The translations under genes and the position numbers were made by a program. DNA of 64,000 bases from Chloroflexales bacterium ZM16-3 (GTDB taxonomy: Bacteria > Chloroflexota > Chloroflexia > Chloroflexales > Chloroflexaceae), in assembly GCA_004138175.2 (NCBI GenBank), contig RYFE02000007.1:62001-126000 (forward strand), written 5' to 3'. Under the pieces are notes generated by a model. That model did not search any database, was not told where the DNA came from, and worked only from the letters and a program-made list of their open reading frames with translations. Numbering within the stretch: the first letter of the stretch is position 1; the number at the start of each line of letters is the position of its first letter. Below are positions 1-64,000 of the stretch, piece after piece.

Positions 1-2
1 CT

Positions 3-356
3 GATGTGAGCGCCCTGTACCATCGCCTAGAGGCCACCCACGCCCGTGGCGTCAGTCTGGGGGTCATCCTCACTGGCGACATGCCCTTCGATCTCGGCCA
101 GGTGGTGCGCCACCCTAAGCGCGAGACGGAGCTTCACCGCATGAAGGAGACCCTGATCGTCGTCTCCGATGAGTCGGAATTCCTGATCTCTAGCGGACAC
201 CAGATTACCACCGCCACTGTCACCACCAACGTCAACATGGTACTGCTCGCCCGCCAGTTTATCTGGATGGAACTGTTCGCCCAGCGGATCTTCGCCCGCC
301 TCGGCGACGACCTCATCCAAAAGCTCGACCCTGAGGATCAGCAGGTGCTGTATTAG
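3..356 (+). CDS. TrmB-family transcriptional regulator, C-terminal part (5' end outside window)
   Basis: The reading frame is open to the left edge, so only about the last 118 residues are visible and the true start lies upstream. The visible part looks like the C-terminal effector domain of TrmB-type (sugar-sensing, PF01978-like) regulators: a beta-rich stretch, a VSDESEFLIS segment, then an amphipathic helix and the closing RLGDDLIQKLDPEDQQVL segment typical of the family end. The HTH itself is not seen. It ends 39 bases before the metal ATPase start and may be co-transcribed with it, but heptamer repeats lie between. Family assignment rests on the C-terminal pattern only. Confidence 0.65.
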   Translation, partial: DVSALYHRLEATHARGVSLGVILTGDMPFDLGQVVRHPKRETELHRMKETLIVVSDESEFLISSGHQITTATVTTNVNMVLLARQFIWMELFAQRIFARLGDDLIQKLDPEDQQVLY

Positions 357-357
357 C

Positions 358-381
358 GCCATTGCAGATTGCAGATTGCCT
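358..381. repeat. Heptamer repeat, GATTGCA type
   Basis: About two and a half copies of ATTGCAG between the TrmB stop and the Shine-Dalgarno of the ATPase. It is the inverted form of the TGCAATC repeats near 14.3, 22.6, 43.3 and 63.5 kb and carries the same GCGCC flank. Confidence 0.7.
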
Positions 382-395
382 TGAGGAGGTTATAT

Positions 396-2327
396 ATGTC
401 TACGCTTTCCCACACACAGACCAAGGAGCGTCCTGGTTTGCGGCCGCAACTGAATGATGAGATTATTGAGCCGCTCTTTGTGGCTCTGACGCTGGCCGGG
501 ATCGCGGCCGGCCTGATAACCGAACAGCTCGGCGCACCGGCATGGGTACACCTGACGGTGAACTTGGTCACGTACTTCGTGGGCGGCTTCTACGCGGTGC
601 GCGCGATCATCGCGGCCTTGCGTGAGCGCACCATCGAGGTTGACCTGCTGATGGTGATCGCGGCCATCGGCGCGGCCTACGTGGACGCTTGGACCGAGGG
701 TGCCATCCTACTCTTCCTCTTCTCGCTGAGCAACGTGCTGCAGGGCTACGCGATGCGCCGCACCGAGCGGGCGATCTCGTCTCTGATGGAGCTGCGCCCC
801 GATACGGTGACGATCCGCCGCAACGAGCAGACCGTGGAGATGGCGCTTGATGAGGTGCAGGTGGGCGATGTGGTGCTGCTGCGCCCCGGCGACCGCGTGC
901 CCCTCGATGGGACGATCCAGCGCGGCAGCGCTAACTTCGATGAGTCGGCCATCACCGGCGAGTCGATGCCGGTGCAGCGAGGCGAGGGCGCGGCGGTGCT
1001 CGCCGGCACGCTCAACATCAACGGCGCGCTCGATATGCTGGTGACGAAGCCGGCCAGCGAGAGCACCCTGGCCCGGATTATCAACATGGTTAGCGAGGCC
1101 CAGTCCCGCAAGGCCAGCACCCAGAGCTTCCTCGACCGGGCCGAGCAGTACTACGCCATGGGCGTGATCGTCTCGGTGCTGCTCTTCATCACCCTGGTGC
1201 CGTCGATCTTCGGCGTGCCCTTCAGCGAGAACTTCTATCGGGGCATGGTGCTGCTCACTGTGGCATCGCCTTGCGCCCTGGTGATCAGCGTGCCGGCGGC
1301 CCTGCTCAGCGCGATCGCTAACGCCGCCCGCAAGGGTGTGCTCTTCAAGGGCGGCGCCCACTTGGAGGAGCTTAGCAAGGTTAAGGTTGTCGCCTTCGAC
1401 AAGACCGGCACGCTCACCTTTGGGCGCCCTGAGCTGACCGACGTGCTGCCTCAGCCCGGCGTGAGCGCGGAGGAACTGCTGTCCGCCGTGACCCGCGCCG
1501 AGCAGTCTAGTGAGCACCCGATCGCCCGCGCGATTATGAGCTACGCTGCCGCTCAGGGCGTTACCACTGCCGAGCCTGATCAGTTCTCCGCCGTGACCGG
1601 CATGGGCGTGCGGGCCAGCTGGGACGGTGAGGAGACCCTGGTCGGCACGCCGCGCCTGATGACCCAGGCCGGTATCGATGTCCCCGCCGAGATGCTGGCC
1701 GAGATGGACCGCCTGGCCGACGAGGGCCGTGGCACGGTGCTGCTGGCTCACCGTGGCAGCCGCTGGCTGGGTATGGTGACGGTGATGGACCGTGAGCGCC
1801 CCGATGCCGCCGAGAAGCTTATCTCTCTGCGCGCCGCCGGGATCGAGCGGGTAGTTATGCTCACCGGCGATAACGTCCGTGTCGCCGAGGCCATGGGCCG
1901 TCGCCTGGGGATCGACGAAGTACACGCGGGCCTCTTGCCCGAGGATAAGCTGCGCCTTGTCGAGGAGCTGGGTAAGAAGTATGGCCCGGTGGCCATGGTG
2001 GGTGATGGCGTGAATGATGCGCCGGCCCTGGCCGCCGCCTCCAGCGGGATCGCCATGGGCGCCGCAGGCACCGACGCCGCCCTGGAGACGGCCGACATCG
2101 TCCTGATGTCTGACGATCTGGGGGCCATTGGCTACGCCATCGGCCTCAGCAAGCGCACCCAGCGCGTCGTCTGGCAGAATATCGGCTTCGCAATGTCTGT
2201 GGTAGTGGTGCTGGTGATCACGACCCTGACGATTGGGGTGCCCCTGCCGCTCGGCGTGGTTGGCCACGAGGGCTCGACCATCCTGGTGGTGCTTAACGGC
2301 CTGCGTCTGCTGGCTCACCGGGGGTGA
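396..2327 (+). CDS. P1B-type heavy-metal-transporting ATPase, P1B-4-like (Co/Fe/Zn efflux)
   Basis: An integral-membrane ATPase of 643 residues expected to pump a divalent transition metal out of the cytoplasm. It shows the actuator TGES loop (about 186-189), the phosphorylated Asp335 in DKTGT, the SEHP motif of the N-domain (His374) and the GDGVND hinge (about 536). The transmembrane metal site is SPC (291-293) rather than CPC, and the last helix has HEGS near 624. Both are signatures of the P1B-4 subgroup (CoaT, CtpD, PfeT). There is no N-terminal HMA domain, as usual for that group. I chose ATG 396 because GAGGAGGT at 383-390 precedes it by five bases; a TTG nine codons upstream is less likely. 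The exact metal cannot be read from sequence. Confidence 0.93.
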   Translation: MSTLSHTQTKERPGLRPQLNDEIIEPLFVALTLAGIAAGLITEQLGAPAWVHLTVNLVTYFVGGFYAVRAIIAALRERTIEVDLLMVIAAIGAAYVDAWTEGAILLFLFSLSNVLQGYAMRRTERAISSLMELRPDTVTIRRNEQTVEMALDEVQVGDVVLLRPGDRVPLDGTIQRGSANFDESAITGESMPVQRGEGAAVLAGTLNINGALDMLVTKPASESTLARIINMVSEAQSRKASTQSFLDRAEQYYAMGVIVSVLLFITLVPSIFGVPFSENFYRGMVLLTVASPCALVISVPAALLSAIANAARKGVLFKGGAHLEELSKVKVVAFDKTGTLTFGRPELTDVLPQPGVSAEELLSAVTRAEQSSEHPIARAIMSYAAAQGVTTAEPDQFSAVTGMGVRASWDGEETLVGTPRLMTQAGIDVPAEMLAEMDRLADEGRGTVLLAHRGSRWLGMVTVMDRERPDAAEKLISLRAAGIERVVMLTGDNVRVAEAMGRRLGIDEVHAGLLPEDKLRLVEELGKKYGPVAMVGDGVNDAPALAAASSGIAMGAAGTDAALETADIVLMSDDLGAIGYAIGLSKRTQRVVWQNIGFAMSVVVVLVITTLTIGVPLPLGVVGHEGSTILVVLNGLRLLAHRG

Positions 2328-2390
2328 GCGCTGGGTTCCCGCCCTGAAACCAATACGGTACGAATAAGCGATTCGTGCGCCAGCCTTGCC

Positions 2391-2443
2391 CCCTATCCCC
2401 CAGCCTCCGCTCCTCTTGAGGGCGCGGGGGCTGGGGGATAGGG
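2391..2443. terminator. Long inverted repeat after the metal ATPase
   Basis: Perfect 15-bp arms (2391-2405 and 2429-2443) around a 23-base loop. No T-tract follows, so it is a transcript-end hairpin of uncertain type. Confidence 0.5.
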
Positions 2444-2474
2444 CTGCGCGGCGGTACATTCCTTAGTCTTACGG

Positions 2475-2480
2475 TATAAT
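2475..2480 (+). promoter_or_regulatory. -10 element TATAAT directly before a GTG start
   Basis: A consensus -10 hexamer ends six bases before the GTG at 2487, so transcription would begin at or next to the start codon and give a leaderless mRNA. No convincing -35 is visible. Confidence 0.5.
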
Positions 2481-2486
2481 CGCGGC

Positions 2487-5024
2487 GTGGCACGCTCTAT
2501 CATCCTGATCATGTTCGCCATCGCCCTGGCGCTGCTGCTGCGTGCGGCACCGGCCATGGCGGTAGATCTCGGCGCGCCCGGCGACTCACGCTTTGTCTGG
2601 GGCTTCTACGAGGCTGAGACCGGCGAGGGTGCCACGTTTCGCTGGAGCGGCCCGAAGGCCCGCCTGCTGCTCCACGGGGTGCCGCCTGGGCCGGCCATCC
2701 TCAGCTTGCGCCTGAGCGGCGAGCGCCTGGTAGCGCAGGGTGCGCCTCGTGTGGCCCTCGCTCGCGAAAGCTCAACCTTTGCGGCCTTCGATGTCGTCCC
2801 CGGATGGCGAGTCTATCAGGTTCTGCTGCCCCCCGGCGCGCTGACGGATACGGCTGGCGTAGCCCTACCCCTCGCCCTCCAGACCGGGGTGAGCGTCCCC
2901 GGCGCTGATGACGATGGCCGCGATTACCGCGCCCTCGGCCTGCCCCTCGACTGGCTTGGCCTCGCGCCCCTTGGCGGCATGGCTGGCCCGCTTATGCGGA
3001 CGCTCTGGCTCTCATGGGCGCTGGCCCTGCTCACCTGGGCCGCCGCCCGCCTGGACTCCATCCTGCTGCCACACCGCGCCGGCCACCCGCTGCGGATCGC
3101 TACCCTGGAGGTGGTCGCCGCCGTTGGGTTGCTCGCTTGGGCCGCTCGCGATCCCTATGGCATGGCGTGGGCGATTCCGCCGCTGCCCTGGGCGCTCGGG
3201 CTAGGCACCGTGTTGCTGTTCGCCGAGCCGCTGCTGGCCGCCCGATCACGCCTGCGCCTAGACATCGACCGGCGCTGGTGGGCCGTGGCTGGATTGGCAA
3301 TCCTCGTCCTCGCCCAGGGGTTGCTGAACTCCCATCTCGCTGTTGGTGCCGGGGTCGCTCTGGTGCTCGTTGGGCTGCTCATCTTGCTGGCCGCCCCGCA
3401 GGGGCTGGGCCGAGGTCTCTGGCTGCCCCCCGCCACAACCATCCCGCGCTGCGCCGCTATGGCAATCCTTGGAGCAATCGTTCTGCTGGCGCTGGCCCTG
3501 CGCCTCTACCAAATCGACGCGCTACCCTTCGGCTTCTGGCGTGACGAGGCCCGCCACGGGCTCACCGCCCTGCATATGGCCGCCGACCCGTCCTATCGTC
3601 CGGTCTATGTCACCGATCTGCGCGTGCAGCTGCCTGGGCTTGGGCTTGCCCCCTTCGCCGTGGCCCTCCAGCTGCTCGGCGTGCATATCTGGACGATGCG
3701 GCTGGTGACGGCGGCCGCCGGGGCGCTCACCGCCCTGCCGGTCTATGCGCTGCTGAGCAGGCTGGCAACAACGGCGGAGGGAGAAGTTCCGCCTGCACGC
3801 GGACTCGGGCTCCTCGCCGCCCTATTAGTGGCGATCTCTAGCTGGCAGATCACGATTAGCCGCTTCTCTTTCCCCACGATCTTCGAGCCGTTGCTTACCT
3901 GGACTGGTCTCTGGCTCTTCGACCGCGCCCTGCGCCCCGCCGACGGTCGCGCATCGCGGCCTCTGGCAATCGCCCTGAGCGGCGGGCTGGCCGGGGTCTG
4001 CTTTGGCGTGGCCGCCCAGACCTACCATATCGGCAGGTTTGCGCCGGTGATGGGTGGGCTGCTGGCGCTGGCCGTGCTGATCGAGCGACGGGCATGGAGG
4101 CGCTGGCTACTGGCTGTGCTGCCGGCCGCCCTCGGCTGCCTGCTCGTCCTCGCCCCGCTGGTCAGCTACGCGCTGCGCCAGCCGGATGACTTTAACGTGC
4201 GGGTCGGCGCGGTCTTTGCGCTCGATGAAGGGAGCCGTCAGGGCCGGGCCCCCCTGTCCGTCCTTGACGATAGCTTGAGCCGCCACCTCCTGATGTTCAA
4301 TGTTCAGGGTGACATGAATGGGCGGCACTACGCGCCCGGTTTCCCCATGCTCGATTATGTGACTGGGCTGGTCTTCCTGCTGGGGATGGCTGCGCTGCTG
4401 CGCCGAATAGCCAACTGGCGCAGCCTGTTCCTGCTAGCAGCACTTGGCCTCGGGCTGCTGCCCAGCGTGCTGACGGTCGACTCGCCCCACGGCATGCGCG
4501 CCTTCGAGGCCGCGCCCCTGTCCTGCGCCATCGCCGCCCTCGGCCTGTTTGAGCTGCTGCGTATGCTGCGCCCCGAGGGCACACGCCAGAGTCGCCCGCT
4601 GATCTGGGGTACGTCCGTGGCCCTCGCCCTCGCCCTCGGCCTAAATACATGGCTCTACTTCGGGATGATGGTGTCAGACCCCTCTGTCTTCCAGAGTTTC
4701 TATATGGTGCAGAGCCGTATGGGGGTGTATGTACAGGATGCTCAGGCCAGCCGGGGAGCCGGGCGGATCTTCGTGCCGACAAAGATCGCCGAGAATGAGA
4801 CCTTTCGCTACCTGAGCTACGGAGTGGCGGTGGAATTGTTCGACGGTGCGACCCTGTCATCGCCGCCGCAGTCGGGCGACCGCTTTGTGCTCTCGGGGTA
4901 CGAGATCGCGGCGGAGCTTGCTGACCTGGCACCCTACCTCGGCCCTAGCCCGCTGCCCCTGGAGGTGGGGTCGGCCTTCCCCGACAACCGAGGGCCGACC
5001 TTTGTTGTGTACCAGGTGCCGTAG
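2487..5024 (+). CDS. Glycosyltransferase family 39-like membrane protein
   Basis: An 845-residue polytopic protein of the ArnT/PMT-like (GT39) type, which uses polyprenyl-phosphate sugars on the outer face of the membrane. It opens with a signal-like hydrophobic stretch (AMA at about 23-25), followed by a roughly 130-residue soluble region that looks beta-rich, then about a dozen hydrophobic segments. The first large loop carries WRDEA with Asp353-Glu354, matching the catalytic acidic pair of the family. A C-terminal soluble stretch of about 130 residues follows the last helices. The GTG start lies six bases downstream of TATAAT. It converges on the next gene, and both stops lie in a degenerate CCGTAG/CTACGG palindrome. 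Sugar and acceptor are unknown. Confidence 0.8.
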   Translation: MARSIILIMFAIALALLLRAAPAMAVDLGAPGDSRFVWGFYEAETGEGATFRWSGPKARLLLHGVPPGPAILSLRLSGERLVAQGAPRVALARESSTFAAFDVVPGWRVYQVLLPPGALTDTAGVALPLALQTGVSVPGADDDGRDYRALGLPLDWLGLAPLGGMAGPLMRTLWLSWALALLTWAAARLDSILLPHRAGHPLRIATLEVVAAVGLLAWAARDPYGMAWAIPPLPWALGLGTVLLFAEPLLAARSRLRLDIDRRWWAVAGLAILVLAQGLLNSHLAVGAGVALVLVGLLILLAAPQGLGRGLWLPPATTIPRCAAMAILGAIVLLALALRLYQIDALPFGFWRDEARHGLTALHMAADPSYRPVYVTDLRVQLPGLGLAPFAVALQLLGVHIWTMRLVTAAAGALTALPVYALLSRLATTAEGEVPPARGLGLLAALLVAISSWQITISRFSFPTIFEPLLTWTGLWLFDRALRPADGRASRPLAIALSGGLAGVCFGVAAQTYHIGRFAPVMGGLLALAVLIERRAWRRWLLAVLPAALGCLLVLAPLVSYALRQPDDFNVRVGAVFALDEGSRQGRAPLSVLDDSLSRHLLMFNVQGDMNGRHYAPGFPMLDYVTGLVFLLGMAALLRRIANWRSLFLLAALGLGLLPSVLTVDSPHGMRAFEAAPLSCAIAALGLFELLRMLRPEGTRQSRPLIWGTSVALALALGLNTWLYFGMMVSDPSVFQSFYMVQSRMGVYVQDAQASRGAGRIFVPTKIAENETFRYLSYGVAVELFDGATLSSPPQSGDRFVLSGYEIAAELADLAPYLGPSPLPLEVGSAFPDNRGPTFVVYQVP

Positions 5025-5049
5025 AAGCGCGGCGTGACGCGCCCCTACG
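5020..5049. repeat. Degenerate palindrome holding both convergent stop codons
   Basis: The ends are CCGTAG and CTACGG. The TAG of the upstream gene and the TAG of the opposing gene occupy symmetric positions. It is a decayed version of the perfect GTAGGGGCG palindromes at 38.9 and 61.2 kb. Confidence 0.55.
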
Positions 5050-8000
5050 GATTGTCTGCTGTGATCCCCCCGAACTGCACGCCCACAGATCGCTGGTCGG
5101 TCTGCTGCGAGTCCTCGGCGGCGGGCACCCACGCCTCGCTGGTGATCCGCAGCAGCAGGGTTCCGCCAGGGGCGGGCGGCAGTGCGGCCGGGTCGAGGTG
5201 TACGGTGTACTCCGCCAGATCGCCCGCCACTTCCTGGCAGCCCAGATCCACCGCCGCGTCGGACACCTGCGGCCAGACCCCGTCCTCGGGCTGCGCCGAG
5301 AGGCACACCCTGGCAGGGCCGAGGTGCGCCGGCCGCTCGCCAGCGGCCAGGGTTAGGCGCAAGGTCTGCGGGGCTGCATCGGCCTGCCATGCCAGGCGCA
5401 GCAGCGCATCGCCGTTCGTCCAGGCGTAGCGGCTGCCGTCGGCGCGGGACTCGGGCCGGTAGAACCCGCCCACCTGGGCCACAAAGTCGTCGGGTGTGAG
5501 GGGTAGCCGGGCTGTGTCCAGCACGCCGGGGGTGGACGGCAGCGCCCGGTAGATCTGGAAGGGCAGCGTCAGCCGTGCGACATTGCGCGGCTTCTGGCTG
5601 GTGAGCTGCTCAAACTCGGGGATGTCGAGCGCAAAGCCACCGGCTGGATCCAGCCGGAAGCCCGGCAGGGCGAAGCTGGCCCCGCTGGCGCTCAGCAGCA
5701 GGTAGACTTCGCGGCCCTGTGACTGCCAGCGCGCCACCTCGGCGGCCAGTGCGTCGGCGTAAGCCCCGGGCTGGCTGCTCTTCACCGTGAAGGCGTCCAG
5801 GCCATAGGTGAAGCGCAGGGGCGTGGCCACCAGATCCGGTATATCGCGGGCGTCCGACCAGATCGGGGCACCGCCGCGCATCAGCAGCACATCCCGCCCC
5901 GGCGTAAACTTCGCCGCCGCCGCATCGAGCTGCCCCAGCGCCCCGGCATACTCGACGTGCCGGTAGATCGGCTGGTTGGTGACGATGAAGAATGCCAGCT
6001 GCAAAATGCAAAATGCAAAAGCCGCACTGTAAAGCGCTATGCCGAGCAACTTTGCAGTTTGCATTTTCAATTTTGCATTCTGCGCGAGCGCAGCGAGCGC
6101 GTACGCCATCCCCAGGCTCAGGGCCGGGTAGGCGATCGGCACGAAGCGGCGCAGGATGTAGATGTACGTCTGGTCGGAGGTGCCGTAGGTCTGGCGCACA
6201 AAGTAGTAGGTGCCGATGAAGGAGATCGTCAGGAAGAGCCAGGATGCTCGGCCAAAGCCGCGCCGCCACCAGAGGACGTAGCCCGCCACGCCGAGGATGA
6301 TGCCCAGGGGCGAGAGGTACCATCCCACGCGCACCATGTTCGCCAGGGGGATGGTCTCTTTGTTCTGGAGCGGCGCGGGCGCCGAGGTTAGCGTCGATGG
6401 GTCGGTCATCAGCCGCTGCCACCAGCTCATGGGCTTGAACTCGTTGTACCAGAGGATAACCGGCAGGTGGATGGGCGCGCCGATATAGCCCTGGAGCCGC
6501 AGCCAGTTGCTAGTCTGGTTCGAGAAGGGACCCTGCCAGGGGCCGCGCTCGGCGGCCAGGCGCGCGCGCTGCTCCTTGGTGGCGGCGAGATCGGGCTGAG
6601 AGAACCAGTAGGGGCCGGGCTGCATCACCACGCCGGCCATAGTGTGCGCCTCATCGGGGGTCAGGCGGCCGGAGCGCACGTCGCCCGCAACCAGGGCCGG
6701 GTCGCGGGTGAGCGGGTCGCTCCAGCCACCGCGCGTGTTGAAGAGCAGGTCGGCGTCGATGATCTGCGGGCGCACCAGGTAGGCATAGCCAGCCAGCAGC
6801 AGCACCCCGGCCATCACAAGGCGAATAAGCAGCGTGCGCCGGGCGATCAGGTACCCCTCGGCGCGATGTAGCAGGTTGCTGCGCCAGCGCAGGGCAAGCA
6901 GCCCGCCGACGGCCAGCGCTAGGGCGATGAGCTCAAGGGCCAGGCGACCGGGCCGGGCCAGGGCGCTGTGGGCCAGGTAGTCGGCGCGCAGCGTGTCGGT
7001 GAGGAAGGGCAGGCTCAGCAGCGAGATGATCGCCGAGTCCATCAGCCGGTCGTGGCCAGTGTCGAAGAGGTAAGCCCGCGCGATCAGGGCGATATGCAGG
7101 CCAGCGTGGAGCAGCATCGCGCCCATGCCGAGGGCCATCAGGGTCTGCGGGCGGCCCCAGCGTCGGCTCACCCAGCAGTAGAGCAGGTAGGCGAGCACCG
7201 GCCCGAGCAGGAAGAAGTCCAGGCGGGCCAGCGCCACCTGCCCAATCGCCACCCCCACCATAATCGCCGGTAGGAACGGGCCAACGTGCCCGCCCGCGCC
7301 CGCGCCCGGCCCGCGCCCGGCCCGCGCCCGACTCCTGACTCCCGACTCCCGACTCCCGACTCCCGACTCCCGACTCCCGACTCCCGACTCCCCGTCATCC
7401 ATCTGCATCTTCGCAAAGAAGTACAGCCCGGCCCAGATCAGAAACTGCGCCGCCGTCTCGGCGGTGGAGTAGCGGGCGAACCAGACCTGCACACCGTTGA
7501 GTGAGAGGAAGAGGAAGGCCAGCATGCCAACCCCCGGCCCGGCCAGGCGACGGCCGAGCATGCCCACGCCCCATGCCCCGAGCACCGCCAGTAGGCCGGG
7601 GGCGAACAGGCCCAGCTGCGGGCCACCGACGGCAGCCAGCAGGGCGATCCAGGCCGGCAGCAGATGCAGCCCCTGGGGGACAACCTTGCCGATATCCAGA
7701 TCGCCCTCGTAGATCAGGAAGCCCGCCGCGCGCAGCCGCGTGGCGATGTAGCGAACTCTCGGCTGGCCGATCAGGAAGTTTGAGATCGCCTGCTTGGCCG
7801 GCTCGGCCACCGTCGGGTCGGTTGACTCCGCATCGCGGCCGATCTCGGCCAGCAGCGGGTCAGTTTGCACGAGCGACCCGGTGCGGGCGATCGCCAGCCC
7901 AGTGTTCGCGTACACCCCCGCATCACGCACCCCCAGCAGCACCTGGAAGGGCTGGGCGGCCAGGAAGAGGGAGATCAGGCCGATGACGATAAACCCGAGC

Positions 8001-8329
8001 AGCTCTAGCGGGAGCCGGGAGTCGGGAGTCGGGAGTCGGGAGTCGGGAGTCGGGAGTCCGACTCCTGACTCCCGACTCCTGACTCCCCGCATCCACAGCC
8101 CCACAGACGCCGCCAGCGTGATCGCCAGGTGCAGCCAGAGGCTAAAGGCGCCGATCTCAGCCAGGAGCAGCGACAGCCAGCCGCTCCACAGCGCCGAGAT
8201 GACCACCCGCTCATAGTGGCGCTCCAGCAGGTCGGCGGAGGACTCATGCAGGGCGCGGCCAAGCGACCAGCCGGGCAGGTAGAGCAGCAGCGGCGCGGCC
8301 AGCAGAATGAGCAGCACAGATACCAACAT
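5045..8329 (-). CDS. Large polytopic membrane protein, glycosyltransferase-like, with in-frame heptamer repeat insertions
   Basis: A 1094-residue protein with many hydrophobic segments in the first two thirds and a soluble C-terminal region of about 300 residues. General architecture (helix bundle, then a beta-rich domain) and its neighbours suggest a GT39/GT-C-like enzyme, but I see no clear catalytic Asp/Glu motif, so no function is assigned. At about residues 80-106 and 312-333 the chain is replaced by runs of GSRESGV or TPDSRLP. These are translations of the 7-base GGGAGTC repeat, which stays in frame because three units make seven codons. The inserts fall in loops between hydrophobic segments. 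The ATG lacks a strong Shine-Dalgarno. Confidence 0.75.
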   Translation of the reverse strand: MLVSVLLILLAAPLLLYLPGWSLGRALHESSADLLERHYERVVISALWSGWLSLLLAEIGAFSLWLHLAITLAASVGLWMRGVRSRESGVGLPTPDSRLPTPDSRLPLELLGFIVIGLISLFLAAQPFQVLLGVRDAGVYANTGLAIARTGSLVQTDPLLAEIGRDAESTDPTVAEPAKQAISNFLIGQPRVRYIATRLRAAGFLIYEGDLDIGKVVPQGLHLLPAWIALLAAVGGPQLGLFAPGLLAVLGAWGVGMLGRRLAGPGVGMLAFLFLSLNGVQVWFARYSTAETAAQFLIWAGLYFFAKMQMDDGESGVGSRESGVGSRESGVRSRARAGRGPGAGAGGHVGPFLPAIMVGVAIGQVALARLDFFLLGPVLAYLLYCWVSRRWGRPQTLMALGMGAMLLHAGLHIALIARAYLFDTGHDRLMDSAIISLLSLPFLTDTLRADYLAHSALARPGRLALELIALALAVGGLLALRWRSNLLHRAEGYLIARRTLLIRLVMAGVLLLAGYAYLVRPQIIDADLLFNTRGGWSDPLTRDPALVAGDVRSGRLTPDEAHTMAGVVMQPGPYWFSQPDLAATKEQRARLAAERGPWQGPFSNQTSNWLRLQGYIGAPIHLPVILWYNEFKPMSWWQRLMTDPSTLTSAPAPLQNKETIPLANMVRVGWYLSPLGIILGVAGYVLWWRRGFGRASWLFLTISFIGTYYFVRQTYGTSDQTYIYILRRFVPIAYPALSLGMAYALAALAQNAKLKMQTAKLLGIALYSAAFAFCILQLAFFIVTNQPIYRHVEYAGALGQLDAAAAKFTPGRDVLLMRGGAPIWSDARDIPDLVATPLRFTYGLDAFTVKSSQPGAYADALAAEVARWQSQGREVYLLLSASGASFALPGFRLDPAGGFALDIPEFEQLTSQKPRNVARLTLPFQIYRALPSTPGVLDTARLPLTPDDFVAQVGGFYRPESRADGSRYAWTNGDALLRLAWQADAAPQTLRLTLAAGERPAHLGPARVCLSAQPEDGVWPQVSDAAVDLGCQEVAGDLAEYTVHLDPAALPPAPGGTLLLRITSEAWVPAAEDSQQTDQRSVGVQFGGITADNP
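7330..7393. repeat. (GACTCCC)n heptamer array inside a coding region
   Basis: About nine tandem units, the second slightly varied (CTGACTC), translated in frame in the minus-strand membrane protein. Confidence 0.9.
8017..8087. repeat. Inverted heptamer arrays (GGGAGTC)6 and (GACTCCC)n inside a coding region
   Basis: Six exact GGGAGTC units (8017-8058) are followed at once by about four complementary units, so the DNA or RNA can fold into a long hairpin within the open frame. Confidence 0.9.
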
Positions 8330-8436
8330 AGAGAGCAGTTCGTAGGGACGCAGCGTGATGCGGCCAATAAGGCAAGATCTCAGGTTACTTCACAGCTTGT
8401 GGCGACACATCTGAATGCATGGTTCGCCACCTGCAA

Positions 8437-10323
8437 TCAGATCAGATCGGGCTGGGCGGCCCGGCGCATCCCGACGATGGTAGCGCCGAGGAGCACGAGG
8501 TAGCCGACAATGGTGGACCACGGCCCCATGCCTAGTCCGACCTCGACTGGGCGGGAGATCTGCACCAGGGTCAGGCCGAGCAGCCCGGCTAGGGCTGGGC
8601 CGCGGCTCGCGGTGCCGATCAGCAGCCAGGCCGCCGGAACCGCTAGAAAGATCAGGTGGTGGTACCAGATCAGGCTTGAGCCGATCGTCATCGCCAGGAC
8701 TCCAAGGGCCAGGAGGGGGCGCGGGTTTCCGCGCCGCGAGATCGCGACGCGCAGTAGCCAGAGGGTCGGCAGGGCGATGGCAATGGCGAACCCAAGCAGC
8801 GCCGCCGCCGGGAAGAGGCGAAATCCCATTGCGGCCAGCGATAGGTTGGCTGGGCTCGCGCTTTTGCCCTGGATGAGCAGCGGCACAATAGCCAGAAAGT
8901 CGAGCCAGAGCTTCGGGCCGAACCAGGGCAGGGACAGCAAGGTCACGCCGACGAGGCCGACACCCACCCGCAGGCAGCGCCGCCAGTCTGCGCGCAGCAG
9001 TGGCAGGGCCAGCAGCAGCAGCGGCGATATTTTTAACATGATCGCCCCCGCCAGCCCCAGGTCGCCAGCCCAGGCCCAGCCCCGGTCGCGGTGGCCGAGG
9101 ATAAAGAGACTTATGCCAAGCAGCACCAGCGAGTTCACCTGCCCAATGCTCAGGCTCTCCCAGAGCGGGGCAAAGCTCGCGGCCAGCGCGAGAATCCATG
9201 TGGTGCCGAGGGGGACGGGCACAGCCATAGCGAAGGCGCGGCGCAGGGCGAAGACGCTGCCGATCAGGGCAAGGGTGCTCAGGATGCGCCAGAACGCCTG
9301 GGCGTCGGGCTGGGGCAGGGGGGTGAGCGGCCCGAACAGCGCCAGAGCCGGCGGTGGGTAGACATAGGACGTGCCGATATGGAAGGGCTGATAGGGGTCG
9401 CCGTCTGCCAGTGATCGTGTCGCCGCCCGCAGGTAGATTACCAGGTCGGAGGGCATGCCTGGAATCACCTCGACCTGCGTCCAGATGGCCGAGCTGAGGA
9501 AGAGCGCGACAATGGCGGCGCGAGCGGCTATCACCTTCCCATCAGGCCGAGAGGCGCTGCGCGGCCCGATTCCGCCCGGCTGGGCCAGCTCAAGGGCGAG
9601 TGCCGCCAGGGCAACGCCAGCCACCCCGATCGCCTCAAGCGAAGAGAAGATCCCTTGGGACCAGCCGGAGCCGCTCTCCCAAGCCAGCGCCATCGTCTGT
9701 GTAACGAGGGCACTGGCGGCGGCGAGCCTCGGCGAGAGCCAGCGGCCAACAAGCAGGTAGAGCGCTAAGCCGGCCAGCAGCGCACTCAGCAGCACCGCTC
9801 GGGTTGGCTGGCCACCACCGATAACGTCGGCTGCTGCCAGGATCACCCCCAGCTGCCGCGACCCTCCCGCCTCGCTAAACGTGGGAGACTCGATGTGCAG
9901 AGCGATCAGCTCGTCCGGCTCGGGGCGCAGCAGCATCCGATAGATCCTCGGTTCCGCGCCGACAGTGATGGGCAAGTGGTTATTGGCAGTCGAGATGATT
10001 GTCTCAACATTGCGCCCGCGCCCTGCCGCCAGCTTAAAGCGCAGTTCAAGCGGGCCGCCTGGGTTCGGCAGGATGATCCGGGCCGACCCGTTCGTCCAGC
10101 GATAGCTCATCAGCGAGGCCGGTTCGGCTGAGTGCTCAACATTGTACAGGCCCGCGTCGATCGCCTTGCCGGTGAAGTGCAGGCGATCCGCCGATGATGC
10201 GTAGCGGCGCGGCGTGGTGCTAAACAGTAGGCCGATCACCGCGATGCCCACCAGGAGGGCTGTCGGCAGGCCGATCAGGTTTGGGCGGGTCGCCCGCAAC
10301 AATATCGTGAGGAGCTGGCGCAT
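8437..10323 (-). CDS. Glycosyltransferase family 87 (DUF2029-type) membrane mannosyltransferase-like protein
   Basis: A 628-residue membrane protein. It has an N-terminal membrane anchor, an external beta-rich region of about 130 residues, then a helix bundle with the GT87 signatures: DLVIYLRA followed by YVYPPPAL (about residue 320) and GQVN (about residue 394). GT87 enzymes in actinobacteria and Chloroflexota add mannose or arabinose from polyprenyl-phosphate donors outside the membrane. The N-terminal external domain resembles the beta-rich region of the neighbouring GT39 gene in size and place. A TACAAT hexamer ends eight bases before the ATG, suggesting a leaderless or nearly leaderless mRNA. 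The acceptor is unknown. Confidence 0.78.
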   Translation of the reverse strand: MRQLLTILLRATRPNLIGLPTALLVGIAVIGLLFSTTPRRYASSADRLHFTGKAIDAGLYNVEHSAEPASLMSYRWTNGSARIILPNPGGPLELRFKLAAGRGRNVETIISTANNHLPITVGAEPRIYRMLLRPEPDELIALHIESPTFSEAGGSRQLGVILAAADVIGGGQPTRAVLLSALLAGLALYLLVGRWLSPRLAAASALVTQTMALAWESGSGWSQGIFSSLEAIGVAGVALAALALELAQPGGIGPRSASRPDGKVIAARAAIVALFLSSAIWTQVEVIPGMPSDLVIYLRAATRSLADGDPYQPFHIGTSYVYPPPALALFGPLTPLPQPDAQAFWRILSTLALIGSVFALRRAFAMAVPVPLGTTWILALAASFAPLWESLSIGQVNSLVLLGISLFILGHRDRGWAWAGDLGLAGAIMLKISPLLLLALPLLRADWRRCLRVGVGLVGVTLLSLPWFGPKLWLDFLAIVPLLIQGKSASPANLSLAAMGFRLFPAAALLGFAIAIALPTLWLLRVAISRRGNPRPLLALGVLAMTIGSSLIWYHHLIFLAVPAAWLLIGTASRGPALAGLLGLTLVQISRPVEVGLGMGPWSTIVGYLVLLGATIVGMRRAAQPDLI

Positions 10324-10331
10324 TGCCGCCC

Positions 10332-10337
10332 ATTGTA
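10332..10337 (-). promoter_or_regulatory. -10 element TACAAT close to the GT87 start
   Basis: The minus-strand TACAAT leaves only eight bases before the ATG at 10323. The predicted transcript start therefore falls at the start codon. Confidence 0.4.
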
Positions 10338-10486
10338 CCAGATCTCTCTTTGTGGAATGTGTGCTGTCACCATAAGGTGGCGCACCGACGATACGACCTT
10401 AACCGGGCAGTTTTCGTGCAGATATAGCAGCGGTTACAGAAGGCGCTTATACTGTCAGTAGAGCAGCAGACCTTTCTGGGGACATT

Positions 10487-12085
10487 ATGAATCGTGTGTG
10501 GAAATCTCTAAGCCTAAAGCTCATTCTCGCCTTTCTGCTTGTAGCGGCTGTCGCTATTGCTGCCGTGAGCCTGATCCAGACAATGCAGGTGGGCAAAGCC
10601 CTTATCGATGATAGCGGCCAACTGCTCCACACCCGCGCCGAGGCCGAGGCGCGCTTGGTCGGCAGCATACTCGACACACAAATATTGCGGCTCCGCGGTA
10701 TAGCACTCAACAGCAACCTGCATCAGGCGGCCATCCGCCAGGATGCAGGCTACGCATCCGACAAGGCCGCCGCAGACCAGATCAGCGCGTATGACGCGCG
10801 CTGGCCGACCGCAAATGCCAACGATCCGCTGATCACCGGCGTGCTCGTAAGCCCCATTGCCGCCGAGCTGCGCGCCCAGGCTCGGCTCGACCAGAATATT
10901 GCCGAGCTGATGCTCACCGACCGCCACGGTGCCCTTGTGGCCGCCAGCAGTATCACCACCGACTATGGCCAGGCCGATGAGGAATGGTGGCAGCGCGCCG
11001 CCGCCGATGGGCTCTTTATCGGGTCGCCCGCCTTCGACACCAGCAGCGGATCATTCAGTATCATCATCGCTATCGCCGTTTACGATCAGGCCAAGGGTAG
11101 CGTTATCGGTGTGCTGCGTACCACTTACCGCACCGATGCTATGACCCTACAGCTGACTGAGAGCCGCCTGGGCGATGGAACCCGGGCCGACCTACTGATC
11201 GGCGAGAAGATCCTGAAACCGGGCGGTAGTCGGCTCTCCACTCCCTCGGCGGCTGACGCAGGCGCGATCATCGAGTCCAACAGCAGCGACTACACTCTGG
11301 CTAACTACGAGGGGCTTCCGCGCCTGATGGCCCGCGCACCGGTGCGCCCCACGCGCGAGGCTGGCGACTTGGGGTGGGCGGTGCTCCTCTTCCAGAACCG
11401 CAGTGAGGCTCTCGAACCAGTAAGCAAGGCGCAGACGAGCACGCTGATCACGGCCATGATCGTGCTGGCTGGTGCCGCCGTGGTGGCAGTCATAAGCGCC
11501 GAGCTGATCATTGCGCCGATCCGGCGGATCACCCTCGCCGCCGAGCGAATCGCCGCCGGCGACCTCACCCAGCGCGTCGGGCGGTACAGCGCCGACGAGA
11601 TCGGTCGTCTGGCCCGTGGCTTCGACCAGATGGCAACCTCGCTCCAGGAGCGGATCGACGCTGAACATGCCGCGCAGAACGAGCGCATGCACATCCAGCA
11701 GGCCATGATCGATGCGCAGGATCATCGGATTGAGGAGCTGAGCATACCGACTATCCCGCTCGGCCACGACACGCTGCTCCTGCCGCTGATCGGCTCGATC
11801 GATCAGCGCCGTGCCGAGCGCGTGCTCCATACCCTGCTCGCTGATGTTCACGTTCGCCGTGCCCGCATCCTCATCCTTGACCTTAGCGGCCTGCGCGATG
11901 TGGATGGTGAGGTTGTCGCGGTGCTTATGCAGGCCGCATCAGGTGTGCGTCTCCTCGGTGCTCGCGTTGTCCTTGTCGGCATCGGTTCCCAGACTGCCCG
12001 CACCCTCGTCGATCTCAACATCGATATTGCCGACATCCCCACCTACGCCCGCCTCCAGGACGCCCTTGATGAGCTTGGGGGTTAG
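10487..12085 (+). CDS. Cache-HAMP-STAS signalling protein (RsbR-like co-antagonist with sensor)
   Basis: 532 residues. An N-terminal transmembrane helix (about 11-30) is followed by an extracytoplasmic dCache-type sensor, a second helix (about 322-345) and a HAMP linker with ERIAAGDLTQRV. A short coiled coil then leads to a STAS domain (about 417-525) that opens with IPTIPLGHDTLLLPLIGSID, the entry typical of RsbR/stressosome proteins. In RsbR proteins the segment after DxTG carries a phosphorylated Thr in VDT; here it reads VDGE, so that site is absent. A Thr in the SQTART segment remains. This suggests a membrane-bound input to a partner-switching pathway, but no RsbT/RsbS gene is in the window. 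The stop codon lies inside a GGGGTTA repeat. Confidence 0.85.
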   Translation: MNRVWKSLSLKLILAFLLVAAVAIAAVSLIQTMQVGKALIDDSGQLLHTRAEAEARLVGSILDTQILRLRGIALNSNLHQAAIRQDAGYASDKAAADQISAYDARWPTANANDPLITGVLVSPIAAELRAQARLDQNIAELMLTDRHGALVAASSITTDYGQADEEWWQRAAADGLFIGSPAFDTSSGSFSIIIAIAVYDQAKGSVIGVLRTTYRTDAMTLQLTESRLGDGTRADLLIGEKILKPGGSRLSTPSAADAGAIIESNSSDYTLANYEGLPRLMARAPVRPTREAGDLGWAVLLFQNRSEALEPVSKAQTSTLITAMIVLAGAAVVAVISAELIIAPIRRITLAAERIAAGDLTQRVGRYSADEIGRLARGFDQMATSLQERIDAEHAAQNERMHIQQAMIDAQDHRIEELSIPTIPLGHDTLLLPLIGSIDQRRAERVLHTLLADVHVRRARILILDLSGLRDVDGEVVAVLMQAASGVRLLGARVVLVGIGSQTARTLVDLNIDIADIPTYARLQDALDELGG

Positions 12086-12201
12086 GGGTTAGGGGTTAGG
12101 GATTGAATAATTAGTCGCTTCAACCCCCAACCCCCAACCCCCAACCCTCAGCCCCCAGCCCCCAGCCCCCAGCCGCTCCAACCCCCAACCCCCAACCCCT
12201 A
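12077..12201. repeat. Heptamer arrays (GGGGTTA)n and (CCCCAAC)n between convergent genes
   Basis: G-rich units on the left (12077-12101) face C-rich CCCCAAC and CCCAGCC units on the right (12121-12201). This gives a hairpin-capable block. The TAG stops of both convergent genes are supplied by repeat units at either edge. Confidence 0.85.
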
Positions 12202-13602
12202 TCCGATCAGGATCTGCTCCTCGGGGTAGGTGATGTGCTGTGAGCGGCTGGGCTGCTGGGCCAGCGCGATCACAATCGTCAGGGCGCCCAGACGGCCCCA
12301 GAACATCACCAGGACGATCACCAGCTGCCCGAAGAGGTTTAGCTGTGAGGTGAAGTTCAGGCTCAGTCCGCATGTGGCGAAGGCCGACACCACCTCAAAC
12401 GCCGCCGTATCCAGGCTCACCCCGTCGTGCGTGATCAGGATGAGCCAGGTTGCCAGTAGCACCACAAAGAGCGAGATCGTCAGCACAGCGGCGGCGCGCC
12501 GGGCCGTGCCTGCGGCCAGCGAGCGCCCGCCGAACTGGGGCGTGGGCAGCCCGCGGACAAACCCCCACAGCGAGATCGTTAGCACCGCGAAGGTGCCGGT
12601 TGTGATCCCGCCGCCCATCGATGCCGGCGGGCAGCCGATGAACATCAGCGTGATCATCAGCAGCTGGCTCGGCGGGGTCAGGTCGGCGAAGGCGGCGATC
12701 CCGGCGAAGCCAGCGGTTCGCGCCGAGATCGACTGAAAGAGCGAGATCAGCAGCAGCCGGCCGAGGGGCTCGTTCCGCAGCGTGCCCACGCCCGCCCGGC
12801 CCTCCGCAATAAAGAATCCCACCGTCCCGCTGATCACCAGGAAGCCCACCATCGTCAGTGTGATCCGCGTGTGCAGCGAGAGCCGACGCTCGCGGTAGTA
12901 GAGCAGCAGGTCGGCCAGAACCGGGATGCCCAGGCCGCCGAGGAAGATCAGCCCGCCCAGCACAATCAGCGAGAAGTTGTCGCGCGGGATGCCGTCGGGG
13001 AATCCGGTGGTGCCCGAGAAGAGGTCAAATCCAGCATTGCAGAAGGCTGAGACCGCGTGGAAGATCGCGTAGAAGGCTGCCTGACTCACGCTCAGCCGAG
13101 GGTCGCCCCGCCAGTGCAGGAAGAGCAGCACGGCGCCGCTGCCCTCGATCGTCATCACGGTGAGCAGCACGCGCCGGGTGAGCTTGAGGATGGCGCCGGG
13201 CACCAGCAGACCCAGCGAGTCGCTGAGGGTGAGCCGGTCTACCAGTGAGATCTTGCGCCCCAGCAGGCGCAAGATGACCACCGTGACAACCATAAAGCCC
13301 ACGCCGCCGATCTGGATCAGGCCGAGCAGCACCACCTGGCCGAAGATGGAGAGCGCACTCACCGGGGTGATGATCGACAGGCCGGTGACGCTGAGGGCCG
13401 AGGTGGCGGTGAAGAGCGCCTCGTTGAGGGCTAGAGGCTGGCCGGTACTGCAGGCGGGCAGCATCAGAATGAGCGTGCCCAGGACAACCAGCATCGCCAG
13501 TCCGAGCACCAGGCGGAGGGCTGGCGGGATGGGCCTGTGCGGATGCGACAGCGGTTTGACTGGCTCGACGATCAGGTCGTCTCGGGGGATGAGTGTGCGC
13601 AT
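12199..13602 (-). CDS. ktrB: Potassium uptake channel subunit KtrB/TrkH family
   Basis: A 467-residue ion-conducting subunit with four repeated M1-P-M2 units. The four pore loops with their selectivity-filter glycines are visible as TSALSVTGLS, VSAFCNAGFD, ISARTAGFAG and VSAFATCGLS. The length and compact loops fit KtrB (Na+-dependent K+ uptake) better than long TrkH. The start codon overlaps the stop of the upstream ktrA by one base (TGATG), so the two are translationally coupled and form one K+ system gated by nucleotide binding to KtrA. Confidence 0.92.
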   Translation of the reverse strand: MRTLIPRDDLIVEPVKPLSHPHRPIPPALRLVLGLAMLVVLGTLILMLPACSTGQPLALNEALFTATSALSVTGLSIITPVSALSIFGQVVLLGLIQIGGVGFMVVTVVILRLLGRKISLVDRLTLSDSLGLLVPGAILKLTRRVLLTVMTIEGSGAVLLFLHWRGDPRLSVSQAAFYAIFHAVSAFCNAGFDLFSGTTGFPDGIPRDNFSLIVLGGLIFLGGLGIPVLADLLLYYRERRLSLHTRITLTMVGFLVISGTVGFFIAEGRAGVGTLRNEPLGRLLLISLFQSISARTAGFAGIAAFADLTPPSQLLMITLMFIGCPPASMGGGITTGTFAVLTISLWGFVRGLPTPQFGGRSLAAGTARRAAAVLTISLFVVLLATWLILITHDGVSLDTAAFEVVSAFATCGLSLNFTSQLNLFGQLVIVLVMFWGRLGALTIVIALAQQPSRSQHITYPEEQILIG

Positions 13603-14270
13603 CAGGCCTGGATACAGAACGCGCTAATATTTTCGTCGGATCCGATCACCAGGATCTTGTCATCAACGCCGAAGATCATATCGACCGGAGGCGTGACGAG
13701 TAGGTTGCCGTCGCGACGCACCGCCAGGACGTTGATCCCGTAGGAGCGGCGCAGGTCGCTTTTGGCCAGCGACTGGCCGACAAACGCGTGCGGCACACGG
13801 ATCTCGGCCACGCTAAAACCTGGCCCCAGGTCGAGGTGATCGAGCACCAGCGGCTCGGCCAGCCGGGCGGCCAGCCGCGAGCCGGCCTCGTGCTCGGGCA
13901 GCACCACCTGATCCGCGCCGACTCGCAGCAGGATGTGCTGCTGGCGCTCGTTGAGCGCCTTGCAGACCACCCGGTGGACGCCGAGGCTCTTGAGGGCCAC
14001 GGTGGTCAGCAGGTTGTTCTCGAAGTGCGTGCCGATTGAGACGACCACCGTGTCGAAGGAGCGAATGTCCACCGCGCTCAGCGAGTCCTCGTTGGTCGCG
14101 TCCATAGCGACGATCTGGGTGATCCGGTCGGCCAGCCGCTGGACGATATCGGGGTCGCGGTCGATCCCCAGCACGGTGTAGCCCCGGTCGATCAGGCTCA
14201 GCGCCACACTGCTGCCGAACCGGCCCAGCCCGATCACCGCGAACTCGGGCCTGCCTGTCTTACGCGCCAT
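13602..14270 (-). CDS. ktrA: Potassium uptake regulatory subunit KtrA (RCK_N/RCK_C)
   Basis: A cytoplasmic ring-forming gating subunit of 222 residues. The N-terminal Rossmann domain has GLGRFGSSVA near the start and the acidic strand end IDRD, which bind adenine nucleotides. A C-terminal RCK_C domain (about 140-220) could bind a second ligand such as c-di-AMP in some families. I chose ATG 14270 because GGAGGG lies five bases upstream. An in-frame start 13 codons earlier falls in the heptamer repeat and is unlikely. It forms an operon with ktrB. Confidence 0.92.
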   Translation of the reverse strand: MARKTGRPEFAVIGLGRFGSSVALSLIDRGYTVLGIDRDPDIVQRLADRITQIVAMDATNEDSLSAVDIRSFDTVVVSIGTHFENNLLTTVALKSLGVHRVVCKALNERQQHILLRVGADQVVLPEHEAGSRLAARLAEPLVLDHLDLGPGFSVAEIRVPHAFVGQSLAKSDLRRSYGINVLAVRRDGNLLVTPPVDMIFGVDDKILVIGSDENISAFCIQA

Positions 14271-14282
14271 GCTGCCCTCCAA

Positions 14283-14339
14283 TTGCAGATTGTAGGTTGC
14301 CGCGCCCAATCTGCAATCTGCAATCTACAATCTGCAATT
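14283..14339. repeat. Inverted TGCAATC heptamer repeats between ktrA and tatD
   Basis: TGCAGATTG on the left faces several TGCAATC-type units on the right, preceded by GCGCCCAATC. It could form a hairpin in the divergent promoter region. Confidence 0.75.
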
Positions 14340-14355
14340 CCATCAGGCCCGCGTA

Positions 14356-14391
14356 TTGTACCGCATGCCACGACGGTGGCTATGCTACAAT
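14356..14391 (+). promoter_or_regulatory. Putative promoter of tatD, leaderless
   Basis: TTGTAC (14356-14361) lies 19 bases before TATGCT (14381-14386), which overlaps TACAAT (14386-14391). The ATG at 14398 is only six bases past TACAAT, so the mRNA would start at the start codon. Confidence 0.4.
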
Positions 14392-14397
14392 GCCGCC

Positions 14398-15177
14398 ATG
14401 CCCACCGAGATTCGCCTGATAGACACCCACGCCCACGTGGCAGCCGAGCAGTTCGACGCTGACCGCGCCGAGGTGCTGGCCCGCGCCGCCGAGGCCGGGG
14501 TTGCCCGCATCGTCGAGATTGGCTACGACCTGCCCACCTCGCGGGCGGCTCTGGCCCTGGCCGAGGCCCACCCCCAGATCTACGCGGTGGTCGGCCTACA
14601 GCCTAACCACGTCCACGAGGCCCCCGAGGGCTGGATGGACGAGCTGCGCGCTATGGCCGCACACCCCAAGGTGGTTGGCATCGGCGAGATCGGCATGGAC
14701 TACCACTGGATGAAAGCGCCGCCCGAGGATCAGGAGCGCTTCTTCCGCGAGCAGCTGAATCTCGCCCTCCAGCTTCGCCTGCCGGTGGTCATCCACAGCC
14801 GCGAGGCCCAGGACGACACCCTGCGCATCCTTGGCGACGCCGCCCGTGGCCAGCCCGGGATCATGCACTCCTTCTCCGGCGGCTGGGAGTACGCCAGCGC
14901 ATGCCTTGAGATCGGCTTTCTGCTCTCGTTCTCTGGCCCGCTCACCTTCCCTAAGGCGACGGATCTGCACGAGGTGGCCCGCCTGGCCCCCCTGGAGATG
15001 CTGCTCGTCGAGACCGATAGCCCGTACCTCAGCCCGCACCCCCAGCGGGGCAAGCGTAACGAGCCGGCCCGCGTGCGCCTGGTGGCCGAGCGTCTCGCCG
15101 CCCTTCGCGAGCTGCCGCTTGAGGTGGTGGCCGATCAGGTCTGGCGAAACGCCGAGCGAGTATTTTATTTCCGATAA
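14398..15177 (+). CDS. tatD: TatD-family metal-dependent deoxyribonuclease
   Basis: A 259-residue amidohydrolase-fold nuclease. The metal-binding DTHAH motif sits at residues 8-12, the GEIGMDYHW segment with the conserved Glu lies near residue 98, the VIHSREA His near 131 and MHSFSGG near 156. The closing ETDSPYLSPHP motif carries the last metal Asp. Members act as 3'-exonucleases or D-aminoacyl-tRNA deacylase-like enzymes. No Shine-Dalgarno is present; the start rests on the DTHAH position and the adjacent -10 element. The stop lies in a 37-base palindrome shared with the start of the next gene. Confidence 0.93.
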   Translation: MPTEIRLIDTHAHVAAEQFDADRAEVLARAAEAGVARIVEIGYDLPTSRAALALAEAHPQIYAVVGLQPNHVHEAPEGWMDELRAMAAHPKVVGIGEIGMDYHWMKAPPEDQERFFREQLNLALQLRLPVVIHSREAQDDTLRILGDAARGQPGIMHSFSGGWEYASACLEIGFLLSFSGPLTFPKATDLHEVARLAPLEMLLVETDSPYLSPHPQRGKRNEPARVRLVAERLAALRELPLEVVADQVWRNAERVFYFR

Positions 15178-15203
15178 TGATGCGCCGCATCATTATCGGA
15201 AAT
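15167..15203. repeat. 37-base palindrome across the tatD stop and next start
   Basis: Two perfect 18-bp arms around one central base. It contains the tatD TAA and the first two ATG codons of the following frame, so it can act as a terminator or hide the start. Confidence 0.75.
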
Positions 15204-17549
15204 TCGGTATCTATGGGAACGCACATTCGCAATAAGCCGCTCACCGCCGAGCTGGGCGACCTGATTCCCGGCGTGGCCCTGGCCCTGATCATGTGCGGGG
15301 CGGTGATCTACAGCCTGTCGATCTCGCGCTGGGCGCCTGGCCTAGATGTGCTCATCCCGATGAGCCTGCCCGGCTTCGTCCTCGGCGTGATCTTCGCGCG
15401 CATCCGCTGGATGCCCGGCTGGCTGGCCCACCCGCTCAGCGCCCTGCTCTCCGTCGTCTGGGCCGTGCAGCTCCTCGGCGCTCAGATGAGCCCTGAGCTC
15501 GATACCTGGCGCGACCGGGGCACCGAGCTGCTGATCCGCGCGATCATCTGGGGCCGGGTGCTGGTGGGCGGTGGGCGCGGCGAGGATCTGCTGCTCTTTG
15601 TGGTTGCCCTCTGCCTGCTCTGCTGGGCGCTGATCTACGACTCGGCATGGATGATCTTCCGCCGGGGCTGGGTCTGGCGCACGATCACGATCAACGCCGC
15701 CCTGGCCCTGATCAACTACACCTATGTTCTGCCCAAGCCGAATATCCCCTTCTTCGTCTTCCTCAGCGCCGCCCTGCTCCTGCTTGTCCACCAGCATATC
15801 CTCCAGCGCCAGGCCCAGTGGGACGCGCAGCAGATCGAGTACCCCGATATGCTGCCCCTGCGCTTCCTCTGGTCGGCGGCGGTGGTCTGCGCCCTGCTGA
15901 TCCTGATCACGGCCACGCTACCCGGCAATATCACCGTAGACCGGGCGACCCGCACATGGGAGACGCTCAGCCGACCCTTCAAGCTGGCCCGCGAGCGCTG
16001 GGAGGATGCCTTCGCCACGCTCAACGCGCCGCCCGGCGCGGGCAGCGGGGCCTTTACGGCCCGCAGCGCCCAGCTCGGCGGCTCGCGCCACCTGAACGAT
16101 GGCCTGGTGATGTCTGTCCGCTCCACGGCCTTCGACTACTGGCGGGCGGTGGCCTTCGATAAGTACAGCGACGGCAGCTGGCAGAACACCACCGGCGAGC
16201 AGGCCCGCGCCGCCCTCGGCGCAAGCACCCCCGAGCAGGCCCGCACGCCCTTTGAGCCCAATGTGCCCATCCCTATCGGTGACACCGTCCGGCGCTATGT
16301 GGTGACGGAGACCTTCACGCTGGCCCAGGATCGCAGCGATGGCCTGGTGTTTGTCGGCGGCACTGCGAGCGCGGTCTCGCTGCCAACTCTGGTCGAGCAC
16401 AACTACCTGCGCGCTGGCACTCAGTCTACGCCGAACTATGACGATACCGCCCTGATCGCCACGCAGGCCAGCCTGCGCGCCAACACAATCTACACCGTCA
16501 CCGCACTCGTCTCGCAGGCCGATGTGCAGAGCCTGCGCGCCGCCAGCACCGACTACCCGCCCTGGGTGCGTGAGCGCTACATCCAGCTGCCCGACAGCAT
16601 CACTGCCCGCACCCGCGAGCGCGCCGCCCAGATCGTGGCCGACGCCGGGGCGCGCACGCCCTACGACGAGGCTGTCGCCATCCAGGAATACCTGCGCACC
16701 TTCCGCTATAACGAGTCCATCCCCGCGCCGCCCGTTGGGGCTGAGCCGGTGGACTGGTTTCTCTTCACCCAGCGCGAGGGCTACTGCGACTACTACGCTT
16801 CGTCGATGGTGATGATGCTGCGCTCGCTGGGGGTGCCAGCCCGCTGGGTGCAGGGCTACGCCGGAGGAACCTTCAACGTCGAGCGCGGGATCTACGAGGT
16901 GCGCGAGGATGTCGCCCACAGCTGGCCCGAGGTCTACTTCCCCGGCTTCGGCTGGGAGCGCTTTGAGCCGACCCCGGCCAGCTACACCGCGCCGCCGATC
17001 CGCCCACTCACGGCGGCATTCGGCAATGATACGGGCGAACTCGGCCCGCAGATCTCTGGTCCCGCGCCCGACCCAGGCCGCGATGAGAACCTCGACGATG
17101 GGCTCGACCAGATCGACCAGCGCCCCGTTCCTCTGCGCACCCCGCCGCCCACCCGCAACTCTGGGCCGACCTTGGCGATCTTCGGGGGCATCCTGGGGGC
17201 GCTGGCCCTGGCGGCCCTGGCGATTTACGCCCGCTGGCGCTACGAGCTGCGCGGCCTGAGCCGCATCTCGGCGGCCTACGCGGGCATGGAGCTGCTGGCC
17301 AACTGGGGCGGCGGCGGCCAGCCCCCCCACAGCACGCCCCTGGAGTACGCCGCCCGCCTCGCCCGCGACCTGCCCCAGCACCGCGCGACGATCACGCAGA
17401 TCGCGGCGGCCTACCAGGCCGAGCGCTACCGCCATCGCCGACTTGACCTGCCCTCGCCCGAGGACGAGCGCGCCCTGCGCGCCGACCTCGTTCGCCGCAT
17501 CTTTACCGGCATCGGCGCACGGCTGCCCCAGCCTCGAACTAGGGTATAG
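15177..17549 (+). CDS. Transglutaminase-like membrane protein (TgpA type)
   Basis: 790 residues. About six N-terminal transmembrane segments are followed by a linker, an extracytoplasmic transglutaminase-like domain, another helix (about 660-683) and a cytoplasmic DUF4129-like tail. The catalytic Cys537 lies in GYCDYYASSM and His581 in VAHSWPEVYF, with FEPTP after it. In TgpA-type proteins this module acts on cell-surface peptides. Such genes usually neighbour MoxR and DUF58 genes; here related DUF4129/DUF4350 genes lie near 51 kb. The start is uncertain: ATG 15177 overlaps the tatD stop but lies in a palindrome, and ATG 15213 would begin at MGTHIRNK after it. Confidence 0.88.
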   Translation: MMRRIIIGNSVSMGTHIRNKPLTAELGDLIPGVALALIMCGAVIYSLSISRWAPGLDVLIPMSLPGFVLGVIFARIRWMPGWLAHPLSALLSVVWAVQLLGAQMSPELDTWRDRGTELLIRAIIWGRVLVGGGRGEDLLLFVVALCLLCWALIYDSAWMIFRRGWVWRTITINAALALINYTYVLPKPNIPFFVFLSAALLLLVHQHILQRQAQWDAQQIEYPDMLPLRFLWSAAVVCALLILITATLPGNITVDRATRTWETLSRPFKLARERWEDAFATLNAPPGAGSGAFTARSAQLGGSRHLNDGLVMSVRSTAFDYWRAVAFDKYSDGSWQNTTGEQARAALGASTPEQARTPFEPNVPIPIGDTVRRYVVTETFTLAQDRSDGLVFVGGTASAVSLPTLVEHNYLRAGTQSTPNYDDTALIATQASLRANTIYTVTALVSQADVQSLRAASTDYPPWVRERYIQLPDSITARTRERAAQIVADAGARTPYDEAVAIQEYLRTFRYNESIPAPPVGAEPVDWFLFTQREGYCDYYASSMVMMLRSLGVPARWVQGYAGGTFNVERGIYEVREDVAHSWPEVYFPGFGWERFEPTPASYTAPPIRPLTAAFGNDTGELGPQISGPAPDPGRDENLDDGLDQIDQRPVPLRTPPPTRNSGPTLAIFGGILGALALAALAIYARWRYELRGLSRISAAYAGMELLANWGGGGQPPHSTPLEYAARLARDLPQHRATITQIAAAYQAERYRHRRLDLPSPEDERALRADLVRRIFTGIGARLPQPRTRV

Positions 17550-17552
17550 GAG

Positions 17553-17668
17553 TTGGGAGTCGGGAGTCGGGAGTTGGGAGTTGGGAGTCAGGGGTCGGGA
17601 GTCGGGAGTCGGGAAGAGCCTACAGTTCTGACCCCCGACTCCCGACTCCCGACCCCTGACTCCCGACT
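17553..17668. repeat. Inverted GGGAGTC/GACTCCC heptamer arrays between convergent genes
   Basis: About nine GGGAGTC-type units, a 15-base spacer, then about five complementary units up to the opposing stop. It is a likely bidirectional terminator hairpin. Confidence 0.85.
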
Positions 17669-17669
17669 C

Positions 17670-18587
17670 TTATCCCAAAATCTCGCCCGCCCGCAGAGGC
17701 CAGTCAGGGTCGTTGCGCAGCGTGTGGTCGATGGACACCAGATCAACGCTGCCGTCGCGGATGACGCTGTCGGCTAGGCGGTGATCGCCGTGGAGGCCAA
17801 AGCAGATCACCGGCACATCGGGCGTGACCCGCTTGACGCCGTTGACCAGGGGCACGGCCCAGCCGGGGAAGCGGGCCAGGGTGGTCGCATCATCGGCTGT
17901 CACCGTCACGTCGAGCAGGCGCACGCCGGCCGAGGTGACGCGCCTGGCGATCATGCGCGCGTCCTGGAGGCCCATGCCGCCGGGCGAGAACTCCTCGGCG
18001 GCTAGGCGGAAGCCGATGATCAGCCGCGACCCCATCCATGCCCGCACGGTCTCGATCACCTCCAGGGGGAAGCGCAGCCGCCCGGCTATCTCGCCGCCGT
18101 AGGCGTCGAGTCGTCGGTTGCGGGCCGGCGAGACAAGCGTGTGCAGCAGGCCGCCATCGGCAGATGAGAGCATCACCCCATCGGCCCCGGCGCAGAACGC
18201 GCGCCATGCCGCCAGGACAAAGCTATCGCGCACGGCCAGCAGCCCGGCTGTGTCGAGCGACTCGGACGGGGCGTATGACTCCAGGCAGAGCAGCACCCGC
18301 GCGCCATGCGCGCGGGTGGCCTGAGTCAGGCGGCGCAGGCCGGGCACAAAGGCGTCGGCGTAGATGCCGATGTGAACCTCGCCCTCGCCGGGGGGCGGCG
18401 GGGCCACAAGCAGCGGCTCGCTGAGGATCAGCCCGACCCCGCCCTGGGCGCGCCGGGCGTAGTAGTCCACCAGCTCAGCGCCGACAAAGCCATCAACAGA
18501 GGCGAACCCGCTATGAGACGGGGCCATCACGATGCGGTTAGGCAGCACTTTGCCGGAGATTACCAGCGAGCTGAGAAGATCGGCCAT
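17670..18587 (-). CDS. NADH:flavin oxidoreductase, old yellow enzyme family (divergent)
   Basis: A 305-residue TIM-barrel flavoprotein. Landmarks are PNRIVMAPSHSG at the FMN-binding start, DYYARRAQGGVGLILSE, and SPARNRRLDAYGG in the middle, matching the SPxxNxRxDxYGG motif. The usual substrate-binding HxxH/N pair in HLLHQF and the GxQLxHAGR segment are not conserved; the equivalents read GLLHTL and VLLCLES. The chain is also about 40-60 residues shorter than most members, so activity may be altered. No iron-sulfur extension is present. A strong inverted repeat lies just upstream. Confidence 0.8.
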   Translation of the reverse strand: MADLLSSLVISGKVLPNRIVMAPSHSGFASVDGFVGAELVDYYARRAQGGVGLILSEPLLVAPPPPGEGEVHIGIYADAFVPGLRRLTQATRAHGARVLLCLESYAPSESLDTAGLLAVRDSFVLAAWRAFCAGADGVMLSSADGGLLHTLVSPARNRRLDAYGGEIAGRLRFPLEVIETVRAWMGSRLIIGFRLAAEEFSPGGMGLQDARMIARRVTSAGVRLLDVTVTADDATTLARFPGWAVPLVNGVKRVTPDVPVICFGLHGDHRLADSVIRDGSVDLVSIDHTLRNDPDWPLRAGEILG

Positions 18588-18593
18588 ACCGCT

Positions 18594-18631
18594 CCGCGCT
18601 ATGCTTCATTCTAACCAGAAGTATAGCGCGG
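18594..18631 (-). promoter_or_regulatory. 14-bp inverted repeat just upstream of the flavoenzyme start
   Basis: Arms 18594-18607 and 18618-18631 match at 13 of 14 bases around a 10-base loop, and the repeat begins seven bases before the ATG. It could be an operator or leader hairpin. A second, weaker repeat with 9-bp arms lies at 18658-18688. Confidence 0.45.
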
Positions 18632-18832
18632 CGCGGTATAAGTGTGCAAGGACGAGTGTTTACGCGAGGACATTATCCCCGCGTAAACGCTTCTGTTTCG
18701 TTATGCAAAATCAGGCAGCCTTACTCAACCCTCACCCCTCTGTCACCCCGATGTAATCTGCGCCCCTTAGATCCCCCTCCCCCATGGCGTTCACTATAGC
18801 GATGTGCCCGCTCCACGTGAAAGGTGCCGCCG

Positions 18833-21800
18833 ATGCTTACACCCAGCTCGCTCGCGTTCTTCCACGGCGGGCGCACCGCCCGCCGCGTGCGCTCCGATGC
18901 CCAGCGCCAGATCCACGAAGAGCCCGCAGTTCGCCTACTGCCTGGCCTGCTCGATATCCCGCTCGCCACCGCGCCTATTCCCGACCCCGACGCCATCCTG
19001 GCCAGCCGGGGCGGCATCGCCCTCTGCGGCCTGCCCGGCTCGGGGCGCAGCCTCGCCCTGCTCCAGATCCAGGCCCGCTGGGCCTCCTCTGGCGCGGGCG
19101 GATCTGTCATCGCTATCAGCCTCGCCGTCGCCGACGTGCCCAACCTCAGCCCGCGCGCCGTGGTCGCCGGGGCCATCCACCGCGCCGGCCTACCAGCCAC
19201 CCACGCCGAGGGCGGCCGCCCCATGCTCCTGCTCCTCGACGACTGGGAGGATCTCCCGGCCGACCGCCGCGCCATCTGGCGCAGCTACGCGATCACCGCC
19301 GCCGCATGGCCCGTCGCCCGCCTGGTGATCAGCCTGCCCCCCGGTGAGGAGTGGCCCGGCCTGACCAGCATCAACCTCGCCGCGCCAGACGACGACGAGC
19401 TGGCGATCTGGCTCGTCCGTCTGCTCCCCGGCCACGATGTCAGCCCCATCCTCGCTGCCCTGCGCCGTGAGCCCCTCGCCGCCCTGCGCCACAGCGTCAG
19501 CGATCTGCTGCTCCTGGCCCTGATCTACCCGATCGCTGGAATCCCCGACTCGCGATCCCAGCTCTACGAGCAGGCATACGCCTTGGCCCACCCCCTGCTC
19601 GACGCCGCCGACCGGCGCATCAGCATCGGTCGGGTGGCCCTGCGCCACTACCGCCTGGCCCGCAGCCTCGCCGGCGGCCAGGATCTCGCCGCCCTCGCCG
19701 CCCTGCCCGCCCACGAGATCGCCGCCGTGGCTCCCCTCGCCGCCGGTCTGCTCGGCGACCCACGCCCTGTCCTCAGGCTGCTCTGGGGCGACGGCGACCC
19801 TAGCCCGAGCGCCCTGCGCGGCCTGGCCGCCTGCCTCCGCGAGCGGCCCGCCGACGCGCCCGACCAGGGGCTGCGCCTCATTGAGCTGCTGAATACGAGC
19901 GATTACCAGGATCTCTGGCCGCTCATCGCGCCGGGGCTGCCGGACATGTTCGCGGCCGTAGCGTCCGGCGACCAGGAGCGAGCGACCCGCGCCCTCTGTC
20001 TTCTGGCGGAACGCCAACCAGGCCACCCGCTGGCCGATCTGCTCCTTATGATCATCGACCGCCCGGACGCCGACGAGGCGCTGCGCTGGGCCGCAGCCGA
20101 CCTCCTAGCCGGTCAGCCAGAGCAGCCCGCCGCGCTCGCAGACATGCCTGCCGTCGCCGACGAGATCGCCCGCGCCGCCCGCGCCCACATCATCGCCATA
20201 GCCGCACCCAGCCTGCGCAACGAGCTGCTCGGGGCCGCCCTGCGCCCCGGCCTAGACGCCATCATCGCTGGCCTCGGCGGCGAGGGCCGCAAGGCCGCCA
20301 CATGCGCCGCCCTGCTCGACGACCCACCATGCGCAGATGAGCTGCGCGCCCTGGCCCTGTCCAGCGTGCCCACCCGCGTCGAGAGCGCCCCGCTGCTCCA
20401 GCGCACCCTCGCCGACCCCAGCCCCGCCCTGCGCCACTCAGCCCTAGCCGCCCTCGCCAGCCTCCCCGCCGACGAGGCCCTGCGGCTGCTCGGCGCGGCC
20501 ATAGCCGCCGCCGAGCACGACGATGCGGCGCGCATCGAGCTTCTGGCCGCCGCCGCACAGCTCCCGCAGCGCGAGGCGACCGGGCTGATCGCCCGCTACG
20601 CCCTGGCCGAGCGAGCCGGTGTCGCCCTGCGCATCGGGGCGCTGCGCCTGCTCGCGACCCGCCCCGACAGCGCGCCCCTGCTGCTGCGCTTCCTCAGTGC
20701 CGCCCGCATACCCGAGCTGCTGCGCGCGGTAGCCGCTATCCTGCTTGGCGAGCACGGCGATGTCGCAGTCGCACCCCACCTGCGCCACACCCTCCTCGGC
20801 GACGGCCCGCCCATCCTGCGTCGGGCATCCGCCGCCGCCCTCGCCGCCCTCGCCCGCACCCCCGGCGGCCGAGAGAGCGCCGTCGCCACCCTGATCGACG
20901 CCCTCGCCCGGCCCGAACCCGACGCAGCGCTAACCGTCCAGATCGCCACATCCCTCGGCGCGCTCGGCGTCACGGCGGCCATCCCGGCCCTAAGCACCCT
21001 GCTTGGCTCCAGGCGTCCGACCTCCCTGCGCGCTGGTTGGCTCGCCGCCGTGTCAGCGCTCACCCATACCCCGGCTGAGCGCTGGTCGACGATTCCACTC
21101 GACCCGAACACCCGCGCCGTCCTCATCGACAGCCTGGCGACCGGCGAGACGGAGGAAGATCAGCCAAGCAGCCTGGATGAGCTAGGGATCAGGCAGGCCG
21201 CGCAGACAGCTCTGGCCGCAGCCGACGCACTGGCCGCCATCGCCGAGCAGCGCCCCGACCTCGCCGCTGATCTCTGCTCGCGGATCAGGCATGCGCTGCT
21301 CCATGTGCCGGGGCCGCAGCCAGCCGCTGGCCTGCTGGGCGCCCTGGCCCGCGCCGCCGGCGCGGAAGTCGCCGCCGAGCTAGAGGCCATCCTCGACAGC
21401 CCGGAAGGCACCCCATCGCTGCGCTGGGCAGCCCTCGACCAGCTCGGGCGGAACCCCACCATTGCCAGATGGGCGCTCGAACGACTCAACTCCGGCGGCG
21501 ACGACCCGTTCACTCAGGGCAAGCTCGTGACGACCCTGGGCGAGCTTGGCGATCAGCGGGCTATACCGGCACTCCGGCAGATCAGCGCGCGCTCAGATGC
21601 CGACCTCCACATACGGACGCTGGCCGTCGCCGCTCTGGGTCAGCTCGGCGGAGACGAAGCTGACACCGCCCTGCGTGCCATCATCAGCGCGGGCGACGCC
21701 CCCGCGCCGCTGCGCGCCGCCGCTGTAGCAGCCCTGCCGCCCCCTCTGTCCGACGAGACTCGCCACACCCTACACCAGATCGCGCGGGCCGAGGGCGGCC

Positions 21801-22570
21801 TGCCAGATCTCGCCGCCGCCATCGGCAGCGCGCTCGCTGGCGCGGGCGAGCGCACGATCCTGCCGCTGCTGCTCCGCACCGCCCAGAGCGAGCGCGCCGA
21901 GCATGCCGTCTGCGCCATCGACGCCATCGGCGAGCTAGGCGACCAGAGCGCCGCGCCGCTGCTCGTGCGGATCAGCCAGGCGGCCACCGCCGCGCCGGGC
22001 GTGCGCCTCGCCGCCATCGCCGCCCTGCTGCGGCTCGATGGGCCAGCCCACCTGCCGCTGCTGCGCAGCCACATCGACTCGCCCATCCCGCCCCTCCGCA
22101 TCAGGGCGCACCAGATCCTGGCGAAGATCGCCCCCGGCGACCCACAGCTGTTTGCTCCAGTGTCCGATATAAGCGCGCCCCTGGCCCTGCGCCTCGCCGC
22201 CCTGGAGCGCCTCATGGCCGATCACCCAACCCTAAGCCTCGTGGGCGCGATCCTCAAGCGCGCCGACGAGCCGCCGCAGCTGCGCCTCTGCGTGGCCCGT
22301 GGGCTAGGGCGAAGCGACCGCCCCGAGGCCGCCCGGATGCTGCTGGAGGCTCTCGGCACCGACGGGCCGCCGCTGCTGCGCCGCCACTGCGTTCTGGCGC
22401 TCGGCCAGCTCGTCGCCACCCCCGGCGCGGCCAGCGTGGCGGCCCTCGCCGCCCTCGCCACCCTCGTCCAAGGCGACGAGACCCCCGCCGAGGTGCGTCA
22501 CTGGGCCGCCGAGATCATCCTCAACCTCGCCCTTCATCGCGCAGAGAACGATGGCCGCTCAAAACTGTGA
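18833..22570 (+). CDS. P-loop NTPase-like protein with long HEAT-repeat array
   Basis: 1245 residues. Near the N-terminus, GLPGSGRS (66-73) is a good Walker A motif, followed by a hydrophobic strand ending LLLLDDWED (about 136), a plausible Walker B. This suggests an AAA/STAND-like NTPase domain over the first 250-300 residues. From about residue 340 to the end the chain is a long run of Ala/Leu-rich helical pairs of about 30-33 residues, as in HEAT/PBS-lyase repeats. No effector domain, signal peptide or membrane segment is seen. ATG 18833 has AAGGTG six bases upstream; a GTG three codons earlier is an alternative. The next gene is a response regulator 83 bases downstream. Function unknown; a scaffold or sensor NTPase is the natural guess. 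Confidence 0.75.
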   Translation: MLTPSSLAFFHGGRTARRVRSDAQRQIHEEPAVRLLPGLLDIPLATAPIPDPDAILASRGGIALCGLPGSGRSLALLQIQARWASSGAGGSVIAISLAVADVPNLSPRAVVAGAIHRAGLPATHAEGGRPMLLLLDDWEDLPADRRAIWRSYAITAAAWPVARLVISLPPGEEWPGLTSINLAAPDDDELAIWLVRLLPGHDVSPILAALRREPLAALRHSVSDLLLLALIYPIAGIPDSRSQLYEQAYALAHPLLDAADRRISIGRVALRHYRLARSLAGGQDLAALAALPAHEIAAVAPLAAGLLGDPRPVLRLLWGDGDPSPSALRGLAACLRERPADAPDQGLRLIELLNTSDYQDLWPLIAPGLPDMFAAVASGDQERATRALCLLAERQPGHPLADLLLMIIDRPDADEALRWAAADLLAGQPEQPAALADMPAVADEIARAARAHIIAIAAPSLRNELLGAALRPGLDAIIAGLGGEGRKAATCAALLDDPPCADELRALALSSVPTRVESAPLLQRTLADPSPALRHSALAALASLPADEALRLLGAAIAAAEHDDAARIELLAAAAQLPQREATGLIARYALAERAGVALRIGALRLLATRPDSAPLLLRFLSAARIPELLRAVAAILLGEHGDVAVAPHLRHTLLGDGPPILRRASAAALAALARTPGGRESAVATLIDALARPEPDAALTVQIATSLGALGVTAAIPALSTLLGSRRPTSLRAGWLAAVSALTHTPAERWSTIPLDPNTRAVLIDSLATGETEEDQPSSLDELGIRQAAQTALAAADALAAIAEQRPDLAADLCSRIRHALLHVPGPQPAAGLLGALARAAGAEVAAELEAILDSPEGTPSLRWAALDQLGRNPTIARWALERLNSGGDDPFTQGKLVTTLGELGDQRAIPALRQISARSDADLHIRTLAVAALGQLGGDEADTALRAIISAGDAPAPLRAAAVAALPPPLSDETRHTLHQIARAEGGLPDLAAAIGSALAGAGERTILPLLLRTAQSERAEHAVCAIDAIGELGDQSAAPLLVRISQAATAAPGVRLAAIAALLRLDGPAHLPLLRSHIDSPIPPLRIRAHQILAKIAPGDPQLFAPVSDISAPLALRLAALERLMADHPTLSLVGAILKRADEPPQLRLCVARGLGRSDRPEAARMLLEALGTDGPPLLRRHCVLALGQLVATPGAASVAALAALATLVQGDETPAEVRHWAAEIILNLALHRAENDGRSKL

Positions 22571-22601
22571 TAGGCGATGGCTCGTGCCTGAATGTGCTGC
22601 G

Positions 22602-22638
22602 CCCAATCTGCAATCTGCAATCTACAATCGGCAATCGC
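22602..22638. repeat. TGCAATC-type heptamer repeat
   Basis: Four to five units (CTGCAAT, CTACAAT, CGGCAAT variants) with the GCGCCCAATC flank lie between the HEAT gene and the regulator. Confidence 0.75.
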
Positions 22639-22653
22639 ACCAGGAGTACTCCA

Positions 22654-23403
22654 ATGACAGCCAGCATTATGGTGATCGATGACGAGCCGCTGATCGGCCA
22701 GCTGCTGCGCTACCAGCTTGGCGACGCCGGGTACACCGTAGAGGCATACCAGAGCGCCAGCGAGGCCCTCGCCCGCTTCGCCTATGCCCAGCCCGACCTC
22801 GTCCTGCTCGACGTAATGATGCCCGAGATCAGCGGCTACGACCTGTGCCGCGAGATCCGCACCTTCTCGCAGGTGCCCGTGATCATGCTCACGGCCAAGC
22901 ACGCCGACGAGGATATGGTCGCCGGCCTGACTATCGGTGCCGACGACTACATCGGCAAGCCATTCAGCGCGCCGCAGCTGATTGCCCGCGTCGAGGCGGT
23001 GCTGCGCCGCTCCGGGCACACGCCGACGCTCAGGCCCGCCCGCCCACGCCCCGCTCCGCCCGCCCGCCAGGATATGGCCACACCGCAGCCCATCCCCTCC
23101 CGGCCCCGGCTCGGCGCACAGCTCAGCGCAGCCCGCCATGATCGGGGGCTGAGCCTGCACGACGCCAGCCATGCTTGCGGCGTGCGCTGGGAGTTCCTTC
23201 AGGCCATCGAGCAAGAGCAGTTCAGCTACGTCCCCCGGCCCGATCTGCGGGCGGCCCTGCGCAGCTACAGCGACCTGCTCGACGTTGACCTGCGGCCCTA
23301 CATGCGCCCCAGAGTCAGCCGTAAATCTATGCGAGAAAGCATCGCCCTCGTCGCCGCCCTCACCCTGCTCGTCATCCTCAGCCTCGCCCTGCTGATGATC
23401 TGA
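22654..23403 (+). CDS. Response regulator fused to RodZ-type HTH and a C-terminal membrane anchor
   Basis: 249 residues. An N-terminal receiver domain (1-118) has the acidic pair DDE, phospho-acceptor Asp53 in LLDVMMP and Lys in GKPFS. After a Pro/Arg-rich linker comes a helix-turn-helix of the RodZ/HTH_25 type (about 148-210; RLGAQLSAARHDRGLSLHDA, then a VRWEFLQAIEQEQF segment). A single C-terminal hydrophobic helix (about 228-248) ends the protein with only two residues after it. RodZ proteins use this HTH to bind MreB rather than DNA, so output may be protein binding at the membrane. AGGAG (22642-22646) supports ATG 22654. I know no standard family with this order. Confidence 0.85.
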   Translation: MTASIMVIDDEPLIGQLLRYQLGDAGYTVEAYQSASEALARFAYAQPDLVLLDVMMPEISGYDLCREIRTFSQVPVIMLTAKHADEDMVAGLTIGADDYIGKPFSAPQLIARVEAVLRRSGHTPTLRPARPRPAPPARQDMATPQPIPSRPRLGAQLSAARHDRGLSLHDASHACGVRWEFLQAIEQEQFSYVPRPDLRAALRSYSDLLDVDLRPYMRPRVSRKSMRESIALVAALTLLVILSLALLMI

Positions 23404-23433
23404 ACCGGAGGTCGGGGGTAAGGATGCATGATT

Positions 23434-23492
23434 CAACCCCCAACCCTCAACCCCCAACCCCCAACCCCCAACCCCCAACCCCAACCCCCAAC
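23434..23492. repeat. (CCCCAAC)n heptamer array
   Basis: About eight units, one shortened, between the response regulator and the convergent modD stop. Confidence 0.85.
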
Positions 23493-23495
23493 ATC

Positions 23496-24380
23496 CTACA
23501 CCGCGCTGCTCAGAGTCGCCCGGATATCCGCCGGTGTCCCGAAATAGGGCCAGGTGGTGACAAGCACATCCACCCCCGTTTCGGCAAATGCCCGGATATT
23601 CGCGCCGGTGAGGCCGCCGGCCGCCACAAGGGTCAGCGCGGGAAACCGTGGCCGGAGCACCTGCACCGCCTGGCGAAGTTCATCCACGGGCAGCTTGTCG
23701 AACTGGATCAGATCCGCCCCGGCCTCGGCCACCGCCACCGCGTCATCGAGCCGCTCGACCTCAACGCCCAGCTTATGCTCCCGCCCGCTCTGCTTGAGCG
23801 TGCGCAGCGCCTGGCACAGGCCGTCGAGCCCGCCCAGAAATGCCCGGTGCTGAGGGAAGATCAGGATCGTCTCCGAGAGGCCCATGCGATGCGGAACCGC
23901 GCCTCCGGCCAGGATGCCCTTCACCGCCAGCGCCTTGGTGCCAGGAAAGACCTTGCGCGTCGTCGCAACAGTGACGCTCGGCTGTACCTGACGGGCGGCA
24001 TCGACCAGCTCGCGCGCGCGGGTTGCGATGCCCGAGCCATACTCTAGCAGATTGAGCGCGACCTTCCAGCCCCGGTGCAGCGCCTGCGCCGGGCCATCTG
24101 CCACCAGCACCACATCTCCCGTCTCGACTCGGCACCCGCTGCGTGTAGACATTGTCACCGTTGCGCCGCACTGTGCGAGCAGACGGCCAGCCTCCTCAGT
24201 CCCCGCGATCACCGTGGGGTGGCGCGCGGCGAAGGTGATCCGCCCCGGCGCATCGCCAATCCCCAGCGCATAGGTGGTCAGATCCAAGTAAGGCACGTCC
24301 TCACGGATCAGCCGCGCGATCTCGTCGTCGCTCAAACAGCACGGGAGCGTAGCCCCGTTTAGGGTGTGCATCAGATTCAT
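23496..24380 (-). CDS. modD: ModD, molybdenum utilisation protein (quinolinate phosphoribosyltransferase-like)
   Basis: A 294-residue homologue of nicotinate-nucleotide pyrophosphorylase found in molybdate operons. Visible family features are DLTTYALGIGDAPGRITFAA near the N-terminus (the ModD form of the NadC DxTT motif), TTRKVFPGTKALAVKGILAG in the middle (NadC TRKTxPG), and the phosphate-binding AAGGLTGANI at the C-terminal end. ModD is linked to Mo utilisation by context, and its exact reaction is not settled. It is the last gene of a minus-strand group with a modA remnant and the PadR-ModA fusion upstream. An internal ATG three codons later is possible. Confidence 0.88.
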   Translation of the reverse strand: MNLMHTLNGATLPCCLSDDEIARLIREDVPYLDLTTYALGIGDAPGRITFAARHPTVIAGTEEAGRLLAQCGATVTMSTRSGCRVETGDVVLVADGPAQALHRGWKVALNLLEYGSGIATRARELVDAARQVQPSVTVATTRKVFPGTKALAVKGILAGGAVPHRMGLSETILIFPQHRAFLGGLDGLCQALRTLKQSGREHKLGVEVERLDDAVAVAEAGADLIQFDKLPVDELRQAVQVLRPRFPALTLVAAGGLTGANIRAFAETGVDVLVTTWPYFGTPADIRATLSSAV

Positions 24381-24419
24381 CCTACTACTGCATTGGGAGG
24401 GGCTTGTCCCCAGGGCTAT

Positions 24420-24556
24420 TGCAAAGCCACGTGCCCGGCCCGTAAACGGGCGGGCTCTCGTCTACGAAGGCCGCCTGCGCGGCCTACCGGAGGCCGCGTA
24501 GGCGGCCTTCGTCAACCGAGAGCCCGCGACTTCAGTCGCCGGGCGGCGGCATCCAC
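24420..24556. mobile_element. Structured palindromic repeat element (related to 49438-49617)
   Basis: A series of nested inverted repeats: a CCCGTAAACGGG-type hairpin, then GAAGGCCGCCTGCGCGGCC with its mirror, then the partner of GGGCTCTCG. The units match in reverse those of the 49.4 kb element. No clear terminal repeats or target duplication are seen here. Confidence 0.4.
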
Positions 24557-24585
24557 ATACCCACACCCACACGTACGGTGATTCG

Positions 24586-24990
24586 TTACTTCGTTGACAT
24601 AAAGCCGTACTGCGCCAGGATGGCCTGAGCCTCGGGTGTCTGAAGATACGCCACAAACAGCTGGGCCAGATCGGCCTTGGCGCTGTCGTCGATCTCGGCA
24701 ACATAGAACTTCGCCATCGTGGTGAACCCCTCTGGCAGATCGATGATCTGCACCTTACCCACAGTTGTCCCGGTCACATCCGAGGCGTAGACAATGGAGG
24801 CATCGGCCTCGCCCAGCGTCACTTTGGCCAGCGCGGCGCGCACGCTCGCCTCGTATGAGACAGTGTTGGTGAGCACAGCGTCTTTATAGCCGGGGGCAAA
24901 GGTGGGGTCGCTGGCCGCCCGATCAAGCACCCCCAGCGCATACTGGCCGATGGCCGTCTCCTTATCGCCGAGCACGAGTCGATCTCCTTC
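24586..24990 (-). pseudogene. Truncated molybdate-binding protein modA (C-terminal part only)
   Basis: About 133 codons match the C-terminal two fifths of ModA (compare the intact copy at 27829-28734): RLVLGDKETAIGQYAL, TNTVSYEASVRAALAKV, GEADASIVYASD and FVAYLQTPEAQAILAQYGF. Upstream of about 24990 the similarity stops in all frames. No signal peptide, N-terminal lobe or ribosome site remains, although a GTG at 24975 would allow a 129-residue product. It lies between the PadR-ModA fusion and modD, so a full modA probably once stood here. A free C-terminal lobe cannot bind oxyanion alone. Confidence 0.75.
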
Positions 24991-25219
24991 GCTGGTGCAG
25001 CGACACGCAGCCGCTCAGCGCCATGTGCTCGCCCGCGATGATCATAGCGCGTCGCCCTGGCACGGATCGGCGCACACAGAGTCACCGGCAGGCATGCACC
25101 CAGCCCCGAAGCCGCGCGCCCTGCACCGAACTATCCACTCACTCCGGGATCACCGCGCTGTGCCGTGAGCCGCCATGGCTCGGCGAACCTGCGCCACATC
25201 ATCTGCGTCAGATGATCTT
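24991..25219. other. Non-coding stretch between the PadR-ModA fusion and the modA remnant
   Basis: No ModA-like or other recognisable protein is seen in any frame. A short hairpin (ATCATCTG, CGT, CAGATGAT) at 25199-25217 lies directly after the fusion stop and may terminate transcription. Confidence 0.5.
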
Positions 25220-26539
25220 CTACAATCGCCCCAGGATTGGCAGCGCGATCGGCACATACATATCGCCGTCGGCCTGACGCCCGTCGGAGGCAAAGACGAT
25301 TGCGGCGTCCGCCTCGCCGCAGGTGACGGACTCCAGCACCTCGGTGATGCTCTCGCCATAGCGCACGACGTTATGCAGCACGGCGTCCTTCCCCTGGGTT
25401 CCAAAGAAGCCCCGGCCCTCAACCTGAGCGAGAAACTCTTGCGTATACTGGCCGATCGCGGTCGCCTCCGAGCCAAGGGCCAGCCTGATCCCCGGCCGGG
25501 CCAGGTCATCGAGCCGCGTGATCCGCGCCGGGTTGCTGCGCAGCGCCACCACCGCGATCTGGTTTGAGGCGAAGGCGTACACGCTCTCGCGCCAGACCCG
25601 CCCGGCGCGCACGGCCAGATCCATCGCCTGACGATGGGCGGGCGCGAAGATATCTGCCGTTTCACCACGGCTGAGCCGTGCGGCCAGGGCGTAGGAGCCA
25701 TCAAAGACGAAGCGCACCGCCGCGCCGGGGTGCGCCGCGCAGAAGTCGGCCCCAATTGCGTGGAAGGGGCCGGTGAGCGAGGCGGCCGCAAAGACGGTCA
25801 GGGTGCGCTTGCTCGTCTTCACCGGCGCAGGCTCATCGAGCGGCGCGCTCTCAAGGAAGGCCGCGACGGTCGGGTAGAAGCCAGCGTTGAGCAGCGCCGC
25901 CTGACCCGCAGGCCCGCGCACTGCGTCCACAAAGTTGGCGGCCAGATCGGGCTGGGAGCAGTCGGCGATCATCGCGATGCTGAAGGAGACCGCGCTGGTC
26001 TCGGGCGGCGCGGCGAGCGTGCGGTCGAGCCAGGCCAGGAAGCTCTCCAGCTGGCGAATACGCAGCTGGAGGAAGAGCCCGGCGTCGGGCTGGCCTGCCC
26101 TGCCAGAGAGCTGTGCGCGTATCGCATCGCGCCATGCCCTGCCCGCTGCGCGCTGGGCCGCGAGCAGCGAGCGCACGGCGGCAGGCCCGGCGCGCTCCGC
26201 GAAGTAGAGCCGGGCCAGAAAGTCGAGCCGCAGCTGCGCCGGGTCGTCCACGGGCGTGGCGAGCCAGTTGGCAAAGGCGGCGGCACCGGCCTCTGTCACA
26301 TGCAGCACCTTGCGAGGCGGGCGGGCGCCCTGCGGCTCCAGAGTCGTCACCAGATAGCCGGCCTGCTCAAGCTTGCTCGCCAGGGCGTAGAAGTGGCTCA
26401 GCTTGAGCTGCCAGATCTTGCCCAGGGCGTCGGGGGCGATGAGCTGCTGGTAGGCCGCGTAGGCGTGCATGGGCTGCTGGCTTATGAAGCCCAGCAGGGC
26501 GTGCTCAATCGTTAGCGGCGCTTGGTGACGAGGGCTCAT
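25220..26539 (-). CDS. PadR-type DNA-binding domain fused to a circularly permuted ModA-like sensor
   Basis: 439 residues, with no signal peptide. Residues 8-85 are a PadR winged helix (APLTIEHALLGFISQQPMHA, then RPPRKVLHVTEAG) and about 95-175 its helical C-terminal domain; both align with the neighbouring PadR gene. Residues about 184-225 (SIAMIADCSQPDLAANFVDA, GPAGQAALLNAGF) match the last helices of ModA. Residues about 246-439 match ModA from its first strand (TLTVFAAASLTGPF) through ADIFAPAHRQAMDL, SNQIAVVAL, ATAIGQYTQ and CGEADAAIVFASD, then end at IALP where the C-terminal segment would start. The order is thus C-part then N-part. A cytoplasmic molybdate or tungstate sensor controlling the adjacent mod genes is the natural reading, inferred from context. 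Confidence 0.88.
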   Translation of the reverse strand: MSPRHQAPLTIEHALLGFISQQPMHAYAAYQQLIAPDALGKIWQLKLSHFYALASKLEQAGYLVTTLEPQGARPPRKVLHVTEAGAAAFANWLATPVDDPAQLRLDFLARLYFAERAGPAAVRSLLAAQRAAGRAWRDAIRAQLSGRAGQPDAGLFLQLRIRQLESFLAWLDRTLAAPPETSAVSFSIAMIADCSQPDLAANFVDAVRGPAGQAALLNAGFYPTVAAFLESAPLDEPAPVKTSKRTLTVFAAASLTGPFHAIGADFCAAHPGAAVRFVFDGSYALAARLSRGETADIFAPAHRQAMDLAVRAGRVWRESVYAFASNQIAVVALRSNPARITRLDDLARPGIRLALGSEATAIGQYTQEFLAQVEGRGFFGTQGKDAVLHNVVRYGESITEVLESVTCGEADAAIVFASDGRQADGDMYVPIALPILGRL

Positions 26540-26567
26540 TGGTGCTCCAGGGTGACTGGGTGTGAAG

Positions 26568-26592
26568 ATAAGGCATCAGGGGTCGGGAGTCA
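26568..26592. repeat. Short GGGAGTC-type heptamer run
   Basis: Three imperfect units (GGGGTCG, GGAGTCA, GGAGTCA) in the region upstream of the PadR-ModA fusion. Confidence 0.55.
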
Positions 26593-26669
26593 GGAGTCAG
26601 GGTTCGCGCATCACCGTGCCATACGCGACACCAAACGGTAAAGCAACCTGAAACCTTGTCGAAGCGCAC

Positions 26670-26697
26670 ATACTAATTTATTGAGCGAGATTATCAA
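26670..26697 (-). promoter_or_regulatory. Putative promoter of the PadR-ModA fusion
   Basis: On the minus strand TTGATA (26697-26692), 16 bases, TAGTAT (26675-26670). The spacer contains, on the plus strand, TTGAGCGA (26681-26688), the motif also seen at the other mod promoters. Confidence 0.5.
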
Positions 26698-26726
26698 ACG
26701 CCTGCGCCGCGCTGTCAACATAGGGC

Positions 26727-26922
26727 GGCAGCGCGATCAGGGCATGTGCAAAATCCATGGCCCCCCGGCTGGCGACTGGAAGTCGCGCCAACGGGGCGCT
26801 GCGCGCCGGGCGTCGGCCTGCGCCGACGCTGGAACCGCCCACGAAGGTGGGCGGTCGGCCGCAGGCCCCGTTGGTGCGAGTTTACTCGCCCGCTGACTTT
26901 GCACATGCCCTGGCAGCGCAAT
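26727..26922. mobile_element. MITE-like element, GGGCATGTGC terminal-repeat family
   Basis: The element (about 26738-26912) starts CAGGGCATGTGCAAA and ends with the exact complement. The interior is stacked GC-rich hairpins. Flanking GGCAGCGCGAT and GGCAGCGCAAT (10 of 11 identical) look like a target duplication. No transposase is encoded. It lies in the divergent promoter region, its right edge touching the padR -35. Confidence 0.7.
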
Positions 26923-26950
26923 TGACAAGACCGCCACGCCCGATCATACT
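26922..26950 (+). promoter_or_regulatory. Promoter of the second PadR gene
   Basis: TTGACA (26922-26927), 17 bases, CATACT (26945-26950). TTGAGCGA follows at once (26951-26958), where a bound repressor would block transcription start. Confidence 0.65.
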
Positions 26951-27016
26951 TTGAGCGACGAATAAGCACGGATCGCCTGACGCGCTGCGCCAGCGTCCAG
27001 CAGCAGGAGCCAGCCT

Positions 27017-27571
27017 ATGCCCATGGTCAAGGCGCCCCTCACAATCGAGTACGGGCTGCTCGGCTTTGTGCGCCAGCAGCCGCTCCACGGCTACGAGATC
27101 GCCCAGCGCCTGCGCGCCACCGAGGAGCTAGGGCTGTCCTGGGGCTGGAAGCAGAGCCAGGTCTACGCCGAGCTGATGCGCCTAGAGCAGGATGGCTACC
27201 TCACCAGCGAGGTTGAGGTCCAGGGGACGCGACCGCCACGCAAGGTCTTTCGGCTGACCGCGACGGGGGATGCGGCCTTTGATACCTGGATCGCCAGCCC
27301 GGTGCCCCACGGGCGCGACTTTCAGCTGGAGTTCCCGGCCAAGCTCTACTTTGCGCAGCAGGAAGGCAGCGCCGCCGCCCGGACGCTGATCGCCCGCCAG
27401 CAGGAGGCGTGCCAGAGCTGGCTGGTCGGCATGCGCGCCCAGGATCAGCCGCACGAGGCGGATCAGGATTACGCCCATCTGGTGCAGCAGTTCCGCATCA
27501 GCCAGATCGAAACTATCCTCGCCTGGCTCGCCACCTGCGCCAATCAGCTTCGTGGAGAGGGTGATGCGTGA
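27017..27571 (+). CDS. PadR-family transcriptional regulator
   Basis: A 184-residue cytoplasmic regulator. A winged-helix domain (about 6-90; APLTIEYGLLGFVRQQPLHG, RPPRKVFRLTATGDAAFDTW) is followed by the helical Vir_act_alpha_C-type dimerisation domain. It is a close paralogue of the DNA-binding half of the PadR-ModA fusion, from which it is divergently transcribed. It has no ligand-binding module of its own, so the two may form heterodimers or compete for the same sites; that is inference. ATG 27017 fits the PadR alignment. Its TGA stop lies in a palindrome of ATCACGC-type heptamers shared with the mop end. Confidence 0.87.
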   Translation: MPMVKAPLTIEYGLLGFVRQQPLHGYEIAQRLRATEELGLSWGWKQSQVYAELMRLEQDGYLTSEVEVQGTRPPRKVFRLTATGDAAFDTWIASPVPHGRDFQLEFPAKLYFAQQEGSAAARTLIARQQEACQSWLVGMRAQDQPHEADQDYAHLVQQFRISQIETILAWLATCANQLRGEGDA

Positions 27572-27598
27572 TCCGCATCACGCATCACCCATCACGCA
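27560..27598. repeat. CATCACG heptamer palindrome between padR and mop
   Basis: Perfect 13-bp arms (27560-27572 and 27577-27589) around CCGC, followed by one more CATCACG unit. The padR TGA (27569-27571) is part of the left arm. Confidence 0.7.
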
Positions 27599-27599
27599 G

Positions 27600-27812
27600 C
27601 TACTCCTCAGTGGCGATCAGCACCTCGGTCGACTTGATGATCGCCCGCACCTTGTCGCCAACCTTCAGGCCGAGGCCGTGAACCGACTCGACCGTGATCA
27701 CCGACACGATCTCCTCGCCGCCATTCAGCTTCACCACCACCTCGGCGGTGACCACGCCCTCTTTGATCGACTGAATCATCCCCGCCAGCTGGTTTCGTGC
27801 GCTTAGACGCAT
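27600..27812 (-). CDS. mop: Molbindin, single-Mop-domain molybdate-binding protein
   Basis: A 70-residue protein of exactly one Mop/TOBE unit: MRLSARNQLAGMIQSIKEGV, then VNV-type strand AEVVVKLNGGEEIVSVIT and the GLKVGDKVRAIIKSTEVLI end. Single-Mop proteins form hexamers that bind molybdate or tungstate in the cytoplasm, giving storage or homeostasis. GGAGG precedes ATG 27812 by about seven bases. It lies 16 bases after modA, so the two are probably co-transcribed. Confidence 0.93.
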   Translation of the reverse strand: MRLSARNQLAGMIQSIKEGVVTAEVVVKLNGGEEIVSVITVESVHGLGLKVGDKVRAIIKSTEVLIATEE

Positions 27813-27828
27813 TGCGATCCTCCTTGCT

Positions 27829-28734
27829 TCAATTACTGCTTGTGACCGGGATAAAGCCATATTGTGCCAACATCTGCTGGCCCTCGGGGCTGAGCACATA
27901 GTCGACAAATGCCTGGGCCAGCTCGGGCGCGGCGCTGTCGGCGACCGGCGCGATCGGGTAGGTGGCGATCGTGTTGATCTCTTCGGGGATGGCGATCAGC
28001 TTGAGCTTGTCGGATTCGAGCGCGGCGTCGGTGGTGTAGACGATCCCCGCGTCGCCTTCTCCCAGGGACACCTTGGTCAGCACCACGCGCACATTATTCT
28101 CATAGGAGACAACATTAGACAGCACGGTCGAGCTGTATGTCTCGGTGTACTCCGGCAGCGCGCTGGCCTTGGCCAGAAAGTCGAGGGCGTACTGGCCCAC
28201 TGGCACGGCCTTATCGGCCAGGATCAGCTTGAGGCCGGGCTTTGTGAGATCCTGGAGCGTGGTGATGTCGGCGGGGTTATTGCCGGGGGTGATCACCACC
28301 AGCTGGTTGCGCACAAAGGTCTGCTCGCTGCCGCCCGTCACCCGCGCGCTGGCGATGGCCGCATCCATCTGCTTGCGGTTGGCCGAGGCGAACACGTCAG
28401 CCGGGGCGCCCTCGCCAAGCTGGGTTGCGAGCTGCTGCGAGCCTGCGAAGTTGTAGACGACCGTCACGCCGGGGTGGGCGGCCTCGAAGCCGGGAGCGAG
28501 CGCCTTGAAGGCGTCGGTCAGCGAGGCGGCGGCGAAGACGTTCAGCGTCATTTCGACCACAGGAGCGGGGGTGGCGGTGGGCTCAGTGGCAGGCGGGGCA
28601 TCTGTCGGCGCGGTGGTTTCGGCGGCGGGCGGGGCATCTGTCGCGGCGGGCGGCTGGGCGGCGGGCGCGCCGCCACAGGCGGCGAGCAGCAGCGTGAGCA
28701 GGAGCATGAGCGGGACAATCGGCGAGCGTTTCAT
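27829..28734 (-). CDS. modA: Molybdate/tungstate ABC transporter substrate-binding lipoprotein ModA
   Basis: 301 residues. A signal peptide ends in the lipobox LAAC with Cys20, so the protein is lipid-anchored outside the membrane. A Pro/Ala/Thr-rich linker (about 21-60) precedes the two-lobe binding domain: MTLNVFAAASLTDAFKALAP with the oxyanion-binding Ser, GAPADVFASANRKQM, ADKAVPVGQYALDFL and GEGDAGIVYTTDA. GGAGG lies six bases before ATG 28734. It is followed by mop and preceded by modB, with its own strong promoter between. It is the intact reference for the truncated copy and for the permuted domain nearby. Confidence 0.93.
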   Translation of the reverse strand: MKRSPIVPLMLLLTLLLAACGGAPAAQPPAATDAPPAAETTAPTDAPPATEPTATPAPVVEMTLNVFAAASLTDAFKALAPGFEAAHPGVTVVYNFAGSQQLATQLGEGAPADVFASANRKQMDAAIASARVTGGSEQTFVRNQLVVITPGNNPADITTLQDLTKPGLKLILADKAVPVGQYALDFLAKASALPEYTETYSSTVLSNVVSYENNVRVVLTKVSLGEGDAGIVYTTDAALESDKLKLIAIPEEINTIATYPIAPVADSAAPELAQAFVDYVLSPEGQQMLAQYGFIPVTSSN

Positions 28735-28899
28735 GAAAACCTCCAGCGACAAAAGATAAAGCCAGCCACGCTCACGCCCGTTGCCAACACGGGTGTGTTG
28801 GGCGGGGCGGCGCGGTACGTAGGGTCGTCACGCGGAATGGCAGCAGTGGCAGCAGCATCATTGCCGAGGAGGGTCAGGACAGTTAGGTCAATATGTAAG

Positions 28900-28916
28900 T
28901 ACTCAAAGAATGAGTA
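28900..28916 (-). promoter_or_regulatory. Inverted repeat at the modA transcription start
   Basis: TACTCA, five bases, TGAGTA immediately downstream of the modA -10, in the position of a repressor operator. On the minus strand it reads CTTTGAGTA, similar to the TTGAGCGA boxes at the PadR promoters. Confidence 0.45.
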
Positions 28917-28917
28917 T

Positions 28918-28946
28918 AGTATGACATTCCTTCAGCATCCTGTCAA
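28918..28946 (-). promoter_or_regulatory. Promoter of modA-mop
   Basis: On the minus strand TTGACA (28946-28941), 17 bases, CATACT (28923-28918): the same two hexamers and spacing as the padR promoter. Confidence 0.65.
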
Positions 28947-29791
28947 CTAGACGATGGTGCATCGACGCGCTGCCGCAGGATCGCCTTAACAAGCCACAGC
29001 ACGAAGAAGGAGACAGCGAGCAAGATCAGCGCCATGGTCAGCGCCAGATCCAGGTCAACCTCAAAGCCGAGGTAGATCGCCAGCGGCATTGTCTGCGTGC
29101 GCCCGGGGAAATTGCCCGCGAAGATGATGGTGGCGCCGAACTCGCCAAGGGCGCGCGCCCAGCTCATCACCAGCCCGCCCAGGAGCACCGGCCAGGCTAG
29201 TGGCAGGGTGATCCAGGCGAACACCTGATGCGGCGACGCGCCATCGATCTCAGCGGCCTGCTCGATCTCGCGATCCACGCCAGCGAATCCGGCCACCGCA
29301 GTTTTGATGTAGAACGGCGCGGATACGAAGGTCTGCGCCAGCACCACCGCCATGGTTGTGAAGGCGAGGGTGACTCCCGCCTCGTTCAGCCAGGTGCCGA
29401 CCATGCCTCGCCGCCCGAAGGCGATCAGCAGAGCGATACCGGCGACCGATGGGGGCAGCACCATCGGCAGTTCGACCAGGGTGTCGAGCAGGCTGCGCCC
29501 GCGAAAGTGCCGCCGGGCCAGCAGGTAGGCCAGCGGCGTGCCAAGCACCAGCCCCAGCGCCGTGCTGCACGCAGTCGTCGTGATGCTTAGCCCAATCGCC
29601 TGTCCAACCTCTGGACTGGTGATGTTGGCCATGAGCGCGGCTGGATCGACGCGGGTGATCATGGCCAGGATGGGCAGCAACAGGAAGGCGAGCATCGGCA
29701 GGCTGACCAGCAGTAGTCCGAGGTGCGGGATCGCCCGTGGTCGCCAGGGCCGCCGAATCGCTGTCCGCAGAGAGGTCGTGGTGTATTCCAT
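28943..29791 (-). CDS. modB: Molybdate ABC transporter permease ModB
   Basis: A 282-residue inner-membrane permease with about six transmembrane helices, forming the molybdate/tungstate channel. The cytoplasmic EAA loop that contacts the ATPase is clear: EQAAEIDGASPHQVFAWITL. The ending SWARALGEFGATIIFAGN is typical of ModB/CysT. A strong promoter lies upstream at 29830-29858. No modC ATPase gene follows; modA and mop come next, so the ATP-hydrolysing subunit must be encoded elsewhere or shared. Confidence 0.93.
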   Translation of the reverse strand: MEYTTTSLRTAIRRPWRPRAIPHLGLLLVSLPMLAFLLLPILAMITRVDPAALMANITSPEVGQAIGLSITTTACSTALGLVLGTPLAYLLARRHFRGRSLLDTLVELPMVLPPSVAGIALLIAFGRRGMVGTWLNEAGVTLAFTTMAVVLAQTFVSAPFYIKTAVAGFAGVDREIEQAAEIDGASPHQVFAWITLPLAWPVLLGGLVMSWARALGEFGATIIFAGNFPGRTQTMPLAIYLGFEVDLDLALTMALILLAVSFFVLWLVKAILRQRVDAPSSS

Positions 29792-29829
29792 ATACCCCGC
29801 CTAGTCATTCAATAAATATCTATGTTCGG

Positions 29830-29858
29830 AGTATAAATTCGAGACAGGCCGCTGTCAA
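29830..29858 (-). promoter_or_regulatory. Promoter of modB
   Basis: On the minus strand TTGACA (29858-29853), 17 bases, TATACT (29835-29830). About 15 bases downstream is ATTTATTGAATGA, resembling the box at the other three promoters of this locus. Confidence 0.65.
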
Positions 29859-29911
29859 GGTGCTGCCAGACCCAGATAACACCATCATCTAGCGGCGCTA
29901 GACGACTATGA

Positions 29912-29917
29912 TATACT
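29912..29917 (+). promoter_or_regulatory. -10 element of the cyclic-nucleotide-binding gene
   Basis: TATACT 36 bases before the start codon. No clear -35 is visible. Confidence 0.4.
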
Positions 29918-29952
29918 GTACCTCCCTGTCAGAAACACAAGGAATAGAATAT

Positions 29953-30453
29953 ATGAGCGTCAACATCGTAGAGCACCTGCGCCGGGTAGAAGTCTTCGGC
30001 GGCCTCACAGATGAAGAGACTCTCCAGATCGCCAGCCTGTGCCGCGTCCAGAAGATGGGTGCAAACCAGGCGGTGTTTAACGAGGGCGATGACGGCGATG
30101 AGCTGATCATTATTATGGAAGGCTGCGTGCGCGTCTCGCTGATCACCCGCTCATCGCAGGGCACGATGACCCCCAACACGATCAATATGCTCTACGGCGG
30201 CCAGAGCTTCGGCGAGATGGTGCTGCTCGGTGGGGCCACCCGCTCCGCTACCGTCACCTGCGTAGACCCGTGTGTCTTCCTGGTGATCAAAGAGCGTGAA
30301 TTCGCCTCGCTCTGCGATAAGAACCCGCGCATCGGCTACAAGGTTATGCGCAACATGGCCTCGGATCTCTCCTACAAGCTGCGCTCATCGAACCTGCTCC
30401 TGCGCGGCAACATTCGCTGGCAGGCCGGAGAGCTTGGGCGACGGTCTTCATAA
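29953..30453 (+). CDS. Cyclic-nucleotide-binding-domain protein without HTH
   Basis: 166 residues, almost entirely one cNMP-binding beta-roll: the FGGLTDEETLQIASLC start, DDGDELIIIMEGCVRV, and GQSFGEMVLLGGATRSATVT. The phosphate-binding cassette reads FGEMVLLGGATRSA, close to the canonical FGExALxxxxpRxAT, so a ligand could bind. The C-terminus has one helix and stops before any winged helix, unlike Crp/Fnr at about 230 residues. It therefore probably acts through a partner. It is followed 31 bases later by an OmpR-type regulator on the same strand, a plausible partner by context. An AGGAATAG run before ATG 29953 is a weak ribosome site. Confidence 0.85.
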   Translation: MSVNIVEHLRRVEVFGGLTDEETLQIASLCRVQKMGANQAVFNEGDDGDELIIIMEGCVRVSLITRSSQGTMTPNTINMLYGGQSFGEMVLLGGATRSATVTCVDPCVFLVIKEREFASLCDKNPRIGYKVMRNMASDLSYKLRSSNLLLRGNIRWQAGELGRRSS

Positions 30454-30459
30454 TGTTGA

Positions 30460-30484
30460 GTGTCACTCAACACTCAACACTCAC
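30460..30484. repeat. ACTCAAC heptamer repeat
   Basis: Three ACTCAAC-type units, part of a GTTGAGTG/CACTCAAC palindrome, fill the whole gap between the cNMP-binding gene and the regulator start. Confidence 0.7.
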
Positions 30485-31192
30485 ATGCAGCGCATCCTTA
30501 TAGTCGATGATGAGCCAATGATCGTGGCCGCTGTCCGTGAGCGCCTGGAGCGCGAGGGGCTTGCCGTACAGTCGGTCGGCAGCGGCGAGGCCGCTATCGC
30601 CGCTATCGCCGAGCGCCCGCCCGACCTGCTCCTGCTCGACGTCGGCCTGCCTGGCATCGATGGCTTCGAGGTGCTGCGCCGCCTGCGCGAGCGCGGCCAG
30701 GAGATGCCGGTGATCCTGCTCACCGCTCGCGGCGACGAGATCGACCGCGTGGTCGGCCTTGAGCTTGGCGCTGACGACTATGTCGTCAAGCCCTTCTCGG
30801 TGCGCGAGCTTGCCGTCCGCGCCCGTGCCCTCCTGCGGCGATCTGCCGAGGTGGCCGCCCTGCGCGCCCGCCTCGCCGCTCCCTCCCCAACATCCGCCAC
30901 CGCCACCCGCCGCCTAGAGATCGACCAGCCCCGCCGCCGCGCCACCTTCCAGGGCACAGCCCTCGACTTGCGCCCCCGCGAGTTTGAGCTGCTCGCCTTC
31001 CTCGCCCGCAGCCCCGGCCAGGTCTTCAGCCGCGACGCGCTGCTCCGCCAGGTCTGGGGCCAGGAAGACTACCTCGACGCGCGCACGGTCGATGTCCACA
31101 TCCGCCGCCTGCGCGCCAAGATCGCCGAGGTTGACCCCGACGCCGACATTCTCCAGACTGAGTGGGGGGTTGGGTACCGGCTCAGCGAGTAG
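30485..31192 (+). CDS. OmpR/PhoB-family response regulator
   Basis: 235 residues. The receiver domain (1-118) has DDE at 8-10, phospho-acceptor Asp52 in LLDVGLP and Lys in VKPFS. A winged-helix Trans_reg_C domain (about 145-232) shows LDLRPREFELLAFLARSPGQ, RDALLRQVWG, and RTVDVHIRRLRAKI, then GVGYRL at the end. It is a DNA-binding transcription factor. No histidine kinase is directly adjacent; the upstream cyclic-nucleotide protein may be co-transcribed. The last 11 bases overlap the convergent GGDEF gene. Confidence 0.92.
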   Translation: MQRILIVDDEPMIVAAVRERLEREGLAVQSVGSGEAAIAAIAERPPDLLLLDVGLPGIDGFEVLRRLRERGQEMPVILLTARGDEIDRVVGLELGADDYVVKPFSVRELAVRARALLRRSAEVAALRARLAAPSPTSATATRRLEIDQPRRRATFQGTALDLRPREFELLAFLARSPGQVFSRDALLRQVWGQEDYLDARTVDVHIRRLRAKIAEVDPDADILQTEWGVGYRLSE

Positions 31193-32453
31193 GCATGAAG
31201 AAGGCGTATCCCAGTCCGGCTTGCTTTGCGCGATACATCGCCTCATCGGCGCACTCGATAAGTATGTCGCCAATGCAGCCATCTTCCGGGCACAGGCTGA
31301 TGCCGATGCTGGCGCTGATCTGCCTGGGCTGGCCGTCGAGTATGATCGGCTCGGCAAGAGCTAGGGTGATCGTCTCAGCGATACGGATACAGATCTGGTT
31401 GTCTTCTATATCCTCAAGGATAATCACAAACTCGTCGCCGCCAAGCCGGGCAACCAGATCCGTCTTCCGCACGCTCTTGAGCAGGCGCTGCGCAGTCACC
31501 TGGAGCGCGACATCCCCGCTGCGGTGGCCGAGCGTATCGTTGATCTGCTTAAAGTCGTTCAGGTCGATCATCAGCACCGCCAGCCGCGTGTCGTCACGCT
31601 GACTTCGGGCCAATGAGTGGGTCAGACGCCCATGGAAGTGATCGCGGTTCGGCAGCCCGGTCAGCGCATCGTGGGTGGCCCGAAAGAAGAGCCGATCCTC
31701 AGCCTGCTTCTGCTGGGTGATGTCCATCATCACGCCGACGTAGTGGGTGACGTGGCCCGCGCTGTTGCGCACCGCATTGATTGTCAGCCACTCCGGGAAG
31801 ATCTCGCCCGACTTGCGGCGGTTCCAGATCTCGCCCTTCCAGTGGCCGTCAGTGAGCAGAGATGCCCATAGCGCCTGATAGAACAGCGGGTCGTGACGCC
31901 CCGACTGGAGCATGCGCGGGTTGTTGCCCAGCATCTCCGCCTCGTCGTAGCCGGTGATATGAGTCACCGCCGGGTTGATCGCCACAATCTGCCCATTGAC
32001 ATCGGTGATCAGGATCCCCTCGGAGATAGAGCTAAAGACAGCATTGGATAGGTTCGCCTCGATCATGCTGCGCTGGCGCTCGATCGCGTAGTGGATCGCT
32101 CGTAACAGCAGCGATTCCGTCACCTCACCCTTGATCAGATAGTCCTGCGCCCCCGCCCGCACTGCGCTAAGGGCGATATCGCCATCATCCATGCCGGTCA
32201 GCACGATCACAGGGGCAGTGGCGACAGCATTGATCCGCAGAACAGTGTCAATGCCTGCGCTATCGGGCAGCGTGAGGTCGAGCAAGATAGCGGCGAAGTT
32301 GCTCTGGGTCAGCCGGTCAACAGCATCGGATAACCGCGTAACCATATCGAGCCGATAGACTCCATCCGCGCTACCGATCAATAGTTCGCGGATCAGCCGT
32401 GCGTCGCCGGGATTATCTTCTACGAGTAGAATGTGGAGAAGTTCAGTATCCAT
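31182..32453 (-). CDS. Diguanylate cyclase with receiver and PAS domains (REC-PAS-GGDEF)
   Basis: 423 residues, soluble. The receiver domain carries Asp59 in LLDLTLP. A PAS domain (about 135-255) begins SNAVFSSISEGILITDVNG and ends GVMMDITQQKQ. The C-terminal GGDEF domain (about 265-420) has an intact LGGDEF active site near 338-343, so c-di-GMP synthesis is likely. No EAL domain is present. It is the third gene of the operon kinase, single-domain receiver, cyclase, with a 28-base gap. The start at 32453 excludes a 14-codon upstream extension that would overlap the previous gene. Confidence 0.92.
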   Translation of the reverse strand: MDTELLHILLVEDNPGDARLIRELLIGSADGVYRLDMVTRLSDAVDRLTQSNFAAILLDLTLPDSAGIDTVLRINAVATAPVIVLTGMDDGDIALSAVRAGAQDYLIKGEVTESLLLRAIHYAIERQRSMIEANLSNAVFSSISEGILITDVNGQIVAINPAVTHITGYDEAEMLGNNPRMLQSGRHDPLFYQALWASLLTDGHWKGEIWNRRKSGEIFPEWLTINAVRNSAGHVTHYVGVMMDITQQKQAEDRLFFRATHDALTGLPNRDHFHGRLTHSLARSQRDDTRLAVLMIDLNDFKQINDTLGHRSGDVALQVTAQRLLKSVRKTDLVARLGGDEFVIILEDIEDNQICIRIAETITLALAEPIILDGQPRQISASIGISLCPEDGCIGDILIECADEAMYRAKQAGLGYAFFMPTR

Positions 32454-32481
32454 ACAGGTACCATGCCTAGTGAAGCGACGC

Positions 32482-32925
32482 TCAAGGGGTGCCATTTGGC
32501 AGGCGCACGATCTCGAACCAGAAATCCTCGATCGATTTCACCACCTTGGCAAACTGGTCTAGGTCGACCGGCTTCGTCACATAGGCGTTCGCGTGGAGGT
32601 TATAGGTCTCGAAAATATCTTGCTCGGCCTGCGAGGTCGTCAGGATCACCACGGGGATGCGCCGAAACTCGACATTGCCCTTGATCTCGGCCAGCACCTC
32701 CCGACCGCTCATCTTTGGCAGGTTCAGGTCGAGCAGGATCAAGTCGGGGCGCGGCACATCGGCGTACACCCCCTCGTGGCGCAGGAAGGCCATGGCCTGG
32801 ACACCGTCGATGGCCACGTACATTCTGGTGCTCACCTTCGCATCGCGCAGCGCCTCCTGCGTCAGCCGCACATCGCCGGGGTTGTCCTCTACGAGCAAGA
32901 TGTCAATTGGCACCTGGTTCATCAC
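32482..32925 (-). CDS. Single-domain response regulator, Rcp1 type
   Basis: 147 residues, one receiver domain with [10 protein letters not shown], phospho-acceptor Asp66 in LLDLNLP and Lys in VTKPVD. The extended C-terminal helix ([19 protein letters not shown]) is characteristic of Rcp1-like regulators that partner phytochrome-type kinases. It has no output domain and probably relays phosphate from the kinase 17 bases upstream to the cyclase downstream. Confidence 0.93.
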
Positions 32926-32942
32926 CTTTCACTCCCTATTAC

Positions 32943-35912
32943 CTATCCTCTGTCTGCGGCGAGGGTGAAGAAGAAGGTTGTCCCCTCGCCAGGGTTCGAC
33001 TCGATCCAGATCTGGCCACCATGGCGGCTGACGATCTTCTTGCAGATCGCCAGCCCGATTCCGGTGCCGGGGTACTCGTCGCGCGTATGCAGGCGCTGGA
33101 AGATGACGAAGATTCGCTCAAAGTAGGCCGACTCGATGCCGATCCCGTTATCATGCACCGAGAAGTGCCACTCCCCATCGCGCCGCTCGGCGGCCACGTG
33201 TATGAGCGGCGAATCCGCACCGCGAAACTTCAGGGCGTTGCCGATCAGGTTCTGGAAGAGCTGAGAGAGCTGCGTCGCGTCGCCTAAAAGCGTCGGCAGC
33301 TCGCTGTGGGTCACTACAGCGCCGCTCTCCTCAATGGCCAGCGCCAGGTTTGCCAGTGTCTGATCAAGTATAGCCTGACAATCAACCGAGGTGAATGGCT
33401 TGCCCCGCGTGCCCACCCGTGAGTAGGCCAGCAGATCATTGATCAGCTTCTGCATACGCGTCGCGCCGTCTACGGCGTAACCGATGAACTCGTCGGCGTC
33501 GCTGTCGAGCTTCCCTCGGTAGCGCCGGGCCAGCAGCTGGGTGTAGCTAGATACCATGCGCAGCGGCTCTTGGAGATCGTGTGAGGCGACGTAGGCGAAC
33601 TGCTCAAGCTCGGCGTTGGAGCGGGCCAGGTTCTCAGTGCGCATCTGAAGCTCTTCGGCGATGCGCTTACGCTCGGTGATATCGCGGGCAAAGAGAAAGA
33701 AGCGCGGTCGCGGCTGGGGCAGGTAGTTTACGCTGATCTCGACATCGAAGGAGCTGCCGTCTTTGCGCCGGTGGCGGCTCTCGAAGCGGTCGTGGCCGAC
33801 CGCCATCAGCGAGCGCAGGCGCGCGGCGATCATCTGCTCATTATCGAGGGCCTCAATATCAGCGACCCGCATCCCTCCCAGCAGCTCCTCACGGCTGTAG
33901 CCGGTCATCTGGCAGTAGGCCTCGTTCACAAACTCGAACCGGGCCTCGGCATCATTGATCCAGAATCCGTCCGCCGAGGTGCTCAGCACCGTCTGAAACT
34001 CGATCTCAGACAGCTTCTGGGCCGTAATATCGTCGTAGACCCCGAGCAGGCCAACCACATCGCCGACCTGGTCGCGCAGGGGGACGCGGCTGGTGCGCAG
34101 CCAGCACAGGGTGCCGCCGTCGCCCATCCGCTGCTCCTCCACATTCAGCCGGGGCGTGGCCAGGGCGATCACCTGCTGATCCGCGCCGCCATCCCACTGG
34201 ATGCCATTGCGCCAGGCCAGGTCGGAGTCGATCTTCCCCACGATCTGCGCCGCATCGAGCAGCCCGACATCGGCCGCGAAGGGCGCGTTACAGCCGAAGT
34301 AGCGCAGCGCGCTGTCCTTCCAGAAGACCCGCTGGGGGATGCTGTCGAGCACCACCTGGAGCATCTGGCGCGAGCGGTGCAGGGCATCCGCAACCTGCCG
34401 GCGCTCGGTGATGTCTCGGTCGATGCCGCGGAATCCGGCGATAGCGCCGCCGGGGCCGTAGAACGGGGCGTAGCGCCGCTCCAGAAAGATATGGCCACCG
34501 TCGCCGTGCGATGCCGCGAACTCGAAGGAGAGTGACTGCACCTGCGCCGTGAGCGACCCCGCGTCCCAGGACTGGAACGACGCCGCATACTCTGGCTCCA
34601 TGATCGACCATGTATAGCGGCTGATCAGGTCGGCCGGCTCGATGCCGAGGAGCGTGCGGACGCGCGGCCCGGCGTAGGTGTAGCGATGCTCGGCGTCGGT
34701 CTCCCAGACCCAGTCGCTCGTGGTCTCCACCAGGCTGCGGAAGCGCTCCTCGCTCACCCGCAGATCCTCGGTGCGCACATCAACCAGCTGCGCTAGCCCG
34801 GCGGCATAGCGTGTCAACTCCGCCTCTTGCGCAGATAGGGTCGTGACAAGCTGGTTGAAGCTGCGGGCCAGGGCACCAACCTCGTCGTCAGCCGAGTCGG
34901 GCAGGCGCAGGTCGCGCTCACCGGCGGTGAAGCGGGCGACCCCCGCCTGGAGCGTGAGGATCGGGCCGGTGATCGTGCGGGCCAGCACGATCGCCATGAT
35001 CATGCCAAGCCCCATCATCATCGCGCCAATGCCCAGCATCTGCCAGCCGAGGGCGTCCGACGGCGCAAACGCATCGCGCTGATAGACCTTGACGATCAGG
35101 CAGAGCTGCCGATCCGCCAGCCATTCGTAGTGGACAATTGATGGGATGCCGAGGTAGTCGTTCGCAAGGATGGTGCCGGTTCCACCGGCAAGGCAGCGCC
35201 TGCTCGGCTCGGTCTGGATCCCCCACTTCAGCACGGCCGGGTCGGCGATCAGCAGGGGCTGCGTCACAAAGAGGCTCGCCGAGTTGAGCAGGAAGGAGTC
35301 TTCGCTGTCACGCAGGCCGGGGTGCCGCTGCATGATCATGGTCAGATCATCAATGTTCAGCTCGCCGGCGAGCACCCCGATCAGCGGGCCATCGGCCCCG
35401 CGCAGCGGTATCGAGATGACCATCATCGCCCGCTGCTCCTCGACGAGGTACTGGGCGCTCTGAATATAGAGCCCGCTGCGGCCATTGAGGAAATAGGGCA
35501 ACTGATCGCGATACTTCCCCTCATCGGTTGGGTTCGTCGAGGCTATGATGCGACCGGTGTCGGGGTTTAGCACAAACAGGCGCAGAAAGGGCAGGTTCAC
35601 GCCGGCGCGGGCCTGGATCTCAGCGACGAGGCGGTCGTGCGCGGCGACAGGTGCGCCCGCCGCATAGAGCATCTCGGCATTCGCAAGCACCGCCGGCGAT
35701 CGGCTCAGGCTCTCCAGATCGGCCCGCCGGTCGGCGATCCAGCTATCGAGCGCGGCGCGCTTCTCAAGGGCGGTCGAGTACAGATCCGCCTCGATGGCGT
35801 CTTGCAGCGAGGCCCGCGCGCTGGCATAGACCAGCCCGCCGAGGCCGCCCAGCAGTAGCACGGCGAAGATCGCAAAGAGCAGGATTAACCGGGGGGTCAG
35901 CTTGAGCACCAT
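32943..35912 (-). CDS. Membrane sensor histidine kinase (Cache-HAMP-PASx3-HisKA-HATPase)
   Basis: 989 residues. An N-terminal helix is followed by a large periplasmic dCache-like domain (to about 290), a second helix, and HAMP ([20 protein letters not shown]). Three PAS domains follow, starting near [38 protein letters not shown] and [17 protein letters not shown]. The kinase core has a phospho-accepting His near 777 in [12 protein letters not shown], the phytochrome-like HisKA form, and an HATPase with DNGIGI and [14 protein letters not shown] six bases upstream favours ATG 35912; another ATG lies two codons earlier. First gene of a kinase/Rcp1/cyclase operon; the signal is a small extracellular ligand. 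Confidence 0.93.
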
Positions 35913-36044
35913 GGTCATCCTCAGGGCAACATGTATGGCGAAAGAGGGTGAAGTTACTCCTCTCACGATATAGCATGGGAGTGTCATGCCACAAGCGTTG
36001 AAAACACAACGCTGCGAGAATATTTGAGGTATTTATCACGATTT

Positions 36045-36797
36045 TCAATCCCCGACCGGCTCGGCGATCGTGATCAACCGGTGGGTCATCTCCACGCTGC
36101 TATCCACCACCACCTTGTCGCCGATACAGGAGACCAGCGTCAGCAGCTCGCGGCCCTGGGGCAGGATGAACTCGACCTGGTCGGGCGTCACCTGGACCTG
36201 GCGGGTCACCACGTAGCGGCGGGCGGCACCGGCCGCGTTGTAGAGGATGATCTCGGCGCCCGGTGCCAGCTCCTTGAGGCGGGCGAAGGGCGCGGGGAGA
36301 TCGGGCCGCGACCGGAAGCGTAGCACGTGGCCCCAGAGCACGATATTCTCGCCCTCGCCGGGGCGCGCGCTCAGGTTGTACCAGCCCACATCGTGGTTCG
36401 GCACGATCGGCACGCGCTGGCTGTCGAGGCCCACCGAAACGAGCGGGCGATCCAGGCCGATCTCAGCGATCACCAGCCGCACTGGTGCGCGCAGGGTGGC
36501 AGCTATCGGCGCGGTCGTCGCCGTCGGGGTCGGCGTCTCTGTCGGCGCGGTCGTCGCCGTCGGGGTCGGCGTCTCTGTCGGCGCGGTCGTCGCTGTCGGG
36601 GTCGGCGTCTCTGTCGGCGCGGTCGTCGCCGTCGGGGCCGGCGTCTCTGTCGGGGCGGCTGTCGCCGTCGGGGCGGCTGTCGCCGTCGGGGCGGCTGTCG
36701 CCGTCGGGGCGGCTGTCGCCGTCGGCGATATCGCGGCCGCCGGGGCGCCGCAGGCGGCCAGCAGGGCGCAGAGCATGATCAGGTAGCGATAGTTCAT
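36045..36797 (-). CDS. Sortase-like lipoprotein with Thr/Ala/Pro repeat stalk
   Basis: 250 residues. The lipobox LLAAC places the lipid-anchored Cys near residue 16. Residues about 22-100 are a low-complexity stalk of TATAAP and TPTATTAPTE repeats. The sortase domain follows with catalytic His near 156 in IVLWGHV, Cys near 224 in LTLVSCIG (family TLxTC) and Arg near 240 in THRLIT. The Ser in place of Thr before Cys is a mild change. Class cannot be fixed; the Chloroflexota forms resemble class D/E. ATG 36797 is followed at once by MNYRYLIMLCALLAACG, supporting the start. A 39-base palindrome lies ten bases upstream. Confidence 0.85.
   Translation of the reverse strand: MNYRYLIMLCALLAACGAPAAAISPTATAAPTATAAPTATAAPTATAAPTETPAPTATTAPTETPTPTATTAPTETPTPTATTAPTETPTPTATTAPIAATLRAPVRLVIAEIGLDRPLVSVGLDSQRVPIVPNHDVGWYNLSARPGEGENIVLWGHVLRFRSRPDLPAPFARLKELAPGAEIILYNAAGAARRYVVTRQVQVTPDQVEFILPQGRELLTLVSCIGDKVVVDSSVEMTHRLITIAEPVGD
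36517..36726. repeat. Coding tandem repeats in the sortase stalk
   Basis: About four units of 36 bases, then four units of 18 bases (GTCGCCGTCGGGGCGGCT). They encode the stalk and keep the frame. Confidence 0.85.
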
Positions 36798-36807
36798 GCC
36801 ACCAGTG

Positions 36808-36846
36808 TAGTGCCGAAGCATTTGCGGCGCAAATGCTTCGGCACTA
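36808..36846. repeat. 39-base palindrome upstream of the sortase gene
   Basis: Perfect 19-bp arms around one base. A TATAAT (36845-36850, plus strand) overlaps its right edge. Confidence 0.75.
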
Positions 36847-36979
36847 TAATCCAGAGACAAGATTGCAGATTGCAGATTTGGCGCAACAGAATGCGTGGCA
36901 CCAGGTCAACCTGTAATGCGCCCGATCCTTGGCCACGTGCGCGCATTCAGCATTCGGCATTTCCTCTAGCGGGAACCCC

Positions 36980-37699
36980 ATGAAGCTCAAAGGACGAGTC
37001 GCTATCATCACCGGGGCGTCAAGCGGCGTCGGCTACGCGACCGCGCGCCTGTTCGCCCGCGAGGGTGCCACCGTGATCGCCGCCGCCCGCCGCCGCGATC
37101 GACTGGATCATCTGGTAGCCGAGATCGCCACCGAGGGACATCAGGGTTTTAGCATCCCCACCGATGTGACCGACTCGGCGCAGGTGCAGCGGCTCGTCGA
37201 CCAGACCCTGGGCCTGCTCGGGAGGATCGACATCCTGCTCAACTGTGCCGGCGGGGTGATGAAGGTCTCGCCCATCGAGTCGTTCAGCGACGCCGAGTGG
37301 CGCGGGGTGCTCGACACCAACCTTAGCGGGGTGTTCTACACGGCGCGGGCGGTGGTGCCCGCTATGAAGCGTCAGCGCAGCGGCACCATCATCAACCTCG
37401 GATCGCGGGTGGGCAAGGTTGGCGTGGCCAACATCGGCCCCTTCTGCGCCGCCAAGTTCGCCCTCGCCGGACTCTCCCAGTCGATGGCTCAGGAGCTGCG
37501 GCCTCACAACATCTTTGTCACCACCGTCTACTCCGGGCTGATCAACGCCGACATCCACCCGCTCAACCCCGCCGAGGCATTCCGCCGCCAGATGATCACC
37601 ACTGAGGATGTCGCCCAGGCGCTGCTCTGGGTCTGCACGCTCCCGCCCAGCCTGCGGGTCGATGAGCTGCCGATCATGCCGAGACAGGTGGATTTATAG
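36980..37699 (+). CDS. Short-chain dehydrogenase/reductase with Tyr-to-Phe active-site change
   Basis: 239 residues, one Rossmann domain. The cofactor motif is TGASSGVG (near residue 10-17), with AARRRDRL after strand 2 suggesting NADP. NCAGG and the catalytic Asn segment DTNLSGVF are present, as is Ser142 in NLGSRVG. The catalytic tetrad Tyr, expected 13 residues after the Ser in YxxxK, is Phe155 (codon TTC) in PFCAAKFAL; Lys159 is kept. Without Tyr classical activity is unlikely, so it may be a binding or regulatory protein, or use another acid. The TAG stop is inside a 23-bp hairpin. Confidence 0.87.
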   Translation: MKLKGRVAIITGASSGVGYATARLFAREGATVIAAARRRDRLDHLVAEIATEGHQGFSIPTDVTDSAQVQRLVDQTLGLLGRIDILLNCAGGVMKVSPIESFSDAEWRGVLDTNLSGVFYTARAVVPAMKRQRSGTIINLGSRVGKVGVANIGPFCAAKFALAGLSQSMAQELRPHNIFVTTVYSGLINADIHPLNPAEAFRRQMITTEDVAQALLWVCTLPPSLRVDELPIMPRQVDL

Positions 37700-37744
37700 G
37701 GAGAGTTCACGAGAGGGCGAAGCCCTCTCGTGAACTCTCCCTAT
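37696..37744. repeat. Perfect 23-bp hairpin containing the SDR stop codon
   Basis: Arms 37696-37718 and 37722-37744 around a GAA loop. The SDR TAG is at 37697-37699. It fills most of the gap to the methyltransferase and would act as a terminator or transcript stabiliser. Confidence 0.8.
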
Positions 37745-37756
37745 CGGGATGTTTCT

Positions 37757-38539
37757 ATGAGCGAAGCGATACGCGACTGGTGGGAGGAGCTGCTCCAGAT
37801 CCACGAGTTCGCCCACTACCACGATTACGCCGAGGATCTGACTCGCCGCGAGGTGGACTTTCTGGCCGAGGCGCTCAGCCTGCGCGGCGTCGAGACGATC
37901 CTCGACCTGGCCTGCGGGGGCGGGCGTCACAGCATTGAGCTGGCCAGCCGTGGGCTCACCGTGGTCGGCCTGGACGCGGCAGCGCCCGTGCTGGCCCACG
38001 CCCGCGAGCGCGCCGCTGAGCGCGGCCTGAGCGTCAGCTTCATCCAGGGCGACATGCGCGCCCTGAGCTACGAGGCTCGCTTCGATGTGGTGCTGGTGAT
38101 GAACAGCAGCCTCGGCTTCTTCGACGACGCCACCAATAAAGCGGTGCTGGCCGGGGCCGCCCGCGCCCTCGCCCCCGGCGGGCGCCTGCTGCTCCAGTGC
38201 ATCAACCCCTACCAGATCGAGGCGTACCTGCGTGAGTTCCGCAACGGCTGGTACCAGGTTGGTGCCGGCTATGTGCTGCGCGAGGCCCGCTTCGACCCGC
38301 GCGGCGCGGCCCTCCATATTGGCTACCGCTACCTCGACGCCGCCCAGGGTCTTGATGTGACCCACCCCGGCGACCGCATCCGGCTCTACGGATTCCCCGA
38401 GCTCACGGCGCTGCTCGCCGGGGCTGGCCTGCGCCCGCTCAGCATCTTCGGCGATGCCATCCTGCCCCCGGTGCCCTTCGGCGAGCAGAGCCTCTGGCAG
38501 GTGATCGTCGCCGTCCGCGAACAGCCCGAGTCGCCGTAG
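37757..38539 (+). CDS. SAM-dependent class I methyltransferase
   Basis: 260 residues. Motif I LDLACGGGRHSIELA (about 50-64) binds S-adenosylmethionine, and the acidic end of strand 2 is VVGLDAA. A GDMRAL segment and VLVMNSSLGFF correspond to motifs II/III. An inserted antiparallel segment in the second half is common in small-molecule methyltransferases. The substrate cannot be inferred. It is followed by a small conserved-looking gene; both ends carry palindromes. Confidence 0.88.
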   Translation: MSEAIRDWWEELLQIHEFAHYHDYAEDLTRREVDFLAEALSLRGVETILDLACGGGRHSIELASRGLTVVGLDAAAPVLAHARERAAERGLSVSFIQGDMRALSYEARFDVVLVMNSSLGFFDDATNKAVLAGAARALAPGGRLLLQCINPYQIEAYLREFRNGWYQVGAGYVLREARFDPRGAALHIGYRYLDAAQGLDVTHPGDRIRLYGFPELTALLAGAGLRPLSIFGDAILPPVPFGEQSLWQVIVAVREQPESP

Positions 38540-38564
38540 GGGGCGGCTCGCGAGCCGCCCCTAC
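38536..38564. repeat. GTAGGGGGCGGCTCG palindrome containing the methyltransferase stop
   Basis: Arms of 14-15 bases with one extra G. TAG at 38537-38539 is the stop codon. Confidence 0.75.
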
Positions 38565-38583
38565 ATAATTGCCGAGAAAATAT

Positions 38584-38880
38584 ATGCAGATCGAGCAGAT
38601 CGCCGAGTATGAAGTGAGCTACCGCCCCGAGGGCGAGCCAGCCCTCTCCTTCTTCCATGTGGTGCGCGGTCGCGAGGTGGCCCGCCTGGGCGCGGCAGAG
38701 GTGGCCGAGCTGCGCGAGCTGCTCGCCGTGGCCCAGAAGCGCATCCGCAGCCTCGGCGACAAGCAGCTCATCCTCGGCGCGGGCGGCGACCTCAGCCTCT
38801 ACGCGCCATCTGGCCAGCGCGCCTGCTACCTTAACGCCGACCAGGCTCAGACCCTCGCCCGACTCCTCGGCGCGGGGTAG
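38584..38880 (+). CDS. Hypothetical protein, 98 residues
   Basis: A small soluble protein with alternating strands (EYEVSYR, ALSFFHVVR), a central helix (AAEVAELRELLAVAQKRIRS), more strands and a final helix (ADQAQTLARLLG). I do not recognise the family. Codon use resembles its neighbours and it follows the methyltransferase on the same strand after a palindrome. ATG 38584 is preferred over an in-frame TTG five codons upstream. Its TAG stop lies in a perfect palindrome shared with the convergent kinase. Confidence 0.65.
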   Translation: MQIEQIAEYEVSYRPEGEPALSFFHVVRGREVARLGAAEVAELRELLAVAQKRIRSLGDKQLILGAGGDLSLYAPSGQRACYLNADQAQTLARLLGAG

Positions 38881-38907
38881 GGGCGCGTCGCGACGCGCCC
38901 CTACCCC
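38874..38907. repeat. 34-base perfect palindrome holding both convergent stop codons
   Basis: GGGGTAGGGGCGCGTCG followed by its exact complement. TAG at 38878-38880 ends the plus-strand gene, and CTA at 38901-38903 is the TAG of the minus-strand kinase. Confidence 0.85.
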
Positions 38908-39839
38908 ACCCGCTCCACCCGCGCCCCCGTCGCCAGCCGCTCGACATCAGCCATGTCGATCTTCCCGCCGCCGATGGTGAGCGCGTCGGCGCTGCCGCAT
39001 GCCACCCCCAGGCGCAGCGCCTCGGGCAGCGGTAGCCCGCGCAGCAGTCCAGTGGAGAGCCCGGCCAGCAGCGAGTCGCCGCTGCCCACGCTGCTTACCA
39101 GATTGATTGGTGGCGGGCAGGCCCACCATGCTCCCGTATCATCGGCGGCCACCGCCCCTAGCGCGCCAAGCGAGACGACCGCCAGCGTCACGCCGCCGGC
39201 CCGCAACTCGGCCAGGGCCGCCGCAGCCCCCGCCACATCGGCCAGTTCGCCTCGCCCGAGGGCCGCCCCCAGCTCTGCGCCGTTCACCTTCACCCCGTAG
39301 GGCCGCACCGCTAGGGCAGCCCCCAGCGGTGCTCCGCTCGTGTCTACGATCACCTGCTGGCCCGCCGCTCCAAGGGCACCCAGCAGCTCGCCCAGCCGCG
39401 CCGCCGCCACCCCGCGCGGTAGGCTCCCCGACACCAGGCAGAGCTGTGCGCCGGACGCGGCAGACAGGGCCGTCGCCCCGAAGGTGCCCCAGTCGGTGGC
39501 AGAAAACACCGGCCCTGACTCGTTCAGTGCCGTCGCATCGCCGCCTGCGGGGTCCACCAGCAGCACGCAGGTGCGCGTCTCGCCCGCCGTATGGTGGCTC
39601 CAGCGGCCCGCCAGCCCCTCGGACTCGGCCAGGCGGGCCACCAGATCGCCGGTGAGCCCGCCGAGCGGCGCGCAGAGCAGCGCGGGCTGCCCGAGGGTGC
39701 GCGCCGCGCGGGCCACATTCAGCCCCTTGCCCCCAGCCGCCACCACAACGTCATCTGTGCGCTGCACCGCCCCCAGGCGCAGGCCGGGGAACACCATCGT
39801 GCGATCCAGCGCCGGATTCGGCGTAATAATCAGAAGCAT
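38901..39839 (-). CDS. PfkB-family sugar-phosphate kinase (1-phosphofructokinase-like)
   Basis: A 312-residue ribokinase-fold enzyme. The start MLLIITPNPALDRTM and GGKGLNVARA are typical of FruK/LacC (1-phosphofructokinase or tagatose-6-phosphate kinase). The C-terminal signature SSVGSGDSLLAG carries the catalytic Asp and anion hole; GSGD in place of GAGD is usual in this subgroup. No PTS genes are nearby, so the substrate remains open. AAGGA precedes the ATG. Confidence 0.87.
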   Translation of the reverse strand: MLLIITPNPALDRTMVFPGLRLGAVQRTDDVVVAAGGKGLNVARAARTLGQPALLCAPLGGLTGDLVARLAESEGLAGRWSHHTAGETRTCVLLVDPAGGDATALNESGPVFSATDWGTFGATALSAASGAQLCLVSGSLPRGVAAARLGELLGALGAAGQQVIVDTSGAPLGAALAVRPYGVKVNGAELGAALGRGELADVAGAAAALAELRAGGVTLAVVSLGALGAVAADDTGAWWACPPPINLVSSVGSGDSLLAGLSTGLLRGLPLPEALRLGVACGSADALTIGGGKIDMADVERLATGARVERVG

Positions 39840-39920
39840 AGCACTATCCTTGCGACCAACTACCGATTATGGTAGAGTACTACATCTTATCTCACTGTAT
39901 TAACCACGGAGCCACGACCT

Positions 39921-40883
39921 ATGCCAATTGCCCTTATTGTTCACGGTGGCGCGTGGGACATCCCCGACGATCAGGTCGAGCTGCACCAGGCCGGCTGCCG
40001 TGCCGCTATGATAGCAGGGTGGGATCTACTGAGCCGTGGTGCCTCTGCGCTCGACGCCTGTGAGGCGGCGGTGTGCCTGATGGAGGATGACCCGATCTTC
40101 GATGCTGGCACTGGCTCAGTGCTTACCTCGGCCGGGACTGTTGAGCTTGACGCCGCCGTTATGGATGGGCGCAGCCTGCGCTACGGTGCCGCCGCTAACC
40201 TCCAGCATATCCGCAACCCAATCTCGCTCGCGCGCAAGGTGCTTGTCGGCCCGGCCACGATGCTGGTGGCCGAGGGCGCCGAGCAGTTCGCCGTCGCCCA
40301 GGGCATCCCTCTGATTGAGAACAGCGAGCTGATCGTTGATCGTGAGCGCGCCCTCTGGGAAAGGTGGAAGGCTGGGCAGACGGCCCAGCGACACGACCAG
40401 GTCGATGAGCCGCAGCACCCCGATTCCACCACCGATTCCACCACCGATTCCACGAGCATCGCCGCCGCTGTCGGCGGCCACGATACGGTTGGTGTGATCG
40501 CCCTCGACCACACCGGCAACTTGGTGGCCGCCAACTCCACCGGCGGCACGCCCTTCAAGCTGCCCGGTCGCATCGGCGACACGCCAATGGTCGGCTGCGG
40601 GCTCTACGCCGACTCGCAGATCGGCGCGGTGGTCTGCACCGGATGGGGCGAGTCAATCGTCCGCGTCGCCCTGGCCCGCCGCGCCATCGAGCTGATCGAG
40701 CGCGGATTCGCCCCCCAGTCGTCCGCCGAAGCCGCCATCCGCACCCTCTCTCGCAAGGTCCCCGGCGGCAGCGGCGGCTGCATCGTCCTCACCCCCAGCG
40801 GCCAGATCGGCCTAGCGTGGAACACGCGCCGCATGGCCTACGCCTACCAGGTTGAGGGCGCAGAACCCACCTGGGGGGTGTGA
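39921..40883 (+). CDS. Isoaspartyl peptidase / plant-type L-asparaginase
   Basis: A 320-residue N-terminal-nucleophile hydrolase made as a precursor that cleaves itself before Thr189 in GHDTVGVIALD; this Thr becomes the nucleophile. GGAWDIP at the start, NSTGGTPFKLPGRIGDTPM and GTGSVLT support the family. It hydrolyses isoaspartyl dipeptides or asparagine. Just before the cleavage site is a linker with a 12-base tandem repeat giving STTDSTTDST, which removal of the linker would tolerate. Confidence 0.92.
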   Translation: MPIALIVHGGAWDIPDDQVELHQAGCRAAMIAGWDLLSRGASALDACEAAVCLMEDDPIFDAGTGSVLTSAGTVELDAAVMDGRSLRYGAAANLQHIRNPISLARKVLVGPATMLVAEGAEQFAVAQGIPLIENSELIVDRERALWERWKAGQTAQRHDQVDEPQHPDSTTDSTTDSTSIAAAVGGHDTVGVIALDHTGNLVAANSTGGTPFKLPGRIGDTPMVGCGLYADSQIGAVVCTGWGESIVRVALARRAIELIERGFAPQSSAEAAIRTLSRKVPGGSGGCIVLTPSGQIGLAWNTRRMAYAYQVEGAEPTWGV

Positions 40884-40892
40884 ATGTAACAC

Positions 40893-40930
40893 ATGCAATA
40901 TGCAAAATTGGACGATTTTGCATATTGCAT
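40893..40930. terminator. Hairpin after the asparaginase gene
   Basis: Perfect 16-bp AT-rich arms (40893-40908, 40915-40930) with a six-base loop, ten bases after the stop. Confidence 0.6.
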
Positions 40931-40935
40931 TAGGG

Positions 40936-41062
40936 CTGTTGCAACGTCCTGGGGCTGCGCCCCAGACCCTGCTTTTGTCGGGGTTTTGGCGGCGAAGCCG
41001 CCAAAACCCCGACAAAAAATCTTTGGGGGTGGCGAAGCCACCCCCAAACCCCCGCCTGTCGG
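40936..41062. mobile_element. Structured repeat element of stacked hairpins (GCAACGTCCTGGGGC family)
   Basis: Three consecutive hairpins: CTGGGGCTGCGCCCCAG, then a long arm pair with GGCGGC-GAA-GCCGCC, then GGGGGTGGC-GAA-GCCACCCCC. The same order, inverted, occurs at 57416-57536, and a disrupted copy lies around 53763-53950. Confidence 0.5.
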
Positions 41063-41086
41063 TTTGCCACAGCACTGCATGTTGCA

Positions 41087-43246
41087 TTATCTCCGCGCCA
41101 GCTCATTCGCCACCGGCAGGGTGAAGAAGAAGCGGCTGCCCCGGCCCAGCACACTCTCAACATTGATCTGGCCGCCGTGCATCTCCACCAGCGCGCGGGT
41201 GATGCTCAGGCCCAGCCCGGTGCCGCCGATCCGCCGCGTGTTGGTGTTATCCACCCGATAGAAGCGCTCCCAGATTTGCGGCAGATCCTCCGGGGCAATG
41301 CCGATGCCTTGGTCGCGCACCGACACCACTACCCAGCGTCCCTCCGGGTGATTGACCGGTAGATCGCGCGGACGGGCCTCGTGGATGCGCAGCTGGATCT
41401 CGCCGCCACCGGGGCTATACTTGATCGCGTTCGTCAGCAGGTTGAAGATGATCTGCTTCACCTTGTCGCGATCCGCGTAGACCGGCGGGAGCTCACTCTG
41501 GATGTCAATGAGCAGGCGGTGGTTCATCAGCGAGGTGTTCAGCTGCTTGGTCAGCTCGTAAGCGATGTTTGTCAGCGACATCACCCAGCGGTTCAGCTTG
41601 ACTTTGCCTGCCTCGATGCGCGACATACCGAGCAGATCCTCAACTAGCTGCGAGAGCCGCTCTGCCTCGGTATAAACCGTGCTGATAAACTGCTGGCGCT
41701 CCTCCGGCGCAAAGTCGCGGCTCATCAGCAGCTCGGTGTAGCCAAGGATCGATGTTAGCGGCGTGCGCAGCTCGTGTGAGACGATCGACACAAACTCGCT
41801 CTTCAGGCGATCCGACTCGCGCTCGCGGGTCACATCGCTCACCGCCCAGAGCCGTCCGGTGATCCGATCATTGCTATCGCGCGTCGGCACCGAGCGCACC
41901 TCAAGCTCCTGGTTCGGTTTCAGCAGGTGGATCGTCGTCATCAGATCCTGCGAGGGTGAGCGTAGCACGCGGTCACAGAACTCAGTCAGGCCCAGGGGCT
42001 CGGATAGGCGTGGCAGCAGGTGCGCGATCAGGTCGAGCGAGATGTGGAAGCTCTCGCGGCGGGCGCGGCCGTGCAGGCCCCAGAGCGCCTCCCAGGACGG
42101 GTTGGAGCGCAGCACCCTGCCGTTGATGTCGATCAGGGCAAGGCCAGTTGGCAGGCTGCTGAACACCTGGCCAAGGTAGAGCGCGCCCTCGATGGCCTCC
42201 TGGTAATGCATGGCGCGGCTGAGCGGCTGTGTGGCCCGCGCACACAGCGCCCGCACAAACGACAGCTCATCCTCGCCGAAGGCGTCTGAGCGCGGGCTGC
42301 CAAGGATGATCACAGCCTCGGCACGGTCGCCGATCAGGATCGGCGCGGCCAGCTCGGCGCGAAACCCGGCGCCCGCGCCCGACATCCCCGGCTCGACGGT
42401 CACATCGCGCACCAGCAGCGCCCGTCGGCCCTGGGCGGCCTGACCGCCCAGGCCCGTCTCTAGGCTCCAGCGCTGGCGTGGCCCGCTCTGCAGCCCCACG
42501 TCAATATCCTCAGCGAAGCCCTCGAAGGTGTGCAGCACCAGCTCGCGCTGCTCGTGATCCACCAGGGCCACCGCGCCCGCCTCGGCACCGCTCGCCTCAA
42601 GGGCGCGGTGCAGCAGCAGGCTCAGCAGCTCGTGCAGGTCAATCGCCTCATCGAGGCTGCTGTTCAGGGCCGCAAGCCGCTGTTTATCGGGGGCGCTCAG
42701 GGTCAGCCCGGTTGGGGTGTCGCTGGCCCGCTCGCCCGAGGGGAGGCTCAACTGATGCCTGCCCTCCTCGGCGATGGCGGCGGCCAGCAGGGGCATCAGG
42801 CCAGCGATCAGGTCATCAGCGGCTGCCCGCAGCCCATCGGCGTGATCCGTCCGCAGTTCAAGGACGCCCCAGAGCCGGCCGCCCCACAGGATTGGCGCGC
42901 CCAGATAGGCCGCCCGCACCGCCGGCAGCAGCCCGCCGCCCGCGCCGTCGCCGCCCAGGCCGATCACCCGCCGCGAGATCACCCCCTCGCGCGCCACGGT
43001 GCGGGTCAGCCCATCGTCCCAGGGGTAGGGCCAGGCATCGGCCGAGTAGAACTGCTGGCGGGCGCTCCCTGGGCGCGCCGACTGGAGCCAGCAGGTGAGC
43101 CGGGCGTCACGGTGGTGGACTGTCTCGCGGAGCAGATCGAAAAACCCATGCAAGCGTACATGCAGCGGATCATCGCCATAAAGCAGGCGCGCCGCCGCGC
43201 CGAGGGCGGCGAGCGCCTGCGCTGATTGGTCGGAGCTTAATGTCAT
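41087..43246 (-). CDS. Soluble sensor histidine kinase (GAF-GAF-PAS-HisKA-HATPase)
   Basis: 719 residues without membrane segments. Two GAF-like domains (about 25-170 and 205-350) precede a PAS domain (about 365-470; LGQVFSSLPTGLALIDINGR). HisKA has the phospho-accepting His near 490 in VSHELRTPLTSILGY. HATPase shows NLLTNAIKYSPGGG, DQGIGI and GTGLGLSITRALVEMHGG. It is an orphan kinase; no regulator is adjacent. The GAF ligand is unknown, and no bilin-binding Cys motif is evident. Confidence 0.92.
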   Translation of the reverse strand: MTLSSDQSAQALAALGAAARLLYGDDPLHVRLHGFFDLLRETVHHRDARLTCWLQSARPGSARQQFYSADAWPYPWDDGLTRTVAREGVISRRVIGLGGDGAGGGLLPAVRAAYLGAPILWGGRLWGVLELRTDHADGLRAAADDLIAGLMPLLAAAIAEEGRHQLSLPSGERASDTPTGLTLSAPDKQRLAALNSSLDEAIDLHELLSLLLHRALEASGAEAGAVALVDHEQRELVLHTFEGFAEDIDVGLQSGPRQRWSLETGLGGQAAQGRRALLVRDVTVEPGMSGAGAGFRAELAAPILIGDRAEAVIILGSPRSDAFGEDELSFVRALCARATQPLSRAMHYQEAIEGALYLGQVFSSLPTGLALIDINGRVLRSNPSWEALWGLHGRARRESFHISLDLIAHLLPRLSEPLGLTEFCDRVLRSPSQDLMTTIHLLKPNQELEVRSVPTRDSNDRITGRLWAVSDVTRERESDRLKSEFVSIVSHELRTPLTSILGYTELLMSRDFAPEERQQFISTVYTEAERLSQLVEDLLGMSRIEAGKVKLNRWVMSLTNIAYELTKQLNTSLMNHRLLIDIQSELPPVYADRDKVKQIIFNLLTNAIKYSPGGGEIQLRIHEARPRDLPVNHPEGRWVVVSVRDQGIGIAPEDLPQIWERFYRVDNTNTRRIGGTGLGLSITRALVEMHGGQINVESVLGRGSRFFFTLPVANELARR

Positions 43247-43308
43247 AGTGCAGAATCAGGCACCCATTTGGGCGTAGCCCAGCGTATAGGTCACACGGGA
43301 GCACGCTG

Positions 43309-43339
43309 CGCCCAATCTGCAATCTGCAATCTGCAATCG
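43309..43339. repeat. TGCAATC heptamer repeat
   Basis: Three TGCAATC units with the GCGCCCAATC flank, upstream of the kinase gene. Confidence 0.8.
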
Positions 43340-43423
43340 TTGTACGGCTCTCATTGTAGCGTGTTGTGCGGGTGTGTCAAAGGCGCAACCTTGCAGAAGC
43401 GTTACGCAGGAGCGGGATAGCAG

Positions 43424-43448
43424 TATAATGGATATAGGTATGATATCC
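43424..43448 (+). promoter_or_regulatory. -10 element and inverted repeat upstream of the epimerase gene
   Basis: TATAAT (43424-43429) is followed at once by GGATAT, seven bases, ATATCC (43430-43448), placing a possible operator at the transcription start. Confidence 0.5.
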
Positions 43449-43470
43449 GATAGCTCCGGAGGCTCGCTTT

Positions 43471-43902
43471 ATGTTTACGGTCGTAGACCATATCGGCTTT
43501 GTCGTGGCAGACGTGGACGCAGCAGTTGATCACTACCGCCAGGCATTCGGCCTTGACGCTTGGGAGCGCATCTCCCTGCCCGAGCGCCATGCCGATATCG
43601 CCGTCGCCCGCCTGGGTGAGACCCTCCTTGAGCTGATCGCCCCAACCTCAGAAGAGGCTAGCTTTGCCCGGTTTTTGCGTGAGAAGGGGCCTGGTATCCA
43701 TCATATCGCCTACCGCGTTGATGATGTCGCTGCCGCCCTCGCTGAGTTGCGCGCCCGTGGTGTCCCGCTGATCGACCGCGAGGCCCGGCCCGGCATCCAT
43801 AACACCCTGGTGGCCTTTGTCCACCCTAAGGCCGGCGCCCAGGGCGTTCTGATCGAGCTCGTCCAGCATCAGCACGCCAATGAGGGAGGTGTCCACGCAT
43901 GA
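43471..43902 (+). CDS. mce: Methylmalonyl-CoA epimerase
   Basis: A 143-residue VOC-fold metalloenzyme interconverting (R)- and (S)-methylmalonyl-CoA. Metal ligands are suggested by His7 in VVDHIGFVV, the central GIHHIAYRVDD His and the closing VLIELVQ Glu. Length is standard. In Chloroflexales it serves the 3-hydroxypropionate bi-cycle as well as propionyl-CoA metabolism, but no mutase or carboxylase is in the window. CGGAGG nine bases upstream supports the start. Its stop overlaps the next ATG (ATGA). Confidence 0.92.
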   Translation: MFTVVDHIGFVVADVDAAVDHYRQAFGLDAWERISLPERHADIAVARLGETLLELIAPTSEEASFARFLREKGPGIHHIAYRVDDVAAALAELRARGVPLIDREARPGIHNTLVAFVHPKAGAQGVLIELVQHQHANEGGVHA

Positions 43903-44897
43903 CGATTGACCAGGATGGGAACCGCCGTCTGCTCTGTAGTATGAGCCTGGGCTATACGGCCTATCACGTGTGGGCGCTGCGAGCCCGTCGCGAGCGCCGC
44001 TATAATATCGCCCGATTCTTTGAGGCGTCCAGCGCCGTGAAGCGGGTGCGCGCCGAGCTGGCACTTGAGTCGCTTGGCGAAGTTGGCACCACCGCTGAGA
44101 ATATCGGTCGCGCCCTCGATGGCCTGGAGCCGGTAGCCGTCGCCACCGGCCCCGTCACCGGCACCACCCCGCTCTCGCGTGACCTGATGAGCCGCGCGGC
44201 CCGCGCGCTGGCTGAGGGTCGCGACCTCACATCCGAGGAGATCGGCGACCTGGGAGTCTGCGGGAGTTGCGGCGAGCTGGTTGAGGGCACTCCGCCCGCC
44301 GAATGCTCTGTCTGCGGCACGGTGCAAGAGGGCTTCCTGCTCTTCCGCGCGGCAGAGGCGATGGGCACCCTGGGGCCAAACAGTCTCTTTAAGAAGATTG
44401 AGCAGACGCCGACGACCCTGCGCGCGCTCGTTGAGGGGCTCAACGATGAGCAGCTCAGACATCAGGTTTATGGCCACTCGCTCAAGGAGCTGATCGGCCA
44501 CCTCTCTGACATGGATATCGTCTTTCGCGAGCGGGCATGGCTCATCCTAGAGACCCAGAGCCCCCGCCTGCCCAAGGGCCACCCGCCGACCCTGGATAGC
44601 GCCGCATCTTATAACGTCCAGTCGATCAGCGAGCTGCTTGACGCCTTTCAGGCGAGCCGCCAGCAGACCCTGAACCTTCTCCGCGGACTCACCCCGGCGG
44701 CCTGGCACCGCACTGGCTACCACGAGATCTACGGCACCATCCCCCTCACCCACCAGGGCAACTGGGTGGTAGACCACGAGCGCGGCCACATGATCGAGAT
44801 GGCCCAGATCCGCCACAACCTGCTCCAGCAGCATAACGTCCTCGGCCCGCTAACGCTTCCCAGCAGACTGATCCCCGAGATCCTTCAGGGAGAGTAG
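43899..44897 (+). CDS. Rubrerythrin-like helix and zinc-ribbon region fused to a DinB-like domain
   Basis: 332 residues. The first 100 residues are helical and resemble rubrerythrin-type four-helix proteins, though a complete ExxH iron set is not obvious. At about 121-142 lie two CxxC knuckles (CGSCG and CSVCG), as in rubredoxin-like ribbons. From about residue 165 to the end is a DinB/DUF664-type four-helix bundle with a His at HSLKELIGHLSDMD and HERGHMIEMAQIRHN near the end, a metal site typical of that fold. Overlaps mce by ATGA, so translation is coupled. Function unknown. Confidence 0.75.
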   Translation: MTIDQDGNRRLLCSMSLGYTAYHVWALRARRERRYNIARFFEASSAVKRVRAELALESLGEVGTTAENIGRALDGLEPVAVATGPVTGTTPLSRDLMSRAARALAEGRDLTSEEIGDLGVCGSCGELVEGTPPAECSVCGTVQEGFLLFRAAEAMGTLGPNSLFKKIEQTPTTLRALVEGLNDEQLRHQVYGHSLKELIGHLSDMDIVFRERAWLILETQSPRLPKGHPPTLDSAASYNVQSISELLDAFQASRQQTLNLLRGLTPAAWHRTGYHEIYGTIPLTHQGNWVVDHERGHMIEMAQIRHNLLQQHNVLGPLTLPSRLIPEILQGE

Positions 44898-45118
44898 GCG
44901 GCCAGCTGACGGGTGTTTCCTACGTATTGCGGCTAGGGCAGCGATGTGTCCAGCCTGGGGCTTTGTACAAAACATCCAACTTGGGATGGTGTATGATTGG
45001 ATTCCATGCCTGTAGTGTCTACGCTCAGTGTGCCCTATACTTCGTAGTGTCTTGAGTGTACGATATCACTTCGTCATCTCGCTCGATAACAACGGCGCGG
45101 TGGCACAGGAGCAATATT
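44898..45118. other. Intergenic stretch without a recognisable gene
   Basis: Holds a TATACT (about 45035-45041) that could serve the small membrane peptide gene. Nothing else is recognised. Confidence 0.35.
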
Positions 45119-45256
45119 ATGGAACTTCTCATCGCACTCATCCTGTTTATCGCCATCGTGGCCTCGTGGATCGTCCTCCCCGGCTCGCCGGATGAGAAGT
45201 CCACCGGCCATAGCGTCGCGACGGCAGCTGTTAGCAAAGTCGGCGTCACGGCCTGA
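45119..45256 (+). CDS. Small single-helix membrane peptide, 45 residues
   Basis: The peptide begins MELLIALILFIAIVASWIVL, one strongly hydrophobic helix, then a short polar tail (SPDEKSTGH, ATAAVSKVGVTA). AGGAG lies about nine bases before the ATG and a clean rho-independent terminator follows 36 bases after the stop, so the unit has the layout of a real monocistronic gene. No family is recognised. Confidence 0.6.
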   Translation: MELLIALILFIAIVASWIVLPGSPDEKSTGHSVATAAVSKVGVTA

Positions 45257-45292
45257 CTTCACAACGCCCCTAAACCGGCCCCTTACATACCG

Positions 45293-45325
45293 CTGCCCGC
45301 CTCAACCGAGGCGGGCAGTTTGTTG
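45293..45325 (+). terminator. Rho-independent terminator after the small membrane peptide
   Basis: CTGCCCGCCTC, AACC, GAGGCGGGCAG, followed by TTTGTTG: an 11-bp GC-rich stem with a T-rich tail. Confidence 0.8.
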
Positions 45326-45360
45326 TGGGAGCGCCCTCGTTGGTCAAATCCCACTGGCAA

Positions 45361-45561
45361 TGACCTTCTGGCGCGGGGCATGTGCAAAGTCCTGAGCGCC
45401 CCACGGCTGGCGACTAAAAGTCGCGTCGGCGGGGCGCGTTGCGCCGGGCGTCGGCCTGCGCCGACGCCAGAACCGCCCGCGCAGGCGGGCGGCTGGCCTC
45501 AGGCCCCCGCGACGCGGCTTCAGCCGCCAGCGACGTTGCACATGCTCTGACCTTCTGGCGC
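45361..45561. mobile_element. MITE-like element, GGGCATGTGC family, with 14-bp target duplication
   Basis: Element 45375-45547 has ends matching GGGCATGTGCAAAGTC and its complement and an interior of GC-rich hairpins. TGACCTTCTGGCGC occurs exactly at 45361-45374 and again at 45548-45561, a perfect direct repeat. It is a second copy of the 26738-26912 element. Confidence 0.8.
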
Positions 45562-45653
45562 ACTGTGCTAGACTGATTGACGGGGATCTGTTACGATCTC
45601 CCTATATCTGCACGTTCTGATGCCAGACCCAAGCGAAGGAGCGCCTCCGAATC

Positions 45654-45875
45654 ATGTGTGATGACACACCCACCGCCACGCCCGTTGACGAATCATCGGC
45701 ATCCGCACCGACCATGCGCCGTATCTGCTGCATAGCTGCCCCGCGTCGCCGCGGACCCTCGGTCGCCGACCAGCTGCGGGCCGCTGCGGTGTGGGCGCAG
45801 ATCCTCCAGGGCGCTGAGTCCGCGCGCGAGCAGGCACAGATCGCGGAGCCCTCCGATGAGTCGCCGACGGGGTGA
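45654..45875 (+). CDS. Hypothetical small protein, 73 residues
   Basis: The frame has Thr/Ser/Ala-rich ends and a helical centre (PSVADQLRAAAVWAQILQGA) with a CC pair. No family is recognised, and the ribosome site is poor (GGAG about 15 bases upstream). TTGACG near 45577 could be a promoter part. It may be a chance frame. Confidence 0.35.
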   Translation: MCDDTPTATPVDESSASAPTMRRICCIAAPRRRGPSVADQLRAAAVWAQILQGAESAREQAQIAEPSDESPTG

Positions 45876-45906
45876 CGAAGCGCAGCGATGTTCACTATGC
45901 GCTCGC

Positions 45907-47037
45907 TCAGCGGTGCTCCCAGTAGGTGGCGTGTGGCCCAAACACCCAGACCTGGTCGGTCTCACGCAGGTGGATGATGAAGCCGCCGCCGCCGAAGAAC
46001 TGCACGTTGGCCGACTCGGCCCGCTCGGGTGCCGTGCCGTACCCGATCCACTGGCCCTGGCCGGTTCTGCCGCGCCAGATTTTGCCGAAGCCGCCTACGG
46101 GGACGTACATGCCGGGCGGGGCATCGCCAGCGGGGATGAGCACCTCACCCTCTTGGTAGGTGTCAGGGGTGATGAAGTAGGTTGGGTCTGGCGCCGGTCG
46201 CCCGGCCCTCCTGGTGACAATAATGGATCGGCCATTGGCTCCGAGGTCGATCCAGATCATATGGCCGCCCTGGAAGGGCTGGAACGCGGCGGGCACGCCA
46301 ACATAGCTCTGGGCCGGGCAGATCAGGGCGCTGCGGAAGCGCACATCACTGATGCGCGGCTCAAGGCCGAAGGCGACGGCGCCGGGCGCGCTGGCGCAAG
46401 CAGGAATATTCTGCGCGGCCAGGGCAACGCGCCCGAGGAGGCCGAGCAGCACCTCGTAGGGCGTCCCGGCCAGCTCCGTGTGGTGCTCCATCCGCCGTCG
46501 CTCGAAGTACTGGACGCTTCCTGTCCAGGTCTCAATCGTCTCGACACCGGGCTCGCTGATCGGGTAGCCGAAGCGTTCAAGGCCGCCGTTGCGCTCCCAG
46601 AAGCGCAGAAACGCGCCGCAGATGGTGTGGCCGGTCTCGGGGAAGGAGCGGCAGCCGATGAGGCGCTCGGCGGGGAGGGGCAGACCCTGCCATGGCCGGG
46701 CCTGTAGCTCCAGCGCGCGCGCGCCGAGGCGACCCGCGAGAACTCCCAGACCCTGGTTGGCGTGATCCTCCAGGCGGTCGCGCTCGAACCACTGGATCGG
46801 GCCGCTCCAACTGCCCTCGACTGTCTCGGTGCGCTGCTCACTGATCGGATAGCCAAAGACGGCAAGGCCACCGTTGTGCGTCCAGTAGTCGAGGATGCGA
46901 CCAGCGACACACTGGCCGGTCTCGGGGAAGCAGCGGGTGCTCTCCTGCGCACGGGCGGGAGTGCCTGCGCTGAGGGTGGCCAGAGCCAGGAGGGCGGTCG
47001 CGATAATCGCCACGGTGCGAACCATGCGGCGTTGCAT
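45907..47037 (-). CDS. Secreted protein with FPETG/FGYPIS repeats
   Basis: 376 residues. A signal peptide ends PARA at residue 30. Two copies of an about 100-residue unit follow, each starting CFPETGQCVAG or SFPETGHTICG, then LxYWxxNGGLxxFGYPISE and a QWFERxRxEHH segment; paired cysteines suggest disulfides. The last 130 residues are a different, beta-rich domain. FGYPIS units resemble LGFP-type repeats and recur in surface proteins of Chloroflexota; cell-wall or glycan binding is the usual guess. GGAG seven bases before the ATG supports the start. Confidence 0.8.
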   Translation of the reverse strand: MQRRMVRTVAIIATALLALATLSAGTPARAQESTRCFPETGQCVAGRILDYWTHNGGLAVFGYPISEQRTETVEGSWSGPIQWFERDRLEDHANQGLGVLAGRLGARALELQARPWQGLPLPAERLIGCRSFPETGHTICGAFLRFWERNGGLERFGYPISEPGVETIETWTGSVQYFERRRMEHHTELAGTPYEVLLGLLGRVALAAQNIPACASAPGAVAFGLEPRISDVRFRSALICPAQSYVGVPAAFQPFQGGHMIWIDLGANGRSIIVTRRAGRPAPDPTYFITPDTYQEGEVLIPAGDAPPGMYVPVGGFGKIWRGRTGQGQWIGYGTAPERAESANVQFFGGGGFIIHLRETDQVWVFGPHATYWEHR

Positions 47038-47277
47038 GGGGTCTCCTTCCCGTAGATGCCGGGCGCTGTATAATGGCTCAAGAGCTATTTTAGCATAGGA
47101 CGTGTGATCTCTGGCGTACGGGCTGTATTGAATACGGGTCTACTGGCCAATCTTGCCTGTCGCGCTCAGTATCTTGAGGAGGAAGGGCGAGCTGAGCCCG
47201 TCCAAGCACATGTTCCGAGCGCTAGGCGTCCCCGGTCACGTCGACGATGGCATCTATAGCATGTAGAGGAGAGCCTT

Positions 47278-48522
47278 GTGATCCGACTTTCTACTCTGGC
47301 TCGTGCGCCGCAACGGCTCGCCGGGCTAATCAGCATCGCCCTGCTGAGCGTGCTGCTGGCCGGGTGCAGCGTGCCCTTGGGCCAGCAGCCAACATCGCAG
47401 CCGGTGATTGTGATCGTGACTGCCACCCCCGACCCGCGCGGCCAGCCTACGGGACTGATCGCCTCGCCAATTATTCCTGAGACGCCGGTGCCCGCACCCG
47501 ATGTCGTCACTCCGCAAGTGCCGGATGGCACATCGACGCCGGCTCCGGCGGTGGGCGGGCTGCTTGAGCGCGTGAAGGCGCGCGGCAAGCTGATCTGCGG
47601 GACAAACGCCGACCTGCCCGGCTTCGGGTTCTACGACAATGTGCGCGGACGATGGAGCGGCTTCGATGTTGATTTCTGTCGGGCTGTGGCGGCGGCGATC
47701 TTTAGCGACGCCAACGCGGTAGAGTTCGTCGCCCTGACCACCTCGGGGCAGAACGAGCGATTCGAGGCTGTGCGCAGTGGGGCGGTCGATGTGCTCTTCC
47801 GCAACACCACCTGGACTCTTGGGCGCGATGTGTCCCAGCTCGCCTTCGGCCCGACGACCTTCCACGACGGGCAGAGCTTTATGGTGCGTGTGGCCGATAA
47901 GATCACGACGCTCAACGACCTCGCGGGCAAGAAGATCTGCGTGGCCCGCGGCACCACCAGCGAGCAGAACCTGAACGACGACTTCTCCGCCCGAGGGGTC
48001 GCCTTCGAATCCATCCTCTACGATGATGAGAACCAGCTCTACCCCGCCTACGACCAGGGGCTTTGCGACGCAGTGACGAGCGATAGCTCGCAGCTTGTCT
48101 CGAAGCGGCAGACGCTGACAAACCCGGCGGACCACGCGATCCTGGGCGACCGCATCTCGCGTGAGCCGCTGGGGCCTGCCTTTATCGAGGGCGACGAGCA
48201 GTGGCGCGATGTGGTGACCTGGGCGGTCTTTGCGACGATGTACGCTGAGGAGGTGCGGGTTGATCAGGCGAATGTGGAGCAGATGAAGGCCAGCAGCAGC
48301 GACCCTCGGGTGCGGCGGCTGCTTGGTCTGGAGGGTGACTTTGGCGAGAAGCTGGGCCTGGCCAATGACTTTGCCTACCAGATCGTCAGCCTGGTTGGCA
48401 ACTACGCCGATATCTACGACCGCAACCTCGGGCCGAGCACGCCCTTCTCCCTGGAGCGCGGGCCGAACAAGGCATGGAACCTGGGCTCGGGCGGGGTGCT
48501 TGCATCACCGCCGTTCCGGTAG
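47278..48522 (+). CDS. Amino-acid ABC transporter substrate-binding lipoprotein (AapJ-like, family 3)
   Basis: 414 residues. The signal peptide ends in LLAGC with Cys30. A Pro/Thr-rich linker (about 31-95) precedes a family-3 solute-binding domain: VKARGKLICGTNADLPGFGF, GFDVDFCRAVAAAIF, RFEAVRSGAVDVLFRNTTWT and CVARGTTSEQN. This pattern fits the AapJ/BztA general L-amino-acid binding proteins. No permease or ATPase genes are nearby, so it is an orphan component. GTG 47278 has AGGAG seven bases upstream. A strong hairpin follows. Confidence 0.9.
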   Translation: MIRLSTLARAPQRLAGLISIALLSVLLAGCSVPLGQQPTSQPVIVIVTATPDPRGQPTGLIASPIIPETPVPAPDVVTPQVPDGTSTPAPAVGGLLERVKARGKLICGTNADLPGFGFYDNVRGRWSGFDVDFCRAVAAAIFSDANAVEFVALTTSGQNERFEAVRSGAVDVLFRNTTWTLGRDVSQLAFGPTTFHDGQSFMVRVADKITTLNDLAGKKICVARGTTSEQNLNDDFSARGVAFESILYDDENQLYPAYDQGLCDAVTSDSSQLVSKRQTLTNPADHAILGDRISREPLGPAFIEGDEQWRDVVTWAVFATMYAEEVRVDQANVEQMKASSSDPRVRRLLGLEGDFGEKLGLANDFAYQIVSLVGNYADIYDRNLGPSTPFSLERGPNKAWNLGSGGVLASPPFR

Positions 48523-48582
48523 ATCACTGAGCGTAATGAGCGAGCCGCTGAGCCACTGAGTCACACATGTCATGCTGGGGCC

Positions 48583-48632
48583 GAAGACGGACGACCGACC
48601 ACTGTGAAAGCAGTGGTCGGTCGTCCGTCTTC
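48583..48632. terminator. 22-bp hairpin terminator after the solute-binding protein
   Basis: Perfect 22-bp arms (48583-48604, 48611-48632) with a TGAAAG loop, 60 bases after the stop. No T-tract. Confidence 0.65.
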
Positions 48633-48722
48633 ACAATACGATCATGCTACTGGGCCTTTCGCCATAACCCGCAGGGATGGTAGAATGCCGAAGATGTCAC
48701 GTGAAAAACTTAAGGATAGGCT

Positions 48723-49316
48723 ATGGCTCAGATCGAGAAGCTGCCCTTTGCAGGGGACGAAGAGCAGGCGCAGGCGGGTGGGTTTGTCGGGCTATTGACG
48801 GCGTCGTGCCGACATATTGCGCTGCTGGCGGCGATGATCGCCACCTGCGGCAGCCTCTTCTTTAGTGAGGTGTTGAACTGGCTGCCCTGCCAGCTCTGCT
48901 GGTACCAGCGCATCCTGATGTATCCGCTGACGCTTATTCTGACGGTGGGGATCCTGCGGCGGGACCGGGGGATGCACTGGTACGCCCTGCCGCTCTCGCT
49001 GGCCGGCATGGGTGTCTCGACCTATCACTACCTTGAGGTGATGAAGATTATCGAGCCGTCGCCGTGTAGCGGAGTGGTGCCGTGCAGCGTCGATTACCTC
49101 ACCCCGCTCCTGACTGGCCCGCTGAGCTTTGTCAAGATCCCGTTCCTAGCCCTGGTGGCCTTCACGATCATCAGCATTATGCTCGGCAACTTTGCGGTAG
49201 CCGACGATCAGGCGCTGCCCGCCGAGGGGCGCGCCCAGGCTACGGCGCGCTGGTGGGCGGTTGGCATTGTGGCGGGGACGGTGGTGGTCTTCCTGGCTCT
49301 GGCTGCGCTTGTCTGA
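48723..49316 (+). CDS. dsbB: DsbB-type disulfide oxidoreductase
   Basis: A 197-residue membrane protein with about five hydrophobic segments. It reoxidises a DsbA partner and passes electrons to quinone. The first pair Cys56/Cys59 is in LPCQLCWYQR, the canonical motif with the quinone-contacting Arg; the second pair Cys114/Cys121 is in PSPCSGVVPC with seven-residue spacing, close to the BdbC form. AAGGATAGG precedes the ATG. No dsbA-like gene is in the window. Confidence 0.92.
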   Translation: MAQIEKLPFAGDEEQAQAGGFVGLLTASCRHIALLAAMIATCGSLFFSEVLNWLPCQLCWYQRILMYPLTLILTVGILRRDRGMHWYALPLSLAGMGVSTYHYLEVMKIIEPSPCSGVVPCSVDYLTPLLTGPLSFVKIPFLALVAFTIISIMLGNFAVADDQALPAEGRAQATARWWAVGIVAGTVVVFLALAALV

Positions 49317-49429
49317 TCTGCTTTGTTAGGCACGGGCGGCACGGGCTGAACTCTGCACCAGGGTGCAGAATTCAGCCTGTATCGCGCTGCAAGATCATGT
49401 CAGGGGTATGGTACTATATTGTTAGGAAG

Positions 49430-49625
49430 GCCACATGGCAATATCGCAGAAGGCACGCTGTGCGGTGTCGCCCGGCGGCTGAAACCGCGGGCTACGGCTC
49501 GGCAAAGGCCGCCTGCGCGGCCTCGGCCAGCCCGCGCAGGCGGGCTTCGCAGACCGTGGCCCGCCCGTTTACGGGCCGGGTACACGTAGGGTGACAGCGT
49601 GCCTTCTGCGGTATTGCGCTACATG
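49430..49625. mobile_element. MITE-like element, GCAATACCGC terminal-repeat family, 180 bp
   Basis: Element 49438-49617 begins GCAATATCGCAGAAGGCACG and ends with its complement (one mismatch). Flanking GCCACATG and GCTACATG (7 of 8) are a likely 8-bp target duplication. The interior differs from the 115-bp copies: it carries CCCGTTTACGGG and GGCCGCCTGCGCGGCC hairpins, as at 24.4 kb. Confidence 0.7.
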
Positions 49626-49643
49626 GTTTGACGATGGAGATGC

Positions 49644-50450
49644 GTGGAGATGAGGCTAGAACGTCGGCGCAACGGCACGGTGTATGTTTTAGAGGACTAC
49701 GGCCCCGACGGGGATGAGCTGCGCGGAGACCTGTCCCGCTGGCCGGAGGGCTATGTCCAGTGGGAGGCCACCGGCATCCCGCTGCCCTCGCCTGAGGGCG
49801 ACCGCCCCCGTAGTAGCGGGCCGGTCTGGGCGCTCTGGCGGCCGCGCGATGCGGTGGCGGTGCTGCCCGAGCTTGATGACCCGGCCGATTTTCTTGATGA
49901 TCCGGCCCTCCCCATGCCTGATGATGCCCTGGGCGCGCCCGCCGATCAAGCGCCTGCCCCCGTGCCAGACGCGCCGACTGATGGCCAGCCCACAGCAGGT
50001 GCCAAACGGGTCCGGCGCTATGTCCCCCCGCGCCTGCAGCCGCGCACCACGAAGTATAAGAACTTGACCCGGATCGAGATGGGGCCCAAGCACCGGCCCG
50101 GCTATCTGGTGCGCGTCACCTGGGCGAAGAAGACCTACACCAAATATTTCGCTGATGCGGCCTACGGTGATCGGCTCGGCTCGCTGGCCGCCGCTGTCGA
50201 GTGGCGCGACCAGATCGAGCGCGAGGTTGGCAAGCCGCACACCAAACGGCAGATGATCGGCATCGCGTACTCGAACACCGGCATCATCGGCATTTCGCGC
50301 ACCTCGAAAGCAGGCAAGCCGATCTATCAGGTGACGTGGTACGAAGACGGGAAGCAGCGCCGACGTGTGTTTAGCATCGACCTTATGGGCGAGCAGAAGG
50401 CGCTGAAGGCGGCCCGTAAGGTGCGGGCCGAGGTTGATCGCCTAAAGTAG
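49644..50450 (+). CDS. Protein with two AP2-like DNA-binding domains
   Basis: 268 residues. The first 100 residues look like a small beta-rich domain plus a Pro/Ala/Asp-rich linker. Two AP2/ERF-like modules follow (about 138-200 and 212-268), each with a three-strand pattern and helix: YLVRVTWAKKTYTKYFADAA then AAVEWRDQIE, and IIGISRTSKAGKPIYQVTWY then QKALKAARKVRAEVDRL. Bacterial AP2 domains mostly occur in homing endonucleases and integrases; no HNH or recombinase domain is seen here. GTG 49644 follows GGAG by four bases; ATG 49650 is an alternative. Confidence 0.7.
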   Translation: MEMRLERRRNGTVYVLEDYGPDGDELRGDLSRWPEGYVQWEATGIPLPSPEGDRPRSSGPVWALWRPRDAVAVLPELDDPADFLDDPALPMPDDALGAPADQAPAPVPDAPTDGQPTAGAKRVRRYVPPRLQPRTTKYKNLTRIEMGPKHRPGYLVRVTWAKKTYTKYFADAAYGDRLGSLAAAVEWRDQIEREVGKPHTKRQMIGIAYSNTGIIGISRTSKAGKPIYQVTWYEDGKQRRRVFSIDLMGEQKALKAARKVRAEVDRLK

Positions 50451-50453
50451 CAG

Positions 50454-50571
50454 CACTGAGGCACTGAGGCACTGAGGCGCTGAGGCACTGAGGCGCTGAG
50501 GCACTGAGGCACTGAGGTGCTGAGGCACTGAGGCACTGAGGCACTGAGGCGCTGAGGCACTGAGGCACTGT
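50454..50571. repeat. (CTGAGGCA)n octamer array
   Basis: About 14 units of CTGAGGCA with CTGAGGCG and CTGAGGTG variants. Unlike the other arrays the period is eight bases. It begins four bases after the AP2 gene stop. Confidence 0.9.
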
Positions 50572-50577
50572 CTGAAA

Positions 50578-50649
50578 AGACCTGTCAGGTGGGGGCCGGT
50601 GTCTGCCTCGGCCTCCTAGACGGTTCTGGTGCCCCCACCTGACAGGTCT
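50578..50649. terminator. Inverted repeat downstream of the octamer array
   Basis: Perfect 19-bp arms (50578-50596, 50631-50649) around a 34-base loop, just before the DUF4129 gene start. Confidence 0.5.
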
Positions 50650-50665
50650 GGGCCGGATTGCAATC

Positions 50666-51640
50666 ATGCCACATCGCCTCACCATTTTGATCGCGGCCCT
50701 GCTCTTGGCCCTGGCGGGCGCGGTCACTGCGCACGCCCAGCCGATCGATCTGGACGGCTATCTGCGGCTGCTCCGTGAGGCCCACGCCGCCGCCGAGCGG
50801 CGTGACCGGATTGGCCTTGATCAGGTGGCCCCCTCCCTGACTGCTGTGCGCAGCGTGGCCCTGCCTGGCGGCGGGAGCGCCCCCGCCGATAACCGTTGGC
50901 TCGCTGAGGCGCTGGATACGCCTAGCCCCGACCTCCCCTCGATCACCGCCCGCCTCGGCGCGCTGATCGACGCGCTCTCCTACTCGTCTGGCCCGCCGCC
51001 CGCCGATGCTGAGGAGCGCCTGCGCGACATCCTCTCCCGACCGCCCTTTACCGTTAGCCAGGCCGAGCAGATCCGCGAGCTAAGCTGGCTCGACCGATTC
51101 TTTCAGTGGCTGGGCGATCTGCTTGGCCGCCTCTTCGAGCCGGTCAGCCGGGCTGCCGCGAAGAGCGGCGGCGGCCTCTCGTGGGCTATGGCCATCATTG
51201 GGCTGCTGATCGTGGGGGCGGTGCTGGTGGTGTGGCTGCGCGGCCTGCGCAGCGCCCTCGCCCCAGCGGCCCGCCTGCGGGATGACGACCCCGAGGCGGG
51301 TATGAGCGCGGCCACAGCGACTCAGCACGCGAGCGACATGGCCAGGGCGGGCGACTACCGCCGCGCCGCGCGCATGCTCTACCTCTCATCGCTGCTCTGG
51401 CTCGATGAGCACGGCAGGCTGCGCTACGACCGCGCCCTGACGAACCGCGAGTACCTCGACCGCCTGGGCGATGACCCCGCGCTGCGCGAGCGCCTGCGCC
51501 CAGTGGTCGAGACCTTCGACCGGGTCTGGTACGGCCACACTCCCCTGGATGCGGCGGGATTCGCCGCCTATGAGGGCCAGGTCGCGGCCCTGCGCGAGCC
51601 GCACGGGGAGGGTATTCAAGGGAGGGGAACTCTCCCTTGA
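50666..51640 (+). CDS. DUF4129-domain membrane protein
   Basis: 324 residues. A signal peptide (to about 24, AHA) leads to an extracytoplasmic helical region, one transmembrane helix (about 176-196, AMAIIGLLIVGAVLVVWL) and a cytoplasmic DUF4129 domain (YRRAARMLYLSSLLWLDEHG, LTNREYLDRL). DUF4129 proteins accompany MoxR/DUF58/transglutaminase genes; here the next two genes are the DUF4350 protein and a membrane protein. Its stop overlaps the next start, and the junction forms a long hairpin. Confidence 0.82.
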   Translation: MPHRLTILIAALLLALAGAVTAHAQPIDLDGYLRLLREAHAAAERRDRIGLDQVAPSLTAVRSVALPGGGSAPADNRWLAEALDTPSPDLPSITARLGALIDALSYSSGPPPADAEERLRDILSRPPFTVSQAEQIRELSWLDRFFQWLGDLLGRLFEPVSRAAAKSGGGLSWAMAIIGLLIVGAVLVVWLRGLRSALAPAARLRDDDPEAGMSAATATQHASDMARAGDYRRAARMLYLSSLLWLDEHGRLRYDRALTNREYLDRLGDDPALRERLRPVVETFDRVWYGHTPLDAAGFAAYEGQVAALREPHGEGIQGRGTLP

Positions 51641-51657
51641 ACACCCTCCCCGTGCGG
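51599..51657. repeat. Hairpin across the DUF4129 stop and DUF4350 start
   Basis: Arms of 15 plus 9 paired bases interrupted by a 2-base mismatch, with a seven-base loop. It encodes the last residues of one protein and the first of the next. Confidence 0.7.
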
Positions 51658-52758
51658 CGCGACATCCTGATCGTCGGGGCGCTCTTTCTGGCCCTGGCCG
51701 CCTTCCTCGCCCTCGCGTCCACCGACAGCACTGAGGACCACGGGGCCACGTCGCATGCGAGCAGCGCTGGCGGCACCCTGGCGCTCTACCGCTGGCTGGG
51801 TGAGCTTGGCTATGGTGTGGAGCGCCTGGAGTACCGCGATTTCGCACTGGATGCGGGGGCAGATCTACTCTTTGTGCTGGCCCCGGCGGAGAGCTACGCC
51901 CCGGCCGATGTCGATGTCGTGCTGCGCTGGGTTGAGGCGGGCGGCACGCTGGTTGTCGCCGACAACCGGCGATTCGGTAGCTCCACGGCATTGCTCCGCG
52001 CGCTTGATGTGTCCCTTGCGGCCGCACCCGGCGGTGTGATCGCGCGGGCGGAGCTCGCGCAGCCAGTGGCATCCGCCGATATGATTACGACGCAGACGGG
52101 TATGGTGTTCGAGGTTCTCCCCGCCGATGCGGCGCGGATCGTCGGGGCGGCGAGCGCGCCGGTGCTGGTGGGCGTGCAGCGCGGCGCGGGCTACATCTAC
52201 CTGAGCACGGCCCTGCGCCCATTCACCAACGCTGGCCTGGCCGACGCGGGCAGCGCGGCCCTGGTTCTCGGCCTGCTGCGCCGGGCGCCCACTGGCGGCC
52301 GCCTGATCTTCGACGAGTACCACCACGGGTTTGTGCGCGAGCCATCGCTGGGCGGGCTGCTACTGGGCAGCCCATGGGGCTGGGCGGTGATCTACGCCGG
52401 CATGGTGGGCGCCGCCTATGTGGTGCTGAGCGGCCGCCGCTTCGGCCGGCCCGCGCCCCTGCGCGAGGAGACGGCCCGCCGCAGCAGCGCCGAGTATCTG
52501 GAGAGTATGGCTGGGCTGCTGCGCCGGGGCCGGAAGAGCGGCTACCTGCTGGCCCACTACCGCACGGCCCTCAAGCGTCGCCTGGCCCGGCCCTACGGGG
52601 TCAGCCCCAGCCTGGACGATGATGCCTTTGTTGAGGCATTGGCCTCCGCCCGTCAGATCGATGCCGCCGCCCTGCGCGGTCTGCTGGCCCGTATGGCCCG
52701 CCCCGAGGTGGGCGAGGCCGAGATCCTGAAGATCATCGCCGAGGGCGATAAGCTGTAA
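51637..52758 (+). CDS. DUF4350-domain membrane protein
   Basis: 373 residues. An N-terminal helix (about 8-27) is followed by a soluble domain with SSAGGTLALYRWLGELGYGV, DLLFVLAPAESY and WVEAGGTLVVAD, the DUF4350 pattern that resembles a glutamine-amidotransferase-like fold without catalytic residues. A second helix (about 247-266) and a cytoplasmic helical tail with YLESMAGLLRRGRKSGYLLA follow. TTG 51637 overlaps the previous stop, giving tight coupling; no later start fits better. Confidence 0.8.
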   Translation: MNTLPVRRDILIVGALFLALAAFLALASTDSTEDHGATSHASSAGGTLALYRWLGELGYGVERLEYRDFALDAGADLLFVLAPAESYAPADVDVVLRWVEAGGTLVVADNRRFGSSTALLRALDVSLAAAPGGVIARAELAQPVASADMITTQTGMVFEVLPADAARIVGAASAPVLVGVQRGAGYIYLSTALRPFTNAGLADAGSAALVLGLLRRAPTGGRLIFDEYHHGFVREPSLGGLLLGSPWGWAVIYAGMVGAAYVVLSGRRFGRPAPLREETARRSSAEYLESMAGLLRRGRKSGYLLAHYRTALKRRLARPYGVSPSLDDDAFVEALASARQIDAAALRGLLARMARPEVGEAEILKIIAEGDKL

Positions 52759-52762
52759 GCTG

Positions 52763-52787
52763 AGGGGACAGGGGACAGGGGACAGGC
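52763..52787. repeat. (AGGGGAC)n heptamer repeat
   Basis: Three exact units between the DUF4350 stop and the next ATG. Confidence 0.8.
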
Positions 52788-52790
52788 GTT

Positions 52791-53762
52791 ATGCGAAACA
52801 CTATTCAGCCTATTCTGGATCTGCTTGACGATGGGCTGCACCTCTACCGGCGCGAGTTCCCGCGCCTGGCCCTTATCGCCGCCCTCGGAGCGGTGCCAGT
52901 GATCATCACTGTCTTGCTGGCCCTGCGCAGCCCGCAGCTGCTCGTCTCGACGTGGGGAATCCTGGCCTTCTACGGCGTCTTGTTCATGGCCCTGCCGATA
53001 GGCATCTACCTGATGGGCGCGATCAGCCGGGCTACGACGGCCTCGCTGGAGGGCCGCCCCGTCGCCATGCGCGATGCTCTGGCGATCGGCCCGCTGCGCC
53101 TGCTGGGCATGGGCTGCTACGGCGGCATCTTCTTGTTCGTGGTCAATATCGTGATCTCGATGATCAGCATGTTCTGCTTCTGCCCGCTCTACATAATGAT
53201 CGGCGCGACAATCGGCGGGATCGCCAGCGCCTTCCAGGGGAGCGGGGCGGTCGGCGCGGCGATGGTCGGTATCCTCGTAACGATGATGCTTATCGCCTTT
53301 GTATTGCTCTACGGGCTGAGCCTGGTGATAAGCGGGGCGACCTACGGCAGCCTGCTCTTCAGCCTACAGCCCTTTGTGCAGGGCAGGCTGCGCATGGGCG
53401 AGGCGCTGCGGCGCAGCATCGACATGACCTTCTACCGCTTTGGGGGCAACCTGCTGGTCTATCTTTGCGCCAGCCTGATCTTCGGCACCCTGGCCATGAG
53501 CGTAACCCTGGCGATCGGCGTGCTCGTGCCGCTGCCGCTACTCTTCCTGATCGGCTACGATTCGCCCATCGCCCAGGGGCTGAGCGCGGCGGCCGTGCTC
53601 GCCGGCCTGACCCTGACGCTGCCGCCGCTGCCGATCTGGATGGTTCTGCTCTATCGGCGTCGCCTGGCCGAGCGCGATGGTGCCGACCTGGCCGAGCGGA
53701 TCGCCGCGTTTGCAGGATCGGATAGCTTAGGCTATGCTGATCACATTGACGCTGAGTTGTAA
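52791..53762 (+). CDS. Polytopic membrane protein of unknown function
   Basis: 323 residues with about six long hydrophobic segments, some adjoining as paired helices, separated by short amphipathic stretches (e.g. RLRMGEALRRSIDMTFYRFG). The layout resembles the membrane domains linked to glycerophosphodiester phosphodiesterases and DUF4013-like proteins, but no motif fixes this. It is the third gene of the DUF4129/DUF4350 operon, 32 bases after the previous stop. Confidence 0.7.
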   Translation: MRNTIQPILDLLDDGLHLYRREFPRLALIAALGAVPVIITVLLALRSPQLLVSTWGILAFYGVLFMALPIGIYLMGAISRATTASLEGRPVAMRDALAIGPLRLLGMGCYGGIFLFVVNIVISMISMFCFCPLYIMIGATIGGIASAFQGSGAVGAAMVGILVTMMLIAFVLLYGLSLVISGATYGSLLFSLQPFVQGRLRMGEALRRSIDMTFYRFGGNLLVYLCASLIFGTLAMSVTLAIGVLVPLPLLFLIGYDSPIAQGLSAAAVLAGLTLTLPPLPIWMVLLYRRRLAERDGADLAERIAAFAGSDSLGYADHIDAEL

Positions 53763-53950
53763 TCTGGGGCGTAGCCCCGGGTCTCTTTTTTTGCAATACC
53801 GCAGAAGTAACGCTGTCACCCTGAGCGAAGCGAAGGGGTCCCGGCCGGGATTCTTCGCTTCGCTCAGAATGACAAGCTCTCCCACAGCGCCACTTATGCG
53901 GTATTGCCTTTTTTTTGTTTATGGGGGTGGATTTCCACCCCCATGCCCCC
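53763..53950. mobile_element. Stacked-hairpin element interrupted by a 115-bp MITE
   Basis: Left part CTGGGGCGTAGCCCCGGG and right part GGGGGTGGATTTCCACCCCC followed by GCCCCCGCC match the two ends of the 40936-41062 element. The MITE at 53793-53907 sits between them. Confidence 0.6.
53785..53915. mobile_element. 115-bp MITE with 8-bp target duplication
   Basis: Element 53793-53907 starts GCAATACCGCAGAAGTAACG and ends with the near complement. CTTTTTTT occurs at 53785-53792 and 53908-53915. The core AGCGAAGCGAAG with CCCGGCCGGG is shared with the copies at 55.5-56 kb. Confidence 0.8.
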
Positions 53951-53962
53951 GCCGGAGGCGGC

Positions 53963-54715
53963 ATGAAGAAGATCACGGTGGTGAAGGTTGGCGGGAATGA
54001 GCTGGACGACCCGGCCTTCCTGGATGGGCTGAGCGCGGCGGTGGCGGGCTTCGACCGGCCGATGGTACTTGTCCACGGCGGCGGCAAGGAGATCACATCC
54101 GCCCTGGATCACTACGGCGTCCACAGCGAGTTTGTCGGCGGCCTGCGTGTCACCTCGCCCGAGGCTATGGCGATCATGCAGCGCGTGGTCTGCGGGACGA
54201 TCAACAAGCGGGTTGTCGGGCGGCTGGTGGACGCGGGCACCCGCGCGCTGGGCCTGAGCGGGCTTGACCTGGGGCTGCTGGGCTGTGAGCCGCAGCGTCC
54301 AGGTGGGGTTGATCTCGGGCGGGTCGGCCTGATCACCCGCGTGGACACCGAGGCGATCATGGCGATGCTCGGCCTGGGCTGGCTGCCGGTCTTCGCGCCG
54401 GTGGCCCGTGGCGACGCCGACGGCCTGAGCTATAACGTGAACGCCGACCAGGTGGCCCAGGCTATCGCCGGGGCCTTCGCCGGGGCCGAGCTGCTCTTTG
54501 TGAGCAATGTGCCGGGCGTGATCCTGGGCGGGCAGGTTGCCGCACAGCTCGGGCGGGGCGAGGTGGCGGCGGCGATCACATCGGGCGAGATCAGCGGCGG
54601 GATGGTGCCGAAGGTGCGGGCCGCCCTTGACGCCCTCGACGCCGGGGCCGCCTCGGCGCGGATCACCAACCTGGCCGGGTTCTCTGGCGGCGGCACTCGT
54701 ATTGTGGAATGTTGA
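53963..54715 (+). CDS. argB: Acetylglutamate kinase / [LysW]-aminoadipate kinase
   Basis: A 250-residue amino-acid-kinase-fold enzyme. The N-terminal VVKVGGNEL and [10 protein letters not shown] loops bind phosphate, [15 protein letters not shown] and [11 protein letters not shown] are typical of ArgB, and GGMVPKV with [11 protein letters not shown] close the active site. It phosphorylates N-acetylglutamate in arginine synthesis, or LysW-bound aminoadipate/glutamate if it belongs to the LysZ branch; short length and no other arg genes nearby leave this open. GGAGG precedes ATG 53963 and is contributed by the edge of a repeat element. Confidence 0.88.
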
Positions 54716-54741
54716 ATTCAACATTCAGCATTCAGCACTCA
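54708..54741. repeat. ATTCAGC heptamer repeat with palindrome at the argB stop
   Basis: AATGTTGAATTCAACATT is an exact palindrome including the argB TGA, followed by ATTCAGC-type units up to the next gene. Confidence 0.7.
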
Positions 54742-54746
54742 GGATC

Positions 54747-55448
54747 ATGAGCGACAACCCGGCCTCTTCATCAAGTTCCGCCGACACGGGCGACATCTTC
54801 CGCTCGCTTGAGCCCCGGCAGCGCGCCGAGGTCGAGCGTCTGATCGTCTACAACGTCTACCCTGGCGGGCAGGTCTTCCACTCGCCGAACGAGGTTGGCG
54901 AACGGCTCTTTGTGATGCGCTCTGGCCGCGTCCGCGTCTACAAGCTCTCGCCCGAGGGCCGCGCGCTGACCCTGATGGTGCTGGAGCCGCCGACGATCTT
55001 TGGCGAGATGATCCTGGTGGGCCAGCGGGTTCATGACACCTTCGCCGAGTCGATGGCCGAGTGCGTGATCGGCGTGATCGGAGGCGACACGCTGCGCCAG
55101 ATCCTTGAGCGCCACCCCCAGGTGGCGCTGGCGCTGATGGAGCTGATGGGCCAGCGGCTGCGGGCCATGGAGAATAAGCTGGCCGACATCGCCTTTAAGA
55201 GCGTGCCGCAGCGCCTCGCCAGCGTCCTGCTCAACCTGGCCGGTGTCGGCCCCGGCCCGGTAGCGAGCGATATCCCGCCGAGCGTGGTGCGCTACACCCA
55301 CCAGCACCTCGCCGATATGATCGGCTCCTACCGCGAGACGGTGACAAAGGCGATCGGTGAGCTGCGCGAGGCCGGGATGATCCGCATTGAGGATGAGGTG
55401 ATCTCGCTGATGGACCTGCCCCAGCTCCAGCGGCTCGCGCATAGCTAA
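54747..55448 (+). CDS. Crp/Fnr-family transcriptional regulator
   Basis: 233 residues. The N-terminal cNMP-binding beta-roll reads FRSLEPRQRAEVERLI, GERLFVMRSGRVRVYKLSPE and FGEMILVGQRVHDTFAESM; the phosphate-binding Arg-Ala pair is not conserved, so the ligand may not be cAMP. A long dimer helix leads to the winged helix with the recognition segment YTHQHLADMIGSYRETVTKA, close to the Crp form. GGAT before ATG 54747 is weak. It follows argB after a heptamer repeat. Confidence 0.9.
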   Translation: MSDNPASSSSSADTGDIFRSLEPRQRAEVERLIVYNVYPGGQVFHSPNEVGERLFVMRSGRVRVYKLSPEGRALTLMVLEPPTIFGEMILVGQRVHDTFAESMAECVIGVIGGDTLRQILERHPQVALALMELMGQRLRAMENKLADIAFKSVPQRLASVLLNLAGVGPGPVASDIPPSVVRYTHQHLADMIGSYRETVTKAIGELREAGMIRIEDEVISLMDLPQLQRLAHS

Positions 55449-55519
55449 CGAGATGGTGAGAGGGAGCGCAAAGCGGGCGGTTCAGTCCTGCGGGCTGAGC
55501 GTGTTGAAAAGGTAAAAGG
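55449..55519. other. Short spacer before the MITE array
   Basis: No gene. AAAAGGT-type heptamers (about 55506-55519) link it to the repeats farther right. Confidence 0.4.
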
Positions 55520-55634
55520 GCAGTACCGCAAAAGGAACGCTGTGGTATTTACTTGTCATTCTGAGCGAAGCGAAGAATCCCGGCCGGGACCCTTCGCTTC
55601 GCTCAGGGTGACAGCGTTCCTTTTGCTCTACTGC
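55520..55634. mobile_element. 115-bp MITE copy (GCAGTACCGCAAAAG ends)
   Basis: Starts GCAGTACCGCAAAAGGAACG and ends with its complement except for a few bases. The core has mirrored AGCGAAGCGAAG around CCCGGCCGGG. Confidence 0.8.
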
Positions 55635-55641
55635 GTAAAAG

Positions 55642-55755
55642 GTAATACCGCAGAAGTAACCCTGTGAGGTGTCCTGTCATTCTGAGCGCAGCGAAGAATC
55701 CCGGCCGGGACCCTTCGCTTCGCTCAGGGTGACAGCGTTCCTTTTGCTCTATTGC
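55642..55755. mobile_element. MITE copy with unlike ends
   Basis: The left end GTAATACCGCAGAAGTAACC is of the second subtype, while the right end is of the AAAAGGAACG subtype. This suggests recombination between copies. Confidence 0.7.
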
Positions 55756-55763
55756 GGTAAAAG

Positions 55764-56009
55764 GTAATACCGCAGAAGTAACCCTGTGAAGTGTTCTGTC
55801 GCAGTACCGCAAAAGGAACGCTGTGGTATTTACTTGTCATTCTGAGCGCAGCGAAGAATCCCGGCCGGGACCCTTCGCTTCGCTCAGGGTGACAGCGTTC
55901 CTTTTGCTCTACTGCGTTCTGTCATTCTGAGCGCAGCGAAGAATCCCGGCCGGGACCCTTCGCTTCGCTCAGGGTGACATGGGTGACAGGGTTACTTCTG
56001 CGGTATTGC
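55764..56009. mobile_element. MITE copy split by a second MITE insertion
   Basis: The outer copy begins GTAATACCGCAGAAGTAACC and ends with GGTTACTTCTGCGGTATTGC. It is interrupted at 55801-55915 by a complete 115-bp element flanked by GTTCTGTC on both sides (55793-55800, 55916-55923). Removing the insert and one duplication restores a sequence like the 55642 copy. Confidence 0.85.
55801..55915. mobile_element. Inserted 115-bp MITE (inner copy of nested pair)
   Basis: Same length and nearly the same sequence as the copy at 55520-55634, bounded by a perfect 8-bp target duplication. Confidence 0.85.
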
Positions 56010-56056
56010 GGTAAAAGGTAGAAGTGATACTTTTACTTTTTGCCTTTTACCTTTGT
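56010..56056. repeat. GTAAAAG-type heptamer hairpin at the glycosyltransferase 3' end
   Basis: GGTAAAAGGTAGAAG faces CTTTTACTTTTTGCCTTTTA. The right part encodes the last residues (KVKGKK) and the stop of the minus-strand gene. Confidence 0.65.
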
Positions 56057-57196
56057 GTATCGGAGATCTTCAAATAGCCGCTCATACATCTCGGCCGTCT
56101 TCTCGGTGCTGAACTTCAGCGCCACCTCTGCGCGCGGGCGCACGTAGCGGTCGCGGTCGCCGAGGATGTCGAGGATGGCTGTGGCGAGCGCGCTGCTGTC
56201 GCCGATGGGCACCACCTGGCCCATGCCCGTCTGGAGCACGGGCTGGCGGACGCCGGGCAGGGCGCTGGCGATCGAGGGCGTGCCACAGAGCATCGCCTCA
56301 ACCTGGACGAGCCCGAAGGTCTCGGTGGAGTTGAGCGAGGGCACGACGATCAGGTCGAGGTTCGGGAAGAAGGTGGCCATATCGGTCGGCCCGAGGGTGC
56401 CCACAAAGGTCCAGTGGTTGCGGAAGCGCTCGAAGAGCGGGGCCAGGTGGCGGGCGTACGCCTCCTCGCCAAGGACGTTCTCGTAGGGGCCGGCGAAGAG
56501 CACGCGGGCGTTCGGGTAGGCTTCTAGGATGCGTGGCAGGGCGTTGAGCAGCACCTCGACGCCCTTTTCGGCGGCGAGGCGGGCGGCCATGCCGATCACC
56601 GGGCCGCGCAGGTTATAGCGCTCGCGGAAGCTTGTAATGTTCTCGGTGCTGGCTGCGGCCACCTCGACCGGGGGCGGGATGACGACGATCTTGTCGCGGA
56701 AGCGCCGCAGGAAGGGCGAGTGGTCGGCGAAATCCTGGGTGTAGGCGACGATGCGGGTCGCCAGGGTGCCAGCTGCCACATTGGCCGTATCGACGACGCG
56801 GTTGGCGACCCGGTTCATCAGGCCGGGGGGCAGCTGGAGGTCGCTATGGTAGGTGAGCACCACGGGCTGGCGAAGCAGGCGGCCGCGCAGGGCCAGGCCA
56901 GGCGCGTCGAACTGCGGCAGGTGCAGGCTCATCGCGTCGTGCTGGAGCGAGAGGACGTTGGCCAGCAGGCCGAAGGTGGGCATGATCACGCCCTTGGAGA
57001 CGCGGGCGGCCACCGGGGCGCGCACCACCCGCACCCCGTCCATCAGCTCGTGGCGGGGCAGGCTGGGGTCGTACTGCGAGGTGAGCACGGTGATGCTGTG
57101 GCCTCGGCGGGCCAGGGCGGTGGCTAGCCGCTCGACATAGATCGTCAGCCCGCTGGTATAGGGGCGGTAGTAGGTCAGGGCGAAGAGAATGCGCAT
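56033..57196 (-). CDS. Glycosyltransferase family 4 (GT-B fold)
   Basis: 387 residues, cytoplasmic. The N-terminal acceptor domain starts MRILFALTYYRPYTSGLTIY with the Gly-rich loop, and VLTYHSDLQLP follows. The nucleotide-sugar half has GMAARLAAEKGVEVLLNALP, VPSLNSTETFGLVQVEAMLC with the conserved EX7E pattern, and GTPSIAS. It probably builds a lipid- or protein-linked glycan, possibly with the membrane glycosyltransferases at the other end of the window. The final KVKGKK is translated from a heptamer repeat. Confidence 0.9.
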   Translation of the reverse strand: MRILFALTYYRPYTSGLTIYVERLATALARRGHSITVLTSQYDPSLPRHELMDGVRVVRAPVAARVSKGVIMPTFGLLANVLSLQHDAMSLHLPQFDAPGLALRGRLLRQPVVLTYHSDLQLPPGLMNRVANRVVDTANVAAGTLATRIVAYTQDFADHSPFLRRFRDKIVVIPPPVEVAAASTENITSFRERYNLRGPVIGMAARLAAEKGVEVLLNALPRILEAYPNARVLFAGPYENVLGEEAYARHLAPLFERFRNHWTFVGTLGPTDMATFFPNLDLIVVPSLNSTETFGLVQVEAMLCGTPSIASALPGVRQPVLQTGMGQVVPIGDSSALATAILDILGDRDRYVRPRAEVALKFSTEKTAEMYERLFEDLRYTKVKGKK

Positions 57197-57228
57197 ATGG
57201 GCAAGAACCTCTGTGGCGCATAGGAAAA

Positions 57229-57280
57229 CCGAAGGGCCGGGGAGGGCCGCAGTGACTGCGGGCTCCCCCCGGCCCTTCGG
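57229..57280 (-). terminator. Compound hairpin just downstream of tRNA-Cys
   Basis: An outer 14-bp stem (57229-57242, 57267-57280) encloses an inner CCGCAGT/ACTGCGG stem. It begins eight bases after the tRNA CCA end on the minus strand. Confidence 0.65.
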
Positions 57281-57287
57281 CGTGAGA

Positions 57288-57362
57288 TGGAGGCGACGGC
57301 CGGAATCGAACCGGCGAATGGCGGTTTTGCAGACCGCTGCATTACCACTTTGCTACGTCGCC
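57288..57362 (-). tRNA. tRNA-Cys (anticodon GCA)
   Basis: On the minus strand the acceptor stem GGCGACG pairs with CGTCGCC. The D-arm is GCAAAGTGGTAATGC, the anticodon arm GCGGTCTGCAAAACCGC has loop anticodon GCA, and the T-arm carries GGTTCGATTCC. The discriminator is T as expected for Cys, and CCA is encoded. A compound hairpin follows as terminator. Confidence 0.95.
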
Positions 57363-57415
57363 TCAGCGCCGCGCATTGTAGCACAGCGGTGTATGGCGCG
57401 CAAGTAGGGGCAGCT

Positions 57416-57536
57416 CCATCGGTGGGGGTGCGGGGGCGGCTCCGCCGCCCCCGCAGAATTATTTTGTTGGGTTTGGGCGGCGAAGCCGCCCAAACCCAAC
57501 AAAGAACCGGGTCTGGGGCGAAGCCCCAGGACGTTG
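57416..57536. mobile_element. Stacked-hairpin element, inverted copy
   Basis: Hairpins GGGGCGGC/GCCGCCCC, then a long stem with GGCGGC-GAA-GCCGCC (57462-57503), then CTGGGGCGAAGCCCCAG and GGACGTTGC: the order of the 40.9 kb element reversed. It lies between tRNA-Cys and the dehydrogenase 3' end. Confidence 0.5.
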
Positions 57537-57576
57537 CCATGTGGCTACCCGCCCGGGGCGGGCACGTTGGCCCGCC

Positions 57577-59397
<1,821 letters not shown>

Positions 59398-59582
59398 ATG
59401 TGCTCTCCTTCATAATGTTATGAAACCCGTAGGGATAGCCGCCATTATAGCTCACATTACTGTCTGGGCTGCGCCCTATGGCGATTGCGGATACGCGGCT
59501 CCGCCGCGCCTGAGCCCTATCCGAGAATAATGCAATTCTCTTCACAAGGCTTTGCAAAGGGATTTTCCTTTATTAGTGCGCG
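59398..59582. promoter_or_regulatory. Upstream region of icd with a TATAAT
   Basis: A minus-strand TATAAT (59449-59444) lies 46 bases before the icd start. The -35 is not clear. The rest of the stretch shows only a small hairpin (GCGGCTCCGCCGC, about 59496-59508). Confidence 0.4.
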
Positions 59583-59610
59583 TTGACACAAGCTAGATTG
59601 TGGGTATAAT
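59583..59610 (+). promoter_or_regulatory. Consensus promoter of the nuo operon
   Basis: TTGACA (59583-59588), 16 bases, TATAAT (59605-59610), the only fully consensus pair in the window. It implies an untranslated leader of about 200 bases before nuoA. Confidence 0.75.
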
Positions 59611-59618
59611 TCCTGTAC

Positions 59619-59633
59619 ACACGAATTTCGTGT
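59619..59633 (+). promoter_or_regulatory. Palindrome at the nuo transcription start
   Basis: ACACGAA, T, TTCGTGT directly after the -10, in an operator position. Confidence 0.5.
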
Positions 59634-59818
59634 TACTTCCGTCATTGCCCCGACCCAGCACGAGCGCCGACCCCAACCCTGCTACAACCACACCATCGCG
59701 CTCCTCTCTATAGATAAGGCTTGTAGGTGCTTTGCCGTCTGGCCTCAGGTGCCGCCTGCTGATGCGCGTCGCCTGTACGCTGTGCGCCGTACCTTCGTTC
59801 GCCACGGAAAGGCTAACT

Positions 59819-60175
59819 ATGCTTGCCACGTTTGCCCCGATCCTGGTGATGTTCCTCATCGCGCTGTTCATCGCGGTCTTCGTGATCTCCTTCTCCTCCA
59901 TCCTCGGCCCGAAGAGAGACACCGCGCGCAAGCTGGCCCCCTACGAGTCGGGCATGGAGCCGATCGGCGCGGCGATCCGGCGCATCCCGGTGAAGTTCTA
60001 TATTGTGGCGATGCTCTTTATCGTCTTTGATATCGAGGTGGTCTTCTTCTTCCCCTTCGCGCTGGTCTTCCGCGCGCTGGGTGTGCCGGGGCTGCTGGCA
60101 ATGGGTGTCTTTTTTCTCTTTCTGCTGGTCGGCTTCGTCTATGAGTGGAAGAAAGGGGCTCTGCGATGGGAATAG
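59819..60175 (+). CDS. nuoA: NADH-quinone oxidoreductase subunit A
   Basis: A 118-residue inner-membrane subunit of complex I with three transmembrane helices. The conserved loop after helix 1 reads [14 protein letters not shown], and [13 protein letters not shown] begins helix 2 with its conserved acidic residues. AAAGG precedes ATG 59819. An upstream in-frame TTG would add 29 non-homologous residues in the leader. It overlaps nuoB by ten bases. Confidence 0.95.
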
Positions 60176-60690
60176 AGGAGAAGGCCGGCGACATGGGGGT
60201 CGTCACCACCTCGCTTGAGGCGATGGTGAACTGGGGCCGCACCAACGCGATGTGGCCGCTGCTCTTCGGCCTGGCCTGCTGTGCGATCGAGATGATGAGC
60301 GCCCAGGGCGCCAACTACGATCTCTCGCGCTTCGGCATGGAGCTGAACCGCGCCTCGCCCCGCCAGGCCGACCTGATGATCGTCGCCGGGCGGGTCAGCC
60401 GCAAGATGGCCCCGGTGCTGCGCCGGCTCTACGACCAGATGCCTGACCCGAAGTGGGTGATCGCCATGGGCGACTGCGCGGCCTGCGGCGGGGTCTTTAA
60501 CAACTACGCGATCGTCCAGGGCGTCGATGAGGTGGTGCCGGTCGATGTCTATTTCGCCGGATGCCCGCCCCGCCCCGAGGCGCTGATCGATGGCATCATG
60601 ATGCTCCACGCGAAGGTGCGGCGCGAGAAGATTACGGGCAAGAAGGAGGACGCGATTGTTCTCCAGCAGCCGCTTGTGCAGGTGAAGTAG
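60166..60690 (+). CDS. nuoB: NADH-quinone oxidoreductase subunit B
   Basis: A 174-residue peripheral-arm subunit holding the N2 [4Fe-4S] cluster, the last electron donor to quinone. The four ligands are Cys38 and Cys39 in [10 protein letters not shown], Cys104 in GDCAACGG and Cys133 in [10 protein letters not shown]. The start lies inside the end of nuoA, so the two are coupled. The stop TAG runs straight into a 20-base palindrome. Confidence 0.96.
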
Positions 60691-60714
60691 GGACGCAGCG
60701 CGCTGCGTCCGTAC
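60687..60714. repeat. GTAGGGACGCAGCG palindrome at the nuoB stop
   Basis: GGACGCAGCG and CGCTGCGTCC (60691-60710) form a perfect palindrome flanked by GTAG and GTAC. The nuoB TAG is at 60688-60690. Confidence 0.8.
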
Positions 60715-60723
60715 CGAGGCATT

Positions 60724-61242
60724 ATGGATAATACATATATCCTTGACATTCTCCGCGCCCGCCTGCCGCAGGCCACCCTCGCCGCCGACGAGTTCCGTGG
60801 CGACCTGCGCGTGACGGTGCGGCGCGAGGATCTGCTCGATCTGGCCCGCCTGCTGCGCGATGACCCCGACCTCGGGTTCAACTACCTGGAGAATCTCTGC
60901 GGGGTGGACTACCTCGGGCGCGAGCCGCGCTTTGAGGTGGTCTACAACGTGCTGTCGCTGGCATCTGGACAGCGAATCTGCCTGAAGGTCGGCGCTCCCG
61001 AGGACGACCCGCGCGTGCCCTCGCTCACCGGCGTCTGGCCTACGGCGAACTACCACGAGCGCGAGGCATACGACTTGCTGGGGATCGTCTTCGACGGCCA
61101 CCCGGCCCTCTCGCGCATCCTCATGCCCGACGACTGGGTCGGCCACCCGCTGCGCAAGGATCACCCGCTCGGCGATGAGGAGGTGGCCTTCACCTTCAAC
61201 CAGGATCGCATCTACGCACATAAGCCGTTTGCCAAGAAATGA
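60724..61242 (+). CDS. nuoC: NADH-quinone oxidoreductase subunit C
   Basis: 172 residues. It carries the 30-kDa subunit pattern: FNYLENLCGVDYL, RICLKVGAPEDDPRVPSLTG and WPTANYHEREAYDLLGIVFD, then DDWVGHPLRKDHPL. It is separate from NuoD, unlike the fused NuoCD of enterobacteria. The gap from nuoB holds a palindrome. Confidence 0.95.
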   Translation: MDNTYILDILRARLPQATLAADEFRGDLRVTVRREDLLDLARLLRDDPDLGFNYLENLCGVDYLGREPRFEVVYNVLSLASGQRICLKVGAPEDDPRVPSLTGVWPTANYHEREAYDLLGIVFDGHPALSRILMPDDWVGHPLRKDHPLGDEEVAFTFNQDRIYAHKPFAKK

Positions 61243-61246
61243 TATC

Positions 61247-61286
61247 GGTCGTGTAGGGGCGCGTCGCGACGCGCCCCTACACGACC
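61247..61286. repeat. 40-base perfect palindrome between nuoC and nuoD
   Basis: GGTCGTGTAGGGGCGCGTCG followed by its exact complement, five bases after the nuoC TGA. Same core as the 38874-38907 palindrome. Confidence 0.9.
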
Positions 61287-61306
61287 ATACGATTGGGATA
61301 CGCCCA

Positions 61307-62542
61307 ATGGCCCAGACATTCCACGTCCCCGCGCCTCAGGAGATCACCGGGCCGGCGCTGGCGGGCAAGACCGATACGATGGTGCTGAATATGGGGCCGC
61401 ACCACCCGAGCACCCACGGTGTCCTGCGCCTTGTGCTGGAGCTCGATGGCGAGACGGTGCTGAATGTCGCCCCGGATATTGGCTTCCTGCACACCGGCAT
61501 TGAGAAGACGATGGAGAGCAAGACCTACCAGAAGGCGGTGGTGCTCACCGACCGGATGGACTACCTTGCGCCGCTCTCCAATAACCTTTGCTACGCTCTG
61601 GCGATTGAGAAGCTGATGCAGGTGGAGGTGCCCGAGCGCGCCCAGGTTGTGCGGGTGATGCTCACTGAGCTCCAGCGCGTCTCGTCGCACCTGGTCTGGC
61701 TGGCCACCCACGCCCTCGACCTGGCGGCGATGAGCGTCTTCCTCTACGCCTTCCGCGAGCGCGAGCAGATCCTTGACCTGTTCGAGATGGTATCTGGCGC
61801 GCGCATGATGACGAGCTACTTTCGGGTGGGCGGCCTGGCCTACCCGCTGCCGGCCGACTTCTTGCCCACGGCGGCGGCCTGTATCGAGAGCCTCGGCCCG
61901 CGCATCGACGAGTATGAGGATCTGCTGACGAATAACCCGCTCTGGCTGGAGCGCACCGTCGATGTGGGCGTGATCGACGCCGAGGCCGCCGTGGCCTATG
62001 GCCTGAGCGGGGCAAACCTGCGCGCCTCCGGCGTCAACTACGACGTGCGCACGATGACGCCCTACTCGGGATACGAGACCTACACCTTCGATGTGCCCCT
62101 CGGCCGCAATGGCGACACCTTCGACCGCTACCAGGTGCGCATGGCCGAGATGCGCGAGAGCCTGAAGATCGCCCGCCAGGCATGGCAGCGCCTGGGCGAG
62201 CTTGGCCCCGGCCCGATCATGACCGACGACCGCAAGGTGGCCCCGCCGCCGAAGGAGGAGATCACGCACAGCATGGAGTCGCTCATCCACCACTTTAAGC
62301 TGTGGACTGAGGGCTACAAGCCGCCGCGCGGCGATGTGTATGTGAGCGTCGAGTCGCCGCGCGGCGCCCTGGGCTGCTACTTGGTGAGCGACGGCAGCCC
62401 GAAGCCCTGGCGCGTCCACTTTCGCGCGCCGTCGTTTGTGAACCTCCAGGGGCTGGCCCATATGGCCAGGGGCCGCCTGGTGGCCGACCTGATCGCCCTG
62501 ACCGCCAGCCTCGACCCGGTGCTGGGAGAAGTGGATCGGTAA
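61307..62542 (+). CDS. nuoD: NADH-quinone oxidoreductase subunit D
   Basis: A 411-residue 49-kDa subunit forming the quinone pocket with NuoB. MGPHHPSTHGVLRLVLELDG carries the conserved His-rich loop, followed by GFLHTGIEKTMESKTYQK and DRMDYLAPL. The C-terminus ends in the family style with LTASLDPVLGEVDR. ATG 61307 matches the family start; longer frames run through the palindrome. Confidence 0.96.
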   Translation: MAQTFHVPAPQEITGPALAGKTDTMVLNMGPHHPSTHGVLRLVLELDGETVLNVAPDIGFLHTGIEKTMESKTYQKAVVLTDRMDYLAPLSNNLCYALAIEKLMQVEVPERAQVVRVMLTELQRVSSHLVWLATHALDLAAMSVFLYAFREREQILDLFEMVSGARMMTSYFRVGGLAYPLPADFLPTAAACIESLGPRIDEYEDLLTNNPLWLERTVDVGVIDAEAAVAYGLSGANLRASGVNYDVRTMTPYSGYETYTFDVPLGRNGDTFDRYQVRMAEMRESLKIARQAWQRLGELGPGPIMTDDRKVAPPPKEEITHSMESLIHHFKLWTEGYKPPRGDVYVSVESPRGALGCYLVSDGSPKPWRVHFRAPSFVNLQGLAHMARGRLVADLIALTASLDPVLGEVDR

Positions 62543-62547
62543 ATTGC

Positions 62548-62585
62548 ACCGTAGGGACGCAGCGCGCTGCGTCCCTACGGTGCTG
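62548..62585. repeat. 38-base perfect palindrome between nuoD and nuoE
   Basis: GCACCGTAGGGACGCAGCG and its exact complement, five bases after the nuoD TAA. Same core as the nuoB-end palindrome. Confidence 0.9.
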
Positions 62586-62605
62586 GGATGATCTGAGATA
62601 GGCAT

Positions 62606-63481
62606 ATGCTGCTAGATACGCACACATCCGAGATCGAGGCCATCCTCGGTCGCTACGCCAGCAAGCGCAGCGCGGTGCTGCCGCTGCTCTATATCGCCCA
62701 GGATAGCTACGGCCACCTGACGGACAAGGCGATCCGCGAGGTGGCGACCATCCTCGACATGCCCCACACCGATGTCTACGAGGTGGTGGGCTTCTACACG
62801 CTCTTCTACAACAAGCCGATGGGCGCGTGGGTGCTCCAGGTCTGCGACGATGTGCCCTGCTGCTACCTGGGCGCGGAGGAGCTGATCACGGCGCTGAAGG
62901 ATACGCTGGGCATTGTCGAGGAGCAGACGACCGGCGACGGCCTGTTCACGCTCCAGCGGGTGAAGTGCCTGGCCGCCTGCAACCGCGCCCCGGTGCTCCA
63001 GGCCAACCTCGACTATGTGTACGAAGTGACGCCCGCGCGGGTCGGCGCGCTGCTGGACAGCCTGCGCTCCCGCGTCGCCGAGGCCAAGCAGCGCGGGGTC
63101 TCCGGGCGCTTCGCCGAGGACTACGCCTTCGGCCCCGATGGTGCCCTCGTACAGATCGAGCGCCCGGCGGAGACCGTGGCCGCGCCCGCTGCGCCGGTGG
63201 CTGAGGAGGTCGCGCTGGTCGCTGAGGAGGTCGCGCTGGTGGCTGAAGAGGTCGCGTCGGTCGCTGAGGAGGTCGCGTCGGTCGCTGAAGAGGCCCAGGC
63301 CCAGGCTGAGGAGGCATCGCCCACCCAGCTCGCGCCCGACGGCTCGCCCGCCGGCGAGATGCCTAAGCCTGAGACGGTGACAGGCGGCGATGCCATCCCG
63401 GCACACGCCGCCCAGCAGGAGCCGCCTGCGGAGCCATCCGAGGAGAAGCCCGCTCAGGCTGGCGATCGCTCGCCCCTGTAG
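62606..63481 (+). CDS. nuoE: NADH-quinone oxidoreductase subunit E with long acidic C-terminal tail
   Basis: 291 residues. The thioredoxin-like [2Fe-2S] domain (1 to about 165) has ligands Cys80 and Cys85 in VCDDVPC and Cys121 and Cys125 in KCLAACN. After about residue 190 comes a tail of about 100 residues absent from ordinary NuoE: repeated VAEEVALVAEEV units, then a Pro/Glu-rich stretch. The tail is encoded by imperfect 21-base repeats and is probably disordered. The subunit works with NuoF at the NADH-oxidising tip. Confidence 0.93.
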   Translation: MLLDTHTSEIEAILGRYASKRSAVLPLLYIAQDSYGHLTDKAIREVATILDMPHTDVYEVVGFYTLFYNKPMGAWVLQVCDDVPCCYLGAEELITALKDTLGIVEEQTTGDGLFTLQRVKCLAACNRAPVLQANLDYVYEVTPARVGALLDSLRSRVAEAKQRGVSGRFAEDYAFGPDGALVQIERPAETVAAPAAPVAEEVALVAEEVALVAEEVASVAEEVASVAEEAQAQAEEASPTQLAPDGSPAGEMPKPETVTGGDAIPAHAAQQEPPAEPSEEKPAQAGDRSPL

Positions 63482-63486
63482 TTCTG

Positions 63487-63515
63487 GCGCAATCTGCAAT
63501 CTGCAATCTGCAATT
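63487..63515. repeat. TGCAATC heptamer repeat between nuoE and nuoF
   Basis: Three exact units preceded by GGCGCAATC. Confidence 0.8.
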
Positions 63516-63533
63516 CTAGATTGGGAGCAACTC

Positions 63534-64000
63534 ATGGCCCTGACAGAGCATGTTGTGATGCGGGAGCTGGACATCCCCGACATCGGTGACTTCGGCGTCT
63601 ACCTGAAGCACGGCGGCTATGCGGCCTACCGCAGCGCGCTCACCGAGAAGACGCCGGCCGATGTGGTGCAGATCGTGCGCGAGTCGGGGCTGCGCGGGCG
63701 CGGCGGCGCGGGCTTCCCCACCGGGGTGAAGTGGGGCTTCCTGCCCAAGGGCGTCTTCCCGCGCTACCTGCTCTGCAACTGCGATGAGAGCGAGCCCGGC
63801 ACCTTCAATAATCACCAGATCATCGACAGGAACCCGCACCAGATGATCGAGGGCGTGGCGATCTCGGCCTACGCGGTCGAGGCGCACACAGCCTTCATCT
63901 ACGCGCGGGGCGAGTTCGCCGCCGCCGCCGTCACCCTGGAGCGGGCGGTATCTCAGGCGTATGCGGCCGGCTTTCTGGGCAAGAATATCCTCGGCAGCGG
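63534..64000 (+). CDS. nuoF: NADH-quinone oxidoreductase subunit F (3' end outside window)
   Basis: The first 155 residues of the NADH- and FMN-binding subunit. GLRGRGGAGFPTGVKWGFLP is the nucleotide-binding glycine-rich loop and LLCNCDESEPGTFNNHQII the FMN/NADH contact segment; YARGEFAAAA follows. The [4Fe-4S] ligands near the C-terminus lie beyond the edge. GGGAG about seven bases before ATG 63534 supports the start. Confidence 0.95.
   Translation, partial: MALTEHVVMRELDIPDIGDFGVYLKHGGYAAYRSALTEKTPADVVQIVRESGLRGRGGAGFPTGVKWGFLPKGVFPRYLLCNCDESEPGTFNNHQIIDRNPHQMIEGVAISAYAVEAHTAFIYARGEFAAAAVTLERAVSQAYAAGFLGKNILGS

Follow-up and report, generated by a model that had tools for sequence, protein, structure and literature searches.

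In the window (the whole stretch of 64,000 nucleotides that was analysed), one gene joins a PadR-type DNA-binding part to a ModA-like part whose segments stand in swapped order, and its product is likely to act in the cytoplasm as a one-component regulator of the uptake of molybdate (or tungstate). The architecture, its conservation, the clade that it forms, the selection acting on it, the fold of the model, the gene context and the association of a palindrome with mod promoters are shown; the ligand, the dimer, the binding to DNA and the sign of control are inferred. The coordinates 25220-26539, proposed from sequence alone in the original prediction, held, and the gene lies on the minus strand, which carries an open frame of 439 aa, whereas the plus strand has internal stops. 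The gene and its parts are the following:

25220..26539, minus strand: PadR-permuted ModA fusion gene (439 aa, stop included)
26255..26539, minus strand: PadR winged helix, residues 1-95 (Pfam PadR 15-90; AlphaFold2)
26000..26254, minus strand: PadR C-terminal (dimer-type) helices, residues 96-180 (Vir_act_alpha_C 104-177; AlphaFold2 helices)
25874..25990, minus strand: displaced ModA C-terminal segment (strand-helix-helix), residues 184-222 (MODAC HMM; AlphaFold2 and deletion control)
25808..25873, minus strand: linker from the old ModA C-terminus to the old N-terminus, residues 223-244 (pLDDT <50 at 227-236; dN/dS 0.44-1.37)
25223..25807, minus strand: ModA N-terminal segment through lobe 2, residues 245-439 (Pfam, HMMs, match to 6nio), stopping where the C-terminal segment would start

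Domain order and predicted fold

The fusion is thus laid out as PadR (1-180), the ModA C-terminal strand-helix-helix (184-222), a linker (223-244) and the remaining ModA (245-439). In Pfam, PadR (PF03551) is matched at residues 15-90 with 37.3 bits (curated cut-off 27) and Vir_act_alpha_C at residues 104-177 with 27.7 bits (cut-off 22.4), from which a dimer is inferred. SBP_bac_11 is matched at residues 247-424, which correspond to positions 1-173 of its 227, and TIGR01256 (ModA) reaches 70.7 bits against a cut-off of 62.5 over profile positions 1-167 of 217. The missing end of SBP_bac_11 (profile 179-226) is found in the same open frame ahead of the first piece, with 23.1 bits, slightly below the cut-off of 25. 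The co-linear order of ModA-type proteins, in which the C-terminal segment comes last, is therefore not met by the fusion, where this segment precedes the N-terminal part. Two HMMs trained solely on ordinary, non-permuted ModAs give the same result: MODAC is placed at 197-235 (E 1.9e-9) and MODAN at 259-445 (E 1.2e-50), in the numbering of the 451-aa stop-to-stop frame. The window gene shows the order PADR-MODAC-MODAN, as do all intact fused frames of the homologous loci examined with the HMMs, and no fused frame with a normal-order ModA was met among the homologous loci scanned with them. The chain ends in 'IALPILGRL', the point at which an ordinary ModA runs on into its C-terminal segment. 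Two structural claims of the original prediction have therefore held: that a PadR winged helix and its helical domain are joined to a ModA module in swapped order (Pfam and the HMMs from ordinary ModAs), and that the chain ends at IALP, where the ModA C-terminal segment would begin (alignment to ordinary ModA). Its further claim of a cytoplasmic sensor without signal peptide rests on inference: the PadR domain starts near residue 10-15, so that no export signal is expected, and no signal predictor was used.

The AlphaFold2 model of the fusion has a mean pLDDT of 88.4 and a pTM of 0.70, and it was built on an alignment of 57 rows, six of which span the junction while the others are separate PadR or ModA-N pieces. 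Its helices 100-117, 119-146 and 151-176 form the C-terminal part of PadR, and pLDDT falls below 50 at linker residues 227-236. The front part of the protein matches PadR structures (8jxk, Z 15.6), and residues 245-437 match ModA structures except for the last 42 or so residues of these (6nio, Z 16.8, rmsd 2.5, 182 aligned; 1wod, Z 16.4, chain 3-189 of 231). LysR-type regulatory domains also appear among the structure matches. One of the 50 structure rows, the phosphate-binding protein 4h1x, spans residues 179-329, that is, the displaced segment and the start of ModA-N (Z 13.9, rmsd 2.8, 131 aligned).

As the matches to ModA structures cover residues 245-437 only, folding of a deletion was chosen as the control for the displaced segment. 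With ModA-N present, this segment is modelled as a strand (184-191) followed by helices 197-208 and 210-218, with ten-residue block means of pLDDT, counted from residue 181, of 80, 95, 94 and 90. Without ModA-N the means drop to 55, 72, 78 and 73 and the strand turns into helix, which indicates, at the level of the model, that confidence in the displaced segment depends on the rest of ModA. It must be noted that the control used 28 alignment rows instead of 57 (each with six over the displaced segment) and that the nearby chain end alone may lower pLDDT. The expectation that residues 184-225 pack as the ModA C-terminal helices is hence met only as a prediction, by a strand-helix-helix at 184-218 that depends on ModA-N. 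A domain-swapped dimer remains possible.

Distribution, relatives and selection

In a set of 61 genomes, the fusion is present in 11 of the 37 from the family of the window's own genome, whereas the 24 that represent other families of the order all lack it. The bacteria that carry it are a group of green filamentous ones. The gene is a single open frame in nine of these 11 genomes, although that of G002 ends early by a few residues; in G005 it is split over two contig ends and in G014 over two frames. Identity to the window protein ranges from 93% (G004) down to about 40% (39%), and these homologues with the same order of parts contradict the possibility, raised as a refutation in the original prediction, of a chance join without relatives. 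Among 400 Chloroflexota genomes drawn evenly, at least five have a full-length fused match (G000, G001, G002, G004 and G018). A scan of named genomes returned at least 486 relatives, and the best 80 of these include five intact fusions and a broken one, the intact ones all coming from records titled Oscillochloris, Chloroflexaceae or Chloroflexales.

Some candidates were discarded. G037, which matched residues 1-421 and came up as a sixth full-length match among the 400 Chloroflexota genomes, has two genes with a stop between them, and the normal-order PadR-ModA fusions suspected from frame lengths in G035, G046 and G048 proved to be separate genes once the reading frames were inspected.

Both domains were placed in trees that are midpoint-rooted only. 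In the ModA-N tree (87 rows), ten fusions and a remnant at locus L105 form one group with support of 100/99; in the PadR tree (58 rows), nine fusions group with the broken copy of locus L067 with weaker support (85/73). The L105 remnant (5998-6462) is a 177-aa frame without PadR or C-segment, located ahead of an intact modA and with a palindrome at 5929-5949; it probably belongs to the genome G006. The L067 copy (2418-3171) is a second fused copy, broken and rearranged, in the genome G033.

Selection was estimated on 8 of the 36 possible pairs of fusions. The dN/dS values are 0.10-0.25 for the winged helix, 0.06-0.55 for the PadR helices, 0.09-0.25 for ModA-N and 0.18-0.66 for the displaced ModA-C segment (noisy, with only 39 codons), and 0.44-1.37 for the linker. 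Both ModA pieces are under purifying selection and the linker hardly so. Two constrained pieces with a nearly free tether make the pattern expected of a permuted domain, and it may be inferred from these values that the protein works.

Gene context and the operator-like palindrome

The surroundings of the fusion in the window, together with the palindromic sites discussed below (to which no strand is assigned), are as follows:

23496..24380, minus strand: modD (TIGR01334 over cut-off)
24586..24975, minus strand: 3' remnant of an ordinary modA, downstream of the fusion (SBP_bac_11 profile 110-226 only)
26669..26689: palindrome just past the fusion promoter's -10, weak in this genome (12.2 bits with a matrix to which the site itself contributed; leave-out 2.2 bits, rank 8)
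27017..27571, plus strand: stand-alone PadR paralogue, 184 aa, divergent from the fusion (PadR match; 48% identical over 3-172)
27600..27815, minus strand: mop, molybdenum-pterin binding domain (TIGR00638 over cut-off)
27829..28734, minus strand: modA in ordinary order, lipoprotein-type start read by eye (TIGR01256 over cut-off)
28898..28918: palindrome in the modA promoter (leave-out rank 1 in 64 kb, 22.2 bits; exact core once in the genome)
28943..29791, minus strand: modB permease (TIGR02141 over cut-off)
29800..29820: palindrome in the modB promoter (leave-out rank 2, 11.3 bits)

The neighbours named in the original prediction (a modA at 27829-28734 in normal order, mop, modB, modD and a second PadR gene) were all confirmed by profile matches. 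The stand-alone padR is situated between the fusion and modA. For modC, no match over the cut-off was obtained in the whole genome, and the only row listed within the locus on this contig is mop; Rfam gave no match at the gathering level in window positions 15000-40000. Between the fusion and the stand-alone padR, at 26735-26920, there is a hairpin-forming element of 186 bp (DNA fold z -8.8); counting this copy, the genome has at least 45 matches to it, with 40 of 172 candidates scored. It is regarded as a MITE-like repeat, and it contains a moderate palindrome site at 26881. Another decayed modA, differing from the remnant listed above, is seen downstream of another fusion (L059, 5232-5348), where a frame keeps the ModA C-terminal segment without a ModA-N match.

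Genes for molybdenum are found beside the fusion at most of the loci examined. The fusion comes first in G020 and G028, ahead of an intact modA, modB and modD; mop adjoins it in G018 and G014, and modD in G001; a stand-alone PadR and modA are near it in G002, G004 and G033. Only a stand-alone PadR was seen within the 19 kb examined around the fusion of G015, and in G005 the gene is located at contig ends. Most related loci have padR and modA as a pair of separate genes; in 30 of 80 (a hand count at loci chosen by similarity to the query), padR immediately precedes modA on its strand. The fusion occupies the position of padR in such pairs, for instance as first gene before modA in G020 and G028. 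At locus L112 (5414-7670), padR is followed by two tandem modA genes, and tandems of this type could be the kind of intermediate needed for a permutation by loss of the outer parts.

A palindrome of the type TACTCA-N5-TGAGTA precedes many of the padR-modA and fusion loci. Palindromic expectation maximisation (EM) on 59 promoters led to the 21-mer nATACTCAnTnAnTGAGTATn with a score of 346.7, against 33.8-40.1 in ten shuffled sets; other widths gave 158.2 (20) and 166.9 (22). The promoters are those of padR and fusion genes together with the modA and modB of the window, so that the window's own promoters are included and some divergent regions were read twice. The shuffled sets are first-order Markov resamplings run with 60 starts and 12 rounds, and the real set had reached 346.7 already with 40 starts and 12 rounds. 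A leave-out matrix was derived from 34 promoters that do not come from the fusion family; one of them, L064, belongs to the same order. With this matrix, the modA and modB promoters of the window hold the two best sites, the site at 26881, upstream of the stand-alone padR and inside the repeat, ranks 3 with 7.1 bits (3.4 bits with the full matrix), and the top three sites in 18 kb of G004 are those of modA, modB and the fusion (assigned by position).

A single exact copy of the core TAYTCA-N5-TGARTA is present in the 6.27-Mb genome, in the modA promoter of the window, and none of the reversed control; across the 61 genomes the core was counted 59 times, against 9 for the control (hand-summed). 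At least 17 of the 59 lie within 1.5 kb of one of 80 padR, modA or fusion matches, where 0.05 would be expected. The figure of 17 is a lower bound; the other 42 are not near these 80 matches. The fusions of G020 and G028 have strong palindromes ahead of them, and no good one was found in the fusion promoters of G015, G002 and G018 (-10.4, -3.1 and 6.2 bits). Pairs of padR and modA without any fusion carry the palindrome as well. In several fusion promoters it stands, by eye, just after the -10, a position that would fit repression. The association of the palindrome with mod promoters is shown, and its binding by PadR or the fusion is inferred, there being no data on DNA binding.

Sensor pocket, proposed mechanism and rival readings

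The ligand residues of ModA are Ser12, Ser39, Ala125, Val152 and Tyr170 (PMC8895017, table). They were compared between 76 ordinary ModA rows and 11 permuted rows, the latter comprising ten fusions plus the remnant at L105. In the permuted rows, Ser12 is S in eight, T in two and a gap in one (the remnant), Ser39 is S in 11/11, position 125 is I or V and position 152 is V, I or P. Two residues invariant in all 76 ordinary ModAs are changed: Pro124 is Ala in ten permuted rows and Gly in one, and Tyr170 is Phe in nine and remains Tyr in two. Because Pro124 and mostly Tyr170 are replaced and the serine ligands are kept, the oxyanion pocket is inferred from its residues to be retained but retuned; without binding data, altered or lost binding is not excluded. 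These signature substitutions, and the membership of the gene in the wider set of padR-modA pairs, had been missed by the original prediction, whose reading as a one-component molybdate/tungstate regulator is otherwise supported, with ligand and DNA binding inferred.

Regarding known systems, the parts of the fusion are of known kinds. ModE has a LysR-like winged helix and TOBE domains. Both proteins would be one-component molybdate regulators of mod genes, a role that is known for ModE and inferred for the fusion, but head and sensor are unrelated, the fusion being PadR plus permuted ModA. The fusion protein has no TIGR00637 (ModE) match and no Mop/TOBE match up to E = 1, mop being a separate gene. 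That the regulator replaces ModE, as had been proposed, is consistent with the data, since no TIGR00637 match over the cut-off was obtained in the 61 genomes and the palindrome ties padR and the fusion to mod promoters. This cut-off is a strict one that just 2 of 14 control genomes pass, and partial ModE-like frames with 66-77 bits were seen in six of the 61 genomes, the fusion-bearing G018 among them; the window's genome reaches only 22.5 bits.

The winged helix and C-terminal helices are common to the PadR family (5x11, 8ioi, 8jxk), to which the fusion adds a separate sensor of about 255 residues. Titles of PadR/VanR structures list p-coumaric acid and vanillate as ligands, and the ligands of these proteins sit within the PadR fold. 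The fold and most pocket residues are shared with ModA (1wod, 6nio; TIGR01256), from which the fusion differs in the swapped segments, the DNA-binding head, the absence of a visible signal peptide and the replacement of Pro124 and usually Tyr170. LysR-type regulators and HTH + PBP_like (PF12727) proteins are cytoplasmic and combine a DNA-binding head with a type II binding-protein sensor; their head differs from PadR, and they are not known to have a circularly permuted sensor. The Chloroflexota padR-modA pairs have the PadR type, the palindrome and the gene neighbours in common with the fusion, but they consist of separate genes with a normal-order ModA. Engineered switches, in which a binding domain is coupled to an output domain (PMC6335823, PMC6079105; the former mentions circular permutation 13 times), are laboratory constructs, whereas the fusion is natural. 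The open-access PMC literature that was searched (subscription papers and preprints being outside its scope) gave no description of a fusion of PadR and ModA, of a PadR-type molybdate regulator or of a ModA permuted in nature, nor of the combination, the permutation in a regulator or the palindrome.

In the proposed mechanism, the PadR winged helices, paired as a dimer, would recognise operators of the TACTCA-N5-TGAGTA type in the promoters of modA, modB and the fusion gene itself. PadR would be attached to the ModA crossover strand and not to the old N-terminus, the flexible linker tying the old termini together; the strand of entry is taken to be the one by which the ModA chain, leaving lobe 2, returns to lobe 1. 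Closure of the two lobes upon oxyanion binding may then exert a direct pull on the dimer helices of PadR, which would shift the PadR head and alter its affinity for the operator. The simplest outcome would be a molybdenum-dependent repression of uptake.

Other readings have been considered. It is unlikely that the permuted domain has ceased to sense molybdate/tungstate and senses another small oxyanion instead, or acts as a scaffold only. In favour of it are the change of Pro124 in 11/11 permuted rows and of Tyr170 to Phe in 9/11, each being invariant in 76/76 ordinary ModAs; against it, both serine ligands are S or T (apart from the gap at Ser12 in the L105 remnant), the dN/dS of ModA-N is 0.09-0.25 and molybdenum genes are beside the fusion at most loci examined. 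It is equally improbable that the palindrome is read by the stand-alone PadR and that the fusion controls something else or only itself. The position of that gene between the fusion and modA would favour this, as would the palindromes at pairs without fusion and the site at 26881, on the side of the stand-alone padR, which outscores the window's fusion-promoter site with the leave-out matrix (7.1 against 2.2 bits). Against it stand G020 and G028, whose fusions have strong palindromes ahead of them and whose examined stretches (14 kb and 6.9 kb) showed no stand-alone padR.

A protein that stores or hands on molybdate, with an incidental PadR part, might be suggested by the neighbours mop and modD, but the dN/dS of the winged helix (0.10-0.25) and the palindrome beside the gene in several genomes suggest a role in DNA binding and make this very unlikely. 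Finally, a chance join, an assembly error or a decaying gene would agree with the broken or partial copies (G014 in two frames, L067 and the L105 remnant), and yet it can be practically ruled out by the single open frame in nine genomes, at 93 to about 40% identity, and by the purifying selection.

The preferred reading, a regulator of molybdate uptake, admits a bolder version, which is put forward with reserve and is judged a little harder to accept than to doubt. According to it, a tandem of modA genes beside padR would have lost its outer pieces, leaving the head on the hinge crossover of ModA, one connection between the lobes cut and the pocket (Pro124, Tyr170) retuned for the higher molybdate concentration inside the cell, and the fusion would represent one arm of a molybdate regulon that works without ModE and has an operator of its own. 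As a regulator, the fusion would be a natural counterpart to engineered biosensors made from permuted binding proteins and a direct case of an uptake protein turned regulator. It also points to a Chloroflexota molybdate regulon not described in the literature searched, made up of PadR genes beside modA and the 21-bp palindrome, and offers a testable answer to how molybdate uptake is controlled in bacteria without a recognisable ModE.

Some minor observations concern the wider set of loci. The ModA of two Herpetosiphonaceae-type genomes (L043 and L057; G040 and G053) has an extra C-terminal stretch of roughly 110-120 residues. Pairs of padR and modA with a similar palindrome (L065 and L074) are also present in Roseithermus (Rhodothermota) and in a MAG labelled as Bacteroidetes, and it is possible that the pair has crossed phyla. 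Besides, an identical palindrome sequence is found in two genomes of one genus (G019:C204:20725 and G029:C29:89239), away from the padR/modA matches used, which could mark an extra member of the regulon.
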